Shown here: positions 1 through 64,000 of the stretch, piece after piece
Numbering within the stretch: the stretch's first letter is position 1
Layout of the letters: each line of letters opens with the position of its first letter
The notes under the pieces: model-generated
Told to the model about the DNA's origin: nothing
Database searches by the model: none
Seen by the model: the letters and a program-made list of their open reading frames with translations, nothing else
Translations under genes and position numbers: made by a program
Origin: Thermophilibacter provencensis
GTDB lineage: Bacteria; Actinomycetota; Coriobacteriia; Coriobacteriales; Atopobiaceae
Direction: 5' to 3'
DNA: 64,000 nt
Assembly (NCBI RefSeq): GCF_030372065.1
Contig: NZ_JAUDEA010000007.1
Span: forward strand, 1-64,000

Positions 1-40
1 TCTTGTCGCCAACAAACTCCGGCGGGGCCGCGCGCGGCGC

Positions 41-54
41 GGGGGCGCGCCCCC
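41..54. other. GC palindrome downstream of gltX
   Basis: The 91 bases between the window edge and the gltX stop are very GC-rich. They contain a 14-base perfect palindrome (GGGGGCGCGCCCCC) that could fold after gltX transcription. There is no T-tract, so a terminator role is only possible. Confidence 0.3.
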
Positions 55-91
55 CGCCCCCCACAAATCTGCCGAGAGGAACGTGGGCTCG

Positions 92-1570
92 CTACAGCGC
101 CATCGCGCGGGCGCGGTCGATGCGGGCGAGACAGTCCTCGCGGCCCACGAGCGCCATCGTCTCGCCGAGCGGCGGGGACACCATGTTGCCGCAGACGGCC
201 ACGCGCACGGCCTGGAAGACCAGGCGCTTCTTGAGGTCGAGCGCCTCGGGCAGCGGCTCCAGCGCGGCGTCGATCGCGGCGGCGTCCCAGGCCTCAAGTC
301 CGGCCAGCGCCTCGCGCGCGGCGTCCAGCACCGCGCCCATGCCCTCCTTGGCGAGGCCCTTCTCCACGGACTTCTCGTCGTAGACCAGCGTCTCGGCGGT
401 GGCAAAGACGGGCGCGGCCACCGTGACCACGTCCGCGGGGAACTTGGTGCGCGGCTTCACGATGGCTGCCAGGGCGTCGATCCATGCCTCGTCGTACTCC
501 ACGCCGCCCTCGACGAGACCGGCCTCGTGGAGCTCGGGCAGCATGACCTCGTCGGCAAACTCGGCGTCGCTCATGGAGCGCATGTACTCCGCCTGGATCC
601 AGTCGAGTTTCTTGGGGTCAAAGGTCGCGGGGTTCTTGGACACGTGTTCGAGCGAGAACTGCGAGGCAAGCACGTCGCGCGGGATGATCGTGGTCTCGCC
701 GTCGAGCGACCAGCCGAGAAGCGCGAGGTAGTTGACAAAGGCGTCCGAGAGGTAGCCCGCGTCGCGGTACTCCTCCACGTTGGTGGCGCCGTGGCGCTTG
801 GAGAGCTTCTTGCCGTCAGCGCCCAGGATCATGGAGATGTGAGCGAAGGTGGGGACGGGCGCGCCCAGGGCCTCGTAGACGATGACCTGGCGCGGGGTGT
901 TGGAGAGGTGGTCGTCGCCGCGGATGACGTGGGTGATGCCCATGGCGGCGTCATCCACTACGGTGGCGAAGTTGTAGGTGGGGGTGCCGTCGGTGCGCTG
1001 GATGACAAAGTCGTCGAGCTCGCGCGCCGCAAAGGTCACGTCGCCGTGAACGGCGTCGCGCACCACCACGTCGCCGCGGTCATCGGGCACCTTGATGCGC
1101 AGGACGTACGGCTCGCCGGCGGCAATCCGGTGCCGCGCCTCCTCGGGGTCAAGATCGCGGCAGCGGCGCTGGTAGCCCTGGAAGGGGTCCTTGCGCGCTT
1201 GCGCCTCCGCGCGGTCGGCGGCAAGCTGCTCGGGCGTGCAGAAGCAGGGGTACGCCTTGCCCTCGTCCCAGAGGCGCTGCGCGGCGTCGCGATACATCTG
1301 CGCGCGCTCGGTCTGCTTGTAGGGGCCGTAGTTGCCGCCGACCTCGGGGCCCTCGTCCCAGTCCAGCCCCAGCCAGCGCATCGCGCGCAGGATGATCTGC
1401 GTGTTCTCCTCGGTGGAGCGCTCGGGGTCCGTGTCGTCAATGCGCAGGATGAAGGTGCCGTGGTTGGCGCGGGCAAAGGCCCAGTTGTAGATCGCGGTGC
1501 GCGCGCCGCCAACGTGGAGCTTGCCGGTGGGCGAGGGCGCAAAGCGCACGCGAACGGGGGTCTCGGACAT
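92..1570 (-). CDS. gltX: glutamyl-tRNA synthetase
   Basis: Class I aminoacyl-tRNA synthetase that charges tRNA-Glu (or tRNA-Glu and tRNA-Gln in bacteria using the amidotransferase route) in the cytoplasm. The 492-residue product has the family's usual length. Visible signatures are the HIGH-type motif PSPTGKLHVGG near residues 12-22, the IDDTDPERS segment and a KMSKS-type loop KKLSKRHGA near residue 250. The frame is open further upstream to 1678. I chose the ATG at 1570 because the protein homology starts there (MSETPVRVRFAPSPTG) and a GGAGAGGAG ribosome-binding site precedes it; the extra upstream residues are encoded by repeat sequence. Canonical gene, very secure. Confidence 0.97.
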   Translation of the reverse strand: MSETPVRVRFAPSPTGKLHVGGARTAIYNWAFARANHGTFILRIDDTDPERSTEENTQIILRAMRWLGLDWDEGPEVGGNYGPYKQTERAQMYRDAAQRLWDEGKAYPCFCTPEQLAADRAEAQARKDPFQGYQRRCRDLDPEEARHRIAAGEPYVLRIKVPDDRGDVVVRDAVHGDVTFAARELDDFVIQRTDGTPTYNFATVVDDAAMGITHVIRGDDHLSNTPRQVIVYEALGAPVPTFAHISMILGADGKKLSKRHGATNVEEYRDAGYLSDAFVNYLALLGWSLDGETTIIPRDVLASQFSLEHVSKNPATFDPKKLDWIQAEYMRSMSDAEFADEVMLPELHEAGLVEGGVEYDEAWIDALAAIVKPRTKFPADVVTVAAPVFATAETLVYDEKSVEKGLAKEGMGAVLDAAREALAGLEAWDAAAIDAALEPLPEALDLKKRLVFQAVRVAVCGNMVSPPLGETMALVGREDCLARIDRARAMAL

Positions 1571-1649
1571 GAGGCTCCTCTCCGTGGTTCTTATCGTCAC
1601 ATACGCAACAAGTATAGCGCGCAGCGGGCTCTCACCGTCATGTTCTTGT

Positions 1650-1809
1650 GCCGAGAAAAACCTGCCCCTGTACCGCATTCCTCAAGGGGCTCCGAGAAAA
1701 ACCGCCCTCTGTACCAGCGGGAAGGTCACTCCGTTGCCCGACATGGTACAGGGGCTGATTTTCTCGGCGCGCGTTCCCAAAAGTGGTACAGCCAGTCGAT
1801 TTTCTCGGC
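1650..1809. repeat. phased 26-bp repeat array A1 (2 forward, 2 reverse units)
   Basis: Four units of the pattern GCCGAGAAAA-N8-CTGTACCA lie between the gltX 5' end and the 3' end of the YhgE gene. Forward units start at 1650 and 1691; reverse-complement units start at 1744 and 1784. Same-orientation spacings are 41 and 40 bp. The two pairs face each other, so the RNA of either strand could also fold back on itself. Same family as the arrays at 7476, 21947, 26768, 31681 and 55375. Confidence 0.85.
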
Positions 1810-1825
1810 ACCGGCGCCGCGCCCC

Positions 1826-4054
1826 TCACATGAGGCGGGTGTCCTCGAGGCGCCGCTCAAACCACGAGCCCAGTCGAATCAGCGGGCGCCTCACCACCAG
1901 CCCCAGGAAGAGCGCCGGCGCCAGGTAGGCGAGAAGAACGCCCAGCTCGTGCCAGAAGTCCCCGTTCCAGATCCCAAACATCGCCGCGCGCAGTGCCGCC
2001 TCGCTGTGGACGAAGGGCAGCCACCGGTAGAGCTCCTGGAACGCCGCGGGCAGCATCTCCGGGGGAAACGTTCCGCCCGAGCCCGCAACCTGGATCACCA
2101 TGAGAACCACGGCCACGGCCTTTCCCACGTCCCCAAAGGCCGCCGTCAGCGAGAAGATCACGTTGACGTAGACAATCGACGACGCCACGCACGCGAGCAG
2201 CATGAGCCACGGGTGCTCGCACTGGACCCCAAGGTAGAGCAGGTCGCCGCCGCAGATGAGCGCCGCCTGCGCCACGCCCACCGCGCAGAAGAGCGCGAGT
2301 CGCCCCAGGTACGCCTGACCTGCCGAGCAGCCCGTCTCCTCGAGGGCCGCCTCGGAGGGCGTGGCCCGCACGAGCGCCGCGAGCACCACGCCGCCTATCC
2401 AGATGGCGAGCGTGGTGTAGAAGGGCGCCATGGCGGACCCGTTGTTCTCCACGGCAAACACGGCCGTGCGCTCAACCGAGACGGGCTCCGCGACAAAGCG
2501 AGCGAGCTCGGTGGGGCCGGCCGAGAGCACCGCGCGCACCTGGCCGGCGTCCCCGGAGTCGAGGGCGCCGCGCAGTTGCTCGTGAAGGTCGGAGAGGCGC
2601 GCGGCAGCGTCATCGAGCTCGTCGGCGGCCCCCGCGAGTGCCGTAGCACCGGAGTCGAGCGACTGCGCGGCGCCCTCCGCGGAGGCGCCTGCGCCCGAGA
2701 GCGCGCCCGAGAGCGCGTCGCGTATGGAGTCCGACTGAGCTGCCGCGTCCTCCACCATCCCCGCAAGCTCCTCGAGCGAGCTCCGCGCGCCCCCGTCAAA
2801 GGCGGTACCCGCGCCCGTCACCGCGGCCCGCGCGTCCGCAACGAGCCCCGCGAGCTTCTCGCGCGCCGCCTCGGCGTCCGCCTTGCCGGAGTCGAGGTCG
2901 GCGATTGTCTTGTCGAGCCCGTCCGCAAGGCCGCTCAGCTCGTCGATTGCCTGGCCCACGCGGTCGCGCAGGCCCTCAACGCTCACGCGCACGCTCTCCA
3001 CGCTCTGCGCTTCGGCGCTCCCCGCAGTAAGGGCGCCCTGAAACTCCTTCGTGAGGCCGTCCTGCTCGTCAAGTGCGTCGTGGAGCCTCTCGAGCAGGTC
3101 AATCTGCGCGGAAACGGCGTCGCGCGCCGCAACGAGCCCCGCGCGCACCTTCGTGAGCTGAGCGCCCGCCGTGTCAAAGGCGCCGTCTATGGCTGTTCCC
3201 ACGCCGTCAACTCCAGGGCCCGCCTGGGCAAGCGCCTCCTCAACAGAGGTTTGCGCTGCGTCCAGTGCCGACCCAACGCCATCGAGCCCGCCCGCCGCGT
3301 CGCGCAGCGCGTCGCCCGCGTCCTGCGCGGGGGAGAGCGCGGCGTCAACCGTCTCTGCGCCGCTTCCCAAAAGACCCTGCGTCGAGGCGAGAAGTGCCGA
3401 GAAGCCCCGGACGCTGCCCGCCGCGGACTCCACCTCCTGCTCCGCTGCAGAGACGGCGCTGTCCAGCCTCCCGGCAAGGGCGCTCACCGCGTCGTCGTCG
3501 AGCGTTCCGGCGAGCTCCTGGAGCGCGCCGGCGCCCACGCTGGTCACGGCCTCGGCAAAGCCGCGCTCGATGTCGCTCTGCACGGCCGTGGCCGCCTTGC
3601 CCGTCACGATGGAGGCGATGGCGTTCTCCTTCTCGTTCTGGTAGAAGCGCACCTCGGCGCGCACGGGATCTGCCGAGAAGACCGTCATCAGGTCGCGCGA
3701 GAAGTCCTCGGGTATGACCACGGCAGCGTAGTAGCGCCCGGAGCGCACGCCCTCAAGGGCCTCGTCCGCCGAGGTCACCTCGTAGCCGATGGACGTTGAC
3801 GAGCAGAGCTTTGCCACCACGCGCTCGCCCAGGTTGACGCGTGCCGGCACGAGCGTCCCCTCGTAGCCCGCGTCCTCGTTGGCAACGGCCACCCTCACGT
3901 CCCCGGTCCTGCCGTAGGGGTCCCAGCTGCCCGCGATGTTGAACCACGCGTAGAACGACGGCACGGCGATCATTCCCACGACCACCGCCACGGCCATCAC
4001 GCTCGTGCGCAGGTTGCGAGCGTCGCGGCGCACGAACCTCAAGATCTTGCCCAT
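1826..4054 (-). CDS. YhgE/Pip family membrane protein (second of pair)
   Basis: A 742-residue membrane protein of the YhgE/Pip (phage infection protein-like) family. A transmembrane helix sits near residues 18-38, followed by the conserved pattern SFYAWFNIAGSWDPYGRTG. A long Ala/Asp/Ser-rich region (about residues 170-500) is probably an extracytoplasmic coiled coil, and the C-terminal third has five to six hydrophobic helices. Family members are proposed to be exporters or phage receptors; the substrate is unknown. The ATG at 4054 overlaps the stop codon of the upstream paralogue (TGATG), so the two are translationally coupled and may form a heteromer. GTG at 4057 is an alternative start. 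Confidence 0.88.
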   Translation of the reverse strand: MGKILRFVRRDARNLRTSVMAVAVVVGMIAVPSFYAWFNIAGSWDPYGRTGDVRVAVANEDAGYEGTLVPARVNLGERVVAKLCSSTSIGYEVTSADEALEGVRSGRYYAAVVIPEDFSRDLMTVFSADPVRAEVRFYQNEKENAIASIVTGKAATAVQSDIERGFAEAVTSVGAGALQELAGTLDDDAVSALAGRLDSAVSAAEQEVESAAGSVRGFSALLASTQGLLGSGAETVDAALSPAQDAGDALRDAAGGLDGVGSALDAAQTSVEEALAQAGPGVDGVGTAIDGAFDTAGAQLTKVRAGLVAARDAVSAQIDLLERLHDALDEQDGLTKEFQGALTAGSAEAQSVESVRVSVEGLRDRVGQAIDELSGLADGLDKTIADLDSGKADAEAAREKLAGLVADARAAVTGAGTAFDGGARSSLEELAGMVEDAAAQSDSIRDALSGALSGAGASAEGAAQSLDSGATALAGAADELDDAAARLSDLHEQLRGALDSGDAGQVRAVLSAGPTELARFVAEPVSVERTAVFAVENNGSAMAPFYTTLAIWIGGVVLAALVRATPSEAALEETGCSAGQAYLGRLALFCAVGVAQAALICGGDLLYLGVQCEHPWLMLLACVASSIVYVNVIFSLTAAFGDVGKAVAVVLMVIQVAGSGGTFPPEMLPAAFQELYRWLPFVHSEAALRAAMFGIWNGDFWHELGVLLAYLAPALFLGLVVRRPLIRLGSWFERRLEDTRLM

Positions 4055-6627
4055 CACGCTCGCCCCTCTCCCGCGCCCGCGGCGCGTCCCTCTCCGCCCG
4101 CTCCGAGTTCCTCCGCTCGCTCCTGCGTCCGCTCGTGGTCAAACTCGAGCCAGATGAGGCGGCCGGTTGCGACCACGAGCAGGATCACCCACAGCACCAG
4201 CAGCGCCATCCTCCCGGGCTGCGCCGGGAGCAGGGCGAGAAGCGCGAGCGGGCAGGCAAAGAGGGCCAGGACGGTACGCCGCGCGCGGCGGGGGTACGTG
4301 GCGCTCAGGCGTTCCGCACGGGCGAGAAACGCGTCTCGGCTGGGGGCGGACCCTGCGAGCGCGCGGGCGTAGAGCTCTGCGGGGCCGGTGTCCTTCTCGG
4401 CGTCTCGCTCGCTCACGAGCAGGTCCGTCTGGGCCATCTTGCGGTCAAAGAGTCGGTTCACGCCGATGAGCCTCCTTCTGGCCACGATGCCCAAAAGCAG
4501 CGCGGGAATGACAAAGAGCAGCAGGGTGAGAAGGTCGCGCGCAAAGAAGCCGTCGTAGAAGCCCGCCACGGCCTCGCGCATGGCGTTGATGCCGTAGGTG
4601 AAGGGCAGCCACGGCGAGAGCGCGCGGAAGAGGGAGGGCTGCATCTGAATGGGGTAGAGCCCCGAGGCGCCGGGAATCTGCAGCACCACGAGAAGGACCG
4701 CGAGCGCCTTGCCCACGTGCTTGAGCGCCACGGCGAGCGCATAGACGATGAGCACGTAGACGGCGGAGGCCACCATGCCCGCGAGCACAAAGGCCGACGG
4801 GGAGACGCACTGCACGCCAAGGGCGATGTCGCCCGCGCAGCAGACGAGCGCCTGAATCTGACCAAGCGTCGCGAGCAGCAGCCAGCGGCCGAGAAAGGCC
4901 TGTGTGGGCGTTGCCTCGATCCCCTCCAGGCCGGTGCGGTCCACCTCGAGCTTGTAGATGGCAACGAGCACGAAGCCCCCCACCCAGAGGGCGAGGTTGG
5001 TGTAGAACGGTGCCACGCCCGAGCCGTAGTTGGCAACGGGGAAGATGGGCTCGCTCACGAGCTCGGCGGGGGTGCCGAGCGCGCCGCCCGTGCGCGGGGC
5101 GCTCAACGAGAGGGCGTCTGCCGCAAGGGGGAGCGACTCGGCGCTCTGAACGGCGGAAAGCTCGTCGGCAAGTTCCCCAACGCGCTCTGCGGAGGCGTCC
5201 AGGGACGAGGCCGCCTCGCCAAGGGTCTGGTCGCACTGGGAGAGAAGGGCGTCCAGCTGCTCGAGGGTGCCCTCTGCCTGCCGGATCTCTGGCCCGAGCG
5301 CCGAGGCGCCCCCGGCAAGGCGGCCGCCGGCTGCGGCAAGGGCGTCAAGCGCATCCGTGAGCTGCAAAGACGCTCCGGACGCAAGCTCGTCCCTCAGGCT
5401 GTCGAGGCTTTTGGTGCCCGTCTGCACCGCGTCGTTGACGGCGCTTGCGAGCCCGCGCGTGGCGTCGGCGCCCGCGGAGAGGTCCCCGGAGATTGCCGTG
5501 AGCTCGTCGAGCTGGGCGAGCTGGGCGTCAGAGAGCTGGACGAGCAGGTCGATCTGCGCGGTGAGGGATGAGCTGAGCTCGCCCTGCAGGTTCTTCTCGG
5601 CGTCGTCTTGCGGCGTGAGGGACGCTACGGTCTGGTGCGCGTGCTCGAGTGTGGCGCTCAGTGTCTTGACGGTGCCGTTTGCCGCGCGGATCTGCGAGAT
5701 GGCCGCGTCGAGCGTGCCCTGCGCCCAGCCAACGTCCCCGGCGAGCTGCCCGATGTCATGGCTTGCCAGCGAGGAGAGCCCAGAGATGGTTGAGGCGCCC
5801 GTTCCCAGGGCATCGGTGAGGTTGCGCGAGAGGGCGCGCACGCGCTCTCGGGCGTCTCCGAGCGAGCCGAGCGCGCCCTCCGCGGAGGAGGCGAGCGCGT
5901 CTGCGGACTGCGCCGTGGCGCTGAGGGCGTCTCGCGCCTGGGCAACCCCCTCGCGCGCGGTGCCGATGCCGTCTCGCGCGGCGCCCACCTGGCCGCCAAG
6001 ATCTGCCATCTGCTGCTGCGCCGAGCGCAGGGTGGAGACCGCGTCCGTCCGCGCGCCGTCGATCGCGGCCGCGGCATCTCCCACGGCGCCCTGGAGCTTC
6101 TCGGTCACCGCCTCGCCCGCCACGGAGACAAACTCGCTCGAGATCTGGTCCTCGAGCGTGGTAGCGCCGGTGTCGGTGACCTTGGGGGCAACGGCGTTGA
6201 GCTTCTCGTTGACGTAGTAGGCCACGTGCGCCTGGGAGACGTGGCCGTCGAGCGCGCCCGCGAGCGTGGCCGTGAAGTCCTCCGGAATCACGAAGGCTGC
6301 GTAGTAGCGTCCGGAGCGCACGCCGTCGAGCGCCTGGTCCTCGCTGTCAACGAAGGTCCAGCCGAGCTGGTGGTTCTCAGCTAGGCGCTCGCGCACCATG
6401 GTGCCGGCGTTGACCTCGCCCATGCCGGGGACCCGCGCGCCGGCGTCCTCGATGACCACGGCGATGGGAACGGTGCCCGTGTTCTCGTACGGATCCCAGT
6501 TGGCGAGGATGTTGAGCCAGGCGTAGAGCGAGGGCAGCAGGCACACGCCCACCGCCACGACGAGGGCAACGGGGTTGGTGACGATGCGACGGAGGTCGCG
6601 AGCAAAGATTCGCGCGATGACGCCCAT
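4054..6627 (-). CDS. YhgE/Pip family membrane protein (first of pair)
   Basis: An 857-residue paralogue of the following gene with the same plan: N-terminal helix with SLYAWLNILANWDPYENTG, a large coiled-coil loop (about residues 190-560) rich in Ala, Ser and Leu, then several C-terminal membrane helices (motif FYTNLALWVGGF). A longer hydrophilic tail and one more hydrophobic segment follow. The frame stays open to 6828, but homology and the GGAGAGGC ribosome-binding site point to the ATG at 6627. It heads a two-gene operon transcribed away from the TetR gene. The tandem pair beside TetR suggests a regulated efflux or envelope-stress module; this is inferred from context. Confidence 0.88.
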   Translation of the reverse strand: MGVIARIFARDLRRIVTNPVALVVAVGVCLLPSLYAWLNILANWDPYENTGTVPIAVVIEDAGARVPGMGEVNAGTMVRERLAENHQLGWTFVDSEDQALDGVRSGRYYAAFVIPEDFTATLAGALDGHVSQAHVAYYVNEKLNAVAPKVTDTGATTLEDQISSEFVSVAGEAVTEKLQGAVGDAAAAIDGARTDAVSTLRSAQQQMADLGGQVGAARDGIGTAREGVAQARDALSATAQSADALASSAEGALGSLGDARERVRALSRNLTDALGTGASTISGLSSLASHDIGQLAGDVGWAQGTLDAAISQIRAANGTVKTLSATLEHAHQTVASLTPQDDAEKNLQGELSSSLTAQIDLLVQLSDAQLAQLDELTAISGDLSAGADATRGLASAVNDAVQTGTKSLDSLRDELASGASLQLTDALDALAAAGGRLAGGASALGPEIRQAEGTLEQLDALLSQCDQTLGEAASSLDASAERVGELADELSAVQSAESLPLAADALSLSAPRTGGALGTPAELVSEPIFPVANYGSGVAPFYTNLALWVGGFVLVAIYKLEVDRTGLEGIEATPTQAFLGRWLLLATLGQIQALVCCAGDIALGVQCVSPSAFVLAGMVASAVYVLIVYALAVALKHVGKALAVLLVVLQIPGASGLYPIQMQPSLFRALSPWLPFTYGINAMREAVAGFYDGFFARDLLTLLLFVIPALLLGIVARRRLIGVNRLFDRKMAQTDLLVSERDAEKDTGPAELYARALAGSAPSRDAFLARAERLSATYPRRARRTVLALFACPLALLALLPAQPGRMALLVLWVILLVVATGRLIWLEFDHERTQERAEELGAGGEGRAAGAGEGRA

Positions 6628-6723
6628 GTGATGCCTCTCCTGCCTTTCTGCCGCGCGCCGAGGCGCTTCTCGATAGCGTGCTTGTAGCCGTTGGGGGAAC
6701 CGTTTATACACGCGAGTCAAAGA

Positions 6724-6738
6724 AATTTGAGACAAATT
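6724..6738. promoter_or_regulatory. palindromic operator candidate for the TetR regulator
   Basis: The inverted repeat AATTTG-AGA-CAAATT lies in the divergent gap between the YhgE operon and the tetR gene. Its right arm overlaps a candidate -35 (TTCAAA, 6737-6742) spaced 16 bp from TAAAAT (6759-6764), which would drive tetR. A TetR dimer bound here could repress its own gene and the divergent operon. Confidence 0.55.
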
Positions 6739-6797
6739 CAAAAAGTCTGAACGGATGCTAAAATGGGAGCGCCGGCACGGAGATGATCGGAGGGTCC

Positions 6798-7445
6798 ATG
6801 GCAACACGGAGAAGTGCGAGGCTCGCAACGCGCAAGAGCGCGGCCACGCGCGAGAAGATCATGGCCGCCGCGGCGGAGCTCATGGAGGAGCGCGGCGGTG
6901 CTGACTTTCAGATGGCCGAGGTCTCGGAGCGCTGCGGCATGTCAAAGGGCTCCCTCTACTACTACTTTGCCGATCGGTCGGAGCTCGTGCGCGCCGTGAT
7001 GGAGGGTGCGGTCGACGAGCTGGTGGCGAGCGTGGAGGAGGTCGTGGCCACGGCGCCCTCGGCGGCGGAGTCCATCGGCGGCCTGCTGCGGGCGCTTCGC
7101 GAGGCCGTTCGACCGGGGGGCGCGCTCGTGCTGGCCATGATGCACGGCGCGCCCGCGGGTGAGGGCACGGGTGGCGCCCGCGTGGAGGAGTCACGCCTCG
7201 CGCGGATCGTCGAGATTCTCTCCGCGCAGATCGAGCGCGCCAAGGGCGAGGGGCTCGTGCGCCCGGAGGTCCGCTCGGGCGTGGCGGCGGCAGCGGTGGC
7301 CGGTGCATTTCTGGTGTTTGAGCACGTCTCGCCCGTTGTGGGCGACGAGGTGCGCGCGGGCGAGTGGGACATCGCGCGAAGCGTCATGGACCTCGTGTTC
7401 TCCGGCATTGGCACCGAGAGGGCCCGTGAGCTGCTCTCCGCGTGA
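6798..7445 (+). CDS. TetR family transcriptional regulator
   Basis: A 215-residue one-component regulator. Residues near 15-65 form the TetR helix-turn-helix domain (TREKIMAAAAELMEERG...VSERCGMSKGSLYYYFADRSEL), and the rest is the all-helical ligand-binding and dimerisation domain. I favour the ATG at 6798, preceded by GGAGGG at short spacing. The in-frame ATG at 6783 would add five residues but lacks a spaced ribosome-binding site. It is divergent from the YhgE/Pip pair, with a palindrome between them, so it is probably the local repressor. The ligand cannot be told from sequence. Confidence 0.92.
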   Translation: MATRRSARLATRKSAATREKIMAAAAELMEERGGADFQMAEVSERCGMSKGSLYYYFADRSELVRAVMEGAVDELVASVEEVVATAPSAAESIGGLLRALREAVRPGGALVLAMMHGAPAGEGTGGARVEESRLARIVEILSAQIERAKGEGLVRPEVRSGVAAAAVAGAFLVFEHVSPVVGDEVRAGEWDIARSVMDLVFSGIGTERARELLSA

Positions 7446-7475
7446 CGCCCTCGCGGCGCGTGGCGCCAGATTCGT

Positions 7476-7969
7476 TGCGAGAAAAGCGGGGGGCTGTATC
7501 ACACCGCTGGCCCTGCCGCCGAGAAAAGCCCGGCCCTGTACCAGTTTCCAGAAACCCCGCCGAGAAAACCCGCTCTCTGTGCCATCCGCGTGGTTGCCCC
7601 GCCGAGAGAATCGGCCCTCTGTACCAAGCCTCCCTCTTCCGCGCCGAGAGAATCGGCCCTCTGTACCACAAACGCGCCAAAGCGCCGAGAAAAACAGGCA
7701 GCTGTACCAGCCTTGACGCCCCTCCCGTTGAGGGACTGGTACAGGGGAGAAGTTTTCTCGGCGGCGGGTCCGGCGGGGAGGTACAGAGGACCGCATTTCT
7801 CGGCAGGGTTTCTGGAAACTGGTACAGGGCCGGGCCTTTATCGGCAACCGGCTTAGCGGGGTGGCACAGAGGTGGGCTTTTCTCGGCGGCAGGATGAGAA
7901 CGTGGTACAGAGCCGGGTTTTTCTCGGCGCGGCTTCGCGTGGCTGGTACAGCCCCGAGGTTTTCTCGGC
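7476..7969. repeat. phased 26-bp repeat array A2 (6 forward, 6 reverse units)
   Basis: The largest array of the family, between tetR and metK. Forward units start at 7476, 7518, 7559, 7601, 7643 and 7684. Reverse units start at 7737, 7779, 7820, 7862, 7903 and 7944. All ten same-orientation steps are 41 or 42 bp. Arms GCCGAGAAAA and CTGTACCA are conserved and the central 8 bases vary. Units 4 and 5 are identical. Forward unit 2 plus its linker is a near-perfect inverted copy of reverse unit 3 plus linker. This array fills most of the 680-base gap before metK. Confidence 0.9.
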
Positions 7970-8031
7970 GTCCGGGCCTGTTGCGAGCGGGGTGAGGGTG
8001 ACTTTGTGAGCGCACGCCTCCCTCGGGTAGC

Positions 8032-8059
8032 CTCGACGGGCAAGTGGGTAGGATATACA
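8032..8059 (+). promoter_or_regulatory. candidate metK promoter
   Basis: CTCGAC (8032-8037) and TATACA (8054-8059) are separated by 16 bp and lie 66 bases upstream of the metK start. The -10 is good and the -35 is weak. No SAM riboswitch signature was recognised in the leader. Confidence 0.4.
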
Positions 8060-8072
8060 CGTTTCTGTTGAA

Positions 8073-8101
8073 GCCCGGCGGAATGGTAACGGTCGCCGGG
8101 C
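8073..8101 (+). promoter_or_regulatory. hairpin in metK leader
   Basis: Perfect 8-bp stem GCCCGGCG / CGCCGGGC with a 13-base loop, ending 24 bases before the metK start. There is no T-tract. It could affect metK mRNA stability or translation, but it does not match any SAM riboswitch class that I know. Confidence 0.4.
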
Positions 8102-8125
8102 GGCATCGTCTAAGGAGCACCAACC

Positions 8126-9406
8126 ATGCAAGACACCTCTCGTTCCACCACACCCCGCAACTACCTCTTCACTTCGGAGAGCGTGACGGAGGGGCACCCC
8201 GACAAGATCTGCGACCAGGTCTCCGACGCCATCCTTGACGCCCTTCTTACCAAGGAGGCCCAGCTCCAGACCGAGGGCTACGTCGCGCCCAACGGCACCC
8301 CCGCCAACGTGGACAACGTCCGCTGCGCGTGCGAGACCTTCGTGACCACGGGCACCGTCGTCGTGGCCGGCGAGGTCCGCACCGAGGCCTACCTTGACGT
8401 TCAGGCCATCGCGCGCGACGTGATCCGCCGCATTGGCTACGACCGCGCCAAGTACGGCTTTGACGCCGAGACCTGCGGCGTCATCAACATGATCCACGAG
8501 CAGAGCCCCGACATCGCGCAGGGCGTGGACGAGTCCTTTGACGCGCAGGCGGGCCGCACCACGGACCCGCTCGACCTCATTGGCGCGGGCGACCAGGGCA
8601 TGATGTTCGGCTACGCCACGGACGAGACCTCGGTCTACATGCCCATGCCGCACTACCTGGCCTCCCGCATGGCCGAGCGCCTGGCCGCCGTGCGCAAGGA
8701 CGGCACGGTGCCGTACCTGCGCCCGGACGGCAAGACTCAGGTGACCGTGCGCTACGAGGACGACAGCCCCGTGGAGGTCACGGCCATCGTGGTCTCCACG
8801 CAGCACGACGCGGCGGTGGCCGACATGGACCGCGTGCGCGAGGACATGATCGAGCACGTCATTGCGCCGGTGCTGGACGCCGAGGGCATTGCCTGGGACA
8901 ACGCCACCATCTATGTGAACCCCACCGGGCGCTTTGTGGTGGGCGGCCCCATGGGCGACACGGGCCTCACCGGCCGCAAGATCATCGTGGACACCTACGG
9001 CGGCATGGGCCGCCACGGCGGCGGGTGCTTCTCCGGCAAGGACTGCACCAAGGTGGACCGCTCCGCAGCATACGCCGCGCGCTGGGTGGCCAAGAACGTG
9101 GTGGCCGCGGGTCTGGCTCACCGCTGCGAGGTGGAGCTTGCCTACGCCATCGGCGTCTCCCACCCGCTCTCCGTGATGGTGGACACCTTCGGCACGGGGG
9201 CGGTTGCTGACTCCGTTATCGAGAAGGCCGTCGAGCAGGTCTTTGACCTGCGTCCCGGCGCCATCATCCGCGACCTTGACCTGCGCCGGCCCATCTACGA
9301 GAAGACCGCGGCCTACGGTCACTTTGGCCGTGAGCTGCCGGAGTTCACCTGGGAGCGCACGGACCGCGTGGACGAGCTGCTCGCCGCGGTGAACAAGCTT
9401 GGATAA
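8126..9406 (+). CDS. metK: S-adenosylmethionine synthetase
   Basis: Makes S-adenosylmethionine from methionine and ATP in the cytoplasm. The 426-residue protein carries the family signatures: [20 protein letters not shown] near residue 16, [16 protein letters not shown] near residue 155, and the glycine-rich [18 protein letters not shown] loop near residue 298. It is slightly longer than the roughly 385-400 residues common in the family because of small insertions. The ATG at 8126 follows AAGGAGCACCAACC, a good ribosome-binding site. It is probably transcribed alone from the promoter upstream; the next gene has its own -10-like sequence just after the metK stop. Confidence 0.98.
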
Positions 9407-9419
9407 TATATGATGAGAG

Positions 9420-10928
9420 GTGACGGTCCCTCTTCATCATTGCGGGAATGGGCGGGCAGGCGTGTACGACGAGGATAGCCACGAGAAGGACAGCGAGCTC
9501 AAAGGTGCTCACTTTACGGTGGAGCTGCCCGGAGACCGGGAGTATCTCGAGGGCTCCTCCGTCCGTCCCGCCCATCTGGATGACGAGGCCGCGCGCAGCC
9601 TTGCCTCGGGTGCCGTTGGGATGATGCCCGCGCTCATACGCGAGGATTCGGGCGAGGGCGGCGAGAAGGACTCCGTGGCCGAGAAGCACGTCGACGCGGG
9701 GCCACGGTCGGAATCGAGGCCAGAACCGGGGCCGGAATCTGCCCCGAGCCCCGAGCCCGCCCCCGCACATGCCGCGTCCCACAGGACCTCTCACGCCCCG
9801 GCCCACGCGGCGGGGCATCGGGGCAACCCCCTCGCGCGTCTCTCGCTTCCCGCCAAGGTCCTTCTCGGCCTTGCCGCGGTTCTCGTGGTCGTGGTCATTG
9901 CCGGCGTGGCGTGGGTGTCGAGCCTCAACGCTACGATGGGCATTGCCGGAGAGGACCGCGAGGAGCTCAACGCCGCCCTCGCGTCGTCCGAGTCGGCCGT
10001 AACCGAGCCCTTCTACGTGCTGCTCATTGGGTCTGACGCCCGCAAGAACGATACGGTCTCGCGCTCGGACACCATCATGCTCGCGCGCGTGGACATCGCC
10101 GAGGCCACGGTGTCGCTCGTCTCCATCCCGCGTGACACGATGATCTACACCGAGGGTGGCTACGTCGACAAGATCAACTCCGCCTACAACAACGGCCCGG
10201 CGGCAACGGTGCGCGCCGTCTCGGAGTTTTGCGGCGTGAACATCACGCACTACGTTGAGATTGACTTCAACGGGGTGAAGGACGTGGTGGACGCCCTGGG
10301 CGGCATCACGGTGGACGTGCCCGAGGACATCGACGACTACAAGGCCAAGCTCACGCTCTCCGCCGGCGAGCAGGTCCTCGACGGCGCCACGGCCCTCAAG
10401 TACGCCCGCGCCCGCTACGACGTCACGGGCGGTGACTTTGGTCGCGTGCGCGCCCAGCGCCAGGTGGTGGAGGCCATCGCCCGCAAGGTTCTGGCGAGCA
10501 GCCCCATGGATCTTCCCGGCGTGGTTACGGAGCTTGCCGAGTCCATCACGACGGACCTCTCCGTCACCGACATCATCTCCTATGCCCTTGCGGTCCAGCA
10601 GAGCGAGGACGGGCTCACGATTTACTCCGCCACCGTTCCGAGCTACGGCTATGAGCAGGGCGGCGTGTCCTACGTGGGCACGGAGTTCGACGAGTGGCGC
10701 GCGATGATGCAGCGCATGGACGCCGGGCTTGACCCTGCGGACGAGTCCGCGGCCATCCCTGCCGAGCAGCTCGAGGACGAGCGGCTGGGCGCCGCCACCA
10801 ACTGCGCGGCACCGCGAGACTACTACTATCTCGCCGAGATCTCCGGCTTTACGAGCGAGGACGTCGCCCAGGCGGGTGTCGACAAGCCCGGGCAGCAGAA
10901 CTCCCACCCCAACGAGCTCTTGCGGTAG
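9420..10928 (+). CDS. LytR-CpsA-Psr (LCP) family protein
   Basis: LCP proteins transfer undecaprenyl-linked glycopolymers such as teichoic acids or capsule onto peptidoglycan outside the membrane. This 502-residue protein has a hydrophilic, Pro/Ser/His-rich cytoplasmic N-terminus, one transmembrane helix near residues 147-168 (LLGLAAVLVVVVIAGV) and an extracytoplasmic LCP domain with LLIGSDAR, SRSDTIMLARVD, SIPRDTMI and DKINSAY. Start is uncertain: GTG at 9420 lies five bases after TATGAT (9409-9414) and could be leaderless; GTG at 9462 would shorten it by 14 residues. The closely following phosphatase gene suggests co-transcription. Confidence 0.88.
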   Translation: MTVPLHHCGNGRAGVYDEDSHEKDSELKGAHFTVELPGDREYLEGSSVRPAHLDDEAARSLASGAVGMMPALIREDSGEGGEKDSVAEKHVDAGPRSESRPEPGPESAPSPEPAPAHAASHRTSHAPAHAAGHRGNPLARLSLPAKVLLGLAAVLVVVVIAGVAWVSSLNATMGIAGEDREELNAALASSESAVTEPFYVLLIGSDARKNDTVSRSDTIMLARVDIAEATVSLVSIPRDTMIYTEGGYVDKINSAYNNGPAATVRAVSEFCGVNITHYVEIDFNGVKDVVDALGGITVDVPEDIDDYKAKLTLSAGEQVLDGATALKYARARYDVTGGDFGRVRAQRQVVEAIARKVLASSPMDLPGVVTELAESITTDLSVTDIISYALAVQQSEDGLTIYSATVPSYGYEQGGVSYVGTEFDEWRAMMQRMDAGLDPADESAAIPAEQLEDERLGAATNCAAPRDYYYLAEISGFTSEDVAQAGVDKPGQQNSHPNELLR

Positions 10929-10936
10929 GTGGGCCT

Positions 10937-11794
10937 ATGTCCCGCTTCTACCTCTCGGAGCGCGGCAACGCCGCAAACGAGGACTTTGCCTATGCGGCGG
11001 TCTTGCCCGGCGGATCGTACGGCCTGGTCATTGACGGGGCGACGGGCCTTGTGGACCTGCCGCTCGTCTCCGGGGGCTATGCGACCAACGCACAGTGGTT
11101 CTCGCACACGGTTGGTGGGCGCGTCTGCCGCTTGCTCGAGCTCGGGAGGGCTCCGGGGGAGGCGCTCGCTGCGGCGGTGGAAGCTGCGCGCGCGGAGTTG
11201 GAGGCGGCGCTTGGGTGCGAGGTGGAAAGCCTCGAGGCGGCCGCCGTGCCCTCGGCCACGCTCGCGCTCGCCGTAAGGCGCGGCCGAGAGCTCGAGCTCT
11301 GGGGCCTCGCGGACTCGCCGCTCGTGGTGCTGATGCGCTCGGGCGAGCTCGTGGTCTCCACCGATGAGGTGCTCGAGAGCCTCGATGACGCGGCGGTGGC
11401 GCTCATGGTTGAGCGCTCTGCCGGGTGCGGCCTCTCTGCCGTCGAGAAGCGCGCGCTGGTGCGCGACGAGGTCATTGCCAACCGGCAGATGAGAAACGTC
11501 GAGGGCGGCTACTGGTGCCTGGACCCAACGGGGGAGGGTCTCTCCCACGCGCGGAGGCTCACGCTGCCGGCGTCGGATGTGGCTGCCGTGGCGGGCATGA
11601 GCGACGGCTTCTTTCGCGCGTTCGGCCAGTACGGGATGGCTGGTCTTGGCGAGTGGATGGCGGGTGCCACGTACTTCTCGGCCCTCTCGCTCTGCGACCG
11701 GATGCGCGTGCTCGAGGCGGCGGATGCGGCGCTCGAGCGCTTCCCGCGCATGAAGGTCGGGGATGACGCGAGCATCTTCTGGATGGGGGAGTGA
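10937..11794 (+). CDS. PP2C-like serine/threonine phosphatase domain protein
   Basis: A 285-residue soluble protein with PP2C-type metal-dependent phosphatase features: an early NEDFAYA motif, VIDGATGL near residue 36, WGLADSPLVVL in the middle, and MSDGFFRAF plus GDDASIFWM near the end, where the metal-binding aspartates normally lie. The canonical DGMGG is replaced by DGATG, a variant I associate with divergent bacterial PP2C-like proteins. It starts 8 bases after the LCP gene stop with a GGTAGGTGGG ribosome-binding site, so it is probably in the same operon. The substrate is unknown. Confidence 0.72.
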   Translation: MSRFYLSERGNAANEDFAYAAVLPGGSYGLVIDGATGLVDLPLVSGGYATNAQWFSHTVGGRVCRLLELGRAPGEALAAAVEAARAELEAALGCEVESLEAAAVPSATLALAVRRGRELELWGLADSPLVVLMRSGELVVSTDEVLESLDDAAVALMVERSAGCGLSAVEKRALVRDEVIANRQMRNVEGGYWCLDPTGEGLSHARRLTLPASDVAAVAGMSDGFFRAFGQYGMAGLGEWMAGATYFSALSLCDRMRVLEAADAALERFPRMKVGDDASIFWMGE

Positions 11795-11884
11795 CTGACC
11801 CGCCGCGTGTCCCAAAGCAGCTACTTTTGCGCTGGGGCGGGTCCGCGCGCTTCTCGCCTTGTCCTCCCCAGGGTATTCCGGGCG

Positions 11885-12058
11885 GTTTTGGGCAAAACCT
11901 TTTATGTCGCCTCCCCAAGCCCCGCCGCGCGCCCTTCTCGGCGGCGAGGGAACCGCAGGTGGAGACGCCCGTCCCTGTTGGGGCTCCGCGCCCGCATCAA
12001 AGGTTTTGCCCAAAATCCCGCCCCCTCGCGCGGGCCCATCAAAGGTTTTGCCCAAAAC
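11885..12058. repeat. inward-facing GTTTTGGGCAA repeat locus B1
   Basis: One forward copy (GTTTTGGGCAAAAC at 11885) and two reverse copies (ending TTTTGCCCAAAAT at 12016 and TTTTGCCCAAAAC at 12058) fill much of the 396-base gap between the phosphatase gene and priA. The interior holds CCTTCTCGGC and CCGCAGGT blocks like those in the other members, but rearranged. A likely -10 (TACAAT, 12148-12153) for priA lies just beyond. Confidence 0.75.
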
Positions 12059-12190
12059 CGGGCGGTTGCGCTGGGGCCGACGAGAAGGACCGACGAGCGA
12101 GAAGGACCCGGACCCGGCGAGAATCGCCGCCGCGCGCCGCCGGCGGGTACAATAGTCCGTCAGGAGACGGCGAGAAGAACGGAGGGCCTC

Positions 12191-14494
12191 ATGCGCTACG
12201 CGAGCGTCGTGCTCGACATACCCACGCGCTCGCTGGACGGGGCGTTTGAGTACGCCATCCCGCCCGAGCTGGAGCACGAGGTCAAGACGGGCGCCACCGT
12301 GCTCGTGTCCTTCTCGCACCGTGTTGCCGTGGGCTACGTGGTGGCAACCTCACCGGTGCCCCCAGCCGGCCTCAAGTCAGAGAAGATCAACCCCATCGAG
12401 CAGGTCCTCGCGCCGCCGGCCTTTGACGAGACGGCGGCTGCCCTCGCGGCGTGGATCGCGCGCGAGTACGCCTGCACGCTGCCGGACGCCATCCGCCCCT
12501 TCCTGGCCCCCGGCCAGAAGGTCAAGGTCACGCGCTCCGCGCCCGATGCCCCCTGGGAGCTTCAAAACGAGCGCGCGGGCGCCGTCGACGCGCGCTGGGC
12601 GGCGCTTGCCCTCGCGGCGAACGACTACGAGCCCGCTCGCAGCGCCTCGCGTCAGCGTGCCGTGATCGAGGCCCTGCGCGAGGGGCCGCAGCGCGTCTCC
12701 GAGCTCTCCGCCACCATCCCCGGCGCGGCATCCGCGGTGAGCGCCCTCGAGAAGCGCGGCGTCGTTGTCGTGGAGACCCGCCGGCAGATCCGCGGCGGCG
12801 ATCAGACCACGCTCTCCTCGGCAGCTGCCCCGCGCCCCGAGCACCTCACCGCCGGTCAGCGTGCCGCCCTCGCTGCCATCGACGCCGCCCGCACAGCCGC
12901 CCGTGGCGACGTGGTGCTCGTCGACGGCGTCACCGGCTCTGGCAAGACCGAGGTCTACCTCGCCGCCATTGAGCACGCCCTCGCGCAGGGCACGGGCGCG
13001 CTCGTCCTCGTGCCGGAGATCTCCCTCACGGCCCAGACCGTTGGACGCTTTCGCAGTCGCTTTGGCGACAACGTTGCCGTGCTTCACAGTCGCCTCTCCA
13101 CCGGTGAGCGCTACGACCAGTGGGACCTCGTGCGGTCGGGGCGCGCCCACGTGGTGGTGGGCGCCCGCTCCGCGCTCTTTGCCCCGCTCGCAAACGTTGG
13201 CCTCATCATCATAGACGAGGAGCACGAGGGGTCCTACAAGCAGGACAAGTCCCCGCGCTACCACGCTCGCGAGGTGGCAGCCGAGCTTGCTCGCGCCCGC
13301 GGAGCCGCGCTCGCCCTGGGTTCCGCCACGCCCTCGCTCGAGAGCCTCCAGCGCTGTCGCGCCGGCTCCTTCCGCGGCGCCACCTGGACGCGCGTGGAGA
13401 TGCCGGAGCGCCCGGGCGGCTCCGTCCTGCCGCGCGTTACCGTGGTGGACATGGCGGAGCAGTTCCGCGGCGGCGGTCGTGGGGTCTTCTCGGGGCCCCT
13501 TGTCCAGGCGCTGCGCGCCATGGTGGAGCGCCGCGAGAAGGCCGTGCTGCTGCTCAACCGCCGCGGCTTTGCGAACTTCCTCATGTGCCGCGAGTGCGGC
13601 TGCGTGCCCGAGTGCCCGCACTGCTCCACGGCGCTCACCTACCACGAGCGCGGCCACATGCTCGCCTGCCACAGCTGCGGGCGCAGCTGGCCGGTGCGCG
13701 CCTATCCCGATCCGTCAACGAGCTGCCCCAACTGCGGGAGTCGCTACCTCGCGGCCTTTGGCGTGGGCACGCAGCGCGTTGAGGACGAGCTCTCCATGCT
13801 CCTGCCGCCCGACGTCGAGGTCATTCGCATGGACGCGGACACCACGCGCGCCAAGGGCGCCCACCAGCGCCTGCTCGAGCGCTTTGACGCCGCGGAGTGC
13901 GCCGTGCTCGTGGGCACCCAGATGATCGCCAAGGGGCTCGACTTCCCGGAGGTCACGCTCGTGGGCGTAATCAACGCGGACACCATGCTCAAGCTGCCGG
14001 ACTTTCGCGCCGCGGAGCGCACCTACGACCTCCTGGAGCAGGTCGCCGGCCGCGCGGGCCGCGGCGAGCGCCCGGGCGAGGTCATCGTCCAGACGTACTG
14101 GGCAACGCACCCCGCCATGCGGGCGGTGGCCTCCCACGACCGCTCCGTCTTCCTGGACGCGGAGCTCGCCGAGCGCGCGGAGTCTGGCTACCCGCCGTTC
14201 AGCCGCCTGGCCAACGTCATCGTATGGGGGCGCTCGGAACGCGACGTGCGGGCCGTGACCGATGAGCTCGCCGCCGCGGTACGGGCCCGTGTGGGGCGGA
14301 CCCCCGGCTGGGAGGTCCTGGGGCCGGCGGACTGCGTGAAGGCGCGAGTGAAGGACCAGACCCGCCGCCACCTCATGGTGAAGGCCCCGGTTGACGCGGA
14401 CGTGGGCGCACTGCTCGGCGCATGCGTCGCGGGGCTCTCGCGGCGCGCGGGTAGTAACATTGCAGTGGACATTGACGCCTACGACATGATGTAG
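12191..14494 (+). CDS. priA: primosomal protein N' (replication restart helicase)
   Basis: Superfamily 2 DNA helicase that rebuilds replication forks after stalling. The 767-residue product has the N-terminal DNA-binding domain (MRYASVVLDIPTRSLDGAFEYAIP), Walker A DGVTGSGKTEVY near residue 245, DEEH near residue 343, and an eight-cysteine double zinc-binding insert near residues 470-515 (CRECGCVPECPHC ... CHSCGRSW ... CPNCG). The frame is open upstream to 11807 through repeat DNA. I use the ATG at 12191 because homology begins there and GGAGGG precedes it. First gene of a probable priA-def-fmt-rsmB operon, an order common in bacteria. Confidence 0.96.
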   Translation: MRYASVVLDIPTRSLDGAFEYAIPPELEHEVKTGATVLVSFSHRVAVGYVVATSPVPPAGLKSEKINPIEQVLAPPAFDETAAALAAWIAREYACTLPDAIRPFLAPGQKVKVTRSAPDAPWELQNERAGAVDARWAALALAANDYEPARSASRQRAVIEALREGPQRVSELSATIPGAASAVSALEKRGVVVVETRRQIRGGDQTTLSSAAAPRPEHLTAGQRAALAAIDAARTAARGDVVLVDGVTGSGKTEVYLAAIEHALAQGTGALVLVPEISLTAQTVGRFRSRFGDNVAVLHSRLSTGERYDQWDLVRSGRAHVVVGARSALFAPLANVGLIIIDEEHEGSYKQDKSPRYHAREVAAELARARGAALALGSATPSLESLQRCRAGSFRGATWTRVEMPERPGGSVLPRVTVVDMAEQFRGGGRGVFSGPLVQALRAMVERREKAVLLLNRRGFANFLMCRECGCVPECPHCSTALTYHERGHMLACHSCGRSWPVRAYPDPSTSCPNCGSRYLAAFGVGTQRVEDELSMLLPPDVEVIRMDADTTRAKGAHQRLLERFDAAECAVLVGTQMIAKGLDFPEVTLVGVINADTMLKLPDFRAAERTYDLLEQVAGRAGRGERPGEVIVQTYWATHPAMRAVASHDRSVFLDAELAERAESGYPPFSRLANVIVWGRSERDVRAVTDELAAAVRARVGRTPGWEVLGPADCVKARVKDQTRRHLMVKAPVDADVGALLGACVAGLSRRAGSNIAVDIDAYDMM

Positions 14495-14536
14495 GCACGA
14501 CGCGCGGGAGAAGGACGCCCGCCAGACAGGAGGACC

Positions 14537-15088
14537 ATGAACGAGCTCAAGGAGATCGTGCTCTCGCCGGACCCGCGCCTCGCGCAGGAGTGCGAGCCCA
14601 TCGAGACCATCGACGACGAGGTGCGCGCCCTTGCCAAGCGCATGCTCAAGATCATGTACGCCGCCGACGGCTGCGGCCTGGCCGGCCCTCAGATCGGCGA
14701 GATGAGCCAGATCGTGGTGATTGACGTCGACTACGCCGGCAAGGGCTCCAAGAAGAACCCCTATGTGCTCATCAACCCGCGCATCGTCACCGCTGACGGC
14801 CTCGAGAAAGAGGGCTCGGAGGGGTGCCTCTCCTTCCCGGGCGTGAGCGTGCGCGTGAAGCGCCCGAGCCACGTGGTGGTGCAGGCGAGAAACCTCGACG
14901 GCGACCTCATGCAGTACGAGGCGGCCGACAACCTCATGGCCGTGTGCCTGCAGCACGAGATCGACCACGTCCACGGCGTCACGATGTTCGACCATCTGGC
15001 GCCGATGGCCCGCGCCGAGGCGGAGCGCGAGTACGAGGCTGCGCTCGCCGCGGGCGCGCTGCCGGGCGAGACCGAGGTCGTCGAGTAG
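14537..15088 (+). CDS. def: peptide deformylase
   Basis: Removes the N-formyl group from nascent proteins. The 183-residue protein shows all three metal/active-site motifs: GCGLAGPQIG (usual form GxGLAAPQ) near residue 46, EGCLS near residue 95 and QHEIDHVHG near residue 138. The Cys and both His residues that bind the metal are present. ATG at 14537 follows CAGGAGGACC. Its partner formyltransferase gene lies 9 bases downstream, so the formylation and deformylation steps are made together. Confidence 0.96.
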   Translation: MNELKEIVLSPDPRLAQECEPIETIDDEVRALAKRMLKIMYAADGCGLAGPQIGEMSQIVVIDVDYAGKGSKKNPYVLINPRIVTADGLEKEGSEGCLSFPGVSVRVKRPSHVVVQARNLDGDLMQYEAADNLMAVCLQHEIDHVHGVTMFDHLAPMARAEAEREYEAALAAGALPGETEVVE

Positions 15089-15097
15089 GAGGTCCCC

Positions 15098-16027
15098 ATG
15101 CCCACTGACAAGCTGCGCGTCGTCTTCATGGGGACGCCGGAGTTTGCCGTTCCCTCGCTCGAGGCGCTCGCAGAGCGCTGCGACGTGGCGCTCGTGCTCA
15201 CGCGACCGGACGCCGTTCGAGGCCGCGGGCGCGCACTCGTGCCCTCGCCGGTGAAGGCCCGCGCGCTCGAGCTGGGCCTTCCCGTCATGGAGGCCTCGCG
15301 CGTGACGCCGGAGGTCGAGGAGGCGCTGCGGGCAACGGGGGCGGACGTCTTCTGCGTGGCGGCGTTTGGCTGCATCCTGCCCGACGCGGTGCTCGAGATG
15401 GCGCCGGGCGGGTGCGTGAACGTGCACGCCTCGCTGCTGCCGCGCTGGCGTGGCGCCGCCCCCATCCAGCGGTCGATTCTTGCCGGGGACGCCGAGACGG
15501 GCGTCTCCATCATGCGGATAGGCCACGGCGTGGACACCGGCGCGTACTGCGCGCAGGCATCGACTGCGGTGGGCGAGAAGGACACGGCCGAGCTCACGGC
15601 CGAGCTTGCGCGCATGGGCGCCGAGCTGCTCGTGGAGACGCTGCCGAGCGTGGTTGACGGCTCGGCGCGCTGGGTCGAGCAGGACGAGGCGCTCGTCACG
15701 CACGCGGCAAAGATCGAGAAGGGCGAGCTGCTGCTGGACCCGACGGACGGCGCGCGGGCAAACGCCCTGCGCGTGCAGGCGTCCGGCGACACGGCGCCGG
15801 CGCGCTGCGTGGTTGCCGGCCGAGGGGCGCGCGTGTGCGCCGCACGCGTTGGCGAGAAGGGCGTGGCGGCCGGTGGCGTCTGCGTGGCGCGCGGGCGCGT
15901 GTGGCTGGGCTGCGCCGACGGTGCCCTCGAGGTGCTGAGGGTGAAGCCGGAGGGCAAGCGCGAGATGGAAGCCTCCGCGTGGGCCGCGGGCCTGCGCGGC
16001 GACGCCCTTGTGTGGGGGCGTGCCTAG
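15098..16027 (+). CDS. fmt: methionyl-tRNA formyltransferase
   Basis: Formylates the initiator Met-tRNA using 10-formyltetrahydrofolate. The 309-residue protein has the N-terminal formyltransferase fold (VVFMGTPEFAVPSLEAL), the catalytic segment NVHASLLPRWRGAAPIQRSI near residue 107 and IGHGVDTGAY near residue 143 containing the catalytic Asp, plus the usual C-terminal OB-fold region. ATG at 15098 follows TAGGAGGTCCCC. The stop codon shares a base with the GTG start of rsmB, so the two are translationally coupled. Confidence 0.96.
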   Translation: MPTDKLRVVFMGTPEFAVPSLEALAERCDVALVLTRPDAVRGRGRALVPSPVKARALELGLPVMEASRVTPEVEEALRATGADVFCVAAFGCILPDAVLEMAPGGCVNVHASLLPRWRGAAPIQRSILAGDAETGVSIMRIGHGVDTGAYCAQASTAVGEKDTAELTAELARMGAELLVETLPSVVDGSARWVEQDEALVTHAAKIEKGELLLDPTDGARANALRVQASGDTAPARCVVAGRGARVCAARVGEKGVAAGGVCVARGRVWLGCADGALEVLRVKPEGKREMEASAWAAGLRGDALVWGRA

Positions 16028-17349
16028 TGGCGCGCGCGACGGTGGCGCGGAGCTGTGCGCTGGCACTTCTCGGCGAGCGAAGGCGGCGCGGGGCGCGTGC
16101 GCGCGACCTCCTGCGCGGGGCGAACGAGCTCGATGCGCTCTCGGAGCGCGACCGCGGCTTTGCGGTGCGCCTCGTCATGGGCGCGACCGCTGCCGAGGGC
16201 GAGCTCGACCGCGTGATTGAATCCCATCTGCGTCGCGGTGCCAAGCTGGAGCCGCGCGTGCGCGACGCCCTGCGCCTTGCGACGTTTGACCTGCTGTATC
16301 TGGGTGCCCGCCCGGACGTGGCGGTGAGCCAGGGCGTCGAGCTCGTGCGCTCGGTTGCCCCGCGCGCCGCCGGGCTTGCCAACGCCGTGCTCCATCGCAT
16401 TGCCGAGAAGGACGTGAGCGCGCTCGCCGCCGCCCGCGACCGCGTGGCGTCGGGAACGTTTGACGTCTGCGACCTGGCGCGCGTTGGTGCGCTGCCGGAG
16501 TGGCTGTGCGAGCGCGCCGTGGCATCGCTCGGGACCGAGCGAGCCGCCGCATGGGCTCGCGCCGCGCTCGAGCCCGTGGGCTCCTGGGTCGCCGCCAACC
16601 GTGCCCGCGTTACAAGGGGACAGTCCCTTTGTCACATGCTCGAGGAGGCGGGGTGCGAGCCGGCTGAGGGCCCGCTGCCCGGGTCCTTCTCGCTGGGCGC
16701 CCCTGCGCGGCTTGCGCCGTCCGGCTTGGTGGAGCGCGTGGACGCGCTGCCGTGCGACCTTGCGGCGCAGGAGGTCGCGCTCTCGTGCGCGCCCGCACCG
16801 GGAGAGCGCGTGCTCGAGGTGGGCCAGGGTCGCGGGACCAAGACCGTGCTGCTCGAGGGCGCGGCCGCTGCGGCCGGCGGACCGTGCCAGATCGTGGCGG
16901 TTGAGTCCGACGAGCGTCGCTCCGCGCGTGCCGCGGCTCGCATGGAGGCGGCGGGCATCGCCGACCACGTGCAGTGCCTGTGCTGCGACGGTCGGGGGCT
17001 TGATTCCTCACTCGGTACCTTTGACCTGGTCTTCATTGATGCCCCGTGCACGGGGACGGGTACGCTCGCGCGCCATCCCGAGATTGCCTGGGGTCTTGAG
17101 GAGAACGCGCCGGAGAGGCTCTCCGCGCTCCAGGGCGAGCTTTTGGCCGCCGGTGCGCGGCGCGTTGCCCCGGGGGGCCGCCTCGTGTACGCCACCTGCT
17201 CCATCCTCGCCGAGGAGAACGAGCGCGTGGTGGAGGCTTTTCTTTCCAGCCCGGCAGGCGCGGGCTTTGAGCTCGTGCGGGCGGGACGTACGTCCTGGCC
17301 CGGTGCCGACACGCACTTTCACGCACACCTTGTCCGTGTGCGTGGCTAG
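16027..17349 (+). CDS. rsmB: 16S rRNA m5C methyltransferase RsmB (NusB-like domain plus methyltransferase)
   Basis: A 440-residue protein that probably methylates a cytosine of 16S rRNA (C967 in E. coli). Residues 1-140 form a NusB-like RNA-binding domain (VSQGVELVRSVAPRAAGLANAVLHR). The SAM-dependent domain follows with VLEVGQGRGTKT near residue 264, IDAPCTGTGTLARHPE near residue 337 and the catalytic Cys in YATCSILAEENE near residue 388. The usual SAM motif AAPGGKT is changed to GQGRGTKT, yet both catalytic cysteines remain. GTG at 16027 overlaps the fmt stop. A short imperfect palindrome lies inside the gene (16612-16634). Confidence 0.9.
   Translation: MARATVARSCALALLGERRRRGARARDLLRGANELDALSERDRGFAVRLVMGATAAEGELDRVIESHLRRGAKLEPRVRDALRLATFDLLYLGARPDVAVSQGVELVRSVAPRAAGLANAVLHRIAEKDVSALAAARDRVASGTFDVCDLARVGALPEWLCERAVASLGTERAAAWARAALEPVGSWVAANRARVTRGQSLCHMLEEAGCEPAEGPLPGSFSLGAPARLAPSGLVERVDALPCDLAAQEVALSCAPAPGERVLEVGQGRGTKTVLLEGAAAAAGGPCQIVAVESDERRSARAAARMEAAGIADHVQCLCCDGRGLDSSLGTFDLVFIDAPCTGTGTLARHPEIAWGLEENAPERLSALQGELLAAGARRVAPGGRLVYATCSILAEENERVVEAFLSSPAGAGFELVRAGRTSWPGADTHFHAHLVRVRG
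16612..16634. repeat. imperfect palindrome inside rsmB
   Basis: ACAAGGGGAC followed by AGTCCCTTTGTCA forms a near-perfect inverted repeat inside the coding frame, read as RVTRGQSLCH. It resembles palindromes normally found between genes and is related in sequence to the TGACAAAGGTGACAGGG repeats at 31638 and 42347. Confidence 0.5.
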
Positions 17350-17373
17350 GGGCGCGTACCGCGCATCGTAACC

Positions 17374-17421
17374 GTCCGATTGTTGCCCGTACTTGAACCA
17401 CGGGCAACAATCGGACAGTTT
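17374..17421 (+). terminator. terminator of the priA-def-fmt-rsmB operon (repeat family C)
   Basis: A 17-bp perfect stem (GTCCGATTGTTGCCCGT / ACGGGCAACAATCGGAC) with a 9-base loop, followed by AGTTTTT. It starts 25 bases after the rsmB stop. The arms are also the best-conserved copies of a short repeat family seen again at 17435-17530, 36106-36195 and 43800-43855. Confidence 0.85.
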
Positions 17422-17429
17422 TTCTCGCC

Positions 17430-17530
17430 AGAACGTCCGCACTCTGCCCGTACTTTGACTACGGGCAGCTTCTGGACGGTCTGACGACAAGAACCGTCCG
17501 CCCGCCGCCCGTACTTTGAGGTTGGGACGC
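17430..17530. repeat. CCGTCCG / GCCCGTACTT repeat cluster (family C)
   Basis: After the terminator come a second interrupted hairpin (CTGCCCGT / ACGGGCAG with flanking CGTCC / GGACG) and a further forward copy CCGTCCG...GCCCGTACTTTGA. They fill the gap up to the convergent HAD gene. Confidence 0.6.
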
Positions 17531-17543
17531 CGGGACGGGGCAG

Positions 17544-18215
17544 CTACGCGCCGAGCACGTGCTCCCAGCCATCAATCCAGAGGTCCGCCCCGCGGCGCAG
17601 CTCCGTTGCCGGTTGGCGGGGGTCGTCGCAGCGCACCGCCACCGTGGTCATGCCCGCCCCGCGCGCGGAGAGCACGCCGGGCAGGATGTCCTCGAAGACC
17701 ACGCACCCCGCGGGGGCCGCACCCAGGCGCCGGGCCGCCTCGAGGTAGATGTCCGGGTGGTCCTTGCCGCGCGCCACGTCCACCCCGCAGACCACCTCGT
17801 CAAAGAGCCCGTAGACGTCAACGTGCTGCATGGCCCTCAGTACCTGCGGGTTGTTGGTCGTCGCGAGCGCAAGCCTCACGCCCCTGTCCCGCAGTGCCCG
17901 GAGATAGCCCTCCGCTCCCGGTCGCAGCTCAACGGAAGTCTCGTAGAGCGCGGCTCCCAGGCGGTTCCACTCGTCGACGATGTCCTGCACCTCGTCGCGC
18001 AGACGGTAGGTCTCCACGCACCAGCGCGCCCCCTCGGCAAAGCCGAGCGTTGCCAGGATCGTGGACGCGCTCTCGTCGAACTCCAGCCCGCGCGTGGCAA
18101 AGAAGATCTCGTCCACGCGCCGCCAGAGGTGCCACGTCTCGGCGAGTGTGCCGTCAAAGTCAAAGATCGCCGCACCAAAGCTCGGCGGCCAGAGCGTCAC
18201 CGAACGCCCGCTCAT
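17544..18215 (-). CDS. HAD family hydrolase (phosphatase-like)
   Basis: A 223-residue haloacid dehalogenase-superfamily enzyme. Motif I FDFDGTLAET lies near residues 16-25, motif II ALATTNNPQVL near residue 115, Lys in GKDHPD near residue 151 and motif III VVFEDILPGVLSARGAGM near residue 170. The cap is of the helical type found in phosphoglycolate phosphatase and beta-phosphoglucomutase relatives. The substrate is not predictable. Its ATG at 18215 overlaps the stop of the upstream TPR-like gene (ATGA), so the two form a coupled operon. Confidence 0.88.
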   Translation of the reverse strand: MSGRSVTLWPPSFGAAIFDFDGTLAETWHLWRRVDEIFFATRGLEFDESASTILATLGFAEGARWCVETYRLRDEVQDIVDEWNRLGAALYETSVELRPGAEGYLRALRDRGVRLALATTNNPQVLRAMQHVDVYGLFDEVVCGVDVARGKDHPDIYLEAARRLGAAPAGCVVFEDILPGVLSARGAGMTTVAVRCDDPRQPATELRRGADLWIDGWEHVLGA

Positions 18216-20449
18216 CGGTCCGGCTCGTCCTCGAGCGAGCGGAGCACCCCAAAGGTCACGTCGTCCCTGAAGAGCGAGCAGAGCGACTTCACGAGGTCGC
18301 GCGCCGCCCAGAAGACGCCGGCGTCCACGGCGGAGCGCGCCGCGCCCAGAAGCGCCTCGCCAACCTCCGCGGTGGGCGCAAGGGGGATGCCCGCGCCCCT
18401 GAGCGCGTCCTCCTCGGCGTCCTGCGGGAGAGTGCCGTCGGTCGCGCTGCCCACCTGGCTGATGAGCGCCACCACGGCAAGCCCGGCGACGATCGCCGCG
18501 CCTGGCAGGCTCCGGCACGCGCGCTGGTAGCAGGCCTGGGCCGCGAGCACGTGACCGTCTCGCCACTGCAGCTGCGACATCCTGAGATAGCCAAGGCCAA
18601 TGGTCTCCGGGTCGTGCGCCAGCGAGAGGAGCCGGCAGAGCTCGTCGAAGGCCCCCTCGTCCTGTCCCGCCGCCTCGAGGCACTGGGCGAGGTGCAGGCT
18701 CGCCTGGGAGGAGAGCGGGGCAAGCTCGCAGGCGCGCTTCGCGTGGGGGAGGGCGTCGCGCGTGCGCCCCTGAGCGAGCGCCGCCGCGGAGGCGATCAGG
18801 TGCGCCTCGAGGTAGCTCTCGCTCACAAGCTCGCAGCGCTCGTGGGCGGGCGCGAGAAGCAGGTTGTAGAGCGCGCGGTCGGTATAGGAGCCAAACGCGC
18901 GCCAGACGAGGTCGTCCCCGTCGCGGTAGGTACCGGCCTCCTCGACGGGGCTAAGCGCCTCGAGCGCGCACTTCTCGGCACCCTCCATGTTGCGGCCGTA
19001 GAGGAGCTCCCGTGCCGCGACCGTCTTGCGGGTGAGCTCGTCTCCGCTCACGAGCGCCTCGGCAACGGCGAGCGGGTCGTCGTCCAGCTCGCCGGCCACG
19101 AGCTCGCGCACGCAGCGCAGCGCGGCCTCGCGGACGTCGTCGTGGGAGGTGCCGTCCGCGAGGGAGAGCAGCGCGCGGACGTTCTTCTCGGTGGAGTCCC
19201 CCAGTTCGCGCACGAGCTCCGTTGAGGCAAGGCGCCGCGCGCAGGCCTCGTCCGAACCAAGGTCGCGCACGCGCGCGCAGCCGAGCCCCGCCGCGGCGGC
19301 GGGGAGCAGCACCCGCTCGGACGTCTCCACGGGCTCGTAGCGCAGCTTGGGGCAGAACGCCTCGTCATCGAGGGAGAAGCCCTGATGCACGGGCATGAGC
19401 TCACGGTCCTCCGCGTCCAGGGCGGCCCCCGCCACGCGCATGACGGCGTAGGGGTCAACGGGGCCCTCGAGGTCGAGGCCCTCCAGCAGGGAGCGCGTGA
19501 TGCGCGCGGAGTAGTAGCAGGTGTGATCGCGCGCCGTGTCCACCACGCCGGCAACCCAGACCTCGGCGAGCTGCGGCGCCACGAGCAGCGCGTAGGCGGA
19601 GAGAAGAACCCCCAGCCTGAGGTTGTAGTCCGAGGCCGCGCGCCGGCGCATCTCCGCCGTGGCGCTCACGACGCCGAGGCCGTCCACGTAGGCCGTGGCG
19701 GCCCAGGCCTCCGGGGGCACGAGGTCTATCTCGATGCCGGCGCGGCCGTGCGCGACGTTGGTGCGAAAGCGCGCCGTGAGGCGGTAGGGGAGCTGCAGGC
19801 GCTCGATTCCCGCGGAGATGGCGTTGCGCACCGCCCACTCGCCGAGCGCGGGCCCGTCGTGGCGGCGGGCCTCCACAGGCGCCTGGGAGACGATGGAGCG
19901 GCAGATGCGCTGCTCGCAGCGGACAAGCTCCTCGAGCGACGCCTCGTTGGGGCTGGGGAGCGCCCGCGCGACAAGCAGCGCGCAGTTGAGCGCGGCCTCG
20001 ATGCGCAGCAGCCTCACCTTTGACGGCCAGGGCATGGACTCGTCAATGACGCGCAGGTAGAAGAGGTCGGAGGTGCGCGGTCTCACGATGGAGAGGGCGG
20101 GGAGCGCACCGTCCCTGTCGGCAATGCCCGCCTCGGTGAGGCGCGTGGCGAGATAGAGCTCAAGGGGGCTGGGGGGAAGCGACGGCGCAGGCGAGCCCGC
20201 CCCGTCCGCGCGACGGCGAATGTCCGCGACCATCCCGCGCAGCACGCCCATCGGGTCCGTTGACTTTGCGAGGACGCGAGAGAGCGCCTCCATGTCCAGG
20301 ACGGTGGTGTTGCCCGCGTCTGAGGGGGCGTCAACCGCGGCCTCGCTCGCGCCCGCGCCGACCGTGAACTCGTCCTCGTTGCCCACGAGGGCCGCGAAGA
20401 GCCGCCCCAGGCGCCCGCGCGTGCCCTGATCGTCAAGCTCGTCGGACAT
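18212..20449 (-). CDS. TPR-like protein of unknown function
   Basis: A 745-residue soluble protein that I cannot assign to a characterised family. The N-terminus is acidic; residues about 100-330 are mixed alpha/beta without known motifs. The C-terminal part (about residues 480-670) has paired helices with the TPR-like pattern of small and large hydrophobic residues (LAQGRTRDALPHAKRACELAPLSSQASLHLAQCLEAAG; SQLQWRDGHVLAAQACYQRAC). A hydrophobic stretch near residue 675 (AAIVAGLAVVALI) could be one membrane helix. The ATG at 20449 follows a GGAGGGAAGCC ribosome-binding site. Coupled to the HAD gene downstream. A scaffolding role is only a guess. Confidence 0.7.
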   Translation of the reverse strand: MSDELDDQGTRGRLGRLFAALVGNEDEFTVGAGASEAAVDAPSDAGNTTVLDMEALSRVLAKSTDPMGVLRGMVADIRRRADGAGSPAPSLPPSPLELYLATRLTEAGIADRDGALPALSIVRPRTSDLFYLRVIDESMPWPSKVRLLRIEAALNCALLVARALPSPNEASLEELVRCEQRICRSIVSQAPVEARRHDGPALGEWAVRNAISAGIERLQLPYRLTARFRTNVAHGRAGIEIDLVPPEAWAATAYVDGLGVVSATAEMRRRAASDYNLRLGVLLSAYALLVAPQLAEVWVAGVVDTARDHTCYYSARITRSLLEGLDLEGPVDPYAVMRVAGAALDAEDRELMPVHQGFSLDDEAFCPKLRYEPVETSERVLLPAAAAGLGCARVRDLGSDEACARRLASTELVRELGDSTEKNVRALLSLADGTSHDDVREAALRCVRELVAGELDDDPLAVAEALVSGDELTRKTVAARELLYGRNMEGAEKCALEALSPVEEAGTYRDGDDLVWRAFGSYTDRALYNLLLAPAHERCELVSESYLEAHLIASAAALAQGRTRDALPHAKRACELAPLSSQASLHLAQCLEAAGQDEGAFDELCRLLSLAHDPETIGLGYLRMSQLQWRDGHVLAAQACYQRACRSLPGAAIVAGLAVVALISQVGSATDGTLPQDAEEDALRGAGIPLAPTAEVGEALLGAARSAVDAGVFWAARDLVKSLCSLFRDDVTFGVLRSLEDEPDR

Positions 20450-20539
20450 GGCTTCCCTCCCTCCGTCGACTCATATGTGCGTTATACCCCGCTTTGCGAC
20501 TCGCGTCGCGCCTCAAGCGGCGGCGGGTCGCCGGTAGCC

Positions 20540-21820
20540 CTACTCCTCCGGCTTGCGCTCCTGGGTGCGGTCCGAGTGGGACTCGCAGTGGTTGATGCGC
20601 CTGATGAGCAGCCCGGAGAGCAGCTTGGGATCGAGCCAGGTGGACTTGGGCGGCATGATGAGGCCCCGGTCCGCCACGTCCATGAGCTCGCGTAGCGAGG
20701 TGGGGTAGAGCGTGAAGGCCACGCCCTTCTCGCCCGCGCGCTCGGCGACCTCCTCTGCCGTGGCGAGGCCTCCCACAAACCCCAGTCGGTCGCAGCTGGT
20801 GGGGTCGTTCACGCCGAGCACGGGGCCGAGCACGCGGTCCTGCAGGAGGGAAACGTCGAGGCAGCCCACCGCATCGTCGGGGACGCCCTGCGCCACGAGC
20901 TCGCGCCAGGCGCCAAAGGCGTGCATCCCAACGTGGCCGCGCTCGGCGGGCATTACGGGCTCCTCCCGGCGCGGACCCACCGAGAAGCCCGCGGACTCGA
21001 TGCCGCACACGAGACCCTCCTCGGAGAGGTCGGCTGCGTCCGTGACCACGCGGTGATAGGGGAGCACCGTGAGCTGGCTCGTGGGGAAAAGGGCGCACAG
21101 CACGTAGTTGTAGGCCTCGTTGCCCGTGTGGCGCTCGCCGCGCTCGGTGCGCATCTTCTGGCACACGTGCGCGGAGGCCGCCATGCGATGGTGACCGTCC
21201 GCGATGTAGGCGCGGCCCACGTGCTCGAGCATCATGCGCAGGGACTCCACCGCCGCCGGTCGGGCGACGCGCCAGATCGTGTGACGCACGTGGCGCTCGT
21301 CGGTGAAGTCGTAGAGGGGCTCGGCCACCTTTGCGGCCTCGACGAGCGCCTCCAGGACGGGGTTGTCGTGGTAGGCGAGAAACACCGGGCCGGTCTGGCA
21401 GCCGGTCGCCTCGATGTGGCGGAAGCGGTCCGCCTCCTTCTCCGGGCGCGTGAGCTCGTGGCGACGGATGATGCCATTGGTGTAGTCGTCCACCGAGCAC
21501 GCCGCCACGATGCCGGTCTGCTCGTGGCCGTTTGCGCGCAGGCGATAGAGGTAGTAGCAGCGCGTGCCGTCGCGCAGCAGGGTGCCGTCGGCAACGCGTG
21601 CGGCAAGGAGCTCGTGGGCCTTCTCGTAGACGTCGTCCGCGTAGGGGTCGTGGACGGGGGAGAAGGCGGTCTCGGGGCGGTCTATCGCGAGAAACGAGCG
21701 CGGGTGGCACGAGACGTACGCCGCGGCCTCCGCGCGGGTGAAGACGTCGTAGGGAAGCGAGGCAAACTCGGCCGCCGCCTCGGGGCGCGGCCGGTAGCAG
21801 GTGATGGGTTCGGCGTGCAT
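20540..21820 (-). CDS. DUF1015 family protein
   Basis: A 426-residue protein of the DUF1015 family, widespread in anaerobes. Recognisable features are the N-terminal RPRPEAAAEFASLPYDV segment, FLAIDRPE, YLYRL, the conserved ADGHHRMAAS motif near residue 205 and the C-terminal MPPKSTWLDPKLLSGLLIR. Some relatives have been linked to serine metabolism, but I do not consider the activity of this protein established. The frame is open to 22408, but the upstream part is repeat DNA. The ATG at 21820 has a strong GAAGGAGGGCCC ribosome-binding site. It is divergent from a HAD phosphatase gene across repeat array A3. Confidence 0.85.
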   Translation of the reverse strand: MHAEPITCYRPRPEAAAEFASLPYDVFTRAEAAAYVSCHPRSFLAIDRPETAFSPVHDPYADDVYEKAHELLAARVADGTLLRDGTRCYYLYRLRANGHEQTGIVAACSVDDYTNGIIRRHELTRPEKEADRFRHIEATGCQTGPVFLAYHDNPVLEALVEAAKVAEPLYDFTDERHVRHTIWRVARPAAVESLRMMLEHVGRAYIADGHHRMAASAHVCQKMRTERGERHTGNEAYNYVLCALFPTSQLTVLPYHRVVTDAADLSEEGLVCGIESAGFSVGPRREEPVMPAERGHVGMHAFGAWRELVAQGVPDDAVGCLDVSLLQDRVLGPVLGVNDPTSCDRLGFVGGLATAEEVAERAGEKGVAFTLYPTSLRELMDVADRGLIMPPKSTWLDPKLLSGLLIRRINHCESHSDRTQERKPEE

Positions 21821-21946
21821 GGGCCCTCCTTCAAGTGGGACTGGGCAATCATAGCGCGTGCGCGTTTTGGCTGTGTGCACGCGGGGGCGAGCGGCGGGCG
21901 ACCCTCGGCTGCGCGGGTGGTCTGGACCCCTTTGCAGGGGGTCGGC

Positions 21947-22199
21947 GCCGAGAAAACCGCGGGGCTGTACCGGCATCCCGGTTGCGTGCCGAGAAAACCG
22001 CGGGGCTGTACCGGCATCCCGGTTGCGCGCCGAGAGATGCGGGTCTCTGTACCAGCCCCGCGTCTCAGCGCCGAAAGAACTTCGCCTCTGTACCAGTTTT
22101 GAGAAACCGCGTCGAGAAACCCCGGGCTCTGTACCATCACCAGCGCAAGGTGCCGTGCTCCGCGGGTGCACTATGGTACAGCCCCGCGGTTTTCTCGGC
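21947..22199. repeat. phased 26-bp repeat array A3 (5 forward, 1 reverse unit)
   Basis: Forward units start at 21947, 21988, 22029, 22070 and 22111, an exact 41-bp period four times in a row. One reverse unit starts at 22174. The first two forward units and their linkers are identical copies. The array occupies most of the 442-base gap between two divergent genes (DUF1015 and HAD phosphatase), so it lies where both promoters should be. Confidence 0.9.
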
Positions 22200-22262
22200 G
22201 ATGACCTTACGCGCCCCCGCCGCGGACGTGCTACGCTTGACAAACGCAACGAAGGGAGAGGG

Positions 22263-22919
22263 ATGGACGTTACCAGCAGAGACGTGGTTCTCTTTGACTT
22301 TGACGGGACGCTCGCCAACACCGTGCCGGCAATCGCGCGCACCGCGCGGCGCGTCCTTCTTGCGCACGGCCTCACCGACGAGACGATCGGCGATATCATG
22401 CGCCTCATTGGCCCTCCCTTCCCGCAGGCATACAGCCTCGTCTACGGCTTCTCTCCGGAGGAGGCGGTCCAGATCACGGCCGAGTACCGCGCCATCTACA
22501 CCACGCTGGGCGTTGAGGGCTGGCCGCTCTTCGAGGGCACGCGCGAGCTGCTCGAGGACCTGCGCGCCGCGGGCAAGCGCCTGGGGGTGGCGTCCTCCAA
22601 GCGAACGACCCTCGTGCGACAGGCCCTTGCGGACAACGACGCGCTCGACCTCTTTGACGTCGTGTGCGCAAAGCCCTCGGACGATGAGATCTCAAAGTCC
22701 CAGATCATCGACGGCGCCCTCTCCGAGCTGGGCGCATCTCCCGACCAGGCCGTCATGGTGGGAGACCGCCACAACGACGCGGAGGCCGCCATCCAGAGTG
22801 GCATCCCCTGCGTGGGCGTCTCCTACGGCGGCGCCACAAAGCCGGGCGAGCTCGAGGCCGCCGGCGCGTGCGCCGTTGCGTCCACGGTTGACGAGCTGCG
22901 CCGCATTCTCCTCGGCTAG
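22263..22919 (+). CDS. HAD family phosphatase (phosphoglycolate phosphatase-like)
   Basis: A 218-residue HAD-superfamily hydrolase. Motif I LFDFDGTLANT lies near residues 10-20, motif II GVASSKR near residue 109 and motif III MVGDRHNDAEAAIQSGIPCVGVSYG near residue 163. The insertion between motifs I and II is a helical cap of the Gph/PpaX type. Candidate substrates are 2-phosphoglycolate or pyrophosphate, but sequence alone cannot decide. ATG at 22263 follows GGGAGAGGG; the upstream open frame runs through array A3 and is not coding. Confidence 0.87.
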   Translation: MDVTSRDVVLFDFDGTLANTVPAIARTARRVLLAHGLTDETIGDIMRLIGPPFPQAYSLVYGFSPEEAVQITAEYRAIYTTLGVEGWPLFEGTRELLEDLRAAGKRLGVASSKRTTLVRQALADNDALDLFDVVCAKPSDDEISKSQIIDGALSELGASPDQAVMVGDRHNDAEAAIQSGIPCVGVSYGGATKPGELEAAGACAVASTVDELRRILLG

Positions 22920-23060
22920 AGCCAGGAGCGTCGGGGCGCAAGCGGCGGGCGTCCCCCGGCCCCCGCTGCCGCCCGCCGACCGAAAAGTCGTCGCGCATTT
23001 TGGGTAGAAGGTTGAGCATGAGGGTGCAGGTTCGGCCCACGCCAAGAGATGGGAGCAGAC

Positions 23061-23408
23061 ATGGCAGACTTTGACCTTACCGAGGGTATCCGTAAGCTCT
23101 TCCTTGCCAGCGTCGGTGCCGTGGCAATGGGTGCCGAGAAGTCCCAGGAGGTCGTTGAGGACCTCGTCAAGAAGGGCGAGCTGACCGTCGAGCAGGGCAA
23201 GACGCTCAACCAGGAGCTCACCCGCAAGGCCAAGGAGGTCTTCGAGAACACCTCCGACAGCGCCCTGCGCGCCCACCTGGCCTCCATGACGTCCGAGGAG
23301 CGCGCCGCCTATGCCAAGAAGGTCGCGCAGATGTCCGCGGACATCGATGCCGCCTCCGTCAAGGTTGAGGTGGACGAGGCCGAGAAGACCGAGGACGCCG
23401 CCGAGTAG
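23061..23408 (+). CDS. small helical phasin-like protein
   Basis: A 115-residue, highly helical, charged protein: MADFDLTEGIRKLFLAS, a hydrophobic VGAVAMG segment, a KGELTVEQGKTLNQELTRKAKE helix and an acidic C-terminal tail (DEAEKTEDAAE). This resembles the phasin/PHA-granule-associated proteins often found next to UbiB-type kinases. ATG at 23061 has GGGAG six bases upstream. It lies 8 bases before the UbiB-like gene, suggesting an operon. No polyhydroxyalkanoate synthase gene is seen nearby, so a granule role is not supported here. Confidence 0.8.
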   Translation: MADFDLTEGIRKLFLASVGAVAMGAEKSQEVVEDLVKKGELTVEQGKTLNQELTRKAKEVFENTSDSALRAHLASMTSEERAAYAKKVAQMSADIDAASVKVEVDEAEKTEDAAE

Positions 23409-23416
23409 GGGAACGC

Positions 23417-25237
23417 GTGACGCCGAGCGAGAGGGACGAGAGAGTAGATGACGCGTCGGGCGAGGGTCCGGACGTCCCCGAGGTGCCCGAGGGCGCCGAG
23501 GGGGGGCGCGGCCTTGGCTCGACGCGCACCTCGCAGGAGATCATCGACGCCTGGTACGAGCGGATGGTCTCTGGCGAGGAGGGCTCTGGCCTGCAGACCA
23601 TCGGACTTTTTGGGGGCAGGAGCGGGGAGGACTACGGCCTCTCGCGCGGCTCTCGCCTGGCGCGCATCGGTCAGATCGTCTCCATCGTTCGCCGTTATGA
23701 CATTTTCCACGGCCTCACGCCCAAGAGCCTGCGTCGCATGCTCGAGGAGCTGGGGCCCACGTTTGTGAAGGCCGGCCAGATCCTCTCGATGCGCTCTGAG
23801 ATCTTGCCCCAGAGCTTCATGCGCGAGCTTGGCAAGCTGCGCACCGACGTGGAGCCGATGGACCGCAACACGGTGCTCGAGGCCCTGCGCGCCGAGTACG
23901 AGACCCCCATCGAGGACATCTTTGACGCCATTGATGACCAGCCCCTCGGCTCGGCGTCCGTGGCGCAGGTCCACAAGGCGCGCCTCGTAACCGGCGAGAT
24001 GGTTGCGCTCAAGATCCAGCGTCCGCACGTCCAGGAGATCATGGCGCAGGACATCTCGATCATGCGCTCCCTTGCGCGCTACGCCAGCAAGTTCATGGGC
24101 GACGAGCAGTTCCTCGACCTGCGCTCCGTTGTGGACGAGCTCTGGCAGAGCTTCCGCGAGGAGACGGACTTCCTCGTTGAGGCGCGCAGCCTCGAAGAGT
24201 TCCGCCGCAACAACGCGGGGTGCGCCTTCGTGGACTGCCCCAAGCCCTACCCTACGCTCTGCACCAAGCATGTTGTGGTGATGGACTACGTTGAGGGCAT
24301 CCCCATCAACGACGCCACGCGGCTCGTGAGGGAGGGCTACGACCTCTCCGAGATTGGCATCAAGCTTGCGGACAACTACACGAGCCAGATGCTCGACGAC
24401 GGGTTTTTCCACGCCGACCCGCACCCCGGCAACCTCGTGATTCGCGACGGCAAGATCGTCTACCTCGACCTCGGCATCATGGGGCGCCTCTCGAGCCACG
24501 ACCGCTCGGCGATGCGCGACATGGTGACGGCCGTGGCGCAGTGCGACTCGCCGGGCCTCGCGGAAGGCCTCAAGCGCTTCTCGATCTCCGACACCTCCGA
24601 GGTTGACGACGCACACCTTCTGGCAGACCTCGACGCCATCGTTGCGGACTACGGTCTGGCCGACCTCTCCGACCTCGACGTGGGCGCGTTTCTTAACTCG
24701 CTCATCTCGATGGCGCAGAAGGACGGCATTGAGCTCCCGAGCTCGGTGACGATGCTTGCGCGCTCGCTCGTGACGCTCGAGGGCACTGTGCACGCGCTCC
24801 TGCCGGGGACGTCGATCGTCGAGATCATCCATGCGCACCTGCGCGCCCACACCAGCGCCTCCGAGCTCGCGCGCCGCGAGACCAAGCGCATCGCCCGCGA
24901 GACCGTGGCCGCCACGCACGGCCTTCTCAGCGCGGCGAGCGACGCCGGGCTCGCCATGCGTATGCTCACCCGTGGCCAGCTCCGCGTGAACCTCGACCTT
25001 GCCGGTACGGAGGACCCACTCGAGGACCTTGCGCGCATCGCAAACCGCGTGACGCTGAGCGTGATCATTGCCGGCCTGTTCATCGGGTCGTCGGTGGTTT
25101 ACTACGCGCGCATCCAGCCGGTCATCTTTGGCATCCCCATCATCGGCTTTGTGGGATATCTCGCCGCGCTCGTGCTGGGCGTCTGGGTGGCCCAGGACAT
25201 CATCCGCGAGAGCCACCGTCGCCGTCGCCGCAGGTAG
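23417..25237 (+). CDS. UbiB/ABC1/AarF family atypical kinase
   Basis: A 606-residue membrane-anchored atypical kinase/ATPase. The family core includes LGPTFVKAGQILSMRSEILP (KxGQ motif) near residue 115, PLGSASVAQVHKARL with the Ala-rich loop near residue 178, the Lys in VALKIQRP and the catalytic FFHADPHPGNLVIR plus LDLGIMG near residue 330-355. Two C-terminal hydrophobic helices (SVIIAGLFIGSSVVYYA; FVGYLAALVLGVWVAQ) anchor it. In other bacteria such proteins support ubiquinone synthesis; in anaerobes the role is unclear. GTG at 23417 follows AGGGGAACGC. Co-transcribed with the small phasin-like gene. Confidence 0.92.
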   Translation: MTPSERDERVDDASGEGPDVPEVPEGAEGGRGLGSTRTSQEIIDAWYERMVSGEEGSGLQTIGLFGGRSGEDYGLSRGSRLARIGQIVSIVRRYDIFHGLTPKSLRRMLEELGPTFVKAGQILSMRSEILPQSFMRELGKLRTDVEPMDRNTVLEALRAEYETPIEDIFDAIDDQPLGSASVAQVHKARLVTGEMVALKIQRPHVQEIMAQDISIMRSLARYASKFMGDEQFLDLRSVVDELWQSFREETDFLVEARSLEEFRRNNAGCAFVDCPKPYPTLCTKHVVVMDYVEGIPINDATRLVREGYDLSEIGIKLADNYTSQMLDDGFFHADPHPGNLVIRDGKIVYLDLGIMGRLSSHDRSAMRDMVTAVAQCDSPGLAEGLKRFSISDTSEVDDAHLLADLDAIVADYGLADLSDLDVGAFLNSLISMAQKDGIELPSSVTMLARSLVTLEGTVHALLPGTSIVEIIHAHLRAHTSASELARRETKRIARETVAATHGLLSAASDAGLAMRMLTRGQLRVNLDLAGTEDPLEDLARIANRVTLSVIIAGLFIGSSVVYYARIQPVIFGIPIIGFVGYLAALVLGVWVAQDIIRESHRRRRRR

Positions 25238-26126
25238 GCTCTCACGCGCGGTTCTTCTCGGCGGTGCTTGGCCCCGTTGCGTTGCCCCCCCGTCTGTTGC
25301 GTTGCCCCTCCCGTTGCCGTTTCTCCCGGTTTTGGGCAACAAGTTTGATGCGCTGGCGCGTCCCGTCCGCACAAAACTTCCCATACTGTGCAGATCGCTC
25401 GTAATTGCTTGGGTTTTTGTCGCGCGGTCATCCCATCGGATGCTGCGATATAAAAAATGTGCCCCACAACTAGGGGAGAAGCGACAAGAACGGTCTTCTC
25501 GCCAGCGCGTCGGCTCCCAAAACCCAAAAGTGCCCGTTTCTGGACACGTTGCGGCAAACGACGGCTTGCGACCATTCGGGTCAGTTTTGGGCAACAAGTT
25601 TGATACAAGGGTGCTCCCCGCAGGTTAATTTGCCGTTGGCGAGAAGATTGACCTGCGGAAACGTTGTCGAGTCAGCCGAGATGCCACTGCCGTGACTGCC
25701 TAGACATAAAACTTGTTGCCCAAAACCGGAGAGATCGTCTCCAGACGGGCGCTCTTCTCGGCTCCAAACGTCCCGAGCGGCCTCTGGAGGACTTGGGAAG
25801 GCAAAAACTATTGAACTGCATACGGAGAAGGACGAGAAGACCATCCGCGTAAGTTTTTGAGCTCGCGAAAGGAAGGGAGTCCCTGGCGCGTGCGTGACGG
25901 TGTGCTTGTCCGCGACAAAGCTCGATGCTGCGGCAGGGGGGACCGCGCGCGGCTATCGCCATGGTTGCGGACACAACTGGGTGCGGTCAGCTCACGTCGA
26001 GCTGTGTGGAGGAACGGTGTCGGTGCGCCTTCTTTCAGAATTGTGAGTTCTTAAGTAACAATTTGGGCAGAAGAGAAGTATCAGCCGGCCCGACACCCGG
26101 GCCGTCCCTTGGAAGGAATCCCAGTA
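25238..26126. other. 889-base gene-free region rich in short repeats
   Basis: No credible gene is seen on either strand. It contains forward GTTTTGGGCAACAAGTTTGA copies at 25329 and 25584 and a reverse copy ending at 25726. A GCACAAAACTTCC...TGTGCAG block (25373-25394) recurs in altered form near 44095, and a CAAAAGTGCCCGTTTCTGGACAC-like block (25529-25551) recurs in altered form near 54088. There is also a CAGGTTAAT / ATTGACCTG inverted repeat (25621-25656). The last 250 bases before the DUF308 gene show no feature I can name. Confidence 0.6.
25584..25726. repeat. 143-bp element bounded by GTTTTGGGCAA inverted repeats (B2)
   Basis: Starts GTTTTGGGCAACAAGTTTGA and ends ATAAAACTTGTTGCCCAAAAC, so the ends are inverted repeats. 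The interior has GGCGAGAAGATTGACCTGCG. Its length is exactly the same as the element at 53891-54033, which has a similar block at the same internal position. An extra forward half-copy lies at 25329. Confidence 0.75.
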
Positions 26127-26717
26127 ATGGAACGGTATGACTCAAGCTTTGACCACGTTGGCGACTTTGTCGAGCGCTGGAACTCCAGCGTCAGGCGGAC
26201 GCGCCTGTGGATGATTCTCCTTGCCGTCGCGCTCATTCTCGTGGGGATGGGGAGCGCCGTTGCGCCCTTTGGTCTCTACGAGCTCATTCAGACTCTGGTC
26301 TCCGTTGCGCTCGTCGTGGGAGGCGTGGGACAGGTCGTGTCCTATGTGCGGACGCCCGAGCTCTTCCGGAGTGCAACCAAGCTGGTCATGGGCGTTCTCA
26401 ACGCGCTTCTCGGCGTGCTGCTCTTTGTGCTGCCCGCCTATCTGACGGCGGGGACCATCGTGTTTCTGCTTGCGTTCCTCTTCATCATCGCCGGCGCGGA
26501 GCGCATCACCACGGCGCGCCACCTGCGCTACTTTGGCGTGGAGGGAACGGGCCTTGCCACGGCAACGGGCGTTCTCAACGTCATTGCCGGTGTGGTCTTT
26601 CTGCTCATGCCGGCGTTCTCGAGCCTGGCCTTTAGCTACGTGCTCGCGGCGTATCTCGTGGTGGGCGGCGTGAGCCTCCTGGCCGAGGCGCTCACGATGC
26701 ATCCCATCGAGCGGTAA
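26127..26717 (+). CDS. HdeD/DUF308 family membrane protein
   Basis: A 196-residue integral membrane protein with about six hydrophobic helices arranged as repeated pairs (LWMILLAVALILVGMGS; LVSVALVVGGVGQVV; VLNALLGVLLFVLPAY; IVFLLAFLFIIAGAERI; VLNVIAGVVFLLMPAF; VLAAYLVVGGVSLLAEAL). This is the DUF308/HdeD-like pattern; the E. coli relative is an acid-resistance membrane protein. The function here is unknown. ATG at 26127 has GGAAGGA eight to ten bases upstream; an in-frame TTG at 26109 is less likely. Transcribed alone towards a convergent ABC exporter operon. Confidence 0.85.
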   Translation: MERYDSSFDHVGDFVERWNSSVRRTRLWMILLAVALILVGMGSAVAPFGLYELIQTLVSVALVVGGVGQVVSYVRTPELFRSATKLVMGVLNALLGVLLFVLPAYLTAGTIVFLLAFLFIIAGAERITTARHLRYFGVEGTGLATATGVLNVIAGVVFLLMPAFSSLAFSYVLAAYLVVGGVSLLAEALTMHPIER

Positions 26718-26767
26718 CGCCCCAGCGTACGCGCCGCTCCTACTGGACGGGCCGCCCCCGCTTCCGC

Positions 26768-27188
26768 GCCGAGAGAATCCGTCCTCTGTACCACTTTCCC
26801 GGAACCACGCCGAGAAATACGGGAGGCTGTGCCACGGTCCCCGATGAGGTGCCAAGAGAAGCGTCCCACTGTACCAGATTCCACGGGGCACGCCGAGAAA
26901 AGCCCTCATCTGTACCGTCGCCGCTCGGGGGAGCCCGCCGCGGGCGGCACAGCCCCTGGGTTCTCTCGGCATGCGCGCCAGAAAGCGGTACAGCGGGCGG
27001 ATTCTCTCGGCGGCCGCGCCCGGACGCCGGTACAGCCCCGGGCCTTTCTCGACATGCATCCGGGCGCGCCGGTACAGTGGCGGGCTTTTCTCGGCGCACC
27101 CTGCGGAATCTGGCACAGCGGCCCGCTTCTCCCGGCATCGGGAGGGGAGAGCAAACCGGGGTCGGCACAGGCCCCGGCTTCTCTCGGC
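26768..27188. repeat. phased 26-bp repeat array A4 (4 forward, 6 reverse units)
   Basis: Forward units start at 26768, 26809, 26851 and 26892. Reverse units start at 26945, 26986, 27028, 27070, 27111 and 27163. Seven of eight same-orientation steps are 41-42 bp; the last is 52 bp. The array fills the 535-base gap between two convergent genes, so it cannot serve as a promoter for either. Confidence 0.9.
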
Positions 27189-27196
27189 AACGAGAA

Positions 27197-27226
27197 GGGC
27201 CGGCGCCCCGTAAGGAGTGCCGGCCC
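27197..27226 (-). terminator. terminator hairpin of first ABC exporter operon
   Basis: GGGCCGGCGCCCC and GGAGTGCCGGCCC pair around a 4-base loop, 27 bases beyond the exporter stop; the minus-strand continuation is CTTCTCGTT. A near-identical hairpin follows the paralogous operon at 32070-32099, so the terminator was duplicated with the genes. Confidence 0.65.
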
Positions 27227-27252
27227 TGCTGAGAAACCGATGGCCCTTCTCG

Positions 27253-29181
27253 CTACTCGAGCTCGAAGGCTCCCGTGTAGAGCTGGTAGTACGTCCCGCG
27301 CGCGGCAATGAGCTCGTCGTGCGTGCCGCGCTCGATGATGCGGCCGTGGTCGAGCACGATGATCACGTCGGAGTTGCGCACGGTGGAGAGGCGGTGGGCA
27401 ATGACGAACGTGGTGCGGCCCTTCATGAGGGCGTCCATGCCGCGCTGGACGATGGCCTCGGTGCGCGTGTCGATTGAGGAGGTTGCCTCGTCGAGCACCA
27501 TGACGGGCGGGTCGGCAACCGCGGCGCGCGCGATGGAGAGCAGCTGGCGCTGGCCCTGCGAGAGGTTGGTGCCGTTGTCCGTGAGCATGGTGTCGTAGCC
27601 GTTGGGGAGGCGACGGATGAAGTCGTCCGCGCCGGCAAGTCGCGCCGCGGCAACGCACTCGTCGTCGGTGGCGTCGAGTCGCCCGTAGCGGATGTTGTCC
27701 ATCACCGTGCCCGTGAAGAGGTTCACGTCCTGCAGGACCACGCCGAGCGAGCGGCGCAGGTGCGGCTTCTTGATCTTGTTGATGTTGATGCCGTCGTAGC
27801 GGATCTTGCCGTCCTCGATGTCGTAGAAGCGGTTCAGCAGGTTGGTGATCGTGGTCTTGCCCGCGCCCGTGGCGCCGACGAACGCCACCTTCTGGCCGGG
27901 CTTGGCGTAGAGCGAGACATCGTGCAGCACCGTGTGTCCCGGCTCGTAGGCAAAGTCCACGCCAAAGAGGCGCACGTCGCCCGCGAGCGGGGTGTAGGTG
28001 ACGGTCCCGTCGGCCTGATGCGGGTGCTTCCAGGCCCACTGGCCGGCCCAGTTCTCGTCGCGGCGGTCGCACTCGGTGACGGTGCCGTTACGGTCGATGG
28101 TACAGGCCACGAGCTCGACGTAGCCCTCGTCCTGCTCCACGGGCTCGTCGAGCAGCTCGAAGATACGCTCGGCGCCGGCGAGGCCCATGACGACGGAGTT
28201 CACCTGGTTGGAGATCTGGCCGATCTGGTTGGCAAACTGCTTGGTCATGTTGAGGAAGGGCACGCCCACGGCAATGGTGAGCGGCAGCCCGGAGAGCGAC
28301 GGGTTGGGGGCACCCACGACGAGCAGCACGCCAATGGTCACGGCAACGATCACGTAGAGCAGGTTGCCGGCGTTCATGAGGATGGGCATCAGCGTGTTGG
28401 CGTAGGAGTTGGCCGTGCATGCGGCGTCCTGGTACTCGTCGTTGAGCTCGTCGAAGGCGGACTCGATCTGGCGCTCGTGCGAAAACACCTTGACGACCTT
28501 CTCGCCGTTCATGACCTCCTCGACGAGGCCCTCCACGGCCGCGACCGCGCGCTGCGTGCGCAGGAAGTTCTTGGCCGAGCGCCCGGCGAGCGTCTTGCCG
28601 AGAAACGCCATGATGGCCGCGCCGCCCACCACCACGAGGGTCAGCGGCAGGCTGTACCAGACCATGATGCAGCCCACGGAGATGAGCATGAGCATCGTGA
28701 GGAAGAGCTGCGGCATGGACTGCGCGATCATCTGGCGCATGGCGTCGATGTCGTTGGTGTAGTAGCTCATGACGTCGCCGTGCTGGTGCGTGTCAAAGTA
28801 CTTGATCGGCAGGTCCTGCATGTGGTCGAACATGAGGCAGCGGAACTTCTTGAGCGAGCCCTGCGTGAGGATGGCCATGCACTGCTGCCAGACCGCGTTG
28901 CAGACGAGGCTCGCAAAGTACAGGACGGCGAGAATGGCGGCGTTGGTGAAGACCTGCGGCTGTGCCGTTGCCCAGTCGCCGGACTCCCATGTCTGGCCCA
29001 CCACGGTGAGGGCGCGCTCCATGAAGACGTTGGGCAGCGCCTGGACGACGCACTGCACGAGGATGCAGATCGCAACGGCCGGGAGCATCACCGGGTAGAA
29101 GCCGCGCAGCATCTTGAGGACGCGCAGGGCGGTCCTGCCCATGGACTTGGGAGCACGCCCGCGGTGCATGTTCCTACTCAT
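27253..29181 (-). CDS. heterodimeric ABC exporter subunit, catalytically complete NBD (pair 1)
   Basis: A 642-residue half-transporter: six N-terminal membrane helices fused to an ATP-binding domain. Walker A GATGAGKTT lies near residue 430, signature LSQGQRQ near 540 and Walker B MVLDEATSSID near 560, with the catalytic Glu and H-loop His (IAHRLS) present. An insertion of about 50 residues precedes the NBD (LVACTIDRNGTV...CDRR...WAGQWAWKHPH), shared with the subunit at 32124. The ATG at 29181 follows GGAGGTGAG and overlaps the partner gene by 8 bases. With that partner it probably forms a multidrug-type exporter like BmrCD or TM287/288; the substrate is unknown. Confidence 0.94.
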   Translation of the reverse strand: MSRNMHRGRAPKSMGRTALRVLKMLRGFYPVMLPAVAICILVQCVVQALPNVFMERALTVVGQTWESGDWATAQPQVFTNAAILAVLYFASLVCNAVWQQCMAILTQGSLKKFRCLMFDHMQDLPIKYFDTHQHGDVMSYYTNDIDAMRQMIAQSMPQLFLTMLMLISVGCIMVWYSLPLTLVVVGGAAIMAFLGKTLAGRSAKNFLRTQRAVAAVEGLVEEVMNGEKVVKVFSHERQIESAFDELNDEYQDAACTANSYANTLMPILMNAGNLLYVIVAVTIGVLLVVGAPNPSLSGLPLTIAVGVPFLNMTKQFANQIGQISNQVNSVVMGLAGAERIFELLDEPVEQDEGYVELVACTIDRNGTVTECDRRDENWAGQWAWKHPHQADGTVTYTPLAGDVRLFGVDFAYEPGHTVLHDVSLYAKPGQKVAFVGATGAGKTTITNLLNRFYDIEDGKIRYDGININKIKKPHLRRSLGVVLQDVNLFTGTVMDNIRYGRLDATDDECVAAARLAGADDFIRRLPNGYDTMLTDNGTNLSQGQRQLLSIARAAVADPPVMVLDEATSSIDTRTEAIVQRGMDALMKGRTTFVIAHRLSTVRNSDVIIVLDHGRIIERGTHDELIAARGTYYQLYTGAFELE

Positions 29182-31024
29182 CGGCGCTCACCTCCAGCTC
29201 GCCGAGCTCGCGCTCGTCGTGGCTCTGCTTGTTCTGGGAGAGGTAGACCTCGCGGTAGATGGCGTTTCTCCGCAGGAGCTCCTCGTGGGTGCCTATGTCG
29301 TTGATGGTTCCGGAGTCCATGACCACGATGCGGTCGGCGTCCTCAACGCTCGAGGTGCGCTGCGCGATGATGATCTTGGTGGTCTCGGGCAGGTAGTTGC
29401 GGAAGCCCTCGCGGATGAGGCGGTCGGTCTTGGTGTCCACGGCGGAGGTGGAGTCGTCGAGGATGAGGATCTTCGGCTTCTTGAGCAGGGCGCGCGCGAT
29501 GCACAGGCGCTGCTTCTGGCCGCCGGAGACGTTGGTGCCGCCCTGCTCGATGTAGGTGTCGTACTTGTCCGGGAAGGTCTGGACGAACTCGTCCGCCTGG
29601 GCCAGGCGCGCCGCCTCGAGGACCTCCTCGTCGGTGGCGTGCTCGTTGCCCCAGCGCAGGTTCTCGGCGATGGTGCCGCTGAAGAGCACGTTCTTCTGGA
29701 GCACCATAGCCACGGCGTCGCGCAGGGTCTCGAGGTCGTACTCGCGCACGTCGTGCCCGCCCACGCGGATGGAGCCCTCGGTGACGTCGTAGAGGCGCGG
29801 GATGAGCTGGACGAGCGAGGACTTGGCCGATCCCGTCGAGCCAATGACGCCGATGACCTCGCCGCTCTTGATGTGCAGGTCGATGTTCTTGAGCGCCTCG
29901 CGGCTCTTGTCGCCGCTGTAGGAGAAGCCCACGCCGTCAAAGTCGATCGAGCCGTCGGCGACCTCGGTCACGGCGTTCTCGGGCTGGTCGATCGTGGTCT
30001 TGGCGTCGAGCACCTCAAAGATGCGGCGGGCGTTCTCCTCGGACATGACCACCTGGGCAAAGATCATCGAGAGCATCATGAGCTGCATGAGCATCATGAA
30101 GCCGTAGGTGATGAGCGACGAGAACTGGCCCACGTCGAGCAGCTCGCCGCGGGTGGAGACGATGGCGTAGGAGCCGGCGTAGATCACGAAGACCATGACG
30201 GTGTAGACGCAGAAGTTCATGATCGGCGCGTTGAGGGCCAGGATGCGCTCTGCGTAGGTGAAGTCGTTCTGGACCTCGGTGGCGGCGCGGTCGTACTTCT
30301 GCTTCTCGTAGTCCTCGCGCACGTAGGACTTGACCACGCGGATGCCGGCGAGGTTCTCCTCGGCGCGCTCGTTCAGGGCGTCGTACTTGCGGAAGATGCG
30401 GCGGAAGATCGGGACGACCCTGCGGATCACGGTGAGAAGGGCGAGCGCCAGCACCGGGATGATCACCACGAAGACGAGCGCGAGCCAGCCGGCCATGCTG
30501 TAGGCCGCGATGAATGCGAGCACGAGCATGAACGGCGAGCGGATGGCGGTGCGGATGAGCATCATGTACGCCATCTGGACGTTCATGACGTCCGTGGTGA
30601 TGCGCGTCACGAGCGAGGAGCTCGAGAAGCGGTCGATCACGGCAAACGAGAAGGTCTGGATGTTGTAGAACATGTCCTTGCGCAGGTTCTTGGCAAAGCC
30701 GGTGGATGCCTTCGCGCAGGTGAGGCCAGCCGCCGCGCCAAAGGCGAGCGAGATGAGGGCCATGAGGGCGAGCACGCCGCCCGCGGTGAGGATCTGCTGG
30801 AGGTCGGCGCCGGCCTTGATGGCGTCGATGAGGTCCGCCGTGTAGAGCGGGATCATGACCTCAAAGACCACCTCGCCGAGCACGAGCAGGGGAGTGACCA
30901 CCGCGGCCCTCTTGTACTCGCGCACGCTCCCCATGAGCTTGCGGCCCACCGATGCGTAGCCCACGTGGGCCGCGGTCTTGACAAACTCCTGGTCGATGAC
31001 GGGCTTCTTTGGAAGCAGGCTCAT
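29174..31024 (-). CDS. heterodimeric ABC exporter subunit, degenerate NBD (pair 1)
   Basis: A 616-residue half-transporter with six membrane helices and an NBD whose catalytic residues are altered. Walker A reads GSTGSAKSS (Gly to Ala) and Walker B ends LILDDSTSAVD, with Asp where the catalytic Glu should be. The signature VSGGQKQR is close to consensus. This is the pattern of the non-hydrolysing site in heterodimeric exporters: this protein gives a good signature to the partner's active site and a poor Walker B to the second site. ATG at 31024 overlaps the MarR stop (ATGA). Part of the marR-exporter operon. Confidence 0.94.
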   Translation of the reverse strand: MSLLPKKPVIDQEFVKTAAHVGYASVGRKLMGSVREYKRAAVVTPLLVLGEVVFEVMIPLYTADLIDAIKAGADLQQILTAGGVLALMALISLAFGAAAGLTCAKASTGFAKNLRKDMFYNIQTFSFAVIDRFSSSSLVTRITTDVMNVQMAYMMLIRTAIRSPFMLVLAFIAAYSMAGWLALVFVVIIPVLALALLTVIRRVVPIFRRIFRKYDALNERAEENLAGIRVVKSYVREDYEKQKYDRAATEVQNDFTYAERILALNAPIMNFCVYTVMVFVIYAGSYAIVSTRGELLDVGQFSSLITYGFMMLMQLMMLSMIFAQVVMSEENARRIFEVLDAKTTIDQPENAVTEVADGSIDFDGVGFSYSGDKSREALKNIDLHIKSGEVIGVIGSTGSAKSSLVQLIPRLYDVTEGSIRVGGHDVREYDLETLRDAVAMVLQKNVLFSGTIAENLRWGNEHATDEEVLEAARLAQADEFVQTFPDKYDTYIEQGGTNVSGGQKQRLCIARALLKKPKILILDDSTSAVDTKTDRLIREGFRNYLPETTKIIIAQRTSSVEDADRIVVMDSGTINDIGTHEELLRRNAIYREVYLSQNKQSHDERELGELEVSADE

Positions 31025-31476
31025 CGCTCATCTCCCTTCTTGTCCTTCTCCAGCTGCGCCCAGTTGGCGGCGATGCGGTCGAGAACGTCCACGAGCTCGC
31101 TCTTCTCGTCCTCGGTAAGGCAGTCAAACGCGCGCTCCTCAAACTCCGCGCGCGTGCGGACGACCTCGCGCGCCTTGTGCTCGCCCTCGGGCGTGAGCGT
31201 CACGGTGAGCTGGCGGCGGTCCGTCTCGGAGCGCTCGCGCGAGACGAGCCCCTCCGCCTCGAGCTTGGCGATGACCTCCGAGAGCGAGGCCGACGTGATG
31301 CAGGAGGCCTCCTGCAGGTCGCGCTGCGTCATCTCGCCGTCATGGGCGAGCAGCTCCACGAGGATGTGCTGCTTGCCGTTTCTGCCTCCCCAGTGCATGT
31401 GGAGGTAGTAACCAAAGTATCCAAAGTTGCGCATGATGCGCGTCTCTCTGCTGGGCGTGTCGCCCTTCTCGCACAC
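31021..31476 (-). CDS. MarR family transcriptional regulator
   Basis: A 151-residue winged helix regulator: LLAHDGEMTQRDLQEASCITSASLSEVIAKLEAEGLVSRERSETDRRQLTVTLTPEG is the MarR DNA-binding core near residues 43-100, followed by a C-terminal dimerisation helix. I favour GTG at 31476, which has AAGGAG six bases upstream; an ATG at 31518 would add 14 residues but lacks a proper site. It heads the exporter pair 1 operon with ATGA overlap. A palindromic element next to its -35 box recurs before exporter pair 2, so the protein probably represses both operons and itself. Confidence 0.92.
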   Translation of the reverse strand: MCEKGDTPSRETRIMRNFGYFGYYLHMHWGGRNGKQHILVELLAHDGEMTQRDLQEASCITSASLSEVIAKLEAEGLVSRERSETDRRQLTVTLTPEGEHKAREVVRTRAEFEERAFDCLTEDEKSELVDVLDRIAANWAQLEKDKKGDER

Positions 31477-31546
31477 GTTGGTCTCCTTCCCGTGCTCCCA
31501 ATCTAAAAACGTGTTCATATCCTACTCTGAAGCCGGCGAAGGGCGA

Positions 31547-31585
31547 TGTCAAGGTACCATGCGATTTTCTCATAGCACCGTGCGA
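31547..31585 (-). promoter_or_regulatory. MarR operon promoter and operator (site S1)
   Basis: On the minus strand a consensus -35 TTGACA (31552-31547) directly follows GGTACC. The operator AAGGTACCATG (from 31551) with CATAGCACC (to 31579) forms an imperfect inverted repeat, flanked by GTGCGA. The -10 is weak (CAGAGT at 17 bp). The same arrangement, GGTACC abutting TTGA(C/A)A, is found at 36041-36076. Confidence 0.7.
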
Positions 31586-31637
31586 TACGTGGGGTTTTCT
31601 GCCAAGAACCCCGCCCCTAGCACCGGATTCTAGAAAA

Positions 31638-31672
31638 CATGACAAAGGTGACAGGGTAAACTGTCAGGTTTT
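31638..31672. repeat. TGACAAAGGTGACAGGGTA repeat (family E, copy 1)
   Basis: CATGACAAAGGTGACAGGG is followed by TAAACTGTCAGGTTTT. The same 35-base block, with three changes, lies between the phosphate response regulator and kinase genes at 42347. TGACA and TGTCA form a small inverted repeat. Confidence 0.6.
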
Positions 31673-31680
31673 CCAGCCGG

Positions 31681-32060
31681 GACGAGAAAAATCCGCCCCA
31701 GTACCAGTTTTCAAAAATAGCGCCGAGAAAACTCCGAGGTCTGTACCACCCTCGCCAGGACTATGTCTAGAAATCCGAGGGGCTGTACCACTTCGCCCGG
31801 ACCCATGCCGAGAAGACAAGGAGCCTGTGCCACTTGGGAGGAGCTCATGCCGAGAAAACCCGCCCTCTGTACAAGTGACCTTCTTGATCATGGTACAAGG
31901 GCGAGCTTTTCTCGGCGCTTATCGAGAAATCCGGTACGGAGGTGGCCTTTTCTCGGCGTCGAGAAGGGAGGGGTCGGTGGGGCTGGTACAGAGGGTGGGT
32001 TTCCTCGGTTTCGAGAGAGGGAGCCCTCCGGGGCTGGTGCAGAGACGAGACTCTCTCGGC
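31681..32060. repeat. phased 26-bp repeat array A5 (5 forward, 4 reverse units)
   Basis: Forward units start at 31681, 31722, 31765, 31807 and 31849; reverse units at 31891, 31932, 31984 and 32035. Steps are 41, 43, 42 and 42, then 41, 52 and 51 bp. Some units are degenerate (for example the third, starting GTCTAGAAAT). It occupies the gap between the MarR promoter and the end of exporter pair 2. Confidence 0.88.
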
Positions 32061-32069
32061 AATGAGAGG

Positions 32070-32099
32070 GGGCCGGCACTCCAGTGGGAGCGCCGGCCC
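32070..32099 (-). terminator. terminator hairpin of second ABC exporter operon
   Basis: GGGCCGGCACTCC and GGAGCGCCGGCCC pair around a 4-base loop with one mismatch, 25 bases beyond the exporter stop. Homologous to the hairpin at 27197-27226. There is no clear T-tract. Confidence 0.6.
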
Positions 32100-32123
32100 G
32101 GCAAAAAGCTATGGTCCTTCTCG

Positions 32124-34148
32124 CTACTCGAGCTCGAAGGCTCCCGTGTAGAGCTGGTAGTACGTGCCCTTCTTGGCGATGAGCTCGTCGTGCGTGCCGC
32201 GCTCGATGATGCGGCCGTGGTCGAGCACGATGATCGCGTCGGAGTTCTGGACCGTCGAGAGACGGTGGGCAATGACGAACGTGGTGCGCCCGGTCATGAG
32301 GGCGTCCATGCCGCGCTGGACGATCGCCTCGGTGTGCGTGTCGATGGAGGATGTGGCCTCGTCGAGGATCATGACGGGCGGGTCCGCCACGGCGCAGCGG
32401 GCAATGGAGAGCAGCTGGCGCTGGCCCTGTGACAGGTTGGAGCCGTTGTCCGTGAGCATGGTGTTGTAGCCCTCGGGCAGGCGCTTGATGAAGCCGTCGG
32501 CGCCCACGAGGCGGGCGGCCGCCATGCACTCGTCGTCGGTGGCGTCGAGGCGGCCAAAGCGGATGTTGTCCATGACGGTGCCCGTGAAGAGGTTCACGTC
32601 CTGGAGCACCACGCCCAGGGAGCGGCGCAGGTCGCTCTTCTTGATCTTGTTGATGTTGATGCCGTCGTAGCGGATCTTGCCGTCCTCGATGTCGTAGAAG
32701 CGGTTGATGAGGTTCGTGATCGTGGTCTTGCCCGCGCCGGTGGCGCCCACGAAGGCGACCTTCTGGCCGGGCTTGGCCCACACGCTCACGTCGTGCAGGA
32801 CGGTGTGGCCGGGACGGTAGGCAAAGTCCACGTCAAAGAGGCGCACGTCGCCGGCGAGCGGGGTGTAGGTGAGCGAGCCGTCACCGTGCGGGTGACGCCA
32901 CGCCCACTGACCGGCCCAGTTCTCGGCGCGGCGGTCGCACTCGTGCACGGTGCCGTTGCGGTCGATGGTGCAGGCCACGAGCTCGACGTAGCCCTCGTCC
33001 TGCTCCACCGGCTCGTCCATGAGCTCAAAGAGGCGCTCGGCGCCCGCAAGGCCCATCACGACGGAGTTGATCTGCTGGGAGATCTGGCCGATCTGGCCGG
33101 CAAACTGCTTGGTCATGTTGAGGAAGGGCACCGTGACGGCAATCGAGAAGGGCAGGCCCGAGATGGAGAGGTTGGGCACGCCGGTCTCGATGAACACGCC
33201 GCCCACCAGGGCTACGATGACGTAGATCAGGTTACCGAGGTTCATGAGGATGGGGCCCAGGGTGTTGGTGTACATGTTGGCGGCGCGGCTCGCCTCAAAG
33301 AGGCGGCGGTTGCGGACGTCAAAGTCCTCCTGCGCGGCCTCCTCGTGGCAGAAGACCTTGACCACGCGCTGGCCGTTCATGACCTCCTCGACGTGGCCCT
33401 CCACGATGCCGATCTCGCGCTGCTGCGCCACGAAGTTGCGCGCGGAGCGGCTGCCCAGCACCTTGGTTATGTACGCCATGAACAGCACGCCGGCCACGAT
33501 GACGGCGGCCATCCACACGCTGTAGTAGATCATCACCGAGAAGACCGAGATGAGGGTGACGATGGTGAGCGTGATGTTGGGCAGCGACTGGCCGATCATC
33601 TGGCGCAGCGCGTCGATGTCGTTGGTGTAGTGGCTCATGATGTCGCCGCGCTGGTGCTGGTCAAAGTAGCTGATCGGCAGGTCCTGCATGTGGCCGAAGA
33701 GGCGCTCGCGGAACTTCTCGAGCGAGCCCTGCGTGATGACGGCCATCGCGCGGGTGTAGGTGAAGTTGAGGATGAGCGAGACCACGTAGATGCCCACGAG
33801 CGTGAGCACGAGCGAGGTGATGCTGCCGGCGACGGACTCCCAGTCGCCGCTCTCCCAGGTAGCGGTCACAATCTCGAGCGTGCGCTGCATGAACGTGGCG
33901 GGCAGGGCCGAGAGCACGGCCGAGACCACGATGCACAGAATCACGAGCGGCAGCATCTTGGGATAGAACGAGAAGAGCATCTTGATGAGGCGGCGGAGCG
34001 TCTTGCCGCGGCCCCCGCGACGGCGCACCTGCGCGACCTGGCGGCCGGCCACGTTCTGGCGCTCCGGCTCGCGCTCGGGCTCGGTGGGGTGGTTGGATCC
34101 GGTCACGTTCTTGAGGATGTTCTCGGCGGAGTTGTTGTTAGCGGCCAT
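32124..34148 (-). CDS. heterodimeric ABC exporter subunit, catalytically complete NBD (pair 2)
   Basis: A 674-residue paralogue of the subunit at 27253, with an extra basic N-terminal tail (about 60 residues, including RRRGGRGKTLRRL) before six membrane helices. The NBD has GATGAGKTT, LSQGQRQLL and MILDEATSSIDTHTE with the catalytic Glu intact. The same 50-residue pre-NBD insertion (CTIDRNGTVHECDRR) is present. ATG at 34148 follows GGGAGGTGAGGCGA; GTG at 34157 is an alternative. It overlaps the partner gene by 11 bases. The C-terminal TYYQLYTGAFELE matches the pair 1 protein exactly, showing recent or conserved duplication. Confidence 0.94.
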   Translation of the reverse strand: MAANNNSAENILKNVTGSNHPTEPEREPERQNVAGRQVAQVRRRGGRGKTLRRLIKMLFSFYPKMLPLVILCIVVSAVLSALPATFMQRTLEIVTATWESGDWESVAGSITSLVLTLVGIYVVSLILNFTYTRAMAVITQGSLEKFRERLFGHMQDLPISYFDQHQRGDIMSHYTNDIDALRQMIGQSLPNITLTIVTLISVFSVMIYYSVWMAAVIVAGVLFMAYITKVLGSRSARNFVAQQREIGIVEGHVEEVMNGQRVVKVFCHEEAAQEDFDVRNRRLFEASRAANMYTNTLGPILMNLGNLIYVIVALVGGVFIETGVPNLSISGLPFSIAVTVPFLNMTKQFAGQIGQISQQINSVVMGLAGAERLFELMDEPVEQDEGYVELVACTIDRNGTVHECDRRAENWAGQWAWRHPHGDGSLTYTPLAGDVRLFDVDFAYRPGHTVLHDVSVWAKPGQKVAFVGATGAGKTTITNLINRFYDIEDGKIRYDGININKIKKSDLRRSLGVVLQDVNLFTGTVMDNIRFGRLDATDDECMAAARLVGADGFIKRLPEGYNTMLTDNGSNLSQGQRQLLSIARCAVADPPVMILDEATSSIDTHTEAIVQRGMDALMTGRTTFVIAHRLSTVQNSDAIIVLDHGRIIERGTHDELIAKKGTYYQLYTGAFELE

Positions 34149-35994
34149 TCGCCTCACCTCCCTTCGCAGCGGAGGCGGGCAGGGCGGCGTCCTTCTCGTC
34201 CGCGTCCTTCTTTTCGGCGTCCTGGCTCGTGCGGTTCTGGGCGAGGTAGGTGTCGCGGTAGAACGGGCAGCTCTCGAGGAGCTCCTCGTGGGTGCCGAGT
34301 CCGGCCACGTGACCGTTGTCCAGCACGAGGATGCGGTCGGCGTCCTGCACCGAGCTCACGCGCTGGGCGATGATGATCTTGGTGGCCTCGGGCAGGTAGG
34401 TCTTGAGGCCCTCGCGGATGAGCGCGTCGGTCTTGGTGTCAACCGCCGAGGTGGAGTCGTCGAGGATCAGCACCTTGGGGTGCTTGAGCAGGGCGCGCGC
34501 GATGCACAGGCGCTGCTTCTGGCCGCCGGAGACGTTGGTGCCGCCCTGCTCGATGTAATAGTCGTACTTCTTGGGCAGCTGCTGGATGAACTCGTCGGCC
34601 TGCGCGAGCTTGCAGACCTCGACGAGCTCGTCGTAGGTAGCGTCTGCGTTGCCCCAGCGCAGGTTCTCCTTGATGGTGCCCGAGAAGAGCACGTTCTTCT
34701 GCAGGACCACGGCCACGTTGTTGCGCAGGAACTCGAGGTCGTAGTCGCGCACGTCCACGCCGCCCACCTTCACGGAGCCCTCCGTGACGTCGTAGAGGCG
34801 GCTGATGAGGTTGACGAGCGAGGTCTTGGCCGATCCCGTGCCGCCCATGATGCCTATGGTCTCGCCGCTCTTGATGTGAAGGTCAATCTCGGCAAGCGCG
34901 CGGTGCTCGGCCTTCTCGGAGTACTTGAAGGTCACGTTGTCAAAGTCGATCGAGCCGTCCACCATCTCGGTCTCGGGGTGGGCGGGGTTCTTGATCGTGG
35001 GCTCGGTCATGAGGACCTCGCAGATGCGCTCGGCGCTCTCCTGGGCCATCGTGATCATGGCAAAGACCATGGAGACCATCATGAGTGCCATGAGGATCAT
35101 GAAGCCGTAGGTGGTGAGCGCCGAGAGCTGGCCCACGTTCAGCAGGCTGCCCTGGCTGGAGATGATGAGGTAGCTGCCAAACTGCAGGGTCACGGCAAAG
35201 ACGGTGTAGACCGCGAAGTTCATCATCGGCGAGTTGAGCGCGAGGATCTTCTCGGCACGCGTGAAGTCGGCGCAGACGTCCTGGGCGGCGCGGCCGAACT
35301 TCTCCTTCTCATAGTCCTGGCGCACGTAGCTCTTGACGTCGCGCATGCCGGTGACGTTCTCCTCGATGGACTCGTTGAGGGCGTCGTACTTGTGGAAGAC
35401 CGAGCGGAAGATGGGGTGTACGGTGCGCACGACCTTGTAGAGGCCAAAGCCCAGAATCGGCACGATGATCACAAAGACCAGCGCGAGCGGGCCGGCCATG
35501 ATGAAGGCCATGACGATGCCCGCGAGCAGCAAGAACGGGCAGCGGATGGCGGTGCGGATAATCATCATGTAGGCGAGCTGCACGTTGGTGATGTCCGTGG
35601 TGAGGCGCGTCACGAGCGACGAGCTCGAGAACTGGTCGATGTTGGCAAAGCTGAAGCGCTGCACTGCGGCAAAGACGTCGTGGCGCAGGTTCATGGCCAG
35701 GCCGCAGCTCGCCTGGCTGCAGGTGACGCCGGCGCCGATGCCAAAGGCGAGGGACGCCAGCGCCATCGCCACGAGGATGCCCGCGTAGGGGAGCAGCTGG
35801 GGGAGACTCGCGCCCGCCTGGATCGAGTTGATGAGCTGGGCGGTCACAAAGGGGATGGCGACCTCCATGACGACCTCGCCGGAGACGATGATCGGCGTGG
35901 CGATGGAGGCGCCCCTGAACTCACGGATGCTCTTGCCGATCGCGTGGACGATCTCGCGTCCGGAGAGACCTTTCTCTTCTTTGGTCTTCTTCAT
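34138..35994 (-). CDS. heterodimeric ABC exporter subunit, degenerate NBD (pair 2)
   Basis: A 618-residue half-transporter paralogous to the one at 29174. It has the same altered catalytic residues: Walker A GGTGSAKTS and Walker B LILDDSTSAVD with Asp for Glu, while the signature NVSGGQKQR is near consensus. It therefore forms the non-hydrolysing half of an exporter with the protein at 32124. ATG at 35994 follows AAAGGAG. It is the first gene of its own operon, driven by a promoter (TTGAAA, 17 bp, CAAAAT) that abuts a palindrome also found before the MarR operon. No dedicated regulator gene accompanies this pair. Confidence 0.94.
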   Translation of the reverse strand: MKKTKEEKGLSGREIVHAIGKSIREFRGASIATPIIVSGEVVMEVAIPFVTAQLINSIQAGASLPQLLPYAGILVAMALASLAFGIGAGVTCSQASCGLAMNLRHDVFAAVQRFSFANIDQFSSSSLVTRLTTDITNVQLAYMMIIRTAIRCPFLLLAGIVMAFIMAGPLALVFVIIVPILGFGLYKVVRTVHPIFRSVFHKYDALNESIEENVTGMRDVKSYVRQDYEKEKFGRAAQDVCADFTRAEKILALNSPMMNFAVYTVFAVTLQFGSYLIISSQGSLLNVGQLSALTTYGFMILMALMMVSMVFAMITMAQESAERICEVLMTEPTIKNPAHPETEMVDGSIDFDNVTFKYSEKAEHRALAEIDLHIKSGETIGIMGGTGSAKTSLVNLISRLYDVTEGSVKVGGVDVRDYDLEFLRNNVAVVLQKNVLFSGTIKENLRWGNADATYDELVEVCKLAQADEFIQQLPKKYDYYIEQGGTNVSGGQKQRLCIARALLKHPKVLILDDSTSAVDTKTDALIREGLKTYLPEATKIIIAQRVSSVQDADRILVLDNGHVAGLGTHEELLESCPFYRDTYLAQNRTSQDAEKKDADEKDAALPASAAKGGEANGR

Positions 35995-36017
35995 ATGACT
36001 CCTTTCGACAAGTGGTC

Positions 36018-36076
36018 ATTTTGCGCCCCTGAACGGTAGTTTTCAAGGTACCGTGCGATTATTCTCACGGTACCTT
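36018..36076 (-). promoter_or_regulatory. promoter and operator of exporter pair 2 (site S2)
   Basis: Minus-strand promoter TTGAAA (36046-36041), 17-bp spacer, CAAAAT (36023-36018), with the start codon 24 bases further on. Directly upstream lies a perfect 11-bp inverted repeat AAGGTACCGTG / CACGGTACCTT (36045-36076) with a 10-base loop, flanked by GTGCGA. It is nearly the same as site S1 before marR. Confidence 0.75.
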
Positions 36077-36105
36077 CAAATCATTGTGCGAACGGTCTTT
36101 CTCCT

Positions 36106-36195
36106 CGGACCGTCCGCCTGCCGCACGCTCGTGAGGCATGGGCGGCATGAGGGCAAAAACCCATCCTAAGGCGTCCGAGCGCCGCCCGTACCTAT
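36106..36195. repeat. family C copies upstream of the pst operon
   Basis: CGGACCGTCCGCC (from 36104) and GCGTCCGAGCGCCGCCCGTACC (from 36172 region) resemble the repeats after rsmB. They are less conserved and separated by about 60 bases without other visible signals. Confidence 0.4.
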
Positions 36196-36205
36196 CGACA
36201 GGAGG

Positions 36206-36301
36206 ATTGTAAGCTCAGCAAGAACAGGAGAAATACCAGCTCAGAAGCAATTGTAAGGTCGAGAAGAACCTCGCCTTACAATCCGGACGTCAATTGTAAG
36301 G
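36206..36301. repeat. ATTGTAAG repeats and hairpin upstream of pstS
   Basis: ATTGTAAG occurs at 36206 and 36293. ATTGTAAGG (36250-36258) and CCTTACAAT (36274-36282) form an inverted repeat whose loop itself contains CGAG / CTCG, giving a 13-bp interrupted stem. It lies just before the PHO-box-like repeats and could be a terminator remnant or a regulatory site. Confidence 0.5.
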
Positions 36302-36307
36302 CCCTTT

Positions 36308-36346
36308 GTAAACCCAACGTAAACGGCTGTCAGGCTCCCGTAATGC
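36308..36346 (+). promoter_or_regulatory. PHO-box-like direct repeats and -10 of the pst operon
   Basis: Four related hexamers GTAAAC, GTAAAC, GTCAGG and GTAATG begin at 36308, 36319, 36329 and 36340, that is every 10-11 bp, as in PhoB/PhoP boxes. TAATGC (36341-36346) overlaps the last repeat and could be the -10 with no separate -35, as expected for an activated promoter. The pstS start is 96 bases downstream. Confidence 0.6.
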
Positions 36347-36441
36347 ATCGCCGGCCACGAAAAACGGCCGCCGAGAAGCCCGTAGGATTCCAGTCGAAAC
36401 GGCCCGCCCCAGGGCCGGTCAATCCACGGGAAAGGATTAGC

Positions 36442-37398
36442 ATGTCCAAGTTTGATCTCTCTCGCCGTCAGTTCATTGGCGCCCTCGGCGCCACCGCCGC
36501 CATTGCCGGCCTCGCCGCCTGCGGCAACACCGGCAACACCGGCACCGACACCCCCAGCGACTCCACCGAGGGCACGGACACCGCCGCGCTCGTGGGCTCC
36601 ATCTCCTGCTCCGGCGCCACCTCCTTCCAGCCGCTCGTCGAGAAGGCCCGCGACGCCTTCCAGGACGCCAACCCCGACGTCTCCGTCGCCATCTCCGGCG
36701 GCGGCTCCGGCCAGGGCCTCTCTCAGGTTGCCGAGGGCTCCGTGCAGATTGGCCGCTCCGACGTCTTTGCCGAGGAGAAGCTCGAGGCCGACCAGCTCGA
36801 GGGCCTCGTTGACAACCAGGTCTGCATCGTGGGCATGGGCCCCATCGTGAACGCTGGCGTTGACGTCACCGACCTCACCACCGATCAGCTCAAGGGCATC
36901 TTCCTCGGCCAGATCACCGACTGGTCCGAGGTGGGCGGCACCGCCGGCGCCATCCAGGTCATCCAGCGCGAGGCCGGCTCCGGCACCCGCGCCACCTTCG
37001 AGGCCGCCGTCCTCGGTGGCGAGGTTGCCCCGGACAGCTTCCGCCCCGTTGCCGAGGTCGACTCCTCGGGCACCGTCGTGGAGCAGGTTGCCGCCACCGC
37101 CGGCTCCATCTCCTACGTGGCCTTCAACTACATGGAGAACGACGGCATCAAGGCCCTCACCGTCGACGGCGTTGAGCCCACGCAGGAAAACGTCGAGTCC
37201 GGCGACTTCATGATCTGGGCGTACGAGCACATGTACACCCGCGAGGACGAGGACGAGTCCACGGCTGCCGTGACCAAGGCCTTCATCGAGTTCATGCTCT
37301 CCGACGACTTTGCCGCCACGGTGGTGGAGGAGGGCTTCATCCCCATGGCCGACATGCAGGTCAAGAAGGACGCCGACGGTAACATCACCGCCGCCTAG
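36442..37398 (+). CDS. pstS: phosphate ABC transporter substrate-binding lipoprotein
   Basis: A 318-residue extracytoplasmic phosphate receptor that delivers phosphate to PstCAB. The N-terminus has a twin-arginine-like motif (LSRRQFIGALG) and a lipobox ending LAAC near residue 23, so it is probably a Tat-exported lipoprotein. Next comes a Gly/Thr-rich linker. Phosphate-binding features are GATSFQPLVEKA, SGGGSGQGLSQV, IGRSD and the late REAGSGTRATFE near residue 177. The frame is open to 36343, but ATG at 36442 follows AAAGGA and starts at the signal peptide. First gene of the pst-pho operon behind the PHO-box-like repeats. Confidence 0.95.
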   Translation: MSKFDLSRRQFIGALGATAAIAGLAACGNTGNTGTDTPSDSTEGTDTAALVGSISCSGATSFQPLVEKARDAFQDANPDVSVAISGGGSGQGLSQVAEGSVQIGRSDVFAEEKLEADQLEGLVDNQVCIVGMGPIVNAGVDVTDLTTDQLKGIFLGQITDWSEVGGTAGAIQVIQREAGSGTRATFEAAVLGGEVAPDSFRPVAEVDSSGTVVEQVAATAGSISYVAFNYMENDGIKALTVDGVEPTQENVESGDFMIWAYEHMYTREDEDESTAAVTKAFIEFMLSDDFAATVVEEGFIPMADMQVKKDADGNITAA

Positions 37399-37416
37399 CC
37401 CAGCCTCACCCTTCCC

Positions 37417-37450
37417 ACGGCGGCGTCCCCAAGCGCGGGGGCGCCGCCGT
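37417..37450 (+). terminator. strong intercistronic hairpin between pstS and pstC
   Basis: ACGGCGGCG pairs with CGCCGCCGT and CCCC with GGGG, a 14-bp stem with one wobble pair and a 6-base loop, placed 19 bases after the pstS stop. There is no T-run. It probably protects the pstS message or partly attenuates transcription, giving more PstS than PstC. Confidence 0.7.
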
Positions 37451-37476
37451 ACTCTTGACGAGAAAGGCTCCTCCAT

Positions 37477-38376
37477 ATGGCAAACCTCATGCCCAAGCGG
37501 AGGCTCGAGAACATCGGCTTGGGAATCACGGGCTTCTGCGTCGCGCTCGTCGCGCTCGTCGTGATCACGCTCATCTTCATGGTGGCCCAGCAGGGCCTCA
37601 CCACGTTCTTCGTTGACGGCCTGAACCCAATCGACTTCTTCTTCGGCCAGAACTGGATTCCCGAGCAGGAACGCTACGGCGCGCTGCCCATGATCGTGGG
37701 CTCCTTTGCCGTCACGCTGCTCTCCACCCTCTTTGCCCTGCCCATCGCCATCGGCTCCGCGATCTTTGTCGTGGAGGTGGCGCCCTCGTTTGGCCGCCGC
37801 GTCTTCCAGCCGTTCATCGAGCTTCTCGTGGGCATCCCGTCAGTTGTCTACGGCGTCCTGGGCCTCTACGTGGTCAACACGTTCGTGAAGGCGATCTTCG
37901 GCGATGCCGCGCCCACCGGCGCCGGCATCCTCTCCGGCTCGATCGTGCTCGCCATCATGATCTTGCCGACGATCACCACGCTCTCGATGGACGCGCTGCG
38001 CGCCGTGCCCAACCAGTACCGCGAGGGCTCCTATGCCCTGGGCTGCACGCGTTGGCAGACGGTCTGGCACGTGGTGCTCAAGAGCGCCCTGCCCTCGCTC
38101 ATGACGGCCGTCATCCTGGGCATGACCCGCGCCTTCGGCGAGACGCTCGCCGTCCAGATGGTCATCGGCGGCGTTGAGCGCTCGATGCCCATGGGCCTTC
38201 TCGACCCGGCCTCCACGCTCACGGCGGCGCTCACGGCCGGCCTCTCCAACGCGGTCTCCGGCTCGGTCTACTACCACGCGCTGTGGTCGCTCGGTCTGAT
38301 CCTTCTCGTCATGTCGCTCGTCTTCATCATGATCATCCACCTCATCGGCAGGAAGGGGGCAAAGGCCAATGGCTAG
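37477..38376 (+). CDS. pstC: phosphate ABC transporter permease
   Basis: A 299-residue membrane protein with six helices, one half of the phosphate channel. The cytoplasmic coupling segment typical of ABC permeases (ALRAVPNQYREGSYALGCTRWQTVWHVVLKSALP) lies near residue 170. There is a periplasmic loop after the first helix. ATG at 37477 follows AAAGG. Its stop overlaps the pstA start by 8 bases, indicating coupled translation. Confidence 0.95.
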   Translation: MANLMPKRRLENIGLGITGFCVALVALVVITLIFMVAQQGLTTFFVDGLNPIDFFFGQNWIPEQERYGALPMIVGSFAVTLLSTLFALPIAIGSAIFVVEVAPSFGRRVFQPFIELLVGIPSVVYGVLGLYVVNTFVKAIFGDAAPTGAGILSGSIVLAIMILPTITTLSMDALRAVPNQYREGSYALGCTRWQTVWHVVLKSALPSLMTAVILGMTRAFGETLAVQMVIGGVERSMPMGLLDPASTLTAALTAGLSNAVSGSVYYHALWSLGLILLVMSLVFIMIIHLIGRKGAKANG

Positions 38377-39295
38377 CGAGAACAGTCGCGCGCTCTCCCT
38401 GGACGAGCACGTCAGGCGGATCAACTCCCAGGACAAGGTCGCAACGGGCGTCCTCACCGTCATCGTGGGCCTGGTCATGCTGCTCGTCGTGGCGATCATC
38501 GCCTACATCCTCGTCCGTGGCGCCGGTCGCGCGCTCACGCCCGGGTTCCTCACCAACCCGTATAACGACGAGGCGGTACCCGGCATCATCTACCAGCTGT
38601 GGGACTCCTTCTACATGCTGATCGTGACGCTCGTCATCTCGGTGCCCATCTCGCTGGGCGCGGCCATCTTCCTCGTTGAGTACGCGCCGGACAACTGGGT
38701 CACCTCCGCGGCCAAGACCGCCATCGAGACGCTCTCCTCGCTTCCCTCGATCGTGGTGGGCATGTTCGGCTCGCTCTTCTTTGTGGTGACGCTGGGCTGG
38801 GGCATCTCCATCCTCGCCGGCGCGTGCGCGCTCACGATGTTCAACATCCCCATCCTGGTCCGTACCATCCAGCAGGCGCTCGAGGACGTCCCACGCAGCC
38901 AGCGCGACGCCGCGCTCGCCATGGGCCTCACGCGCTGGGAGACCACGATCAACGTCCTTCTCCCCGCCGCCATGCCCGCCATCGTGACCGGCATCGTGCT
39001 CTCCGCAGGCCGCGTCTTTGGTGAGGCCGCCGCGCTCATCTTCACCGCCGGCTCCGCGCCCGCGCGCCTCAACTTTGCGTCGGTGAACTTCCTGAGCCCC
39101 ACCAACCCCTTCAACATCTTCCGCCCGGCCTGCTCGCTCGCCGTTTACATCTGGCGACTCACCTCCGAGCCCACGGCCGGCTCCACGGAGATCGTCTGGG
39201 GCACCGCGACGGTCCTTCTTGCCTGCGTGCTCCTGTTCAACCTGCTTGCCCGCCTGCTCGGCAAGCTCCTCTCGAGGAGGCTGACCGCAGAATGA
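38369..39295 (+). CDS. pstA: phosphate ABC transporter permease
   Basis: A 308-residue integral membrane partner of PstC with six predicted helices. The coupling helix region reads ALEDVPRSQRDAALAMGLTRWETTINVLLPAAMP near residue 170, and FGEAAALIFTAG is typical of PstA. ATG at 38369 lies inside the end of pstC and follows GGAAGGGGGCAAAGGCC. Its stop overlaps the first pstB start (ATGA). Confidence 0.95.
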   Translation: MASENSRALSLDEHVRRINSQDKVATGVLTVIVGLVMLLVVAIIAYILVRGAGRALTPGFLTNPYNDEAVPGIIYQLWDSFYMLIVTLVISVPISLGAAIFLVEYAPDNWVTSAAKTAIETLSSLPSIVVGMFGSLFFVVTLGWGISILAGACALTMFNIPILVRTIQQALEDVPRSQRDAALAMGLTRWETTINVLLPAAMPAIVTGIVLSAGRVFGEAAALIFTAGSAPARLNFASVNFLSPTNPFNIFRPACSLAVYIWRLTSEPTAGSTEIVWGTATVLLACVLLFNLLARLLGKLLSRRLTAE

Positions 39296-40098
39296 CAGAC
39301 ACCACCACCCAGGCCATGGTCGCAGGTAAGAAGAGCGCCTCGCTGCTCACCACGCATGACGTGACCGTCACCTATGACCTTACGCACGAGGCCCTGCACA
39401 AGACTTCGCTCACCTTTGATAAGGGGCAGGTCACGGCTCTCATCGGACCGTCCGGCTGTGGCAAGTCCACGTTCCTGCGCTGCCTCAACCTCATGAACCG
39501 CGAGATTCCTCGCTGCTCCATCGGCGGAGAGATCCTCTATCACGGGCACAACATCAACACGCCCAAGGAGAACCTCTTTGAGCTGCGCAAGTCCATCGGC
39601 ATGGTCTTCCAGCAGCCCACGCCCTTCCGCAAGTCCATCCGCGAGAACATCCTCTTTGCGCCCAAGAAGCACGGTCGCGTGAAGTCGCGCGAGGAGGAGG
39701 ACGAGCTCGTGGAGACGTCGCTCAGGCAGGCGGCGCTCTGGGACGAGGTCAAGGACAAGCTGCGCCAGTCCGCGCACGCGCTCTCGGGCGGCCAGCAGCA
39801 GCGCCTCTGTATCGCGCGCACGCTTGCCATGAAGCCGGACGTGGTCCTCTTTGACGAGCCCTGCTCCGCGCTCGACCCCATCTCCACCTTTGCTATCGAG
39901 GAGACCATCCGCGACATTGCCTCGACGGGCATCTGCGAGATCATCGTCACGCACAACATGGAGCAGGCCACGCGCGTCTCGGACCGCACCGCCTTCTTCT
40001 ACGTGGGCGACATGGTGGAGACGGGCTCCACGCAGCAGATCTTCTCCGATCCGCACGACCAGCGCCTGGTCGACTACCTTACGGGCCGCTTTGGCTGA
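39292..40098 (+). CDS. pstB: phosphate ABC transporter ATP-binding protein (first copy)
   Basis: A 268-residue ATPase energising phosphate import. Walker [13 protein letters not shown] lies near residue 46, Q-loop [10 protein letters not shown] near 105, signature LSGGQQQR near 163 and Walker [14 protein letters not shown] near 183, where the usual Thr after DEP is Cys. The stop overlaps the region just before a second pstB. Two adjacent PstB paralogues occur in several Gram-positive bacteria; whether they form a heterodimer or serve different conditions is not known from sequence. Confidence 0.93.
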
Positions 40099-40109
40099 TG
40101 GGAGGCACC

Positions 40110-40904
40110 ATGGAAACAGATAACACCCAAAACGCCCATCGCAGCATAAGCGGCGTGGAGACGGCCATCACCGTGCGCGACTTCAACCTCTGGTACGGGG
40201 ACTTCCAGGCCCTCAAGGGCGTCAACCTGGAGATTCCCAAGAACCGCGCCACGGCCTTCATCGGACCGTCGGGCTGCGGCAAGTCCACGCTGCTGCGCAC
40301 CTTCAACCGCATGTGCGACTTCGTGGAGTCCGTGAAGACCGAGGGCACGATCGAGTTTGGCGGCAAGGACATCTTCCAGATGGACTCCAACGCGCTGCGC
40401 GTCTACGTGGGCATGGTCTTCCAGCACCCCAACCCGTTCCCAATGAGCATCCGCGAGAACATCCTCTACGGGCCCAAGCGCCAGCGCCGCATCTCCAAGT
40501 CCGAGGGCGACGAGATCTGCGAGCGCTGCCTTACCCGCGCGGCCCTCTGGGACGAGGTCAAGGACGACCTCAACAAGAGCGGACTGGGCCTCTCCGGCGG
40601 CCAGCAGCAGCGCCTCTGCATCGCGCGCGCCCTTGCCACCGACCCGGACATCCTGCTCATGGACGAGCCCACCTCGGCGCTCGACCCCATCTCCACGAGC
40701 ATGGTGGAGCAGCTCATGAGCGAGCTTGCCACCGACCACACCGTGGTCGTCGTGACCCACAACATGCAGCAGGCCGCACGCGTGGCGGACAAGACCGCCT
40801 TCTTCTACTTGGGTGAGCTCATCGAGGAGGGTCCCACGCGCGACCTTTTTGCCAACCCCACCCAGCAGCGCACGCAAGAGTATCTCTCAGGGAGGTTCAG
40901 CTAA
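40110..40904 (+). CDS. pstB: phosphate ABC transporter ATP-binding protein (second copy)
   Basis: A 264-residue PstB with fully canonical motifs: [12 protein letters not shown] near residue 53, [18 protein letters not shown] near 100, [16 protein letters not shown] near 160 and [19 protein letters not shown] near 185. It matches typical PstB more closely than the first copy ([18 protein letters not shown]-like ending). ATG at 40110 has GGGAGG five bases upstream; an in-frame ATG-like start at 40098 is less likely. Its stop overlaps phoU (TAATG). Confidence 0.94.
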
Positions 40905-41605
40905 TGGTCATCAGCACCCGCACCAAGTTCACCGACCAGCTCAACGAGGTCGAGGGCCTTGTCCGCCGCTTTGGCGAGAAGACCGTGGCGGACGTTCGCG
41001 CCGCCGGTCTTGCCGTGACCGGCGACAAGGGCGCCGCCGAGGGCGTCATGGAGGGCCGCAAGGCGGAGGACCGCCTGCGCTCCGCGATTGAGAACACCTG
41101 CCTTGACATCATGCTGCTCCAGCAGCCGCTCATCGGCGTTGACCTGCGCTTTGTTACCGGCTCCTTCCGCATGGTGAGCGACCTTTCCCACATTGATTCC
41201 ATGACGCGCGACGCGGTCTTCCTCGCCGAGGAGATTCCCGCCAAGGCGGCCAAGAAGCTCGAGAAGGAGTTCACGACGCTCTCCGCGTATGCGGCCAACA
41301 TGGTCAACAAGGCCGTCGACGCCTTCTGCACCACCGACGTGGAGATGGCCCAGCAGGTCATGGAGGCCGACACCGCGGTGAATGACCTCTATGCCGAGGC
41401 CGAGGAGAAGCTCGTGGGCCTCATCCGCGACGGCAAGTCCTCCGCGCAGTACCTGCCCGAGCTCCTCATGGTTGCCAAGTACTTTGAGCGCATGGGAGAC
41501 CTTGCCAAGCGCATCGCCGCGTGGGCGGTCTTCCGCGCGACCGGAGAGCACACCGTTGCCGAGAAGGAGAGCCAGCGTCTGGTTCAGCTCGGCTCCGAGG
41601 AGTAG
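40904..41605 (+). CDS. phoU: phosphate uptake regulator
   Basis: A 233-residue all-helical protein made of two PhoU three-helix repeats. The metal-binding signature segments appear as RFVTGSFRMVSDLSHIDSMTRDA near residue 78 and YLPELLMVAKYFERMGDLAKRIAAW near residue 188. PhoU links transporter state to the phosphate two-component system by inhibiting kinase signalling when phosphate is plentiful. ATG at 40904 overlaps the pstB stop. It is followed by the response regulator and kinase, so all signalling parts are in one operon. Confidence 0.94.
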   Translation: MVISTRTKFTDQLNEVEGLVRRFGEKTVADVRAAGLAVTGDKGAAEGVMEGRKAEDRLRSAIENTCLDIMLLQQPLIGVDLRFVTGSFRMVSDLSHIDSMTRDAVFLAEEIPAKAAKKLEKEFTTLSAYAANMVNKAVDAFCTTDVEMAQQVMEADTAVNDLYAEAEEKLVGLIRDGKSSAQYLPELLMVAKYFERMGDLAKRIAAWAVFRATGEHTVAEKESQRLVQLGSEE

Positions 41606-41655
41606 GCGCTCGTAGTAAGATTTGTCCAGTCACCATGATTGAGAGGGAGTGCGAC

Positions 41656-42336
41656 GTGGTCTACTACGTCGAGGATGACAAGAACATCCGCGAGCTCACG
41701 GTCTACGCGCTTGGCCAGGGCGGCATCGACGCCCGTGGCTGTGCTGACGACGCCGAGTTTCGCCGTGCCTGTGCCGAGCGCAAGCCCGACGCCGTCCTTC
41801 TTGACATCATGCTGCCGGACACAGACGGCCTTGAGATCCTCGCTCGGCTGAGAAGGACGCCGGGCATGGAGAACGTGCCCGTCATGATGCTCACCGCAAA
41901 GGACACCGAGCTCGATACCGTGAAGGCGCTCGACTCCGGTGCGGACGACTACCTCGCCAAGCCCTTTGGCATGATGGAGATGGTGAGCCGCACCCGTGCC
42001 CTGCTGCGCCGTGCCGGCCGTGCCTCCGCCACCGGCGACGAGCCCGTGGCGCTGGTCGCCGGCGACGTGACCCTCTGGCCCGACCGCCGCGAGGTCACCG
42101 TGGACGGGCGCGAGGTCCAGCTCACGATGCGCGAGTTTGACCTGCTCGAGTTTCTCATGCGCTCGCCTGGCGTGGTCTTCTCGCGCGAGACGCTGCTCCA
42201 GCGCGTCTGGGGCTGGGACTTTGACGGCGGCTCGCGCACCGTGGACGTTCACGTCCAGCAGATCCGCGCCAAGCTCGGCGACTCCTCGGACCTTATCGAG
42301 ACCGTCCGCGGCGTTGGCTACCGCGTCCGCGGCTAA
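41656..42336 (+). CDS. OmpR/PhoB-type response regulator of the phosphate operon
   Basis: A 226-residue regulator with an N-terminal receiver domain (acidic pocket VEDD at residues 5-8, phospho-acceptor Asp50 in LLDIMLPD, conserved Lys in DYLAKPF) and a C-terminal OmpR-type winged helix (LTMREFDLLEFLMRSPGVVFSRETLLQRVWG...SRTVDVHVQQIRAKLG...IETVRGVGYRV). I chose GTG at 41656, preceded by GAGAGGGAG at six bases; ATG at 41635 has no ribosome-binding site. By position it is the PhoP/PhoB-like activator that probably binds the repeats upstream of pstS. Confidence 0.93.
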   Translation: MVYYVEDDKNIRELTVYALGQGGIDARGCADDAEFRRACAERKPDAVLLDIMLPDTDGLEILARLRRTPGMENVPVMMLTAKDTELDTVKALDSGADDYLAKPFGMMEMVSRTRALLRRAGRASATGDEPVALVAGDVTLWPDRREVTVDGREVQLTMREFDLLEFLMRSPGVVFSRETLLQRVWGWDFDGGSRTVDVHVQQIRAKLGDSSDLIETVRGVGYRVRG

Positions 42337-42346
42337 CACGTGATTT

Positions 42347-42381
42347 CATGACAAAGGTGACAGGGTAGTTTGTCAGGTTTT
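42347..42381. repeat. TGACAAAGGTGACAGGGTA repeat (family E, copy 2)
   Basis: CATGACAAAGGTGACAGGG followed by TAGTTTGTCAGGTTTT sits between the response regulator stop and the kinase ribosome-binding site. It matches the copy at 31638 except for three bases. It could form a small hairpin before the kinase gene. Confidence 0.6.
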
Positions 42382-42392
42382 GAGGAGGCTGA

Positions 42393-43784
42393 TTGGTCAG
42401 GGAGCCGGGTGCAAAGGGTTCGCTCTCACGGCGCGTCTTTCTCGCTCTTGTTGCGGCGTGCGCGGTCGTTGCCATTGTGGTGACGGCCGCCGCGTCGCTC
42501 CTCTATCAGTCGGCGTTTCTCGAGGACGAGCGCGAGCAGCTGGCGGGGGAGTGCCGCACCGTGGCCTCGCTTCTGAACCTCACCGACGACGATGCGACGC
42601 TGCTCTCCCTGCTTGATTTTGACGAAACGCGCGTGACCCTTATAGCCGCCGACGGAACCGTCACCTACGACGGCCTGGCGGACGCGTCCACGATGGAGAA
42701 CCACGCCGACCGTCCCGAGGTGATCGACGCGCTGGCAACGGGCTCGGGGTCCTCCGACCGTCCGAGTGAAACGGCCGGCTACGTGAGCCTCTACGAGGCA
42801 GTGCGTCTGGAGGATGGCGAGGTCATCCGCCTCTCCGTTGACCGTGCGAGCGTGGTCACCTTCCTCATGCAGGACTTTGTCGTTCTCGCCGGGCTTGCCG
42901 TGGTGGTGGTTGCCGTGAGCTGGCTCATCTCGCGCCGACTTTCCCAGCGCTTTGTGCGGCCCATCCTCGCGATCGATCCCGCCTCAGGTGACGGCGTTGC
43001 CCCCTACGAGGAGCTCGACCCGCTGGTGAGCCGTCTGAACGAGCAGCACAAGGAGCTCGTCCAGCGCATGAACGCGATCCAGGACGCGGCGGACATGCGC
43101 CGCGACTTCACGGCAAACGTGACGCACGAGCTCAAGACGCCCATCGCCTCCATCCAGGGTGCCGCGGAGCTCATCCGCGACGGCATCGCGCGGCCCGAGG
43201 ACGTCAAGAACTTTGCGGGGCGCATCTACAGGGACGCCCACCGCCTCTCGCTGCTGGTGAGCGACATCCTCACGCTCTCGCGCCTCGACGAGTCCGAGCG
43301 CTCGGGAGACCGCGAGGTCTTTGGCGTGGCGGAGCGCGTGGACCTTCTGTCGGTGGCGGGTGACGCGGTTGAGCGCCTGCGGGTCCGCGCGCGGCAGAAG
43401 TATGACGTCACCATCTCGCTCTCTGGCGTCTCCACGCTCCTCATGGGCAACGCGCGCCTGCTCGACGAGCTCGTGAGCAACCTCATCGAGAACGCCATCC
43501 GCTACAACAAGCCTGGCGGGAAGGTCTTTGTCTGGGTGCTGCCTCAGGGAGGGCGGCCCTGCCTGCGCGTGAGCGACACGGGCATCGGCATTCCGGAGGA
43601 GGCGCAGGGCAAGGTCTTCGAGCGCTTCTATCGCGTGGACAAGGGCCGCAGCCGCGACATGGGCGGCACGGGCCTGGGCCTTGCCATCGTCAAGCATGCG
43701 GCCACCTACCACGGCGCGGACATCCGCCTGGACAGCCGTGTGGGCGAGGGAACCACGATCACGGTGACGTTCCCCAAGCAGTAG
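42393..43784 (+). CDS. sensor histidine kinase of the phosphate operon (PhoR-like)
   Basis: A 463-residue membrane kinase. Two transmembrane helices (LALVAACAVVAIVVTAAASLL near residue 18; VVLAGLAVVVVAVSWLI near 160) flank an extracytoplasmic sensor of about 120 residues, then come a linker and the kinase core: H-box FTANVTHELKTPIAS (His near 245), N-box NLIENAIRYNKPGG, DTGIGIP and GGTGLGLAIVKH. Start is TTG at 42393 with GAGGAGG five bases upstream. Partner of the response regulator just before it. Together with PhoU it completes a phosphate-sensing module. Confidence 0.93.
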   Translation: MVREPGAKGSLSRRVFLALVAACAVVAIVVTAAASLLYQSAFLEDEREQLAGECRTVASLLNLTDDDATLLSLLDFDETRVTLIAADGTVTYDGLADASTMENHADRPEVIDALATGSGSSDRPSETAGYVSLYEAVRLEDGEVIRLSVDRASVVTFLMQDFVVLAGLAVVVVAVSWLISRRLSQRFVRPILAIDPASGDGVAPYEELDPLVSRLNEQHKELVQRMNAIQDAADMRRDFTANVTHELKTPIASIQGAAELIRDGIARPEDVKNFAGRIYRDAHRLSLLVSDILTLSRLDESERSGDREVFGVAERVDLLSVAGDAVERLRVRARQKYDVTISLSGVSTLLMGNARLLDELVSNLIENAIRYNKPGGKVFVWVLPQGGRPCLRVSDTGIGIPEEAQGKVFERFYRVDKGRSRDMGGTGLGLAIVKHAATYHGADIRLDSRVGEGTTITVTFPKQ

Positions 43785-44172
43785 GGAGCGGGCTGCGGGC
43801 TGCGGGCGACAATCGGACGGTTTTCCGGCAGAAACCGTCCGCGCGCCGCCCGTACTTCTCGGTTCCCTGTTCCGGCACTTTCTCCGAGTTTTGGGCAAAA
43901 TATTTGATGGGCTTGCGCCCGAAGGGGCCCTGGATATCAAAAGTGTTGCCCAAAACCCGTGAGAAACGTGTCTTGTGGCGCAAACCTGCGATCTCCGAGC
44001 GACTTCGTCAGGGAGCAATATAAAACCTTTTGCCCAAAACCTGCCAAAAGGCTTGGAAAACGGCATAACGAGAAGCGCGCGGACCACTGTCAGCGCAAAA
44101 CTTCCTAAAGCGTGCAGGCCAGCCGCGGTTTCACGGCAAGAAGGACCGCGCGGCGAGAAGAACCTGCGCCCC
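43785..44172. other. gene-free region with family C and B repeats
   Basis: This 388-base gap between two convergent genes contains a reverse and a forward family C copy (CGGGCGACAATCGGACGG near 43804; CCGTCCGCGCGCCGCCCGTA near 43837), the GTTTTGGGCAA element at 43888-44040, and a GCGCAAAACTTCC...GTGCAGG block near 44093 that resembles one near 25373. No gene is visible. Confidence 0.6.
43888..44040. repeat. GTTTTGGGCAA-bounded element B3
   Basis: Begins GTTTTGGGCAAAATATTTGA and ends TATAAAACCTTTTGCCCAAAAC, 153 bp in total, with an extra inverted copy (GTGTTGCCCAAAAC) ending at 43956. The interior has GTGAGAAACG and AAACCTGCG, similar to blocks in the 143-bp copies. Confidence 0.65.
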
Positions 44173-45663
44173 CTAGACCTCAAGCTCCCAGAGGTTGGAC
44201 CAGCCGGGGAGCGGCAGCCCCGGGTAGGGGAGCCAAATGGGGCGGTAGCGCGTGAAGCCGCGGCTCGCATAGAGCGCGTTGGCGGGCACGTTTGCGGTGC
44301 TCGAACTGATGCGCACCGCCTTTGCCCCCAGCTCGCGCGCCGCCTGGATTCCCGCGGCAAGAAGCGCGTCCGCCACGTGACGCCCGCGCGCCGCGGGGTC
44401 GACGGCCAGAAGGTGCCAGCTCGCCACGTCCTTCTTTGCGCAGCGCTTCCAGCTGGGCCCGCCAAGTCCGGTGCCGTGGCCGGGCGCGCGCCCGTTGCCC
44501 ACGTCGGCGTTTCCGTCTACGGCCACGGCGCCCAGGAGCGCGGCATCGTCCGCGGGGCGACCGTCGCGCACCGCGTCGGCCTCGAACACGCCCCAGTACG
44601 AGCCGGCGGCAAGCAGCTCCGCCACCCGTCCCGCGGGCGGCCACACGTCCTGAACCCACCCTGAGGTGCCGGGCTCGGCGTCCACGCGGCGGTACAGCCC
44701 GTCGAGCTTCTCGGCCCAAAGCCCGGAGACCGGGATGCGGCAAAACGCCAGGTCAGACGGGGGCTCGATGGGGCGTTCCTCATGGCACTCGTCATTTCTC
44801 GCCACGCAGGCCAGAAGCTCGCGCGCTACGGCGGCGGGCGCCATCTTGGGGAGGTTGTGGTCGATCCCGGGCTCCACCACCTTGATCGCGCCGGGAATGG
44901 CGGCCACGATGCGGTTGGTCTCCTCGGGCAGGATCTCGTCGAACTCGCCGACCATCACCGTGACGGGGCAGTCAATGCCCGCAAGCGACGAGGCCTCGAT
45001 CTGGGGGTTGTCAACCATGAGCTGCAGGAGCTCGGCGATGCGGGCGGACTCGGCGGGGGAGGGCACCGGCGTCCCGTCCTCGAGCGCGGCGCCCTCGTAG
45101 CCCTCCTCGGCCCAGCGGCGGTTCTCGGCGGCGGCAAAGGCCATCCAGTCCGTGTCCTCCTTCGGGAGCCCCGCGGGCGTGAGGTTGGCGCCAAGGGCCG
45201 TGAGGGAGAGCACGTGCGCTCCCCAGTCTCGCGCGAGGAGAAGCCCCAGGATGCCGCCGTCAGAGAAGCCCAGCACGTGGACGAGCGAGACGCCCAGGCG
45301 CGCGCAGACCTCGATGGCGTCGGCCGCCATGAGCTCGTAGGTGAGCGGCGCGCTGCCGCGCGTGGAGGCGCCCTGGGCGCGCGAGTCAACGGCGATGACG
45401 GAGCGGCCGCTCGAGCACACCGCGTCGATCACGGGGCCAAAGATGCCGTGCTCCTCGCCGTTGCCGTGCAGCATGAGCACGGGCGGGACCGCGAGGTTTA
45501 TGCCGTAGGGCGTGCCCGGCGCGTCGGTCACACCCGCGGGAGCGTACGTCCACGCCACAATGGTGGCGCCGTCCGGCATCGGGCACTCCACGCGCGCCGC
45601 GAGCGGCGTCTGCGGCAGCGCGTACGGACGCGGTACGTGCACGGGCGGGAACTCAACTGGCAT
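44173..45663 (-). CDS. alpha/beta-hydrolase fused to GNAT acetyltransferase
   Basis: A 496-residue two-domain protein. Residues 1-290 form an alpha/beta-hydrolase: LMLHGNGEEH with the oxyanion turn near 64, nucleophile elbow GFSDGG (Ser134), acid Asp241 in GEFDEI and His269 in GIDHNLPK. Residues about 310-496 form a GNAT domain with the acetyl-CoA loop region LAVDPAARGRHVADALL and NALYASRGFTRYRP. The two activities on one chain suggest linked deacylation and acetylation of a small molecule, but no substrate can be named. ATG at 45663 follows GGATGGAG; ATG at 45702 is a weaker alternative. It is monocistronic and convergent with the kinase gene. Confidence 0.85.
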   Translation of the reverse strand: MPVEFPPVHVPRPYALPQTPLAARVECPMPDGATIVAWTYAPAGVTDAPGTPYGINLAVPPVLMLHGNGEEHGIFGPVIDAVCSSGRSVIAVDSRAQGASTRGSAPLTYELMAADAIEVCARLGVSLVHVLGFSDGGILGLLLARDWGAHVLSLTALGANLTPAGLPKEDTDWMAFAAAENRRWAEEGYEGAALEDGTPVPSPAESARIAELLQLMVDNPQIEASSLAGIDCPVTVMVGEFDEILPEETNRIVAAIPGAIKVVEPGIDHNLPKMAPAAVARELLACVARNDECHEERPIEPPSDLAFCRIPVSGLWAEKLDGLYRRVDAEPGTSGWVQDVWPPAGRVAELLAAGSYWGVFEADAVRDGRPADDAALLGAVAVDGNADVGNGRAPGHGTGLGGPSWKRCAKKDVASWHLLAVDPAARGRHVADALLAAGIQAARELGAKAVRISSSTANVPANALYASRGFTRYRPIWLPYPGLPLPGWSNLWELEV

Positions 45664-45764
45664 GGCGCTTCTCCATCCTCGAGGCGGCAGTGTCTCCATC
45701 ATAGCCGCGCGCCGGGCGCGCGTGCCTGACTCGTGGCGGCGGCGCAGGACATCGAATTCTCCGA

Positions 45765-45966
45765 CTCAAATCCGGATTTGAGCAAACGACGCGCTCAAAT
45801 GCTGGATTTGAGCGTCAGCGCCTCAAGCCGAGGTCCTTCTCGGCGACAAAAGCCCAGCTGGCGAGAAGGACAGTCGTGTCCGAGCCCTAATTTCTCGGCC
45901 CCCGCGACGCCACTGGCACTCAATTCCAAGATTTGGGCGCAGCGTTTGCTCAAATCCGGATTTGGG
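45765..45966. repeat. CTCAAATCCGGATTTGAG palindrome cluster (family D)
   Basis: Perfect 18-base palindrome at 45765-45782; a second one with a 5-base spacer at 45792-45814 (CGCTCAAAT / ATTTGAGCG); a degenerate copy near 45919 (CTCAATTCCAAGATTTGGGC); and GCTCAAATCCGGATTTGGG near 45948. They lie in the 451-base gap between metG and the hydrolase gene and upstream of the hydrolase start. Confidence 0.75.
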
Positions 45967-46061
45967 TCTGCGGCGCGTCGCCCTTTTAAAACTCACTTGA
46001 GATCGATAAGGACCTCGGGCTGTCACAGGTCGCCTTCTGGCGGCAAGGTTGTTGCACGCAA

Positions 46062-46093
46062 TCGCCCCGCGGGCCTACGGGCCTGCGGGGCGA
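46062..46093 (-). terminator. GC hairpin downstream of metG
   Basis: TCGCCCCGC and GCGGGGCGA pair, with inner GGCC segments extending the stem. It starts 22 bases after the metG stop. There is no T-run, so it may be a factor-dependent terminator or a stabiliser. Confidence 0.5.
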
Positions 46094-46114
46094 CCGGGAC
46101 TGGGCTCGGGCGAG

Positions 46115-48136
46115 CTACTTACCCTTGACCTGCGACGGGTGCTTCTCGAAGAAGTCAAAGCGCGGCGGCAGCGGCACGATGGCGTGCTGCTCGGGCGTCT
46201 CGCCACAGGCCGCCGCCAGCTCGACAGGCCCCTCGAAGGCGTGCTCCCACGAGAAGAAGACGTCGGGCGAGAAGCCCATGTGCTCGCAGATCTTCTCGCA
46301 GCCCGCGGGCACGGCGGGGTGCATGAGCAGCGCCGTCGTGCGCAGCGCCACAAAGGCGTCGGCAAGGGCGGCCTCGTAGGCGGCGTCGTCGCCCTTGGCG
46401 GCCTTGGAGGCGTCGTCCCAGCGCTTGTTGGCCGCGCGGGCAAACTCCTCCGCCACGCCAAGCGCGCCGTGGGCGTCAAAGCCGTGTGCCAGGCGCTCAA
46501 ACTCGAGCACCGCCTCGCGCGCGGCCTCCACGGCCTCGGCCGAGGGTGCGGCAACGGGCAGGTGCGCGTCGCACACGTTGGCGGCGCCGTAGAAGCACGA
46601 GCGCGCCAGGCGGTTGAAGATGTTGGTGAGGAAGGCGCTCTCCTTGAGGGCGGGGTCAACCACGCGCGGGTCGTCGCGTACGAGCACGTCCTCGCCGGTC
46701 TTCTTGTCCTTGTGGCTGACGGAGGTGTCAAACGCCTTGGGGTTGAAGGAGACGGCCTTCTGGTCCAGGCCCAGCGAGAGCCAGTGCGCGCGCAGCTGCT
46801 CGGGGGTGTAGTGCTCCAGCAGCTCGGCGGCCATGGGCGGCGCGATCTTGCCGGAGCTCGAGGCCTTCTTGTTCATGAACAGGATGTGGTAGTTGGCCAC
46901 GGGGACGTCCTGCGTGAGGCCCCAGCCCAGCGCCTCCCAGAGCGCCGGCTGCGCCACGCAGTAGAAGTAGATGTTGTCCTGGCCAATGAACTGGTAGACG
47001 CGCGCGTCCTCCGAGCACCACCAGTCGTGCCAGTCGCGGCTGGAGTAGCGGCCCTCCTCGGCGAGGCCCAGCGCCGTCTGCGTGAAGGAGATGGGCGCCC
47101 ACAGGCTCTCCGGCCACACCCATACCGTGAGGCCGGAGCTTCCCTCAAGCTCGGGCGCGGGAACGCCCCACTCGATGTTGCCGGTGATGCGCAGCGGCAG
47201 CAGGCACTTGCCCGTGCGGAAGCGCACGCCCGCGGCATCGAGGACCTCGCGGGCATCGTCGCGCGCCTCCCAGCCAGAGAACGTGAGCGAGAAGGACTGC
47301 TGGCCCTTCTCTGCCTCCGTGAGCGTGTGCTCGGGGAGCTTGTCCGCAACGGCGTCGTAGGCCTCGCGGAACTTGGTCTGGACGTAGATCACGGGATCGA
47401 CGAGGCTCTCGCGCACGGTCTTGGTGACCACGGCGCGCACCTGCGGGTCAACGTCCCACTCGTCCATGAGGCGCTCGAGCTCCTCCCGGAAGGCCGGCAG
47501 GTCGAAGTACCAGTTGTCAACCGGGCGCAGCTCGGGCGTGGTGCCGGTGAGCTGCGAGACGGGCGCGATGAGCTCCTCGGGGTCAAACTGGTGGCCGAGG
47601 TCGCACTCGTCTGCGTAGGCCTTCTCGGACTTGCAGCCGCGCACGGGGCAGCGGCCCTGGACCTGGCGACCGTTGAGGAAGGTGCCGGCCTCCACGTCAT
47701 AGAACTGGCGCGTGGTGCGGCGGTGCAGGTAGCCACGCTCGTGGAGGCGGCGGATCAGCTCGTCGGTGAGGCGGGCGTGGACGTTGCGCGCGGGCTCCAG
47801 GCCAGATCCGGCAAAGAGGTCGAGCGAGATGCCGTAGGCGTCAAGCGCGGCCTTCTGCGCGTCGTGGTTGGCGCGCACGTAGTCCTCGATCGTGCCTGTG
47901 TAGCCCTCGTTCTCGACCTTCTTGCGAAAGCCCTCGGCGATGGGGGAGCCGTAGCAGTCCGTTCCGGAGACAAAGAGCACGTTCTCGGGCCCAATGCGGT
48001 CGCGGAGGAACCGCGCAAAGAAGTCGGCGGGCACAAAGACGCCGCCAATGTGGCCAAAGTGCAGGTTCTTGTTGCCGTAGGGCATGCCGCCGGTGATGAC
48101 GGCGCGCTTGGGAAAGCTCGGGCGATTCTCGGGCAT
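46115..48136 (-). CDS. metG: methionyl-tRNA synthetase-like class I tRNA ligase
   Basis: A 673-residue class I synthetase, by fold and motifs MetRS. The HIGH motif is HFGH (YGNKNLHFGHIGG near residue 26), followed by FVSGTDCYGSP. A zinc-knuckle segment CPVRGCKSEKAYADECDLGH lies near residue 175. The KMSKS loop reads KKASSSGK near residue 425, so the second Lys is lost. I believe this KASSS form is typical of a subfamily found in anaerobes rather than a mutation, because everything else is intact. A C-terminal helical anticodon-binding domain is present, with no tRNA-binding EMAP domain. ATG at 48136 follows AAGGAGCGTCC. Divergent from the DUF3267 gene. Confidence 0.88.
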   Translation of the reverse strand: MPENRPSFPKRAVITGGMPYGNKNLHFGHIGGVFVPADFFARFLRDRIGPENVLFVSGTDCYGSPIAEGFRKKVENEGYTGTIEDYVRANHDAQKAALDAYGISLDLFAGSGLEPARNVHARLTDELIRRLHERGYLHRRTTRQFYDVEAGTFLNGRQVQGRCPVRGCKSEKAYADECDLGHQFDPEELIAPVSQLTGTTPELRPVDNWYFDLPAFREELERLMDEWDVDPQVRAVVTKTVRESLVDPVIYVQTKFREAYDAVADKLPEHTLTEAEKGQQSFSLTFSGWEARDDAREVLDAAGVRFRTGKCLLPLRITGNIEWGVPAPELEGSSGLTVWVWPESLWAPISFTQTALGLAEEGRYSSRDWHDWWCSEDARVYQFIGQDNIYFYCVAQPALWEALGWGLTQDVPVANYHILFMNKKASSSGKIAPPMAAELLEHYTPEQLRAHWLSLGLDQKAVSFNPKAFDTSVSHKDKKTGEDVLVRDDPRVVDPALKESAFLTNIFNRLARSCFYGAANVCDAHLPVAAPSAEAVEAAREAVLEFERLAHGFDAHGALGVAEEFARAANKRWDDASKAAKGDDAAYEAALADAFVALRTTALLMHPAVPAGCEKICEHMGFSPDVFFSWEHAFEGPVELAAACGETPEQHAIVPLPPRFDFFEKHPSQVKGK

Positions 48137-48175
48137 GGACGCTCCTTACGGGACGGTTTCAGCTGTTCTATTTTG

Positions 48176-48199
48176 GCACTTATCGGTATGGGGTACCAT
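48176..48199 (+). promoter_or_regulatory. promoter placing a leaderless start
   Basis: TTTTGG and TACCAT (48194-48199) are 17 bp apart. The ATG at 48206 begins six bases after the -10, which is where transcription should start. No ribosome-binding site precedes it, so the DUF3267 mRNA is probably leaderless. Confidence 0.45.
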
Positions 48200-48205
48200 G
48201 ACCAC

Positions 48206-48751
48206 ATGCAAAAGATAACTGACATAGACATTCTTGGCGACAAGGACGTGCAGCTGCGGGTCACCCGTCTCTCGCTGGCGTTTCTTGTGGTGACGTTGGC
48301 TGCGGCCGCGCTTCTTGCCGTCTGCGGCGCGCTCGAGCACGTTGACGTGGGGTGGTGGTGGGTTGCCCTTGCGCTGGGCGTCGTCGTGGCGCTTCCCGCC
48401 CACGAGCTCGTTCACGGGGCGGCGTTCAAGCTGCTCTGCCCGGGATGCCGTGTGAGCTTTGGCTTTCAGGACGCCTTCCTCTACACCAAGACTGACGGGG
48501 CGGTTGCCGCACGAGGGCACATGGTTGCGGTGCTGCTTGCGCCGGCGGTGCTGGTGACGGCGGCACTGGCGGCGGGTGCTCTTGCGTTTGGGTGCCCTGT
48601 GCTCGCGGTTCTTCTCGCCGGGGTGCATCTCTCCGGCTGTGCGGGGGACCTGCTGATGAGCGCGGCCGCGCTTAACGAGCCGCGCTGCACGCATGTCGTG
48701 GACACGGAGACGGGAATTGCCCTGCTTTCCGATGTCTTTGAGGGGGCCTGA
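48206..48751 (+). CDS. DUF3267 family membrane protein with HExxH motif
   Basis: A 181-residue membrane protein with four hydrophobic segments. The second helix contains ALPAHELVHGAAFKLL, an HExxH zinc-protease-type motif at residues 66-70, as in DUF3267 (putative zincin peptidase) proteins. A conserved FGFQDAFLYTKTDG segment follows, and MSAAALNEPRCTHVVDTETGIAL is near the C-terminus. Possible intramembrane metalloprotease; the substrate is unknown. ATG at 48206 fits a leaderless transcript; ATG at 48188 would add six residues and overlap the promoter. Confidence 0.82.
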   Translation: MQKITDIDILGDKDVQLRVTRLSLAFLVVTLAAAALLAVCGALEHVDVGWWWVALALGVVVALPAHELVHGAAFKLLCPGCRVSFGFQDAFLYTKTDGAVAARGHMVAVLLAPAVLVTAALAAGALAFGCPVLAVLLAGVHLSGCAGDLLMSAAALNEPRCTHVVDTETGIALLSDVFEGA

Positions 48752-48756
48752 TGATG

Positions 48757-48875
48757 TTGTGTGTGGTTTTGAGAAGGTACCCTAAGTACTACCTGATAGA
48801 TCGCAATTGTCTACCTGCGGCTTTGTGGCGTGAAATCCGTTCATACTCTGCCTCCCCCTCAAAACTGACACACAA
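48757..48875. mobile_element. 119-bp element with terminal inverted repeats (possible MITE or IS remnant)
   Basis: TTGTGTGTGGTTTTGAG at 48757-48773 and CTCAAAACTGACACACAA at 48858-48875 are inverted copies with one small insertion and one change. The 84 bases between have no coding potential and are less GC-rich than the surroundings. It starts 5 bases after the DUF3267 stop. No target-site duplication is obvious. It could instead be a long-range hairpin. Confidence 0.45.
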
Positions 48876-48938
48876 CCGGTCCGCCCTCTGAAGAACCTCC
48901 AAGACTTGGCTCAAACACAACGATGTGATGGGATTTGC

Positions 48939-49523
48939 GTGAAACCACTGCTCCTACATGCCTGCTGCGGCCCGTGCTCGCTCGAGCCGGTGAGGCTGCT
49001 GCGCGAGGAGGGCTTTGAGCCCACAATCTGCTGGACCAACCCCAACATCCAGCCCGTTGCCGAGTGGCAGCGTCGCCTTGACACGCTGCGCGCCTGGGCT
49101 GCCGACGTGGCGCACGTGGACGTGATCGTGGCGGGGGACGACCGCGCGGTCTGGGAGCGCGCCGCGGCGCCCGCGGGCTTTGACCGGGAGCGTCGCTGCC
49201 GGGCCTGCTACGCGCTGCGACTGGCAGAGGCCTGCCGCGTTGGTCGCGAGCGGGGCTTTGAGTATGTGTCCACGACGCTCGCTGTTTCCCCGTACCAGCT
49301 CTTTGATGCCTGCGGGGAGATTCTGCGCTCCGTGGCGCCGCGCTATGGACTGACCCCCGTGTGGCGCGACTTCCGCCCGTTCTACCCCGAGGCCACGCGC
49401 GAGTCCCGCGAGCTGGGGATGTACCGTCAGAACTACTGCGGGTGCCGCTTCTCCGCCGCCGAGGCCGCCATCGAGCGCCACAACGCCCGCGACGCCCGCA
49501 AGCAGTCAAAACGGGGCGCGTGA
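48939..49523 (+). CDS. queH: epoxyqueuosine reductase QueH
   Basis: Last enzyme of queuosine synthesis in tRNA, reducing epoxyqueuosine to queuosine; QueH replaces the cobalamin-dependent QueG in many bacteria. The 194-residue protein has HACCGPCSLEPV (Cys9, Cys10, Cys13), CRACYALRL and the late YRQNYCGCRFS, cysteines that bind the iron-sulfur cluster and a second metal. GTG at 48939 is my choice, since homology begins KPLLLHACCGPC; an upstream TTG at 48906 has no ribosome-binding site. queA and tgt lie within 6.5 kb, supporting the assignment. Confidence 0.9.
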   Translation: MKPLLLHACCGPCSLEPVRLLREEGFEPTICWTNPNIQPVAEWQRRLDTLRAWAADVAHVDVIVAGDDRAVWERAAAPAGFDRERRCRACYALRLAEACRVGRERGFEYVSTTLAVSPYQLFDACGEILRSVAPRYGLTPVWRDFRPFYPEATRESRELGMYRQNYCGCRFSAAEAAIERHNARDARKQSKRGA

Positions 49524-49650
49524 CTGCTTTCAGGTTGCTTTTACATGTAAGGATTTGACAAGGCCGGGAACGTCTCGCCGACCTTCTCGGCCGTTTGGGC
49601 TACCGTGATGGGGCCCAACGGGACCACGAGAGCGCAAAGGATGGTGGAAG

Positions 49651-50625
49651 ATGATCGAGTGCCTGCTGACCGGTGCAAATGGAACCATGGAGAGCGTGGA
49701 GACCCCCAGTCCGGGGTGCTGGGTCAACGTTGTTGCGCCGTCCTCCGAGGAGCGCGCGTGGCTCGAGGGCGAGCTCGGCGTCCTGCCGGAGTTCGTGCGC
49801 TCCGCCCTCGACGAGGAGGAGACCTCGCGCATCGACTACGATGACGACGCGCACCAGATCTTCGTCATCGTGGACTATCCCGTCGTGGACGAGGAGGGCA
49901 CCGGCGTGCGCGCCTCCCTGCCGCTCCAGTACGACACCATGCCGCTCACCATGGTCTTTCTCCCCGAGAAGAGCCTCTTTGTGACAATCTCCATCAGGGA
50001 GAACGAGGTGGTGCGCGACCTCAAGGACGGTCGAGTCCGTGGCGTGGACACCCGCTATCGCACGCGCTTCCTGCTGCAGATGCTGCTGCACATTTCGCAG
50101 CTCTACCTCGTCTACCTGCGACGCATTGATCGCCTCTCGTCCAACACCGAGGCGCGCCTTCACGCATCCGTGCGAAACGAGGAGCTCATCCAGATGCTCA
50201 AGCTCGAGAAGTCCCTCGTGTACTTCTCCACCTCGCTCAAGTCCGACGAGGTGACGCTCAACAAGATCATGCAGGGCCGCATCATCCCGCTCTACGAGGA
50301 CGACCAGGACCTGCTGGAGGACGTGCTCGTTGAGATCCACCAGGCCATCGAGATGGCAAACATCTACGCCGGCACGCTCTCCGGCACCATGGACGCCTTT
50401 GCGAGCATCATCTCCAACAACCTCAACATCGTGATGAAGGTCCTCTCCGTCATCACGATCGTCATGGCCATCCCCAACATTATCTTTGGCTTCTACGGCA
50501 TGAACGTGGACCTGCCCTTTGACGGGGTGCCGCTGCTCGACAACTGGGCGTTCCCGCTGCTTCTGGCCGCGGCAGGCTGCCTGGTTGCCGCGTGGATCTT
50601 CAAGCGCAAGGGCATGTGGCACTAG
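49651..50625 (+). CDS. corA: CorA family divalent metal ion transporter
   Basis: A 324-residue CorA-type transporter for magnesium or related ions, expected to be a pentamer. The N-terminal two thirds are cytoplasmic with a long helix (about residues 170-280). Two C-terminal membrane helices flank the signature YGMN (FYGMNVDLPFDGVPLL), which forms the ion entry. A basic KRKGMWH tail follows. ATG at 49651 is preceded by AAGGATGGTGGAAG. Monocistronic as far as can be seen. Confidence 0.92.
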   Translation: MIECLLTGANGTMESVETPSPGCWVNVVAPSSEERAWLEGELGVLPEFVRSALDEEETSRIDYDDDAHQIFVIVDYPVVDEEGTGVRASLPLQYDTMPLTMVFLPEKSLFVTISIRENEVVRDLKDGRVRGVDTRYRTRFLLQMLLHISQLYLVYLRRIDRLSSNTEARLHASVRNEELIQMLKLEKSLVYFSTSLKSDEVTLNKIMQGRIIPLYEDDQDLLEDVLVEIHQAIEMANIYAGTLSGTMDAFASIISNNLNIVMKVLSVITIVMAIPNIIFGFYGMNVDLPFDGVPLLDNWAFPLLLAAAGCLVAAWIFKRKGMWH

Positions 50626-50650
50626 GCGAGAAGGGCATCGAGCCGTCCGC

Positions 50651-50824
50651 GCGGCGAGAAGGTCCGGCGCTCAGACAGTCCTCGCCGCAAAGAGCGCGGC
50701 TGCGGAACTCGCGACGGACCTTCTCGCCGCGCTGTCGCAGACCGGTCGCCACGTCTCCCGGCGGGCGACTTCGCGCAGCGAGCGAAGCGAGCGCTGAGCC
50801 CGCGGGAGACGTAGTGACCGGCCG
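50651..50824. repeat. two large inverted repeats between corA and queA
   Basis: A 16-bp perfect inverted repeat GCGGCGAGAAGGTCCG (50651-50666) / CGGACCTTCTCGCCGC (50715-50730) is followed by a long imperfect hairpin. CGGTCGCCACGTCTCCCG (50743 on) pairs with CGGGAGACGTAGTGACCG (to 50820). Both could fold in RNA; neither has a T-run. The gap is 240 bases. Confidence 0.65.
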
Positions 50825-50865
50825 GTGGTATCGTAGTGCGCTGGAAAACAGCCGAAAGGACCCCC

Positions 50866-52032
50866 ATGCGCACCGATGATTTTGACTATCCGCTGCCCGA
50901 CGAGCTCATCGCCCAGGCCCCGGCCGAGCCGCGCGACTCCTGCCGCCTGCTCGTGCTGCACCGCGAGGACGGCTCCGTGGAGCACCGCCGCTTCACGGAC
51001 ATTCTCGAGTACCTCGAGCCCGGCGACCTGCTCGTGGCCAACCAGACCCGCGTCATGCCGGCGCGCCTCGTCGGCCGCAAGCGCGGCACGGGCGGCGTGT
51101 GCGAGACGCTGCTGCTCAAGCGCCGCGAGGACGTGGATTCGCTTGGGGGCGTGTGGGAGTGTCTGGTCAACCCCGGCAAACGCCTGCGCCAGCCGGGAAC
51201 CGTGATCGAGTACCGCGCCGGCGGCCTGCACGCGCCGGAGTCGGCTCCGGTGGTGCTCACGGGAGAGATCGTGGACTTCGTCGAGGGCAGCAAGGGCGGG
51301 CGCCTCGTGCGCTTCTCGCCGGTGGGGGAGGGTGCAAACGGTGCGCCGCGAACCCTTGACGAGGCCATCCACGCGGCGGGCCACGTGCCGCTGCCGCCCT
51401 ACATCACCCAGTACGAGGGCGACCCCGAGAAGTACCAGACCGTCTACGCCATGACCGAGGAGCACTCCGCGGCGGCGCCTACGGCCGGCCTGCACTTCAC
51501 GCCCGAGCTCATCGAGCGGATTCGCGAGAAGGGCGTGGGCTGGGCAACCGTTGAGCTTGAGGTGGGTATCGACACGTTCCGCCTGGTCACGGAGGACGAC
51601 CCCACCCAGCACGTCATGCACACCGAGCGCTACCACGTGAGCCAGGAGGTCGTCGACGCCGTGCACGCCACCAAGGCGGCGGGGCACCGCGTGATTGCCG
51701 TGGGGACCACCTCGGTGCGCTCGCTCGAGAGCGCGTGGGAGGAGGGCGCTGCGCCGAGCGAGCCGCCGGTTGCCGCGCGCCGCTTTGAGGGCACGGCCGG
51801 TACCGGCGACATCGTGGCTCGCGAGAACGCCACCACGAACCTCTACCTCATGCCGGGCTCCGATTTCCACGTGGTTGACGCCATGATCACCAACTTCCAC
51901 GTGCCGCGCTCCACGCTCATGATGCTCGTCTCGGCCTTTGCCACGCGCGACCAGATCATGGCCGCCTACCAGGCCGCGATTGAGGAGCGCTACCGCTTCC
52001 TCTCCTTCGGCGACGCGATGTTCATCGAGTAG
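50866..52032 (+). CDS. queA: S-adenosylmethionine:tRNA ribosyltransferase-isomerase
   Basis: Transfers the ribosyl part of SAM to preQ1 in tRNA, giving epoxyqueuosine, the substrate of QueH. The 388-residue protein shows QueA hallmarks: DFDYPLPDELIAQAPAEPRDSCRLLVL at the start, ANQTRVMPARL near residue 60, GHVPLPPYI near residue 178, SAAAPTAGLHFT near residue 204 and TNFHVPRSTLMMLVSAFA near the end. ATG at 50866 has GAAAGGA five bases upstream. It is slightly longer than the 340-350 residues common in the family because of mid-protein insertions. Confidence 0.96.
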   Translation: MRTDDFDYPLPDELIAQAPAEPRDSCRLLVLHREDGSVEHRRFTDILEYLEPGDLLVANQTRVMPARLVGRKRGTGGVCETLLLKRREDVDSLGGVWECLVNPGKRLRQPGTVIEYRAGGLHAPESAPVVLTGEIVDFVEGSKGGRLVRFSPVGEGANGAPRTLDEAIHAAGHVPLPPYITQYEGDPEKYQTVYAMTEEHSAAAPTAGLHFTPELIERIREKGVGWATVELEVGIDTFRLVTEDDPTQHVMHTERYHVSQEVVDAVHATKAAGHRVIAVGTTSVRSLESAWEEGAAPSEPPVAARRFEGTAGTGDIVARENATTNLYLMPGSDFHVVDAMITNFHVPRSTLMMLVSAFATRDQIMAAYQAAIEERYRFLSFGDAMFIE

Positions 52033-52043
52033 GCGGGCGGGGC

Positions 52044-53252
52044 TCAGCGCGGCGCGAACACGAGCACCAGGACGAGCACGACGACAACCACGACGACAAC
52101 GGCCGCGCCGAGAAGCGCGAGCCTGGACCCACGCGTCTGCGCGCGCAGCGTGCGCTCGCCCTCGGCGAGGCTCTCAACCTCGGCCTGCTGCGTCTCAACC
52201 GCGCGGCGCTGGCTGGCGATGCTCGCCCTCAGGCGCTCCGTCTCCTCGGGCGTGGCGTGAACGCCCTCGGTCTCGTCGAGAAGGGCCTGGGCGTCGTCGT
52301 GCTTCTCGGCAGCCTCGTCGTATGCGGCCTTTGCCTCGTCAGCGGCCTCCTTGCGCTGGGAGATCTGCTCGTCCAGCGCCTTCTCCTCGGCCTGGGCCTT
52401 GGAGAGAAGGTCCTCGTACTCGCCCTTCTTGGACTCGTGCTCGCGCTTTGCCGCGTCTGCCTCGCGCTGGGCGCTCTCGAGGGACTGCCTCTGCGTCCAG
52501 AGGTGCGTCTGCGCCGCGTCCACGGCTGCCTGGGCGTCCTTGGTGGCAACGCCCACCTCGGCGCGCGCCGCGTCCACGTGGGCAAGCTCGGCGGTCACCT
52601 CGCCCTGCAGCTGGCGGAGCACGTCCTGCGCGGCGCCGTTGGTGCGCGCGCGGGCCAGCTCGTCCTGAACCTTGCGCAGGCGTGCCTGGGAGGAGTCCAC
52701 GGCGCGGTTTGCCGAGGAAATGCTCTGCTCGCGGCGCTCGGAGGCATCCTTGACCTGGCCCTCGGCGGTCTTGACTGCGCGCTTTGCCTCGCCTACGGCG
52801 CGGTTTGCCTCGTCCAGGCGCTCGCGCGCGGCCTCGGCCATGCGCTTGTAGGGGCGAAGCTCCTGCTCGTGGTTGTCGCGCATCTTGGCAAGGCGCTCGT
52901 CGAACTCCGCCGCCTCGGCTTCGAGCTGCTCGATCTTTCTCTGCTGCCTCTCGAGCTCCTCGTTGGTCCGCTCCACGATGCCGCTCTGCTCGGCAACGAT
53001 CTGCTCGTAGTTTGCCTCAAGCTCGTCTCGGCGGGCGAGAGTCTCCTCGTCGCCCTGGAGCCTCTCGGTCATGTCGCGCAGCGTGGCGCGGGCCTCCCCG
53101 TGGCGGCGCGAGGCAGCGTAGACGTCCCTCACGGCGGAGATGCCGCTCCTCAGCGTGGAGGCGGCACCACTCGTGGCCTTGCGCAGCGCGTCCTGTGCAT
53201 CGTTCAGCCCGCTCTTGTCGGTGTCCCTCTGCTCGTCGCGCTCGTCTGCCAT
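52044..53252 (-). CDS. coiled-coil protein with C-terminal membrane anchor
   Basis: A 402-residue protein of unknown function. Residues about 60-370 are almost entirely heptad-like coiled coil, rich in Ala, Glu, Gln, Arg and Lys. The last 25 residues form one very hydrophobic helix (LLGAAVVVVVVVVLVLVLVF) ending in a short basic tail. This is a tail-anchored layout with the coil in the cytoplasm. It could be a cell-division or envelope-linked scaffold, but no family motif supports that. ATG at 53252 follows GAGAGGAGACCACC. It is convergent with queA and divergent from ptsH. Confidence 0.78.
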   Translation of the reverse strand: MADERDEQRDTDKSGLNDAQDALRKATSGAASTLRSGISAVRDVYAASRRHGEARATLRDMTERLQGDEETLARRDELEANYEQIVAEQSGIVERTNEELERQQRKIEQLEAEAAEFDERLAKMRDNHEQELRPYKRMAEAARERLDEANRAVGEAKRAVKTAEGQVKDASERREQSISSANRAVDSSQARLRKVQDELARARTNGAAQDVLRQLQGEVTAELAHVDAARAEVGVATKDAQAAVDAAQTHLWTQRQSLESAQREADAAKREHESKKGEYEDLLSKAQAEEKALDEQISQRKEAADEAKAAYDEAAEKHDDAQALLDETEGVHATPEETERLRASIASQRRAVETQQAEVESLAEGERTLRAQTRGSRLALLGAAVVVVVVVVLVLVLVFAPR

Positions 53253-53475
53253 GGTGGTCTCCTCTCAAGAGGCGCCGCGCGCCCCATCGGCGTACTCCTC
53301 TCCATTGTGCCCCAACAGCTCGCTCGGCCCCCAAAAAATTCCGCTGAGCGCCCATCTTTGCATCCTTGCCGAGAACGACGGCACCAGTTGTCGCTTCGTT
53401 TGCTAGGATATAACGCGTTATCGGGGGAACAGATGTCCCCGATTGTCAGGGAAATCTGGAAAGGGAGTTTCAGAC

Positions 53476-53748
53476 ATGGTTTCTAAGCAGACGAGCATCA
53501 TCAACGCTACCGGCCTTCACGCGCGCCCCGCTTCCGTCTTTGTGACCGAGGCCAAGAAGTACCAGTGCAACGTCACCATCAAGAACGTTGACAAGGACTC
53601 CGCTCCCGTCAACGCCAAGTCCATCATGATGATCCTGGCCGCTGGCCTGGGCACCGGCACCAAGGTTGAGGTTGCCTGCGACGGCGCCGACGAGCAGGAG
53701 GCCCTGGACGCCCTCATCGCCCTCATCGACTCCGGCTTCGGCGAGTAG
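53476..53748 (+). CDS. ptsH: HPr phosphocarrier protein
   Basis: Small carrier of the sugar phosphotransferase system. The 90-residue protein has the phospho-accepting His15 in GLHARPAS and a regulatory Ser in AKSIMMILAAG; because of a 3-residue insertion before it (DKDSAP), the Ser aligned with Ser46 is residue 49. The Ser site is typical of HPr regulated by HPr kinase in Gram-positives. ATG at 53476 follows AAAGGGAG. No ptsI follows; a terminator ends the unit right after the gene. Confidence 0.95.
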   Translation: MVSKQTSIINATGLHARPASVFVTEAKKYQCNVTIKNVDKDSAPVNAKSIMMILAAGLGTGTKVEVACDGADEQEALDALIALIDSGFGE

Positions 53749-53781
53749 TCGTAGGGACACCTTCCATCACTCGATGGTTTG

Positions 53782-53811
53782 GCCCGGCGCCCGCGCGGCG
53801 TCGGGCTTTTT
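53782..53811 (+). terminator. rho-independent terminator of ptsH
   Basis: GCCCGGCGCC (53782-53791) pairs with GGCGTCGGGC (53797-53806) with one G-U pair and a 5-base loop, followed by TTTTTG. It lies 34 bases after the ptsH stop. This is the clearest classical terminator in the window. Confidence 0.9.
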
Positions 53812-53890
53812 GTGTGGCGTGGGGGCTCTTCTCGGCGCCGGGTTCTTCTCGCCGTGTTGCCCTTCTCGCCGGTCCCAGACGCTTAGGCCG

Positions 53891-54033
53891 GTTTTGGGCA
53901 AAATGTTTGATGCAAAACGTCTCAAGCCCGATAAAACCGATCAGCCGAGAAGGACTTACCTGCGCATTTGTTGCCTGCGCCTCACCCGGAGCGCCCTCCA
54001 CGTGGCTCAAACATAAAACCTTTTGCCCAAAAC
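53891..54033. repeat. 143-bp element bounded by GTTTTGGGCAA inverted repeats (B4)
   Basis: Begins GTTTTGGGCAAAATGTTTGA and ends ATAAAACCTTTTGCCCAAAAC. Exactly as long as the copy at 25584-25726. Internal block GCCGAGAAGGACTTACCTGCG (21 bases, 53953-53973) aligns with the equivalent block there. It lies between ptsH and tgt. A CAAAAGTACGG...GGACAC block follows at 54088, like the one before B2. Confidence 0.75.
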
Positions 54034-54216
54034 CACCCCAAACCTCTCGGCCGGGTGCTTCCGGCGAGCCCGGGGACCCCTCAAAACGCAAAAGTACGGT
54101 TTTTAGGACACCTGGGGGACCTTGGACCTTGCCCCCGTCCCCGCGCCACCGTCTTTTGTGTACGATGTGACCCCGAGCCCACCAACCGCCTGCCCGGGCG
54201 AGAAAACCGAGGACCC

Positions 54217-55356
54217 ATGGACCAGAGCCTCTTCACCTATGACATCCTCGCCGAGGACCCCGCCACTCACGCGCGCACGGGCGTGCTGCACACCCCCCAC
54301 GGGGACGTGCCCACGCCGATCTTCATGCCGGTGGGCACCAAGGCCACGGTGAAGGGCCTGCTCCCGTCCTCGCTCGAGCAGATCGGCACCAAGATCCTGC
54401 TCGCCAACACCTATCACCTCTCCATGCGCCCCGGGGCGGACCTCATTGCCGAGATGGGCGGCCTGCACGACTTCATGGGCTGGCGTCACCCCATCCTCAC
54501 GGACTCCGGTGGCTTCCAGGTCTTCTCTCATGAGGAGTTCTGCAAGCTCTCCAACGACGGCGTGCGCTTCCGCGCGGTTGACTACGACGGCCGCTGGGTC
54601 ACGTGGACGCCCGAGGACAACATGGACATCGCGCAGAAGCTCGGCGCGGACATCGTGATGCAGCTCGACCAGTGCGTGGGCTACCCGGCCACGCGCCGCA
54701 AGGTGGAGCGCTCCGTTGAGCTCTCCAGCATGTGGGCAGAGCGCTGCTATGCGGCGCACACGCGTCCCGACCAGGCACTCTTTGGCATCGTGCAGGGAGG
54801 CATGCACCTCGACCTGCGCCTGCGGAGCCTGCGTCACCTCGAGGAGATCGGCGACTTTCCCGGCTACGGCATCGGCGGCTACTCGGTGGGTGAGGACCAC
54901 GACACGATGTTCGAGTCCCTCGCGCCGCTCGTCTCCGAGCACATGCCGCGCACCAAGCCGCGCTACCTCATGGGCGTGGGCAACCCCACCACGCTCGTGC
55001 GCGCCGTCGCCTGCGGCGTTGACATGTTCGACTGCGTGCTGCCCACGCGCACGGCGCGCACCGGCAGCGCCTTCTCCAGCGAAGGGCGCCTCAACTTCCG
55101 TCACGCCCGCTTTGCGCACGACCACGGCCCGCTCGACCCGGCGTGCTCCTGCCCCACCTGCACCGGGGGCTTCTCGCGCGCGTACCTGCACCACCTCGTG
55201 CGCCAGAAGGAGATGCTCGGCTCCATCCTCATCTCGCAGCACAACATCTTCTACCTCCTCGACCTCATGAGGCGCATCCGCGAGTCCGTGGCGGCGGGAA
55301 CCTACGGCGCCTTCGTGGACGACTGGATGGCGTCGCCCGCAGCGCAGGACTGGTAG
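54217..55356 (+). CDS. tgt: tRNA-guanine transglycosylase
   Basis: Inserts preQ1 in place of guanine 34 in tRNAs with a GUN anticodon, the first tRNA-level step of queuosine synthesis. The 379-residue protein has GTKATVKGLLP, NTYHLSMRPG, the catalytic ILTDSGGFQVFS near residue 90, LDQC near residue 150, GGYSVGE near 222 and the zinc ligands CSCPTC...H near residue 310. ATG at 54217 follows GAGGACCC; the open frame further upstream crosses repeat B4. With queA and queH nearby, three late queuosine steps are encoded together, though not in one operon. Confidence 0.96.
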   Translation: MDQSLFTYDILAEDPATHARTGVLHTPHGDVPTPIFMPVGTKATVKGLLPSSLEQIGTKILLANTYHLSMRPGADLIAEMGGLHDFMGWRHPILTDSGGFQVFSHEEFCKLSNDGVRFRAVDYDGRWVTWTPEDNMDIAQKLGADIVMQLDQCVGYPATRRKVERSVELSSMWAERCYAAHTRPDQALFGIVQGGMHLDLRLRSLRHLEEIGDFPGYGIGGYSVGEDHDTMFESLAPLVSEHMPRTKPRYLMGVGNPTTLVRAVACGVDMFDCVLPTRTARTGSAFSSEGRLNFRHARFAHDHGPLDPACSCPTCTGGFSRAYLHHLVRQKEMLGSILISQHNIFYLLDLMRRIRESVAAGTYGAFVDDWMASPAAQDW

Positions 55357-55374
55357 CCGCGCGACTCCTTCAGT

Positions 55375-55650
55375 GCCGAGAAAACCCCGTCTCTGTACCA
55401 CGATCCGGAAAACGCGGCGAGAAAAACCCGACTCTGTACCAAGGGCCTCACGGGCGCGGGTGCCGCGACGGTACAGAGGACGGCTCTTCTCGGCATGCTG
55501 GCCTGCGGCGTGGTACAGAGCGCGGCATTTCTCGGCGCAGCTGGTACAGAGGGTCCCTTTGCTCGGCAGGGAAGGCCGGGGCGTGGCACAGCCCCCCGGT
55601 TTTCTCGGCGCGTCTTCCAAGATGTGGTGCAGCCCCTGGGTTTTCTCGGC
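55375..55650. repeat. phased 26-bp repeat array A6 (2 forward, 5 reverse units)
   Basis: Forward units start at 55375 and 55416; reverse units at 55469, 55511, 55542, 55584 and 55625. Steps are 41, then 42, 31, 42 and 41 bp; the 31-bp step is the only three-turn step in the window. The array fills most of the gap between tgt and the recJ fusion gene. Confidence 0.9.
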
Positions 55651-55780
55651 ATCCGATGCGGCATCACGCGCTCGCGGCGCCGCTCGGGCTCGCTGGAGGA
55701 GTTTGTCCGCCCCCTCTGGTAGAATCTCTCTCGATAAACAGCCGGGCGCCCGTGGCGCCCACCCTCGTGAGAGACGCAGT

Positions 55781-55873
55781 ATGACAAACGAGAAGAACCT
55801 GCCCCCGGCGGCTGCCGTCGGGAGCCTGACCGTATCAACCCACGCCGGGAGGGCCGCGTCATGGCGGGCCTAG
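55781..55873 (+). CDS. possible 30-residue leader peptide before recJ fusion
   Basis: ATG at 55781 with GAGAG upstream opens a 30-residue frame (MTNEKNLPPAAAVGSLTVST, then HAGRAASWRA) that ends 13 bases into the next gene. A TAGAAT-like -10 lies about 60 bases upstream. Its only support is position and a plausible ribosome-binding site; it may be a coupling leader or chance. No family is recognised. Confidence 0.25.
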   Translation: MTNEKNLPPAAAVGSLTVSTHAGRAASWRA

Positions 55874-58800
55874 CGCAGAGCCGGCGGTGGAACGTCCTGC
55901 CCTCCAGCCCGGAGGCGGAGCGGCGGCTCGTCGCGGAGCTTGGCATATCGCCGCTCGTCGCGCGTGTGCTCGTTGCCCGCGGTCACGCGTCCCCCGAGGA
56001 TGCCCGCGCATTCCTCTCCCCCTCGCTCGAGCGCGACTGGGGGGACCCGCTCTGCATCCCCGGCATGGACGCCGCCGTCTCCCGCGTGAAGGAGGCCCTC
56101 GAGCGCCACGAGACGATCGCGGTCTTTGGCGACTTTGACGTTGACGGCATGACCTCGGCCTGCCTGCTCACGCTCGCGCTGCGCCGCCTGGGCGCCGACG
56201 TCCACCCCTTCATCCCGCGTCGCTTTGGGGAGGGCTACGGGCTCTCCCGGGAGGCGCTCCAGCGCGTCTTTGCAGAGTGCGCCCCGCGCCTGACGGTGAC
56301 CGTGGACAACGGCATTGCCTCCGCGCGCGAGGTCGAGTGGCTCGTGTCCCAGGGCGTCGACGTGGTGGTGACAGATCACCACGAGCCCTCGGACCTCGTG
56401 CCCACGGGCGTTCCTGTGACGGACCCCAAGCTCTCCGAGGACTGCCCCTCGCGCGAGCTCGCCGGTGCGGGCGTTGCCCTCAAGCTCGTCTGCGAGCTCG
56501 GTCGGCGCCTGGGCGCCCCGGAGCTCTGGCGCGACTACGTTGACATTGCCGCCCTCGGCACGCTCTCGGACATGATGCAGCTCACGAGCGAGAACCGCGC
56601 GCTCGTCACCGAGGGCCTCGAGCGCATGCGCCACTGCACGCGCCCCGGCCTCGTTGCCCTCGCGGCAACCGCGGGGGTTGACCTCGCCCAGATTACGGCC
56701 GACGGGCTGCCCTTCTCGATCATCCCGCGCCTCAACGCGGCGGGCCGCATGGGCTCGACCGACGTTGCGCTCGAGCTGCTCCTCACAGACGACCCAGCCG
56801 AGGCGGCCGTGCTGGCCGGCAGGCTCGACGCCGTCAACACCGAGCGCCGTGAGACCGAGGCGGCCCTGTCCGAGGCCGCGCTCGAGGAGGCGCGCCGCAC
56901 CTACCACGGGGAGCGCGTCGTCGTTGTGGGCGGGGAGGGGTGGCACGAGGGCGTCAAGGGCATCGTCGCCTCGCGCCTGGTGAACCAGTACCACGTGCCC
57001 GCCATCGTGTTCACCATCGCCGACGGCATCGCGCGCGGCTCCGGTCGCTCCGTGGGCTCCGTCGACCTCTTCCGTGCCGTCGAGCGCTGCTCGGACGTGC
57101 TCGTGCGCTTTGGCGGGCACTCCGGGGCGGTGGGCGTGACCTGCGAGGCCGCGCGTCTCGCCGAGTTCCGCGCGCGGCTCGGCGCGGTCCTGGACGAGCT
57201 CCCCGCCGAACAGTTTGAGGACACGGGCGAGGTTGCCGCCATCGTCTCCCTTGGGGAGCTCAGCGTTGAGTCGATTGACTCGCTCGAGCGGCTCCAGCCC
57301 TTTGGCCAGGGCAACAAGCGCCCGCTCCTCGCGGCATGCGGCGTGACGATGCGCAACCGCGCACTCGTGGGAGCCGATGCCTCTCACCTGCGCTTTGTTG
57401 CCACCGATGGCGTGAGCTCCGTTCCCGCCATCATGTTCCGCGCTCCGGACCCCGCGCGCGCCGTTGAGTGGGACGGCGCCGTCGACGTGGTCTTTGAGGC
57501 ACTCAACGAGACCTGGCAGGGCCGCACCAAGCCCAAGCTCATGGTCAAGGACGTCATCATCCGAGATGCGCCCGACGCGCCCGACGCGCTCGCCACGACT
57601 GCAGACGAGCTCGAGCGGGACGCCGAGAGGCCCATGGCCCCCGTCGCCGAGGACGACGCCGTGGAGCCTGCCCGCGCTCGCCGCGCCGAGCTCGCGCGCC
57701 TCTCCTACGACGAGCTCACCGACGCGCTGCGCCGTCAGATGATAGGGGAGAGCGCCCTTCTCCCCGCGCAGGCGGCGGCGCTCGAGCGCCTTGCCGCCGG
57801 GAGGTCCTGCCTTGCCGTCATGGCCACGGGTCGCGGCAAGTCCCTCGTCTTCCACCTGCACGCCGCCCGCGAGGCCATAGCGCACGGGCGCGCGAGCGTC
57901 TTTGTCTACCCGCTGCGCGCGCTTGTTGCCGACCAGGCCTTCCACCTGCGCGAGGCGCTTGCCGAAGTGGGCGTCTGCGTTGAGGTCCTCACCGGTGAGA
58001 CCACCTCCCCGGAGCGCGAGAGGATCTTCTCGGCGCTTTGCGCGGGGGAGGCGGACGTGATCCTCACCACGCCCGAGTTTCTCGCCATCCACCGCGCGCT
58101 CTTTGCGCAGTCCGGGCGCGTGGAGTTTGTGGTGGTGGACGAGGCGCATCACGCGGGCTCGGCGGGACCGCACGCCCGCGCCGCCTACCTCGAGCTCCCC
58201 GCCGTCCTGGCTGACCTGGGCAACCCCGTGGCGCTCGCCGTCACGGCAACGGCCGCCCCGGATGTGGCGGACGGCATCTGCCGGCTGCTCTCCATCGACC
58301 ACGCCGACGTGGTGGTGGACGACGCCTGCCGCGAGAACCTCCTGCTCGACGACGAGCGCGACCTGCGCGACCGCGAGGCCGCCCTCGTCTCGATAGTCGC
58401 GCGCGGCGAGAAGAGCGTGGTGTACGTGAGCTCGCGCGACCAGGCCGTCTCGCTCGTGCGGACGCTGCGCCATCGCGTGCCCGAGCTCGCAGCGCGCATC
58501 GCCTTCTACCACGCAGGTCTCTCGCGCGCGACGCGCGGCAGGGTCGAGCGCTCCTTCCGCGGGGGCGAGCTCTGCTGCATCGTCTCCACGAGCGCCTTTG
58601 GCGAGGGCGTGAACCTCCCCGGCATCCGCCACGTGGTCCTCTACGGCCTGCCCCTCGGGCAGGTTGAGTTCAACCAGATGAGCGGGCGCGCCGGCCGCGA
58701 TGGCATGCCCGCGACGGTGCACCTGCTCTTTGGTGCGCGCGACGTCCGCGCGGGGGAGCGCATCCTCGCCTCCGCCGCCCCCGAGCGCGACCACCTCGTC

Positions 58801-59193
58801 ACGCTCTACCGCACGCTGAGCTCGCTCGCCCGCACGGGCGGGCTCGTCTCGCTGGATGACGACGCGCTCGTGGAGGCGTCGCGCGCGGTTGACCCGCGCG
58901 GGAGGCTCGACTCCCGTGAGGTCTCCGCGGGCCTCTCGGTCTTCTCAGAGCTCGGCTTTTGCTCGGTGACGGGCTTTGGGGACGGCCGGCGCATCGAGAT
59001 GGCCCCCTCCCCGGCACGCATGGAGCTCACGAGCTCTGCCTGCTACCTCGAGGGGCTTCACCTCCAGGAGGCGTTTGCCGAGTTCTGCCGCTGGGCGCTC
59101 AGCATGAGCGCCGAGGACCTTCTCGCCCGGCTCAACCGCCCCATAACGCCGAACTTCGGTATCATCGTGCGAGAGGGGAAGGAGCAGCAATGA
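55861..59193 (+). CDS. recJ: RecJ exonuclease fused to a RecQ-like helicase
   Basis: A 1110-residue fusion. Residues 1-565 are RecJ, the 5'-3' single-strand DNA exonuclease: DFDVDG (91-96), VDNGI (148-152), TDHHE (171-175), ALGTLSD and the DHHA1 motif RFGGHSGAVG, then an OB-like domain. After an acidic linker, residues about 620-1000 form a superfamily 2 helicase: MATGRGKS (Walker A near 655), VVDEAHHAG (near 759), TATA, and QMSGRAGRDG (motif VI near 939). A winged-helix-like tail follows. RecJ and RecQ cooperate in end resection, so the fusion joins both steps. ATG at 55861 follows GGGAGG; the stop overlaps rel (ATGA). Confidence 0.9.
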   Translation: MAGLAQSRRWNVLPSSPEAERRLVAELGISPLVARVLVARGHASPEDARAFLSPSLERDWGDPLCIPGMDAAVSRVKEALERHETIAVFGDFDVDGMTSACLLTLALRRLGADVHPFIPRRFGEGYGLSREALQRVFAECAPRLTVTVDNGIASAREVEWLVSQGVDVVVTDHHEPSDLVPTGVPVTDPKLSEDCPSRELAGAGVALKLVCELGRRLGAPELWRDYVDIAALGTLSDMMQLTSENRALVTEGLERMRHCTRPGLVALAATAGVDLAQITADGLPFSIIPRLNAAGRMGSTDVALELLLTDDPAEAAVLAGRLDAVNTERRETEAALSEAALEEARRTYHGERVVVVGGEGWHEGVKGIVASRLVNQYHVPAIVFTIADGIARGSGRSVGSVDLFRAVERCSDVLVRFGGHSGAVGVTCEAARLAEFRARLGAVLDELPAEQFEDTGEVAAIVSLGELSVESIDSLERLQPFGQGNKRPLLAACGVTMRNRALVGADASHLRFVATDGVSSVPAIMFRAPDPARAVEWDGAVDVVFEALNETWQGRTKPKLMVKDVIIRDAPDAPDALATTADELERDAERPMAPVAEDDAVEPARARRAELARLSYDELTDALRRQMIGESALLPAQAAALERLAAGRSCLAVMATGRGKSLVFHLHAAREAIAHGRASVFVYPLRALVADQAFHLREALAEVGVCVEVLTGETTSPERERIFSALCAGEADVILTTPEFLAIHRALFAQSGRVEFVVVDEAHHAGSAGPHARAAYLELPAVLADLGNPVALAVTATAAPDVADGICRLLSIDHADVVVDDACRENLLLDDERDLRDREAALVSIVARGEKSVVYVSSRDQAVSLVRTLRHRVPELAARIAFYHAGLSRATRGRVERSFRGGELCCIVSTSAFGEGVNLPGIRHVVLYGLPLGQVEFNQMSGRAGRDGMPATVHLLFGARDVRAGERILASAAPERDHLVTLYRTLSSLARTGGLVSLDDDALVEASRAVDPRGRLDSREVSAGLSVFSELGFCSVTGFGDGRRIEMAPSPARMELTSSACYLEGLHLQEAFAEFCRWALSMSAEDLLARLNRPITPNFGIIVREGKEQQ

Positions 59194-61577
59194 GCGAACC
59201 CGAGAAGAGCGCCACGAGCGAGGCACTGCCGCAGGCCGCGCAGCCGGCTGCCAAGCCCAAGAAGCAGGTGCCCGGTGCCGCCAACTACCGGCTGCTCCAG
59301 TCCGCCTGCGAGGCGTATCTCGACGAGGAGGGCCGCGAGAAGGTCGACCGTGCGTATCGCTTTGCCGCGGACTACCATCGCGACCAGCGCCGCCGCTCCG
59401 GCGAGCCCTATGTCAACCATCCCGTTGAGGTTGCCCTCATCCTCGCGCACGACCTGCGCATGGATGAGGACACCATCTGCGCGGCGCTCCTGCACGACAC
59501 GGTGGAGGACACCCCCGCGACCAAGGACGAGCTGGCGCAGCTCTTTGGCCCCACGGTGGCCGACCTCGTGGACGGCGTGACCAAGCTCACCTCCATCCAG
59601 GTGAGCTCGATGGACGCCAAGCAGGCCTGGAACCTCCGCAAGATGTTTCTCGCCATGAGCCGTGACATCCGCGTGGTCATCATTAAGCTCGCCGACCGCC
59701 TGCACAACATGCGCACCCTCGCGGCGCTGCCGCCTGACCGCCGCGTCTTCAAGGCGCGCGAGACCATGGACGTCTACGCGCCGCTGGCCGATCGCCTAGG
59801 CATCTCGTCAATCAAGTGGGAGCTCGAGGACCTGGCCTTCTTCTGGCTTGAGCCCGAGGAGTACCAGCGCGTGGCGCGCATGGTGCAGGACTCCCGCGCG
59901 CAGCGCGAGGACGACACGGACGCCGCCATCAAGACGCTCGACGACGAGCTCAAGGCCGCCGGCCTCAAGGACTACCAGATCACGGGCCGTCCCAAGCACC
60001 TCTGGAGCATCTACCAGAAGATGACGCGCAAGGGGCGCGAGTTCTCTGACATCTACGACCTCATCGCTCTGCGCGTGATCACGCAGACGGTGGGGGACTG
60101 CTATTCCGCGCTCGGCGCCGTCCACTCCCTGTGGAACCCGCTGCCCGGCCGCTTCAAGGACTACATCGCCACGCCCAAGGCAAACCTCTACCAGAGCCTT
60201 CACACCACGGTGGTGGGGCCCGACGGCAAGCCCATAGAGATCCAGATTCGCACGGTCGAGATGCACGAGGCCTCCGAGTACGGCATCGCCGCGCACTGGC
60301 TCTACAAGAAGGAGGGCAACTCTCGCGGCCGCATGAGCGCCGAGGACCGCGCCATCGACTCCACGATCAACTGGATCCGCAAGACCCTCGACTGGGCCAC
60401 CGAGGACGACATCGACGACCCGCACGAGTTTCTCGACAACCTGCGCGTGGATCTCTTCGAGCACGAGATCTTTGTCTTCACGCCCAAGGGCGAGGTCATG
60501 AGCCTGCGTCGCGACGCAACCCCGCTCGACTTTGCCTATGCCGTCCACACCGAGGTGGGCAACCACTGCGTGGGCGCCAAGGTCAACGGCTCGGTGGTGC
60601 CGCTGTCCTACAAGCTCAACATGGGCGACCGCGTGGAGATTCTCACCAACAAGAACGCCAAGCCGAGCCGCGACTGGATGAGCCTCGTTGCCATGCCCTC
60701 CACGCGCGCCAAGATCCGCAAGTTCTTCTCCACGCAGAACAGAAACGACGACGCCGAGGCCGGGCGTACCGAGCTTGCCCACGAGCTGCGCAAGCGCGGC
60801 TATGGCATATCGACGCGCCGCACCGTGAAGGCCATCGAGCGCGTGTGCGAGAGCTTTGAGCTGCGCGGGCCGGACGACCTCTTTGCGAGCATCCATACGG
60901 GCAAGGTCTCTGTGAAGCAGGCGGCCAACCGCATCGGCGAGATTCTCGAGGAGGGCTCGCCCGAGCAGCTGGCCGCCGCAGCGGCCGAGGCCGAGAGGCG
61001 CGCCGAGCACGAGCGTGCCATGGCGAGCGGCAGCACGCCCGTCATGAAGTCCTATGCGCTCACGCAGGCCGCGCGCGGCAAGCGCAAGCGCTCTAACTGC
61101 GGCGTGGTGGTGAAGGGAGACCCGGACCTTCTCGTGCACCTGGCGCACTGCTGCAACCCGGTTGCGGGAGACGAGATCGTGGGCTTCATCACGCGTGGGC
61201 GCGGCGTCTCCGTGCACCGCGCCAACTGCCCCAACGTTGCCGACCTCCAGCGCAACCCCGGCCGCATGATCGAGGTGGCGTGGGACACCTCGGGCGCTAC
61301 GGAGTTTCGGGTGGAGATTGTGGTGGAGGCCACGGACCGCATGGGCCTGCTCAAGGACATCACCGTGGCCATCGGGGACGCCGGTGCCAACATCCTCTCT
61401 GCGGCCACGCAGACGAGCTCCTCGGGCGTGGCGCGCCTGCGCTTCCTCGTGGCAATCTCGGACGCGAGCCTGCTCGACGCCCTTCTCGCCACCGTGAGCC
61501 GGGTGCCGTCCGTCTACGACGCGCGCCGCATTATGCCCGGCGAGGGCGCCAACCAGATGAAGCGCCGCGTGAAGTGA
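59190..61577 (+). CDS. rel: bifunctional (p)ppGpp synthetase/hydrolase
   Basis: A 795-residue RelA/SpoT homologue controlling the stringent response. It has an HD hydrolase domain (AALLHDTVEDT near residue 101 with the HD pair intact), a synthetase domain (KGREFSDIYDLIALRVI near 285; YQSLHTTVVGPDGKPIEIQIRT near 335), TGS (EIFVFTPKGEVMSLRRDATPLDFAYAVHTEVG near 430), a Cys/His-containing zinc-finger-like region (HCCNPVAGDEIVGFITRGRGVSVHRANC near 655) and a C-terminal ACT domain. Both catalytic halves look intact. ATG at 59190 overlaps the recJ fusion stop and follows GGGGAAGGAG. Confidence 0.96.
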   Translation: MSEPEKSATSEALPQAAQPAAKPKKQVPGAANYRLLQSACEAYLDEEGREKVDRAYRFAADYHRDQRRRSGEPYVNHPVEVALILAHDLRMDEDTICAALLHDTVEDTPATKDELAQLFGPTVADLVDGVTKLTSIQVSSMDAKQAWNLRKMFLAMSRDIRVVIIKLADRLHNMRTLAALPPDRRVFKARETMDVYAPLADRLGISSIKWELEDLAFFWLEPEEYQRVARMVQDSRAQREDDTDAAIKTLDDELKAAGLKDYQITGRPKHLWSIYQKMTRKGREFSDIYDLIALRVITQTVGDCYSALGAVHSLWNPLPGRFKDYIATPKANLYQSLHTTVVGPDGKPIEIQIRTVEMHEASEYGIAAHWLYKKEGNSRGRMSAEDRAIDSTINWIRKTLDWATEDDIDDPHEFLDNLRVDLFEHEIFVFTPKGEVMSLRRDATPLDFAYAVHTEVGNHCVGAKVNGSVVPLSYKLNMGDRVEILTNKNAKPSRDWMSLVAMPSTRAKIRKFFSTQNRNDDAEAGRTELAHELRKRGYGISTRRTVKAIERVCESFELRGPDDLFASIHTGKVSVKQAANRIGEILEEGSPEQLAAAAAEAERRAEHERAMASGSTPVMKSYALTQAARGKRKRSNCGVVVKGDPDLLVHLAHCCNPVAGDEIVGFITRGRGVSVHRANCPNVADLQRNPGRMIEVAWDTSGATEFRVEIVVEATDRMGLLKDITVAIGDAGANILSAATQTSSSGVARLRFLVAISDASLLDALLATVSRVPSVYDARRIMPGEGANQMKRRVK

Positions 61578-61622
61578 CTCTAGGGGGACAGACGCCCCTT
61601 GATTCACCTTGGAGGAGAGACG

Positions 61623-62258
61623 ATGGACGAGAAGAGAGACGAGCTGCGGCGCTACGTGGTGACGCCGCTCGCAACCAACTGCTATGCCTATGTGAGCGCG
61701 GGGGAGTGCCTGGTCATTGACCCCGGCGGCTCCGGGGAGCAGGTGGCGGGGCACCTGGGCGACGTGTGCGTCGTCTGCGTCGCTGCCACGCACGGCCATG
61801 GCGACCACGTGGGCGGCGTGGCCGCGCTCGTGAGCGCCACCGGCGCCCCCTTCGCCATCCACGCCGCGGACGCCGCGCTCGCCGCGCGGGCGGGCCAGAT
61901 GAGCGAGGTCGGCCGCTCCTATGACGACGACGCCCCGGCCCCGGACCGCACGCTCTCCGAGGGAGACGTCATCGCCGTGGGCACCGCCACGTTCACCGTC
62001 ATGGAGACGCCGGGGCACACCCCGGGCGGCATCGTGCTCGTGGGCGGCGGCAGCGCCGAGGGCGTCGCCTTCGTGGGCGACACGCTCTTCCCGGGAAGCC
62101 ACGGCCGCACGGACCTTTCCGGCGGCGACGAGCCCACGATCATGGCCTCGCTCGCGCGCATGGCGGACGAGATTGCGCCCGAGACCGCGCTGCTCTGCGG
62201 GCACGGCCCTGCCACGACGATGGCGCGGGAGCTCACGCAGAACCCCTTCCTGCGGTAG
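61623..62258 (+). CDS. metallo-beta-lactamase fold hydrolase (glyoxalase II-like)
   Basis: A 211-residue MBL-fold enzyme. The metal motif is ATHGHGDHVGG near residue 59; further ligands are the His in ETPGHTPGG near 134, FVGDTLFPGSHGRTD near 154 and the late CGHGPATTM near 196. The order and spacing fit small glyoxalase II-like thioester hydrolases commonly encoded next to rel. ATG at 61623 follows GGAGGAGAGACG; the in-frame ATT-type extension upstream is not used. Co-transcription with rel is likely (45-base gap). Confidence 0.88.
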   Translation: MDEKRDELRRYVVTPLATNCYAYVSAGECLVIDPGGSGEQVAGHLGDVCVVCVAATHGHGDHVGGVAALVSATGAPFAIHAADAALAARAGQMSEVGRSYDDDAPAPDRTLSEGDVIAVGTATFTVMETPGHTPGGIVLVGGGSAEGVAFVGDTLFPGSHGRTDLSGGDEPTIMASLARMADEIAPETALLCGHGPATTMARELTQNPFLR

Positions 62259-62287
62259 TGACCGCTTCCCGCGCCGCCGTACCTTTG

Positions 62288-62331
62288 CGCGATACATGCT
62301 TTACAGGGCGCATCGCACGCGATACGCTATC
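62288..62331 (+). promoter_or_regulatory. toxin-antitoxin promoter and possible operator
   Basis: TTTACA and TACGCT are 17 bp apart upstream of the antitoxin gene. GATA-CGC-TATC (62321-62331) overlaps the -10, and GCGATAC occurs twice (62288 region and 62319 region). This layout suits autoregulation by a ribbon-helix-helix antitoxin. Confidence 0.5.
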
Positions 62332-62351
62332 AGCGACGAAAGGGGACCACG

Positions 62352-62735
62352 ATGGCAGCTACCATGACGGTGCAGGTCAACGCCCGCATAGACGCCGAGC
62401 TCAAGCGCGAGGGCGACGCCGCGCTCGCTGCCGCCGGCCTCACGCCCACCCAGGCGGTTCGTGCGCTCTGGGAGCTGGCGACGCACCTTAAAGAGTCTCC
62501 GGGCCAGCTCCGCGCGGCGCTCCTCCCCGACGAGCGGCAGCGAGAGCAGGCCGCGCGCGACAAGGAGATCCAGCGCAAGCTCAAGTTGGTCAAGGAGGGT
62601 GCCAGCCTGATGGAGCGCTCCTACTGCTCAAACGGGCTTCCGTGGCCTCCGCCTACCTCCGAGTTGAGCTATGACGAGCTCAAGGAGCTTGCCTACAGGG
62701 AGCGCTCTGGCGAGGAGATGGGGTGGACCGAGTGA
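62352..62735 (+). CDS. RelB/DinJ-type antitoxin
   Basis: A 127-residue protein whose first 60 residues match the RelB/DinJ ribbon-helix-helix antitoxins (MTVQVNARIDAELKREGDAALAAAGLTPTQAVRALWELATH). The C-terminal half is charged and probably unfolds around the toxin (ERSYCSNGLPWPPPTSELSYDELKELAYRERSG). ATG at 62352 follows AAAGGGG; an ATG at 62364 is also possible. Its stop overlaps the PIN toxin start (GTGA). RelB-type antitoxins usually pair with RelE or YafQ toxins, so the PIN partner is unusual. Confidence 0.85.
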   Translation: MAATMTVQVNARIDAELKREGDAALAAAGLTPTQAVRALWELATHLKESPGQLRAALLPDERQREQAARDKEIQRKLKLVKEGASLMERSYCSNGLPWPPPTSELSYDELKELAYRERSGEEMGWTE

Positions 62736-63223
62736 GCGCGCGGAAGATTCTTCTCGACACGAACGCCTGGGTTGACTACTTCGATGGCGGTCGCCCCAGT
62801 CACGAGAAGATGCTCGCGCTGGTTAATCGGGCGCTAGGACTCGGAGCCAGCCTGCTCTACTCCGTACCCTCCGCAAAGGACATCTTCTACCTCATGAGCA
62901 GCGTCTATAAGAGCGATTATCGTAGGGAACATGCCGGCGTGCTCTCCCATGCTGCCGCTGCGGCGGCGGCCGAGATGGCCTGGGGGTGCGTAGACAACAT
63001 GTGCGAGATCGCGACCGCGGTGGGATGCGACCAGGCGGATGTGTGGCTCGCCCGCAAGCGCAAGCGCCTCCATCGAGACTTTGAGGACAACCTCGTCCTC
63101 TCGGCGGCGGACCGCGCGAAGGCGGACCTTCTCGTCACCAACGACGACCAGCTGCGCCGTCACGCGCCCGTCGCGGCGATGAGCGTGGCTGACGCCCTTT
63201 CCTATTTGGAGAGCTTGGACTAG
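62732..63223 (+). CDS. PIN domain toxin (VapC-like ribonuclease)
   Basis: A 163-residue PIN-domain protein, expected to be a metal-dependent ribonuclease. Acidic active-site residues lie in LLDTNAWVDYF (Asp near 9), SAKDIFYLM, FEDNLVLSAADRAKADLLVTNDDQ (conserved Asp/Asn cluster near residues 110-133). GTG at 62732 overlaps the antitoxin stop; GTG at 62723 would add three residues. It is close to the tRNA-Leu gene, a common acquisition site for such modules, though no integrase is seen. Confidence 0.85.
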   Translation: MSARKILLDTNAWVDYFDGGRPSHEKMLALVNRALGLGASLLYSVPSAKDIFYLMSSVYKSDYRREHAGVLSHAAAAAAAEMAWGCVDNMCEIATAVGCDQADVWLARKRKRLHRDFEDNLVLSAADRAKADLLVTNDDQLRRHAPVAAMSVADALSYLESLD

Positions 63224-63283
63224 CCGCGTCGTCCTTCTCGCCCGCGCTCTGGTATAGTCGTTCTGCCGGCGAGAGCCGCCCAG

Positions 63284-63367
63284 GCCCGAGTGGCGGAATG
63301 GCAGACGCGGCGGTCTCAAAAACCGCTGAGGAAACTCGTGTGGGTTCGAGTCCCACCTCGGGCACCA
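63284..63367 (+). tRNA. tRNA-Leu (anticodon CAA)
   Basis: An 84-base class II tRNA. Acceptor arms GCCCGAG / CTCGGGC pair perfectly. The anticodon stem GCGGT / ACCGC encloses the loop CTCAAAA with CAA, which reads UUG. A long variable arm (TGAGGAAACTCG) and the T-arm GTGGGTTCGAGTCCCAC are typical of tRNA-Leu. The CCA end is encoded (63365-63367). Confidence 0.96.
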
Positions 63368-63516
63368 GATTTTCCTGCTGGCGAGAAGCGCGTTCTTCTC
63401 GCCGCCGCGCCCCACGCGCTACTCGGGATTCGTAGCGGGCCCGTGCACGCCGGCTGCGCCCCGCTCCGTTTGGGTATAGTGTCAGCGTACGCAGACACCC
63501 AAGGAAAGGAAGCAAT

Positions 63517-64000
63517 ATGGCACTTACGAGCGAGGTCACATCCGTCCTCAACGAGCAGATCAACAAGGAGATGTACTCCGCCTATCTCTACCTCACCTTT
63601 GCCGACTACTACGAGGACCGCGGCCTGAAGGGCTTTGCCAACTGGTACGAGATTCAGGCCAAGGAGGAGATGGACCACGCGCTGGCCATCCGCCGCTACC
63701 TCCTCGACAACGACTTCAAGCCCACGATGGAGGCCATCGCCAAGCCCGACAAGACCTTCGAGAACGACCTCGCGCCGCTCGAGGCGGGCCTCGAGCACGA
63801 GGAGTACGTCACGAGTCTCATCCACCACTGCTACGAGGTGGCCCACGAGGCGCACGACGTCCGCACGATGAAGTTCCTGGACTGGTTTGTCTCCGAGCAG
63901 GGCGAGGAGGAGACCAACGCGCGCGACATGATTACCAACATGAAGCTCTTTGGCTGCGACCCCAAGGGCCTCTACGACCTTGACCGCGAGTATCAGGCTC
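63517..64000 (+). CDS. ferritin (partial, runs off the window)
   Basis: Iron-storage protein; 161 residues are visible and the C-terminus lies beyond the window. The four-helix bundle has the ferroxidase residues: Glu in NEQINKEMYSAYLYL near residue 17, KEEMDHA (Glu50 and His53 type) and the later HEEYVTSLIHHCYEVAHE and SEQGEEETNARDM. This matches bacterial non-haem ferritin (FtnA). ATG at 63517 follows AAGGAAAGGAAGC. A weak -10 (TATAGT, 63475-63480) lies upstream. Single gene as far as can be seen. Confidence 0.93.
   Translation, partial: MALTSEVTSVLNEQINKEMYSAYLYLTFADYYEDRGLKGFANWYEIQAKEEMDHALAIRRYLLDNDFKPTMEAIAKPDKTFENDLAPLEAGLEHEEYVTSLIHHCYEVAHEAHDVRTMKFLDWFVSEQGEEETNARDMITNMKLFGCDPKGLYDLDREYQA

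Follow-up and report, generated by a model that had tools for sequence, protein, structure and literature searches.

The window analysed here is a 64,000-nucleotide stretch from contig 33 of a Thermophilibacter provencensis assembly (G000; 2.23 Mb in 35 contigs). It contains six intergenic arrays of a 26-bp unit, GCCGAGAAAA-N8-CTGTACCA (27 bp if the leading pyrimidine is counted), which we call the A family. The first array (1650..1809) has two + units and two - units and lies between gltX and an ABC2-membrane gene; there is an orthologous array in G030 (locus L017), and the corresponding gap in the related species G025 is just 48 bp and has no array. The second (7476..7969; six + and six -) is flanked by a TetR gene and metK, and the third (21947..22199; five + and one -) lies in a divergent gap between genes for a DUF1015 protein and a HAD hydrolase. 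The fourth (26768..27188; four + and six -) is a solo array with a DUF308 gene on one side and an ABC gene on the other. The fifth (31681..32060; five + and four -) lies between MarR and ABC genes, and the orthologous gaps contain A arrays in G028 and G030 and an array of another family, B, in G025. The sixth (55375..55650; two + and five -) includes one 31-bp step, and both of its neighbouring genes are on the + strand. Genes were called with a home-made GC-frame caller, most of the genomes are MAGs, and G000 was covered only in part.

A motif scan of the window confirmed the 48 units (24 in each orientation) in six intergenic arrays that an earlier note had described. If up to three mismatches are allowed, the motif has 47 matches, versus 0.01 (standard deviation 0.10) expected from shuffled sequences. 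One of the 47 (at 44690) is solitary, lies within a coding region, and is not part of the arrays, while two array units have an altered core of 7 or 9 bases (at about 1743 and 31723, the latter being the 9-base core), which gives 48. The 36 same-orientation steps are also as first counted: 32 are 40-43 bp, three are 51-52 bp, and one is 31 bp. The arms are conserved, as the note had stated, and the central 8 bases, which it had called variable, have a weak consensus (nCCGnCCT).

Genome-wide, there are 255 A units in G000, 299 in G028, and 323 in G030 (the latter two are sister species), and these are grouped into tens of arrays per genome, the largest with 16 sites. The other 28 congeners mostly have zero or chance-level counts, and a scan of 397 genomes from across the order did not find A-rich genomes beyond these three. 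In G013 (contigs C19, C27, C38, and C202), G027 (C105), and G164 (C133), A units are confined to a few contigs. These are possibly binning contamination from an A-rich species, and we excluded them as evidence.

From the spacing in the window, it had been argued that every unit presents the same face of the DNA to a protein, and a wider spacing histogram had been suggested as a check. We ran this check on the three A-rich genomes and found peaks at multiples of 10.5 bp. Among 493 same-orientation steps, 415 are 40-43 bp, and the rest are mainly 31-32, 51-53, 62, 83-84, or 126 bp. The gaps at the 74 junctions between + and - units are mainly 16, 27, 37-38, 48, 58-59, or 69 bp. At a period of 10.5 bp, the Rayleigh statistic is R = 0.94 for the junction gaps (n = 72, best period 10.50) and R = 0.84 for the same-orientation steps other than those of 40-43 bp (n = 78, best period 10.55); neither value was approached in 20,000 random draws. 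The order of units is almost always + then -, with 74 convergent versus 0 divergent junctions in the three genomes (scored for units with an 8-base core). Phasing at 10.5 bp in convergent arrays implies that the duplex is recognized, so these results support same-face sites for a protein that binds double-stranded DNA, and the same rule recurs in unrelated motif families with periods of 31 or 41 bp (see below). That the protein binds the phased sites cooperatively is an inference, as we have no in vitro binding data.

The spacers in the window's arrays are 5, 15-16, or 25-26 bp. Across the three genomes, 15-bp spacers are AT-richer than 16-bp spacers (0.46 versus 0.32, p = 2e-18): the 15-bp spacers have a TTTTnnGAAA-like AT-rich middle and the 16-bp spacers are GC-rich. 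This covariation of length and composition fits a constant total twist, with one compensating for the other, but two sub-families of spacers would give the same pattern.

Many arrays are found in orthologous gaps of G000, G028, and G030. In 53 orthologous units with alignable spacers, the arms are 92% identical, the spacers 75% identical (these were preselected at 50% identity or above), and the N8 core 65% identical. The helical quantisation and the purifying selection on the arms only both support the earlier view that the arrays are not RNA elements or CRISPRs. We rejected a CRISPR array because the orientation flips within all six of the window's arrays and because the core varies as well as the spacers (cas genes were outside our search). 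At the RNA level, + and - units are reverse complementary and the arrays are near the 3' ends of genes, so paired units might form hairpins that act as terminators or RNase sites. We consider this extremely improbable: pairing in RNA would not need phasing, yet both steps and junctions are quantised at the 10.50 bp of B-DNA, and a search of the window against Rfam found tRNA only, with no match between the arrays and a described RNA family.

Within arrays, duplicated spacers are frequent, and near-identical spacers are mostly from one array. An excess of similar spacers between arrays of G000 was traced to a common TTTCCnGAAA motif, and there is little sign of genome-wide spacer copying beyond single arrays. 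In two alignments of alleles with and without an array, we did not see a clean empty site or a target duplication; both alternative alleles carry other repeats.

The genome of G025, which we covered almost in full, has few A units, and these form short elements that are either 69 or about 110 bp long. Several of its gaps that are orthologous to A-array gaps of G000 carry other repeats instead. Counts of intergenic k-mers in G025 identified more than 10 families with unrelated motifs that are nearly absent from coding DNA. The families are phased or inverted, and several have steps of 31, 40-42, or 82 bp with quantised junctions. Among the gaps that could be assessed, A arrays in G000 coincide with another family in the same gap of G025 in excess of expectation (5/15 versus 12/142, p = 0.012), which weakens to p = 0.05 if we consider gaps of at least 100 bp. 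Another repeat in G025, CTTCTCGCC / GGCGAGAAGRAC, is strongly over-represented (285 copies in 212 gaps) and does not form phased arrays; it is perhaps tied to 3' ends.

The window itself contains other repeats. A second phased family, GTTTTGGGCAA[AC]..TTTGATG, forms convergent arrays with 42- and 84-bp steps at 11886-12057, 25330-25725, 43889-44039, and 53892-54032. A third family, GGATTTGAGC/GGAATTGAGC, has an array at 45750-45980. There are also TTGTAAG/CTTACAA repeats at 36200-36300, upstream of the gene at 36442, which are perhaps an ordinary operator; the corresponding gap in G028 has an A array. Finally, a near-perfect palindrome (AAGGTACCGTGCGATTATTCTCACGGTACCTT, at about 36045-36080) lies beside ABC transporter genes, and similar sites (GGTACCTTGACAT) are upstream of a MarR gene in three species; these palindromes are likely a MarR operator.

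As potential binders of the arrays in G025, we set aside the large ABC, response-regulator, LacI, and DeoR paralog families; one other family adjoined different array families. Several of the repeat families that were found from k-mer counts turned out to adjoin different members of this single paralogous protein family. In seven congeners, a profile of the family identified between 7 and 15 members in each genome. Of the Coriobacteriales that we searched, 134 of 149 genomes and 50 of 62 genera have it; elsewhere in the phylum, most matches are partial and cover the C-terminal part of the profile. We did not find homologs on plasmids or phages.

We then asked, without prior motifs, whether the left and right flanks of each paralog share sequences. 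Because GC-rich coding flanks share 9-mers, we used only those 9-mers that are rare in coding DNA. For 30 of the 52 paralogs, the two flanks share at least five of these 9-mers, versus 4 of 857 control genes from G025 and 24 of 2652 mismatched flank pairs (Fisher p = 9e-38). Because some of the 52 paralogs are orthologs of one another, they are only partly independent. At loci from further genomes, 9 of 27 passed the test. Of the 22 paralogs that failed, some have an array on one side only (for example, the AACCCAAAC and GAGTCTGTA loci). The flank motifs are phased repeats on both sides of the paralog, and where we counted them, the private motif recurs as arrays in intergenic gaps across the genome. 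We consider the association of the paralogs with arrays of private motifs to be well supported. In addition, the motif of the window's second family, GTTTTGGGCAA, adjoins a paralog at 98518-99576 on contig 33 of G000, and the motif of the third family flanks paralogs on contig 35 of G000 (at 18935) and on contig C4 of G028 (at 30054).

The proteins are around 350 amino acids long (about 320-390). Among 27 divergent paralogs (21-60% identical to the first), S178, E181, G196, N205, D225, and H249 are invariant. Searches of Pfam, NCBIfam, and PADLOC did not find a specific family for these proteins, and gave at most weak matches to DUF559/MTES_1575 restriction endonucleases. When we compared the C-terminal half to profiles of PDB structures, the matches were also weak: a mobile-intron endonuclease (3r3p, E = 0.05), PvuRts1I (E = 0.17), and an endonuclease-like protein (3hrl, E = 0.84). 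Taken together, the E/D/H set and the weak matches point to a nuclease of the Vsr/EDxHD type, a superfamily with catalytic E, D, and H residues in a PD-(D/E)XK-like fold, but each match is weak on its own and no structure was predicted, so this remains a putative assignment. As in the free-standing and intron-homing Vsr/EDxHD nucleases (and DUF559/MTES_1575), the conserved E, D, and H are in the C-terminal half. Unlike them, the paralogs have a long N-terminal region of unknown fold, are found outside introns and inteins, and are each tied to a family of dispersed arrays. The window's A arrays are apparently one family among many, each with its own nuclease-like gene.

Could the arrays be MITE-like remnants of another transposon, with the nuclease-like genes merely being adjacent? 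They are dispersed, intergenic, inverted repeats with lineage-specific expansions, as this would predict. On the other hand, the motif on the two flanks of a paralog is specific to it and is not shared between mismatched flank pairs, and neither an autonomous element nor a target duplication was seen in the two alignments described above, so we think that this is very unlikely.

The placement of the arrays bears on their function. Tandem, divergent, and convergent gaps are as common among those with arrays as among the others (p = 0.63). Stop codons are close to the arrays (median 50 bp), whereas start codons are at a greater distance (170 bp, p = 1e-7), and the genes beside the arrays are unrelated core genes. 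This lack of bias in context, the unrelated neighbours, and the avoidance of start codons speak against regulon operators and favour elements that are tolerated or that act at 3' ends. Array density is also uneven across the contigs of G000, with nine arrays on contig 33 and few on the 287-kb contig 12.

These results weigh against the possibility that the proteins are DNA-binding regulators that resemble AbiEi, with the arrays as their operators, which would be autoregulatory beside the gene and define a regulon elsewhere. The promoters of AbiEi and Rv2827c contain 23-bp inverted repeats to which these proteins themselves bind, and the gaps between the repeats differ by 10 bp, about one turn (PMC7319586). 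Similarly, our arrays flank the paralogs' genes, and they have inverted sites of comparable length (about 23-26 bp) whose spacing changes by about one helical turn. But A arrays have many more sites and are dispersed between unrelated core genes, including in convergent gaps, and a pure regulator would not need the invariant E/D/H set. Searches of PADLOC and of PDB profiles (E ≤ 10) found no match to AbiEi, so we do not place the proteins in that family; and the neighbours of the A-family cognate described next (the only locus considered in this respect) are DUF308 and ABC genes, with no toxin gene such as the DUF1814 gene that adjoins the antitoxin in type IV (AbiE) systems. We view regulators as an unlikely explanation, albeit one to keep in mind.

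The cognates of the A family are L211 in G028 and L205 in G030, which are sister proteins in the tree of the family (100/100 support). Each gene lies between two arrays with the 26-bp motif in the gap between the DUF308 and ABC genes. In the window, this gap (26718-27252, 535 bp) contains one array and no cognate gene. Furthermore, the profile identified 12 family members in G000 and none of them is in the A clade (the assembly is 94.7% complete). Recombination between the two flanking arrays would remove the gene and leave a solo array. This is the simplest account of the array at 26768-27188, although insertion of the gene in the other lineage or collapse of the assembly is not excluded.

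The same gap contains a family member in 11 species, with only 47-60% identity to L211, whereas the ABC protein next to it shares 92-97% identity with its counterpart in the window. The motif that flanks this syntenic gene changes: G028 and G030 have the A motif; G003, G005, G014, and G023 have TTCTAGGAAT..CCCTTGTC with a 31-bp period; and G004 has GTCCCGGAATC (family B) with a 41-bp period. Family B is also dispersed in G025, whose DUF308-ABC gap has remnants of B and no gene.

This switching is relevant to two other explanations. First, the arrays could be host elements that structure the chromosome or serve as insulators or roadblocks at 3' ends, with the nuclease-like genes being domesticated binders. 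The selection on the arms at shared loci, the proximity to 3' ends, and the uneven spread over the contigs of G000 would all fit. We doubt this explanation, as A arrays are absent from most species of the genus, motifs switch among close relatives, and arrays persist in G000 and G025 after loss of the cognate gene. Second, the arrays might inactivate or direct the nuclease and in this way label DNA as self or shield the chromosome, as in an addiction system. The private and fast-changing specificity in each species and the many paralogs per genome do resemble recognition under conflict. However, PADLOC found no match, the A-cognate locus is not in a defence-island context (its neighbours are DUF308 and ABC genes), and some genomes have arrays but no gene, so self-recognition seems quite improbable to us.

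We propose a repeat-plus-nuclease system with a logic that resembles that of REPtrons, in which the arrays serve as cis-acting sites scattered across the genome. We lean towards this proposal without being confident of it. It draws on the phasing, the conserved arms, the private flank motifs, the cognates between A arrays, the motif switches at a syntenic gene, the invariant residues with their weak profile matches, the placement of the arrays (which resembles that of tolerated insertions), and the frequent spacer duplications. Each paralog would bind its own array, with adjacent monomers lined up along the same face of the helix and pointing from both ends towards the dyad. The bound protein might nick or cut the DNA at the array or nearby, and repair and recombination could then copy, shuffle, and spread the arrays through intergenic space. 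The specificity of the protein and the motif of the array would then change in concert. We only infer that each protein binds its cognate arrays, acts as a nuclease, and spreads or homogenises them through break repair, as we have no data on binding, cleavage, or movement. Also, G000 retains 255 units without a detectable cognate gene, which is evidence against the proposal. The fraction of units that are perfect is only slightly lower there (52%, versus 58-62%), so there has been only slightly more decay. The scarcity of spacer copies between arrays, the lack of clean empty sites or target duplications in the two alignments, the lack of homologs on plasmids or phages, and the 22 of 52 paralogs that failed the flank test also count against it.

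In REPtrons (TnpA-REP/RAYT with REPs or REPINs; PMC8266576, PMC3116915), tnpA-REP genes adjoin their own REPs, most REPs are dispersed, and the protein and the repeat co-evolve (PMC8266576). The likeness extends to intergenic copies, several independent pairs per genome, and lineage-specific expansions. Here, too, a gene lies between copies of a repeat of its own that is also dispersed, and if our inference is correct, it encodes a nuclease. In contrast, REPtrons have an HUH/Y1 tyrosine nuclease instead of the E/D/H motif, and their repeats are palindromic hairpins with a GTAG tag, whereas the A unit has non-complementary arms, has no such tag, and is phased at 10.5 bp in convergent arrays. 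Because of both the protein type and the repeat structure, we do not consider these to be REPtrons.

Other intergenic repeats with high copy number and inverted arrangements, often near 3' ends, include BIMEs, ERIC, and Correia repeats. These differ from A arrays, which have helical quantisation, a private nuclease-like partner, and motif switching at a syntenic gene. The earlier note knew of no described element with this pattern, and within the limits of Rfam, Pfam, NCBIfam, PADLOC, and the literature, neither do we. Our literature search did not find such arrays described in this group, or an earlier description of this arrangement of repeat and enzyme (subscription papers and preprints were largely outside its coverage).

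To our knowledge, bacterial repeats at hundreds of intergenic sites rarely have a known partner protein, and REP/RAYT is the main exception. A similar pairing seems to have evolved here with a protein of an unrelated kind, with up to 15 parallel pairs per genome. We speculate that there is an order-wide class of systems in which a Vsr/EDxHD-type nuclease specific for double-stranded DNA relies on homing-like repair to spread and homogenise phased arrays, and in which its specificity therefore changes together with hundreds of sites; this is possible, but we would not bet on it. The order-wide span has been established for the protein family and not yet for the arrays. If this reading is true, it would mean concerted evolution of an entire population of sites within one genus. 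Since the protein and its motif can be read from genomes as matched pairs, they provide a natural series for studying how DNA-binding specificity evolves, and the paralogs are a possible source of orthogonal long-site binders or nucleases. The question of what binds the phased sites, which the earlier note had raised, can now be tested directly with a named gene.
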